From assembly GCA_023262365.1 (NCBI GenBank), contig JALRBF010000212.1, positions 1 to 10,690 on the forward strand: a stretch of 10,690 nt of DNA, written 5' to 3'. How positions within the stretch are numbered: position 1 is the first letter of the stretch; the number at the start of each line of letters is the position of its first letter. The position numbers were made by a program, and so were the translations under genes. This stretch comes from Burkholderiaceae bacterium (lineage in GTDB: Bacteria > Pseudomonadota > Gammaproteobacteria > Burkholderiales > Burkholderiaceae_C). The notes under the pieces are model-generated. The model had not been told where the DNA came from and searched no databases. It worked only from the letters and a program-made list of their open reading frames with translations. Positions 1 through 10,690 of the stretch are shown one piece after another.

Positions 1-339
1 GGGAAAGCCCTCGGGCAGCGGCAAGCAAAGGTCGGCTGACACACAGGCGTGGGTGCCAAATCCACCCACACCCGGCAAACAGGCAACGGCTTGGCCCACT
101 TGCCAGCCTCGAACGTCGGCGCCCACGGCCTCTACCCAGCCAGCCATCTCAGCCCCAGGCACAAAAGGCAAAGCGGGTTTGTGCTGGTATTGGTTGCGCA
201 CAATCAACAGGTCGGGAAAATTTAGGCTGGCCGCGGCGACGCGCAACCTGAGTTCGTGGGCTTGTGGCTCGGGGGTTGGGGCCTCGCGCCAGGTCAGCGC
301 CTCGGGGCCAGTGGGGGTATCGCAAAACCAAGCGTGCAT
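1..339 (-). CDS. NADPH:quinone oxidoreductase-like protein, 5' part only
   Basis: The reverse strand gives 113 open codons from ATG at 339 to the window edge, so only the N-terminal third of a ~320-aa protein is present. The residues read as the GroES-like fold of the medium-chain dehydrogenase/quinone oxidoreductase family: AAASLNFPDLLIVRNQY, then LPFVPGAEMAGWVEAVGADV, then GWQVGQAVACL. Family members reduce quinones or enoyl compounds with NADPH in the cytoplasm. No zinc-ligand pattern is visible in this part, which fits the zinc-independent quinone reductase branch. A GAGAG about 7 nt upstream of the ATG can serve as ribosome binding site. The gene is divergent from surE across 89 bp. The substrate cannot be told from this fragment. 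Confidence 0.85.
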   Translation of the reverse strand, partial: MHAWFCDTPTGPEALTWREAPTPEPQAHELRLRVAAASLNFPDLLIVRNQYQHKPALPFVPGAEMAGWVEAVGADVRGWQVGQAVACLPGVGGFGTHACVSADLCLPLPEGFP

Positions 340-392
340 GGCGTTCTCTCAGGTCAATCCGCAAAACCTCATGGTAAAGCGAGGGCGCGGCC

Positions 393-420
393 TTGTCTGT
401 CAGGCACACGCACCTACAAT
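393..420 (+). promoter_or_regulatory. Putative sigma70 promoter of the surE cluster
   Basis: TTGTCT at 393-398 and TACAAT at 415-420 are separated by 16 bp, a good match to sigma70 -35 and -10 boxes. The predicted transcription start falls near 426-428, directly before the surE ATG at 429. The message would then be leaderless or nearly so, which fits the lack of a Shine-Dalgarno sequence there. This is inferred from sequence only. Confidence 0.55.
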
Positions 421-428
421 CGACGCCC

Positions 429-1205
429 ATGCGTATTCTCTTAAGCAACGATGACGGTTTTCGAGCCCCCGGCCTGGAGGCGCTGCATCAGGCGTTGCAA
501 GAGGTGGCAACGGTGAAGGTGGTGGCCCCCGAGCACAACAACAGCGCCAAGTCCAACTCGCTCACCCTCACCGCCCCGCTGTACGTGCAGCAAGCGGCCA
601 ATGGCTTCACCTATGTCAACGGCACGCCGGCGGATTGCGTGCACATTGCGCTTACCGGCATGCTGGCCGAACACGAATTGCCCGACCTGGTGGTCTCGGG
701 CATCAACAACGGCGCCAACATGGGCGACGACACCATTTACTCGGGCACCGTGGGCGCAGCCATGGAAGGCTACTTGTTCGGTGTGCCTGCGGTGGCGTTT
801 TCATTGGTGGACAAAGGCTGGGCGCACCTTGATGCAGCGGCCAAGCGTTGCGCCGAGTTGGTGCGTAGCCTGATGCCGCTGACCCATGGCCAGGCGCACA
901 CCGCGCCGTGGTTGCTCAACGTTAACCTGCCCAATCGGCCTTACACCGAACTGGGCGCGTTGCAGTGGACGCGCTTGGGCCGGCGTCATGCTGCCCAACG
1001 CGTGATGACGCAAGACAACCCGCGCGGTGAAACGATGTACTGGATTGGCGCGGCCGGCGAAGCGCGCGACGCCACACCAGGCACCGATTTTCATGCCACG
1101 GCACAGGGTCAGGTCTCCATCACGCCGCTGCAGGTGGATTTGACCGACCACGACCGCCTACCCTACTGGCGGGCGCTGTTGCCGCCCACTGAGAGCCCTC
1201 GTTGA
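429..1205 (+). CDS. surE: 5'/3'-nucleotidase SurE
   Basis: The 258-aa product is the usual length for SurE, a metal-dependent phosphatase of nucleoside 5'- and 3'-monophosphates that also acts on short polyphosphate. The start [10 protein letters not shown] is diagnostic and holds the metal-binding D8 and D9. Other family blocks are visible: the [10 protein letters not shown] region with S39, [10 protein letters not shown] (about 62-71), and [20 protein letters not shown] (about 90-109), which supplies an Asn ligand and the phosphate-binding loop. ATG 429 was chosen because upstream in-frame codons (back to 393) add 12 residues not found in the family and would lie inside the promoter. It is the first gene of surE-pcm-nlpD-rlmD, and its TGA overlaps the likely pcm start. 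The overlap suggests coupled translation and a shared stress-survival role. Confidence 0.96.
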
Positions 1206-1966
1206 GCGCCAACGAGCGGGCACCTTCGCGCTTTCCGGCGCGCGCCGTGCCGCCGGCGGTCATGGCACCCGCCCGCCCTGCCTCACAGGCACGTGCGGCC
1301 CCCACGGCGCCCGCCGGGCTGGGCCTTGATTCGGCGGCCGTGCGCCAGGCCATGGTGCAGCGTTTGGCGAGCCTGCCGGGGATAGAGTCGGTGGTGCTGG
1401 CCGCTTTGGCCGAGGTGCCGCGCCACGCCTTTGTTGACCCTGCCTTGGCCAATCAGGCCTACCAAGACACCAGTTTGCCCATTGGCTTGGGCCAAACCAT
1501 CTCCAAGCCCAGTGTGGTGGCACGCATGCTCTCGCTGCTGCTGCAGGGCCGTGCCGAGCCGCCCGCCAAGGCGCTGGAAATTGGCACCGGGTGCGGCTAT
1601 CAGGCCGCCTTGTTGGCGCGTTTGTGCGGCACCGTGGTCAGTGTGGAGCGTCTCAAGGGCCTGCACGACAAGGCCCGCACCCTGTTGCGCCCGTTGGCGC
1701 TGCGCAACTTGCATTTGGTGTTGGCCGACGGCACCCAAGGCTACCCCAGTTACGCACCCTACGACGTCATCGTGGCCGCAGCGGCTGGGCCCGAGGTGCC
1801 GGCGGCATGGCTCGCGCAACTGGCCCCGGGTGGCACCTTGGTCGCCCCGGTTCAGGTGGCAGTGGGCAAACACGTGTTGCGGCTGGTCAAGCGCACCCGC
1901 CAAGGATGGCAGCAAACCGATTTGGAGGAAGTGCGCTTCGTCCCGCTAAAATTTGGGGTGATATGA
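1202..1966 (+). CDS. pcm: Protein-L-isoaspartate O-methyltransferase
   Basis: This SAM-dependent enzyme methylates L-isoaspartyl residues in damaged cytoplasmic proteins, starting their repair. Visible motifs are QTISKP (98-103, the active-site Ser/Thr loop), the SAM-binding motif [10 protein letters not shown] (126-134), VVSVER (145-150) and the C-terminal RFVPLKFG. The conserved core begins near residue 45. The first ~40 residues are a low-complexity Ala/Pro/Arg extension. The start is uncertain: TTG 1202 overlaps the surE stop and has a GAGAG about 7 nt upstream. ATG 1262 in the same frame would give a 234-aa protein closer to the usual ~210-220 aa, but has no clear Shine-Dalgarno. The stop overlaps the nlpD ATG (ATGA). 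Confidence 0.94.
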
Positions 1967-2874
1967 AACGGTTAACCTTATTGAGTGTGTGCGCCCTGTT
2001 GCTGGCCGGATGCGCTTCTACCTACGATGCGGCGCAGGCCCCGGTCGAAACCCGTAACTTGCCCCGGCGTAGTCTAGAGCCTGCGCCCGAGGGCTACTAC
2101 CGCATTCAGCCAGGCGACACCCTGGTGCGCATTGCCGATTCGTTTCGCCTAAATTGGCGCGAGGTGGCACGCTGGAACCAGCTCAGTGACCCCAATCAAC
2201 TCGAGGCAGGGGCTTTATTACGGGTCACGCCGCCGCCGGCGCCCGCCGTGGCCGCCGCTCAGGCCACACCCGCACCCGCGGCGCAGCGGGTGGTGGTCAA
2301 GCCCGTGGATGGCGCCAGCGGCCCCGCCAAAGCCCAGCCCCTTAAACCCGTGGCGGGTCAAGACGGCGCCGCTGCCACCGAGCCCACGCCAACGGCTGAA
2401 TCCAACGGCTCGCCCACCCTGCCGCGGCCAGCCTCGGCGGTACAAAACGCGCAACCCGAGCCGCCGCCAGGCCCAAGCGAAGAGGCCAGGGCGGCGGCCC
2501 GCGCCGATGGCGTGAATTTTGTCTGGCCAGCCAAGGGGGATGTGGTGGCCACCTTTGATGGCAAAACCAACAAAGGCATCGGCATCGGTGGCGAAGCCGG
2601 CTCGCCGGTGACGGCCGCAGCCGATGGCCGCGTGGTGTATGCCGGCTCGGGCTTGCGTGGCTACGGTAACCTGGTGATTCTCAAGCACAACGACACCCTG
2701 CTGACCGCCTACGCGCACAACCAGGTGTTGCTGGTGAAAGAAGACCAGGAAGTCAAACAAGGCCAAACCATTGCCCAAATGGGGAGCAGCGACGCCGACC
2801 GGGTTAAGCTGCATTTTGAAATACGACGGCTGGGTAAGCCGGTCGATCCATTGGCCTACCTGCCCGCGCCCTAG
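1963..2874 (+). CDS. nlpD: NlpD-type LysM/LytM lipoprotein (amidase activator)
   Basis: The 303-aa product has a lipoprotein signal peptide with lipobox LAGC (lipidated C17). A LysM peptidoglycan-binding domain follows (about 46-89, [15 protein letters not shown]). A Pro/Ala-rich linker covers 90-183, and a LytM/M23 domain covers about 187-300 ([36 protein letters not shown]). NlpD is known as an envelope factor that activates the cell-wall amidase AmiC at the division site. The HxxxD metal site of active M23 peptidases is replaced by NKGIG, so the domain should be non-catalytic, as expected for an activator. ATG 1963 was chosen because it gives the signal peptide at once and overlaps the pcm stop. 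The longer open frame upstream is antisense-free noise inside pcm. rpoS, a common downstream neighbour, is not present. Confidence 0.95.
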
Positions 2875-2875
2875 C

Positions 2876-4315
2876 ATGGCGCGCACCCAAGCCAGCCCCG
2901 ACCCCGAGTGGTTGCGGGTAGACAGCCTCGACTTGGAGGGGCAAGGTGTTGCCACCCGGGCCGACGGCAAGGTGGTTTTTATTGAGGGCGCTTTACCCGG
3001 CGAACGCGTGCAGGTGGTGGTGCACCGACGCAAGGCGCGCTTTGAGCAAGCCTCGGTGGTGGCGGTGCAGCGCCCTGCCACGGCGCGCGTCACCCCCGGG
3101 TGCCCGCACTTTGGGCTGCACCCAGGGGCCTGTGGCGGCTGCAAACTGCAGCACCTACAGGCCGATACCCAAGTGGCGGTTAAGCAGCGCGGCCTCGAGG
3201 ACCAGCTGTGGCACCTGGCCAAGGTCAAACCGCTGCAGGTGCTGCGCCCGATTCATGGCCCCACCTGGGGGTATCGGCACCGGGCGCGATTGTCGGTGCG
3301 CTACGTACCCAAAAAAGACGCGGTGCTTGTGGGATTTCATGAGCGCAAAAGCCGCTACGTGGCCGACATGACCCAGTGTCCGGTGCTGCCACCAGCCGTC
3401 AGCGCCATGCTGCCTGCGCTGCGGCAAGCCCTTTACCGCATGCCCTCGCGGGCACTTTGCCCGCAAATCGAACTTGCCGCCGACGACCACACCACCGCCT
3501 TGGTGTTGCGCCACCTGGAGCCTTTGCTGGGGCAAGACATGGCCGAATTAAAGGCCTTTGCCTTGGCGCAGCAACAACAAGGCCATCGGGTGCAATGGTG
3601 GTTGCAGCCTGGTGGCCCAGCCACCGTGGCGCCGTTGGAACCCAACCCGGATGACGGTTTGGCCTACACGCTGCCAGCTTATGGCATGCATATGCCGTTT
3701 CGACCCACCGATTTCACTCAAGTTAATCCGGCCATTAACCGTGTGCTGGTGCCACGCGCCTTGTCGTGGTTAGCGCTGCAGCCACACGAAACCGCCATTG
3801 ACTGGTTTTGTGGCTTGGGCAACTTCACCTTACCCTTGGCCACGGAGGGCGCGCGGGTAATTGGACTGGAGGGCTCTGCGGCATTGGTGCAGCGCGCGCA
3901 ACACAACGCCGCGGCCGCAGCAGCAACGCTGCGGGCGAGGCCAGAATTTGTGGCCAGGGATTTGTTTACCCTGCAAGCCGCCGATGTGGTCGCTTTGGGC
4001 ACAGCGCACAAGTGGCTGATCGACCCGCCCCGCGAAGGTGCCTTTGCCTTGGTCAAGGCATTGGTTGAGGCTATTGAACTGTCCAGCCAGACGCCAGGGC
4101 AGCCTGCTTGGCAGCCGCCCGAGCGCATCGTTTACGTCAGTTGCAACCCCGCCACGCTGGCGCGAGACGCCGGTCTGCTGGTGCACCGTGCGGGCATGGT
4201 GTGCGAAGCGGCCGGCGTAATTAATATGTTTGCGCACACCGCGCACGTGGAGTGCATGGCGGTGTTTAGCCGCCGCGGCCAAGCCGACCCTGGTGCATCG
4301 CAGGCCGCTGGCTAG
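2876..4315 (+). CDS. rlmD: 23S rRNA (uracil(1939)-C5)-methyltransferase RlmD
   Basis: The 479-aa product is an RNA m5U methyltransferase. An N-terminal TRAM domain (about 10-67, [12 protein letters not shown]) is followed by a 4Fe-4S cluster set at C76, C86, C89 (CGGCKLQ) and C168 (TQCPV). The SAM-binding motif is [14 protein letters not shown] (309-322), LIDPPREG (381-388) follows, and the catalytic Cys is C423 in [11 protein letters not shown]. The cluster pattern separates RlmD from TrmA, which lacks it. RlmD methylates U1939 of 23S rRNA. The ATG lies one base after the nlpD stop and has no Shine-Dalgarno of its own, so translation probably reinitiates from nlpD. A longer reading from 2771 lies inside nlpD and is rejected. 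The TAG stop overlaps that of the convergent yccA-like gene. Confidence 0.95.
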
Positions 4316-5007
4316 TCGCGCTGGCCGCCAAAGACGCTCAGCAGCATCAGCAGATTTTGGAAGATGTTGACGAGATTGAGGTACAACGCCAAGGTCGCGC
4401 TGATGTAGTTGGTTTCTCCACCATCGACAATGCGCTTGAGGTCGAACAACAAAAAGGCGCTAAACAAGCCCACGGCAAGCATGCTGAGCACGAGCATGCC
4501 CGTGGAGCTTGCCACGAACATGTTGATGACCATACCCACCAACAACACGACCAGGCCGACCATGAGCCATTGCTGCATGCCGCTTAGGTCGCGCTTGGTG
4601 GTGGTGGCCACACCGGCCATGACAAAAAACACGCCAGCGGTACCGCCAAAGGCCGTCATGACCAATTCGGCACCGTTGCTAAAGCCCAGCACCATGGCAA
4701 TCAGGCGTGACATCATCAAGCCCATGAAGAAGGTGAAGGCCAGCAACACCCACACGCCAGCGGCGCTGTTTTTGGTCTTTTGAATGGCGAAGATAAAACC
4801 AAAGGCAACCGCCAAAAACAGAATGAAGCTCAGCCCACCACCCATGGCCGCGGTGATGCCCGTGCTCACACCCACCCAGGCGCCCAAGACGGTTGGCAAC
4901 AGACTGATGGCCAACAGCCAGTAGGTGTTGCGCAGCACGCGGTTGCGGTGCACAACCCGAGCGGAGGCGGTGGTGTCGATGGGGGTAGATGGGTTGGAAC
5001 CAATCAT
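4312..5007 (-). CDS. Bax inhibitor-1/YccA family membrane protein
   Basis: The 231-aa product has seven predicted hydrophobic helices (about 29-47, 54-74, 83-108, 116-134, 146-166, 170-189, 205-226), the layout of the BI-1/YccA family. The C-terminal [30 protein letters not shown] block is typical when read in sections: LFDLKRI (187-193), then TNYI, then [11 protein letters not shown] (206-216). E. coli YccA interacts with the FtsH protease, and other members are pH-sensitive ion leak channels. The role here is inferred by family only. ATG 5007 was chosen over an upstream ATG at 5067 because an AAGGA lies about 8 nt before it and the alternative adds 20 hydrophilic residues. It is convergent with rlmD (4-bp overlap) and divergent from the symporter genes. 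Confidence 0.93.
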
Positions 5008-5038
5008 GTCGCAAGTCCTTAAGTTCAAGGTATCTCTT

Positions 5039-5067
5039 AGTTTAGGACATGCGAGGAAAGTTCCCAA
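5039..5067 (-). promoter_or_regulatory. Putative sigma70 promoter of the yccA-like gene
   Basis: On the reverse strand TTGGGA (5062-5067) and TAAACT (5039-5044) are spaced by 17 bp. The predicted transcript start is near 5032, leaving about 25 nt of leader with the AAGGA ribosome binding site. The rest of the 255-bp gap to 5262 shows no convincing promoter for the symporter genes on the plus strand. It does contain a small inverted repeat, TTTCTT (5110-5115) / AAGAAA (5128-5133). Confidence 0.45.
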
Positions 5068-5262
5068 AAGCCCCTACATGTTGCCATGGTTATTGGGGTT
5101 TACCCTATTTTTCTTGGTTGTTCAAATAAGAAACGGGTGCCTTTCAGTTAGCTGTAAGCCGACCGTACGACAGTGCGTAGGGTCTGGACGGGTCGCCGTG
5201 CCTTTGGGTGCGCGAGTTTGGTACCAGGTTCACTCTTGCTTCAACGCTTAAGGAGTCTCCGT

Positions 5263-5514
5263 ATGCAAGACAGCCAAGGCTATTGGTCGGCAACGTTGGC
5301 GCTACTTACCAAAGTCCTCGTGATTTGGTTCATAGTGTCCTACCTCGCCGGTATCTTGTTGGCGCCTGCGCTCAACAACATCATGTTGGGTGGTTACCCG
5401 CTGGGCTTTTGGTTTGCTCAGCAAGGTTCCATCTATGTCTTTGTGATCCTCATTTTTTGGTACGCCAAAAAAATGGGTGAAATCGACCGCCAATTCGGCG
5501 TCGAAGAAGACTAA
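5263..5514 (+). CDS. DUF4212 small subunit of sodium:solute symporter
   Basis: This 83-aa protein has two hydrophobic helices (about 12-33 and 46-67). It carries the pattern of the small companion subunits of VC_2705-type symporters: YW near the N-terminus, then GGYPLGFWFAQQGSIYVFV (43-61) and an FWYAKKM end to helix 2. Such proteins are nearly always encoded just before the large SSS permease and are thought to form a complex with it in the inner membrane. The biochemical role is unproven. ATG 5263 has a strong TAAGGAG at 5249-5255, 7 nt upstream, which excludes the longer reading from 5173. The stop codon TAA is itself part of the next gene's Shine-Dalgarno. Confidence 0.92.
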   Translation: MQDSQGYWSATLALLTKVLVIWFIVSYLAGILLAPALNNIMLGGYPLGFWFAQQGSIYVFVILIFWYAKKMGEIDRQFGVEED

Positions 5515-5525
5515 GGAGCCACACC

Positions 5526-7328
5526 ATGGATTTACAAACAGTTACCTATTTGATCGTTGGCGCCTCCTTTGCGCTGTACATCGGTATCGCGATTTGGGCG
5601 CGTGCCGGGAGCACGGGTGAGTTCTACGTGGCAGGGCGCGGTGTTAACCCCGTGATGAACGGGGCGGCCACGGCAGCTGACTGGATGTCTGCGGCGTCAT
5701 TCATTTCAATGGCCGGTCTGATTTCTGGCTTTGGCTACGGTGGCACCGTGTTCTTGATGGGCTGGACTGGCGGCTACGTGTTGTTGGCGATGCTGCTGGC
5801 CCCGTACTTGCGCAAGTTTGGCAAGTTCACGGTACCGGAATTTATCGGTGATCGCTTCTACTCACCGACGGCTCGTACGGTGGCGGTGATTTGCTTGTTG
5901 GTGGCGTCGATCACGTACATCATTGGGCAGATGACTGGTGTGGGTATTGCCTTTGCCCGCTTTCTTGAAGTGGACAAGGACACCGGCATTTACGTGGGTA
6001 TGGCCATTGTGTTTACCTACGCGGTGTTTGGTGGCATGAAGGGCATCACTTACACCCAGGTGGCGCAATACTGTGTGCTGATTTTGGCCTACACCATTCC
6101 GGCTATCTTCATCTCGTTGAACCTCACCGGCAACCCGTTGCCTCAATTGGGTCTGGGCTCGGATTTTGCGGGTTCGGGTGTCTCACTGCTGGCAAAACTG
6201 GACCAAGTGGTCACGGACTTGGGCTTCAGCCAGTACACCACCTCGCCCCGTTTGAGCATGCTCAACACCTTCAGCTACACGGTGTCGTTGATGATCGGCA
6301 CGGCGGGCTTGCCCCACGTGATCGTGCGCTTCTTTACCGTGCCCAAAGTGGCTGATGCACGCCGCTCGGCTGGCTGGGCGTTGTTCTTCATTGCCATTTT
6401 GTATACCACCGCACCTGCGGTAGGCGCCATGGCCAAGTTGAACCTGCACGCCACGGTGAACACCGCGGTCAAGGGTGGCGGTGACTTGTATGCCACCGAG
6501 AGCAGCATCTTGGCTAGCGAGCGTCCGGATTGGATGAAGCGTTGGGAAGCCACTGGATTGCTGAAATTCACCGACAAAAACGGTGACGGTCGCATCCAGT
6601 ACTACAACGACAAGACCAAGAACGAAGCGGTGCTTGCCAAGGCCAATGCGGCTGGCTGGAAGGGCAACGAGCTCAGCGTCAACAACGACATCATCGTGTT
6701 GGCCAACCCAGAGATTGCCATGCTGCCCAACTGGGTGATTGCGCTGGTAGCTGCAGGGGGATTGGCTGCCGCGTTGTCAACCGCTGCGGGCTTGCTGATG
6801 GCGATTGCCTCAGCCATCTCGCATGACTTGATCAAAGGGGTGATCAACCCTGAGATTGACGAAAAGAGCGAGTTGCTGGCTGGCAAGATTGCCATGGCGG
6901 TGGCCATTTTTGTGGCAGGTTATTTGGGGTTGAATCCGCCAGGATTCGCCGCAGGTACCGTGGCACTGGCCTTTGGTATTGCCGCCTCGTCGCTGTTCCC
7001 CGCGATCATGTTGGGTATCTTCTCCAAGACCATGAATACGCGTGGTGCGGTTTGGGGAATGATCGCCGGCTTGGCGGTGACCCTGTTCTACGTGTTTGCG
7101 CACAAGGGTATCTTCTTCATCAAGGGCACCGAGTTTGTGCACATGGTGGGTGGTGAAAACGGCTGGTTTGGGATTGAGCCGAACGCCATTGGTACCTTGG
7201 GTGCGATCGTGAACTTTGTGGTGGCGTTCTTGGTGGCCAAGACCGCCGCGCCGGCGCCTCAGCATATTCAGGACTTGGTTGAGTCGATTCGTGTGCCCAA
7301 GGGCGCAGGGGCGGCCACTGGTCACTGA
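5526..7328 (+). CDS. Sodium:solute symporter, VC_2705/ActP-like large subunit
   Basis: The 600-aa protein is an SSS-family permease (LeuT fold, inner membrane) that couples Na+ or another cation to uptake of a small organic acid. Family blocks include FYVAGRGVNPVMNGAATAAD (33-52), GYGGTVFLMGW (70-80), the SSS signature GLPHVIVRFFTVP (261-273) and the Na+-site helix AALSTAAGLLMA (415-426). About 12-13 hydrophobic segments can be counted. A soluble insert of about 95 residues (305-400) separates two helices and contains an EF-hand-like loop, DKNGDGRIQYYN (350-361). Pairing with a DUF4212 subunit points to the VC_2705 subgroup rather than true ActP. Acetate, lactate or another monocarboxylate are plausible substrates, but the sequence does not decide. 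The ribosome binding site AAGGAG (5513-5518) overlaps the preceding stop codon. An intrinsic terminator follows. Confidence 0.93.
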   Translation: MDLQTVTYLIVGASFALYIGIAIWARAGSTGEFYVAGRGVNPVMNGAATAADWMSAASFISMAGLISGFGYGGTVFLMGWTGGYVLLAMLLAPYLRKFGKFTVPEFIGDRFYSPTARTVAVICLLVASITYIIGQMTGVGIAFARFLEVDKDTGIYVGMAIVFTYAVFGGMKGITYTQVAQYCVLILAYTIPAIFISLNLTGNPLPQLGLGSDFAGSGVSLLAKLDQVVTDLGFSQYTTSPRLSMLNTFSYTVSLMIGTAGLPHVIVRFFTVPKVADARRSAGWALFFIAILYTTAPAVGAMAKLNLHATVNTAVKGGGDLYATESSILASERPDWMKRWEATGLLKFTDKNGDGRIQYYNDKTKNEAVLAKANAAGWKGNELSVNNDIIVLANPEIAMLPNWVIALVAAGGLAAALSTAAGLLMAIASAISHDLIKGVINPEIDEKSELLAGKIAMAVAIFVAGYLGLNPPGFAAGTVALAFGIAASSLFPAIMLGIFSKTMNTRGAVWGMIAGLAVTLFYVFAHKGIFFIKGTEFVHMVGGENGWFGIEPNAIGTLGAIVNFVVAFLVAKTAAPAPQHIQDLVESIRVPKGAGAATGH

Positions 7329-7374
7329 TGCACCACCGGGGCGAGACTGGCGTGTTGTCCCGGTAAACTGAACA

Positions 7375-7409
7375 CCCGCCGGCGGGATGCTGCCGGCGGG
7401 TTTTTTTTT
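7375..7409 (+). terminator. Intrinsic terminator after the symporter genes
   Basis: A perfect 9-bp GC-rich stem, CCCGCCGGC (7375-7383) and GCCGGCGGG (7392-7400), with an 8-nt loop is followed at once by nine T residues (7401-7409). It lies 46 bp after the symporter stop and should end that transcript. It also lies directly before the ribosome binding site of the next gene. Confidence 0.93.
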
Positions 7410-7421
7410 GGGAGGTTGCGC

Positions 7422-7781
7422 GTGCACGCTTATGTGTTCATTGTGCTGAACTGGATTTTGCTGCTGGGCCTGGTGGTCTTGGGGGTGGTGTGGCTGCGCG
7501 AGGCGTGGCGTATTGCCATTCAACGCGATTTTTCGCGCGTGGCGCTCAAACGCGGTGAACCACCGCCTGACCCGGCGCGGGTGGCGCCTTATGCTGCGGT
7601 GGTTAACCTCCTCGGCGGCACTGTGGCCGTCTCCACGGTGCTTTGGGTGGTGCTGGACCAACCGCGCTACGAGGCTTGGAATGCCTTGGGCGGCATCACC
7701 ATATGGCTTAAGCTGTTTGCCAACTTTATTTTGGCGCGTCACGCCCACGCCGGGCAGGCCCGCGGCAAGCGCGCTGGTTAG
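7422..7781 (+). CDS. Hypothetical small membrane protein
   Basis: I do not recognise this 119-aa protein. It shows three hydrophobic stretches (about 4-26, 57-78, 88-105). A charged loop, LREAWRIAIQRDFSRVALKR (25-44), lies between the first two, followed by a Pro-rich PPPDPAR, and the tail is basic (ARHAHAGQARGKRAG). By the positive-inside rule the loop and the tail would be cytoplasmic; with three helices both cannot be, so one stretch may not span. GTG 7422 is preferred over TTG 7416 because GGAGG (7411-7415) lies 6 nt before it. It overlaps convergent ppsR by 4 bp (TTAG). A terminator sits 12 bp upstream of the start, so its promoter is unclear. Confidence 0.75.
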   Translation: MHAYVFIVLNWILLLGLVVLGVVWLREAWRIAIQRDFSRVALKRGEPPPDPARVAPYAAVVNLLGGTVAVSTVLWVVLDQPRYEAWNALGGITIWLKLFANFILARHAHAGQARGKRAG

Positions 7782-8599
7782 TAGTTCAGGTGTTGCGGCA
7801 ACACCTGCTGCAAGATGGTGGTGGCGATCTCTTCAATGGATTTGATGGTTGAGGACAACCACGCAATGCCTTCGCGGCGCATCATGGCCTCGGCCTCAGA
7901 GACCTCGTATTGGCAATTGGAGAGGCTGGCATAGCGCGAGTTGGGCCGGCGCTCGTGGCGGATGTCGGCCAAGCGGCTAGGGTCGATGGTAAGCCCAAAG
8001 AGTTTGTGCCGGTAGGGCAGCAGGTCTTGGGGCAGGCGTTGACGCGCAAAGTCTTCGGGAATCAGTGGGTAGTTGGAGGCTTTGATGCCGTATTGCATGG
8101 CTAAGTAAAGGGTGGTGGGGGTTTTGCCGCTTCGGCTCACGCCCACCAGTATCACCTCGGCGCTGGCAAGGTCGCGCGCGCTTTGGCCATCATCATGTGC
8201 CAGGGCAAAATTGATGGCCTCGATGCGGTTGTGGTACGCCTGGGTTTGTGCGGTTTGGCTAAAGCGGCCTACGCGGTGGTTGCTTTTGAGGTCAAAGGCT
8301 TGCTCCAGCGGCGCAACAAAGGTGCCAAACAAGTCCATGAGTAAACCTTGGCAGCTGGCCTCGATGATGGACAGGACTTCTTGGTCCACCACGGTGCTAA
8401 AAACAATGGGCGGCTTGCCCTCGCGTGCAGCCGCCTGGTTGATTTGCTCGACCGCCTGGTGCGCTTTGGCTGGGCTGTCCACAAACGGCAGCCTGACTTG
8501 GCGTGGAGTAACAGCGAACTGGGCCAAAATGGCGTGACCAAAGGTCTCTGCGGTGATGCCGGTGCCATCGGAGAGAAAAAAGACAGAGCGATTGGGCAT
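7778..8599 (-). CDS. ppsR: PEP synthase regulatory protein PpsR (kinase/pyrophosphorylase)
   Basis: The 273-aa product matches the DUF299/PSRP family. These proteins switch PEP synthase off by ADP-dependent phosphorylation of a Thr near its catalytic His, and on again by Pi-dependent removal of that phosphate. The start FFLSDGTGITAETFGHAIL (7-25) is typical of the family. The nucleotide-binding P-loop is GVSRSGKT (153-160), followed by PTTLYLAMQYGIKASNYPL and KLFGLTIDP (199-207). It is divergent from ppsA, its expected target, across 132 bp. The ribosome binding site is weak: AAAGG lies about 12 nt before the ATG. The last codons contain a perfect inverted repeat, and the stop overlaps the convergent membrane-protein gene. 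Confidence 0.95.
   Translation of the reverse strand: MPNRSVFFLSDGTGITAETFGHAILAQFAVTPRQVRLPFVDSPAKAHQAVEQINQAAAREGKPPIVFSTVVDQEVLSIIEASCQGLLMDLFGTFVAPLEQAFDLKSNHRVGRFSQTAQTQAYHNRIEAINFALAHDDGQSARDLASAEVILVGVSRSGKTPTTLYLAMQYGIKASNYPLIPEDFARQRLPQDLLPYRHKLFGLTIDPSRLADIRHERRPNSRYASLSNCQYEVSEAEAMMRREGIAWLSSTIKSIEEIATTILQQVLPQHLNY
7787..7807. repeat. Perfect 10-bp inverted repeat at the 3' end of ppsR
   Basis: CAGGTGTTGC (7787-7796) and GCAACACCTG (7798-7807) are exact reverse complements around a single central base. The hairpin would have a 9-bp stem and a 3-nt loop. It encodes the QVLPQHL end of PpsR and lies 6 bp past the stop of the convergent gene. No T-run follows on either strand, so it is not a classical terminator, but it could protect or define both 3' ends. 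Confidence 0.6.
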
Positions 8600-8653
8600 G
8601 GGTGAGAGGCCTTTGGGGTTTTTTACAATGGTTGCTTGACTGCTGCGATGTCC

Positions 8654-8686
8654 TTAACCGGATGTTAACCATTCACCAACCGGTTG
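8654..8686. repeat. Helically phased TTAACC repeats between ppsR and ppsA
   Basis: TTAACC at 8654, TTAACC at 8665 and the variant CCAACC at 8676 repeat every 11 bp. AACCGG recurs exactly 22 bp apart (8656 and 8678), and the block ends in the palindrome CAACCGGTTG (8677-8686). This is a plausible regulator site in a divergent control region. I found no convincing sigma70 promoter in the 132-bp gap: TTGACT at 8636 lacks a spaced -10, and TACAAT at 8624 lacks a -35. Confidence 0.35.
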
Positions 8687-8731
8687 CCGCGGGGAGCATC
8701 GGTCGCCCATTTATGTTTTTCGGAGAGTCTC

Positions 8732-10576
8732 ATGCCTGAGCGCTTTGCAGCGACCGATTTGGTCGTTCCTTTTGAGTTGCTGCGTAACACCGATGTGGAA
8801 TGGGTGGGCGGGAAAAACGCCAGCCTGGGGGAGATGATCTCGCAACTTCCTGGCGACGTGCGCGTGCCCACGGGCTTTGCCACCACGGCCCACGCCTTTC
8901 GGCTGTTCCTTGCTCACGAGGGCTTAGATCGGCGTATCAGCCAAGCGTTGGCGGCGCTGGAGGTCGACGACGTGCAGGCGCTGGCGCGAACCGGCGCAAC
9001 CATTCGCGCGTGGGTACAAGCGCAACCCCTGCCCGAGCCGCTGGAGCAAGCCATTCGCCAGGCCTTTGCCGCGCTCGACGGTGGTGCCAACGCCAGTTTT
9101 GCGGTGCGCTCGTCGGCCACTGCCGAGGACTTACCCGATGCCTCGTTTGCCGGGCAGCAAGAAACCTTTCTTAATGTGCGTGGCGTAGACGCCACACTAG
9201 AGAAAATCAAAGAGGTATTTGCCTCGCTTTTTAACGACCGTGCCATCAGTTATCGCGTGCACAAGGGCTTTGCCCACGACGCCGTGGCCTTGTCCGCTGG
9301 CGTGCAGCGCATGGTGCGCAGTGACACCGGCGCGGCCGGGGTGATGTTTACGCTGGATACCGAGTCGGGCTTTAGAGATGTGGTTTTTATTACCTCGAGT
9401 TACGGACTTGGTGAGATGGTGGTCCAAGGCGCCGTGAACCCCGACGAGTTTTACGTCCACAAGCCCATGCTGCAGCAAGGCCACGAGGCCATTGTGCGGC
9501 GCAGCCTCGGATCTAAGTTGCAAGCCATGGTGTTTGCCAGCGAGCAAGCGCGCCAAGAAAGCGGTAAGTTGGTGCAGGTGTGCGATGTGGAGGTGGCGCA
9601 ACGCAATCGCTACAGCCTAACCGACCAAGAGGTGCACGAACTGGCTCGGGTGGCGCTGCGCATCGAGGCGCATTACGGGCGCCCCATGGACATCGAGTGG
9701 GGCAAAGACGGCGAAGACGGCCAGATGTACATTCTTCAGGCTCGTCCCGAGACGGTGAAAAGCCAATCGGGAGCAGTGGCTGAACAGCGGTTTGCCCTGA
9801 AGGGCAAAGGGGAGGTGTTGGCTGCGGGACGTGCGATTGGACAAAAGGTGGGCACGGGCCCCGTGCGCTTGGTGCAAAGCCCGGCTGAAATGGACCGGGT
9901 ACAACCCGGCGACGTGTTGGTAACAGACATGACCGACCCCAACTGGGAGCCGGTGATGAAGCGTGCCAGCGCCATCGTGACCAATCGCGGTGGGCGCACC
10001 TGCCACGCAGCCATCATTGCACGCGAGTTGGGAATTCCGGCGGTGGTGGGGTGTCACGACGCCACCGAGTCGTTGCGCGAAGGTATGCTGGTGACGGTGA
10101 GTTGCGCCGAGGGTGATACCGGGCACGTGTACGAGGGGCTGTTGGAGGTGGAGGTCTCTGAGGTGCCGCGTGGGGCGATGCCCGAGCTTGACGTAAAAAT
10201 CATGATGAACGTGGGCAACCCCCAGCTGGCTTTTGATTTTTGCCAAATGCCCAATGCCGGCGTGGGTTTGGCGCGCCTTGAATTCGTCATCAACAACAAC
10301 ATTGGCGTGCACCCTAAGGCGATATTGGATTACCCCAACGTGGACGCCGATTTGAAGCTCGCGGTGGAGTCGGTAGCGCGCGGGCATGTGTCGCCGCGCG
10401 CGTTTTATGTGGACAAGATTACGGAAGGCGTGGCCACCATTGCCGCGGCGTTTTGGCCCAAGCCGGTGATTGTTCGGCTCTCGGATTTTAAGAGTAACGA
10501 GTACCGCAAATTAATTGGAGGCAGCCGCTACGAGCCCGAGGAAGAAAATCCCATGCTGGGCTTTCGCGGCGCGGCG
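8732..10576 (+). CDS. ppsA: Phosphoenolpyruvate synthase, 3' part missing
   Basis: PpsA makes phosphoenolpyruvate from pyruvate and ATP for gluconeogenesis. Present are the N-terminal ATP-binding domain ([13 protein letters not shown], then [20 protein letters not shown]) and the swivelling phosphohistidine domain [20 protein letters not shown] with catalytic H425. The PpsR target is T423. The C-terminal PEP/pyruvate domain starts at about 488 ([21 protein letters not shown]). The start has GGAG 6 nt upstream. Homology runs cleanly to [10 protein letters not shown] (residues 606-615) and then stops: the expected RY continuation is not found in any plus-strand frame, though this frame stays open to 10690. 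About 180 residues of the usual ~800, including the C-terminal catalytic Cys region, are missing. The cause is either disruption of the gene or an assembly chimera. Confidence 0.9.
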
Positions 10577-10580
10577 GTCG
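10570..10580. other. Junction between ppsA and foreign sequence
   Basis: PpsA homology on the plus strand ends and a phage-like minus-strand reading begins within this GC-only stretch (CGCGGCGG followed by TCGAC). Because both sides read well up to the same few bases, the join is sharp. It may lie in a short GC-rich shared sequence. It could be an insertion, a deletion end or a false assembly join. Confidence 0.6.
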
Positions 10581-10690
10581 ACCTGTTTGACCCGGTACAT
10601 GCAGCGCGGACGGCCATACTGGGCGTCCACCCGATCGACGTACACCTCCCACGGGAACACGCGCTCGAACCGCACCCGGTTGTTTTCGTT
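10577..10690 (-). CDS. Phage portal-like protein fragment (both ends missing)
   Basis: The last 114 bp read on the reverse strand as 38 open codons with convincing protein character. They begin [11 protein letters not shown], continue [18 protein letters not shown] and end CMYRVKQVD. The W/E, hydrophobic-D, D-A-x-Y-G-x-P-R and final V-D pattern resembles a conserved stretch of portal (head-tail connector) proteins of tailed phages, where it is followed by a variable residue and D/V-L. I recognise this only as a likeness from memory. The frame continues past the junction into antisense ppsA and stops at 10511. Its 5' end would lie beyond the window. A different non-phage protein is possible. 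Confidence 0.45.

Follow-up and report, generated by a model that had tools for sequence, protein, structure and literature searches.

Two kinds of artificial join are the closest described counterparts of the locus considered here. Inverted chimeras formed during amplification are reported in PMC5372508 to overlap by short stretches, most often of 7 nt, and by 3-13 nt in over 95% of cases; these figures refer to inverted chimeras only, which were mostly confined to 5 kb of a single genome. In the simulated metagenome sets of PMC9661791, translocation misassemblies between genomes are given as the commonest error. The join that we describe, between a bacterial gene for phosphoenolpyruvate (PEP) synthase and a piece of phage DNA, resembles the amplification chimeras in its short overlap and inverted piece (amplification of the present sample is not assumed), but unlike them it links bacterial to phage DNA and not mainly parts of one genome. 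With the translocation misassemblies, which are usually diagnosed by read mapping, it shares the abrupt meeting of two unrelated sequences. We conclude that the right end of the contig is very likely a chimera of bacterial and phage DNA and not a phage insertion.

The window, by which we mean the whole 10,690-bp stretch of DNA that was analysed, is the entire contig C83, one of 376 contigs in a 1.9 Mb draft genome (G000) with a completeness of 90.67% and a contamination of 2.84% according to the search tool's figures. At the left end the contig cuts an alcohol-dehydrogenase-like gene (Table 1), as is expected of a fragmented draft. From 429 to 8599 it is ordinary by Pfam, with SurE, PCMT, a LysM/M23 peptidase, an RNA (uracil-5-)-methyltransferase, a Bax1-I family membrane protein, DUF4212 with a sodium:solute symporter, and a PpsR-type kinase/pyrophosphorylase; a small frame at 7416-7778 has no match in Pfam. 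The gene ppsR is divergent from ppsA, with which the genuine bacterial sequence appears to end.

The ppsA gene starts at an ATG (8732) and reads as a normal member of its family through the GFRGAA motif at 10559-10576. Its domains come in the expected order, PPDK_N (397.6 bits) and then PEP-utilizers (99.2 bits) in Pfam, so that the ATP-binding domain and the mobile phosphohistidine domain are both present. The third domain, PEP-utilizers_C, is covered only to position 113 of the 293 in the profile, about its first third, leaving the C-terminal PEP-binding domain incomplete; we attribute this to the contig break and not to the protein itself. The last residue that belongs to the family is A615 (codon 10574-10576). 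The 20 genomes searched comprise G000 and 19 others; among them G003 has the closest ppsA, with 92% protein identity, and the DNA identity between the two genes ends at 10575/10576. Past this point the G003 protein reads RYLSADFAPAFAMEC and continues for about 180 residues to a normal C-terminus. Judged by that gene, about 180 codons are missing from the 3' end on C83; the window copy is thus like other PEP synthases over residues 1-615, and differs from them in lacking the C-terminal residues where the contig breaks off.

What follows A615 is not what follows it elsewhere. In every record read, namely 120 listed homologues (of 8000 scored), 80 loci on genome contigs (kept out of 590 confirmed) and nine loci fetched from relatives, the break is followed by R-Y; among the 120 listed homologues, 113 have AARY at this place and seven have ATRY. 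These 209 are records and not independent genes, as the sets may share genes, and the nine fetched loci leave out matches in G013, G015, G016, G004, G009 and G002 and a second one in G011. The nearest named loci in the genome-contig search belong to Burkholderiales. Two of the 80 genome loci (L048 and L097) show a short frame after the motif start, of 50 and 113 residues, and both still have R-Y. One protein with 98% query coverage (P0123) was considered as a possible homologue bearing the tail and was set aside, its own sequence going on as RYLSADF. Normal PpsA thus does not continue in the open plus-strand frame past the break. This agrees with the original prediction, in which PpsA followed its family to A615 and then left it; a homologue continuing after GFRGAA with the reading of the tail, which would have spoken against such a break, was found in none of the 209 records. 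We give virtually no weight to the idea that the plus frame, which is open up to the contig end, encodes the genuine C-terminal part of a PpsA that has diverged, given its absence from all these records, the partial match to PEP-utilizers_C, and the fact that the same bases score as a phage portal on the other strand.

This second signal was examined with the 38 residues read from the minus strand of the 114-bp tail. Against a profile of 120 portal homologues they score 45.0 bits over positions 152-188, in a collinear alignment, compared with 2.7 for the best of 2000 shuffles. Of the 120 listed homologues they match 116 at E<1e-3, with E referring to those 120 proteins as the search set, and the alignments start at residues 111-178 of the homologues (median 149.5). 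Among the matches listed, the highest identity is to the portal of the phage locus L024 (IMGVR_UViG_3300045739_000107), 73% over 30 residues; the top-scoring one is P0067, with 64% over 33 residues. At the DNA level 79 of the 114 positions are identical to L024, the next best plus-strand placement in that locus giving 55/114. Viral contigs were also searched with a 50-residue reading, consisting of the tail and 11 residues antisense to ppsA, which returned six loci: L024 was the best (69% over residues 5-40) and four others showed 50% identity over residues 5-32. The sixth (L029), a 1488-residue protein of a different kind aligned over residues 23-49, was taken as a chance match. A search with a 26-base piece gave one record, which is the phage contig of L024 itself; an exact 24-base piece of the tail and a hand-made degenerate pattern of the portal motif matched none of the viral contigs. 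A wider search of the viral contigs with the portal alignment yielded 447 relatives, of which 80 were kept.

The predicted resemblance of the last 114 bp to phage portal proteins was thus confirmed by the profile score, the listed homologues and the DNA identity to L024. A direct comparison with portal families, also proposed earlier, gave a divided outcome: the similarity emerged through the profile and the relatives, but the tail piece alone (39 residues) matched no Pfam and no PHROG family. Against annotated phages the tail gave chance-level matches only (best E 4 in tblastn and 0.1 in blastn). Altogether, the reading of the minus-strand tail as real portal-like coding sequence, which comes from sequence comparison, is well supported. 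Its 38 residues fall in line with profile positions 152-188 of the portal proteins (PHROG 332, with relatives in PF16510, PF12236, PF23899 or PF05133), and the window differs from a phage genome in what surrounds them. There is no full-length portal gene between terminase and capsid genes here, only 114 bp, or about 6% of the gene, standing alone before the contig ends.

The assignment of the tail depends on that of L024, a 652-aa gene of an uncultivated phage, located between the genes for the large terminase (phrog_2, E 4e-41) and the major capsid protein (phrog_14242, E 6.4e-7). The L024 protein has a modest match to phrog_332, the head-tail adaptor/connector family (28.6 bits, E 9.3e-7), and no Pfam match at E 0.01; a relative, L025, matches SPP1_portal below the cut-off of that family. 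With the L024 protein as query, 438 relatives were found in the database, of which 120 were listed. Many of these listed matches are marked PF23899, PF16510 (which we take to be the P22-type portal) or PF12236 (presumably the head-tail connector), and a few PF05133, the SPP1 portal. We therefore base the name portal on the gene order, the modest phrog_332 match and the Pfam marks on the relatives. In a tblastn search at 1e-5 the L024 portal (4524-6479) had no match among 50,697 annotated phage records, although it has 438 relatives in the protein set, which indicates that this group of portals is poorly represented among named phages.

Table 1. Features of contig C83 that bear on its two ends (G003 is the relative with the closest ppsA, L024 the related phage portal).
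Feature	Coordinates	Strand	Basis
ADH_N, alcohol-dehydrogenase-like gene, cut by the left contig end	1-339		Pfam
ppsR (PEP synthase regulatory kinase/pyrophosphorylase), complete	7781..8599	-	PF03618, 276 bits, profile 1-256 of 256
ppsA (phosphoenolpyruvate synthase), first 615 codons	8732..10576	+	PPDK_N, PEP-utilizers, partial PEP-utilizers_C
Junction, ppsA/portal overlap of ~4-7 bp	10570..10576		DNA comparison with G003 and L024
Phage portal (head-tail connector) gene fragment, ~38 codons	10577..10690	-	Portal profile positions 152-188

The two similarities end within the same few bases, with the abrupt loss that is looked for in a chimera. Positions 10572-10575 match both G003 and L024, and with codon wobble the shared stretch may comprise up to about 7 bases. 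On the ppsA side the phage similarity is gone by 10571, with only 12 of 36 positions identical to L024 over 10576-10541. The two pieces are joined in opposite senses, and a pattern spanning the join has no match in the viral contigs. There is one such junction only, and it lies 114 bp from the end of the contig, a distance shorter than a common short read (a general figure, not one from this dataset). Ordinary errors in a k-mer graph need more overlap than 4-7 bp, so the join must have been carried by a molecule, a read or a step of gap closing.

On the chromosome, the sequence beyond ppsA seems to resume elsewhere in the draft. In G003 the next gene, exonuclease-like as we judge from its sequence, begins one base past the ppsA stop. 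Its counterpart in G000 lies on contig C357, which starts inside the gene: residues 230-586 align to C357 69-1148 with 64% identity. By arithmetic on the G003 coordinates, the gap between the last true base of C83 and the first base of C357 is about 1.2 kb, and the resumption of the downstream gene after such a gap is the pattern of an ordinary assembly gap. G003 shows the order of ppsA followed by this gene, and G005 and G001 show it in part; no such gene was seen in the ~1 kb after ppsA in the six remaining fetched relatives. Bases 1-68 of C357 (L197) have an open frame but no alignment to the neighbour protein of G003; they may represent a linker of variable sequence, or a second contig end of poor quality. 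In G002 and G009, which are fragmented genomes of the same genus, pieces of ppsA start no more than a few bases into a contig.

The remaining 3' part of ppsA was sought elsewhere in the genome, as had been suggested, and was not found in the G000 draft. The only candidate, a PEP-binding domain on contig C9, is 36% identical to the expected part of ppsA and was rejected as the lost half; together with C101, C9 reads as what we take to be PTS enzyme I. The loss of the PpsA active site is a loss from C83 only.

In the original prediction, one possible outcome was that a prophage or a phage rearrangement had removed the active site of PEP synthase. The direct joining of genuine portal sequence to ppsA and the failure to find the ppsA 3' part in the draft would both fit a prophage or phage-derived element inserted in, or replacing, that part of the gene, but the surroundings do not bear this out. 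The phage sequence amounts to only 114 bp at a contig end, the tail was found in none of the 19 relatives, and a portal gene is not the usual site at which temperate phages join the chromosome. Elsewhere in G000 the tail DNA has matches at chance level only (next best E 0.2), its protein reading matches only itself, and a 12-row portal alignment finds this piece and no other portal. Neither phrog_2 nor PF03237 detects a large terminase in G000; in 14 control genomes they match in 11 and 6, respectively. Searches for these two families and for the portal thus revealed no further phage gene beside the join or in the draft, which, as G000 is 91% complete, is weak evidence that can only support the rest. 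The downstream gene at the start of C357 is, moreover, what a plain gap would give. On these grounds we regard a phage insertion as extremely improbable, and the proposed removal of the active site is not supported.

The junction itself leaves room for another reading, in which illegitimate recombination between host and phage took place in a minority of cells and the rare but real product was taken up by the assembler. The short G+C-rich overlap suits joining by microhomology as well as it suits a library chimera; however, no observation requires such an event and none links such a phage to this host, and we consider it highly improbable. That a microhomology-joined phage-host recombinant disrupts PEP synthase in part of the population, with PpsR intact, is likewise very unlikely. 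The alternative outcome in the original prediction, a chimeric contig end formed through a short GC-rich stretch, is the one that our results favour: the join stands at the contig end, the overlap is ~4-7 bp, and the downstream gene resumes on C357.

A contig-end artefact, without biological novelty, is most likely. We propose that the genuine bacterial sequence stops inside ppsA at 10575/10576. The last 114 bp would derive from a tailed phage, namely from its portal gene, with phage DNA presumably present in the sample from which the bacterial DNA came; they would have been attached in reverse orientation at a few G+C-rich bases common to both. The most likely origin of the join is a chimeric read or library molecule, or the extension of the contig end by the assembler; it may have been a bench step or an assembly step, and we commit to neither. 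In the cell, where this join is probably absent, ppsA is most likely intact up to its stop codon, with the exonuclease-like gene coming next.

The significance of the finding is for annotation only. C83 should not be used for linking the phage to this host, and neither a pseudogene nor a phage insertion nor a fusion protein should be recorded for ppsA here; the gene is to be annotated as partial at a contig end, with the last 114 bp set aside.
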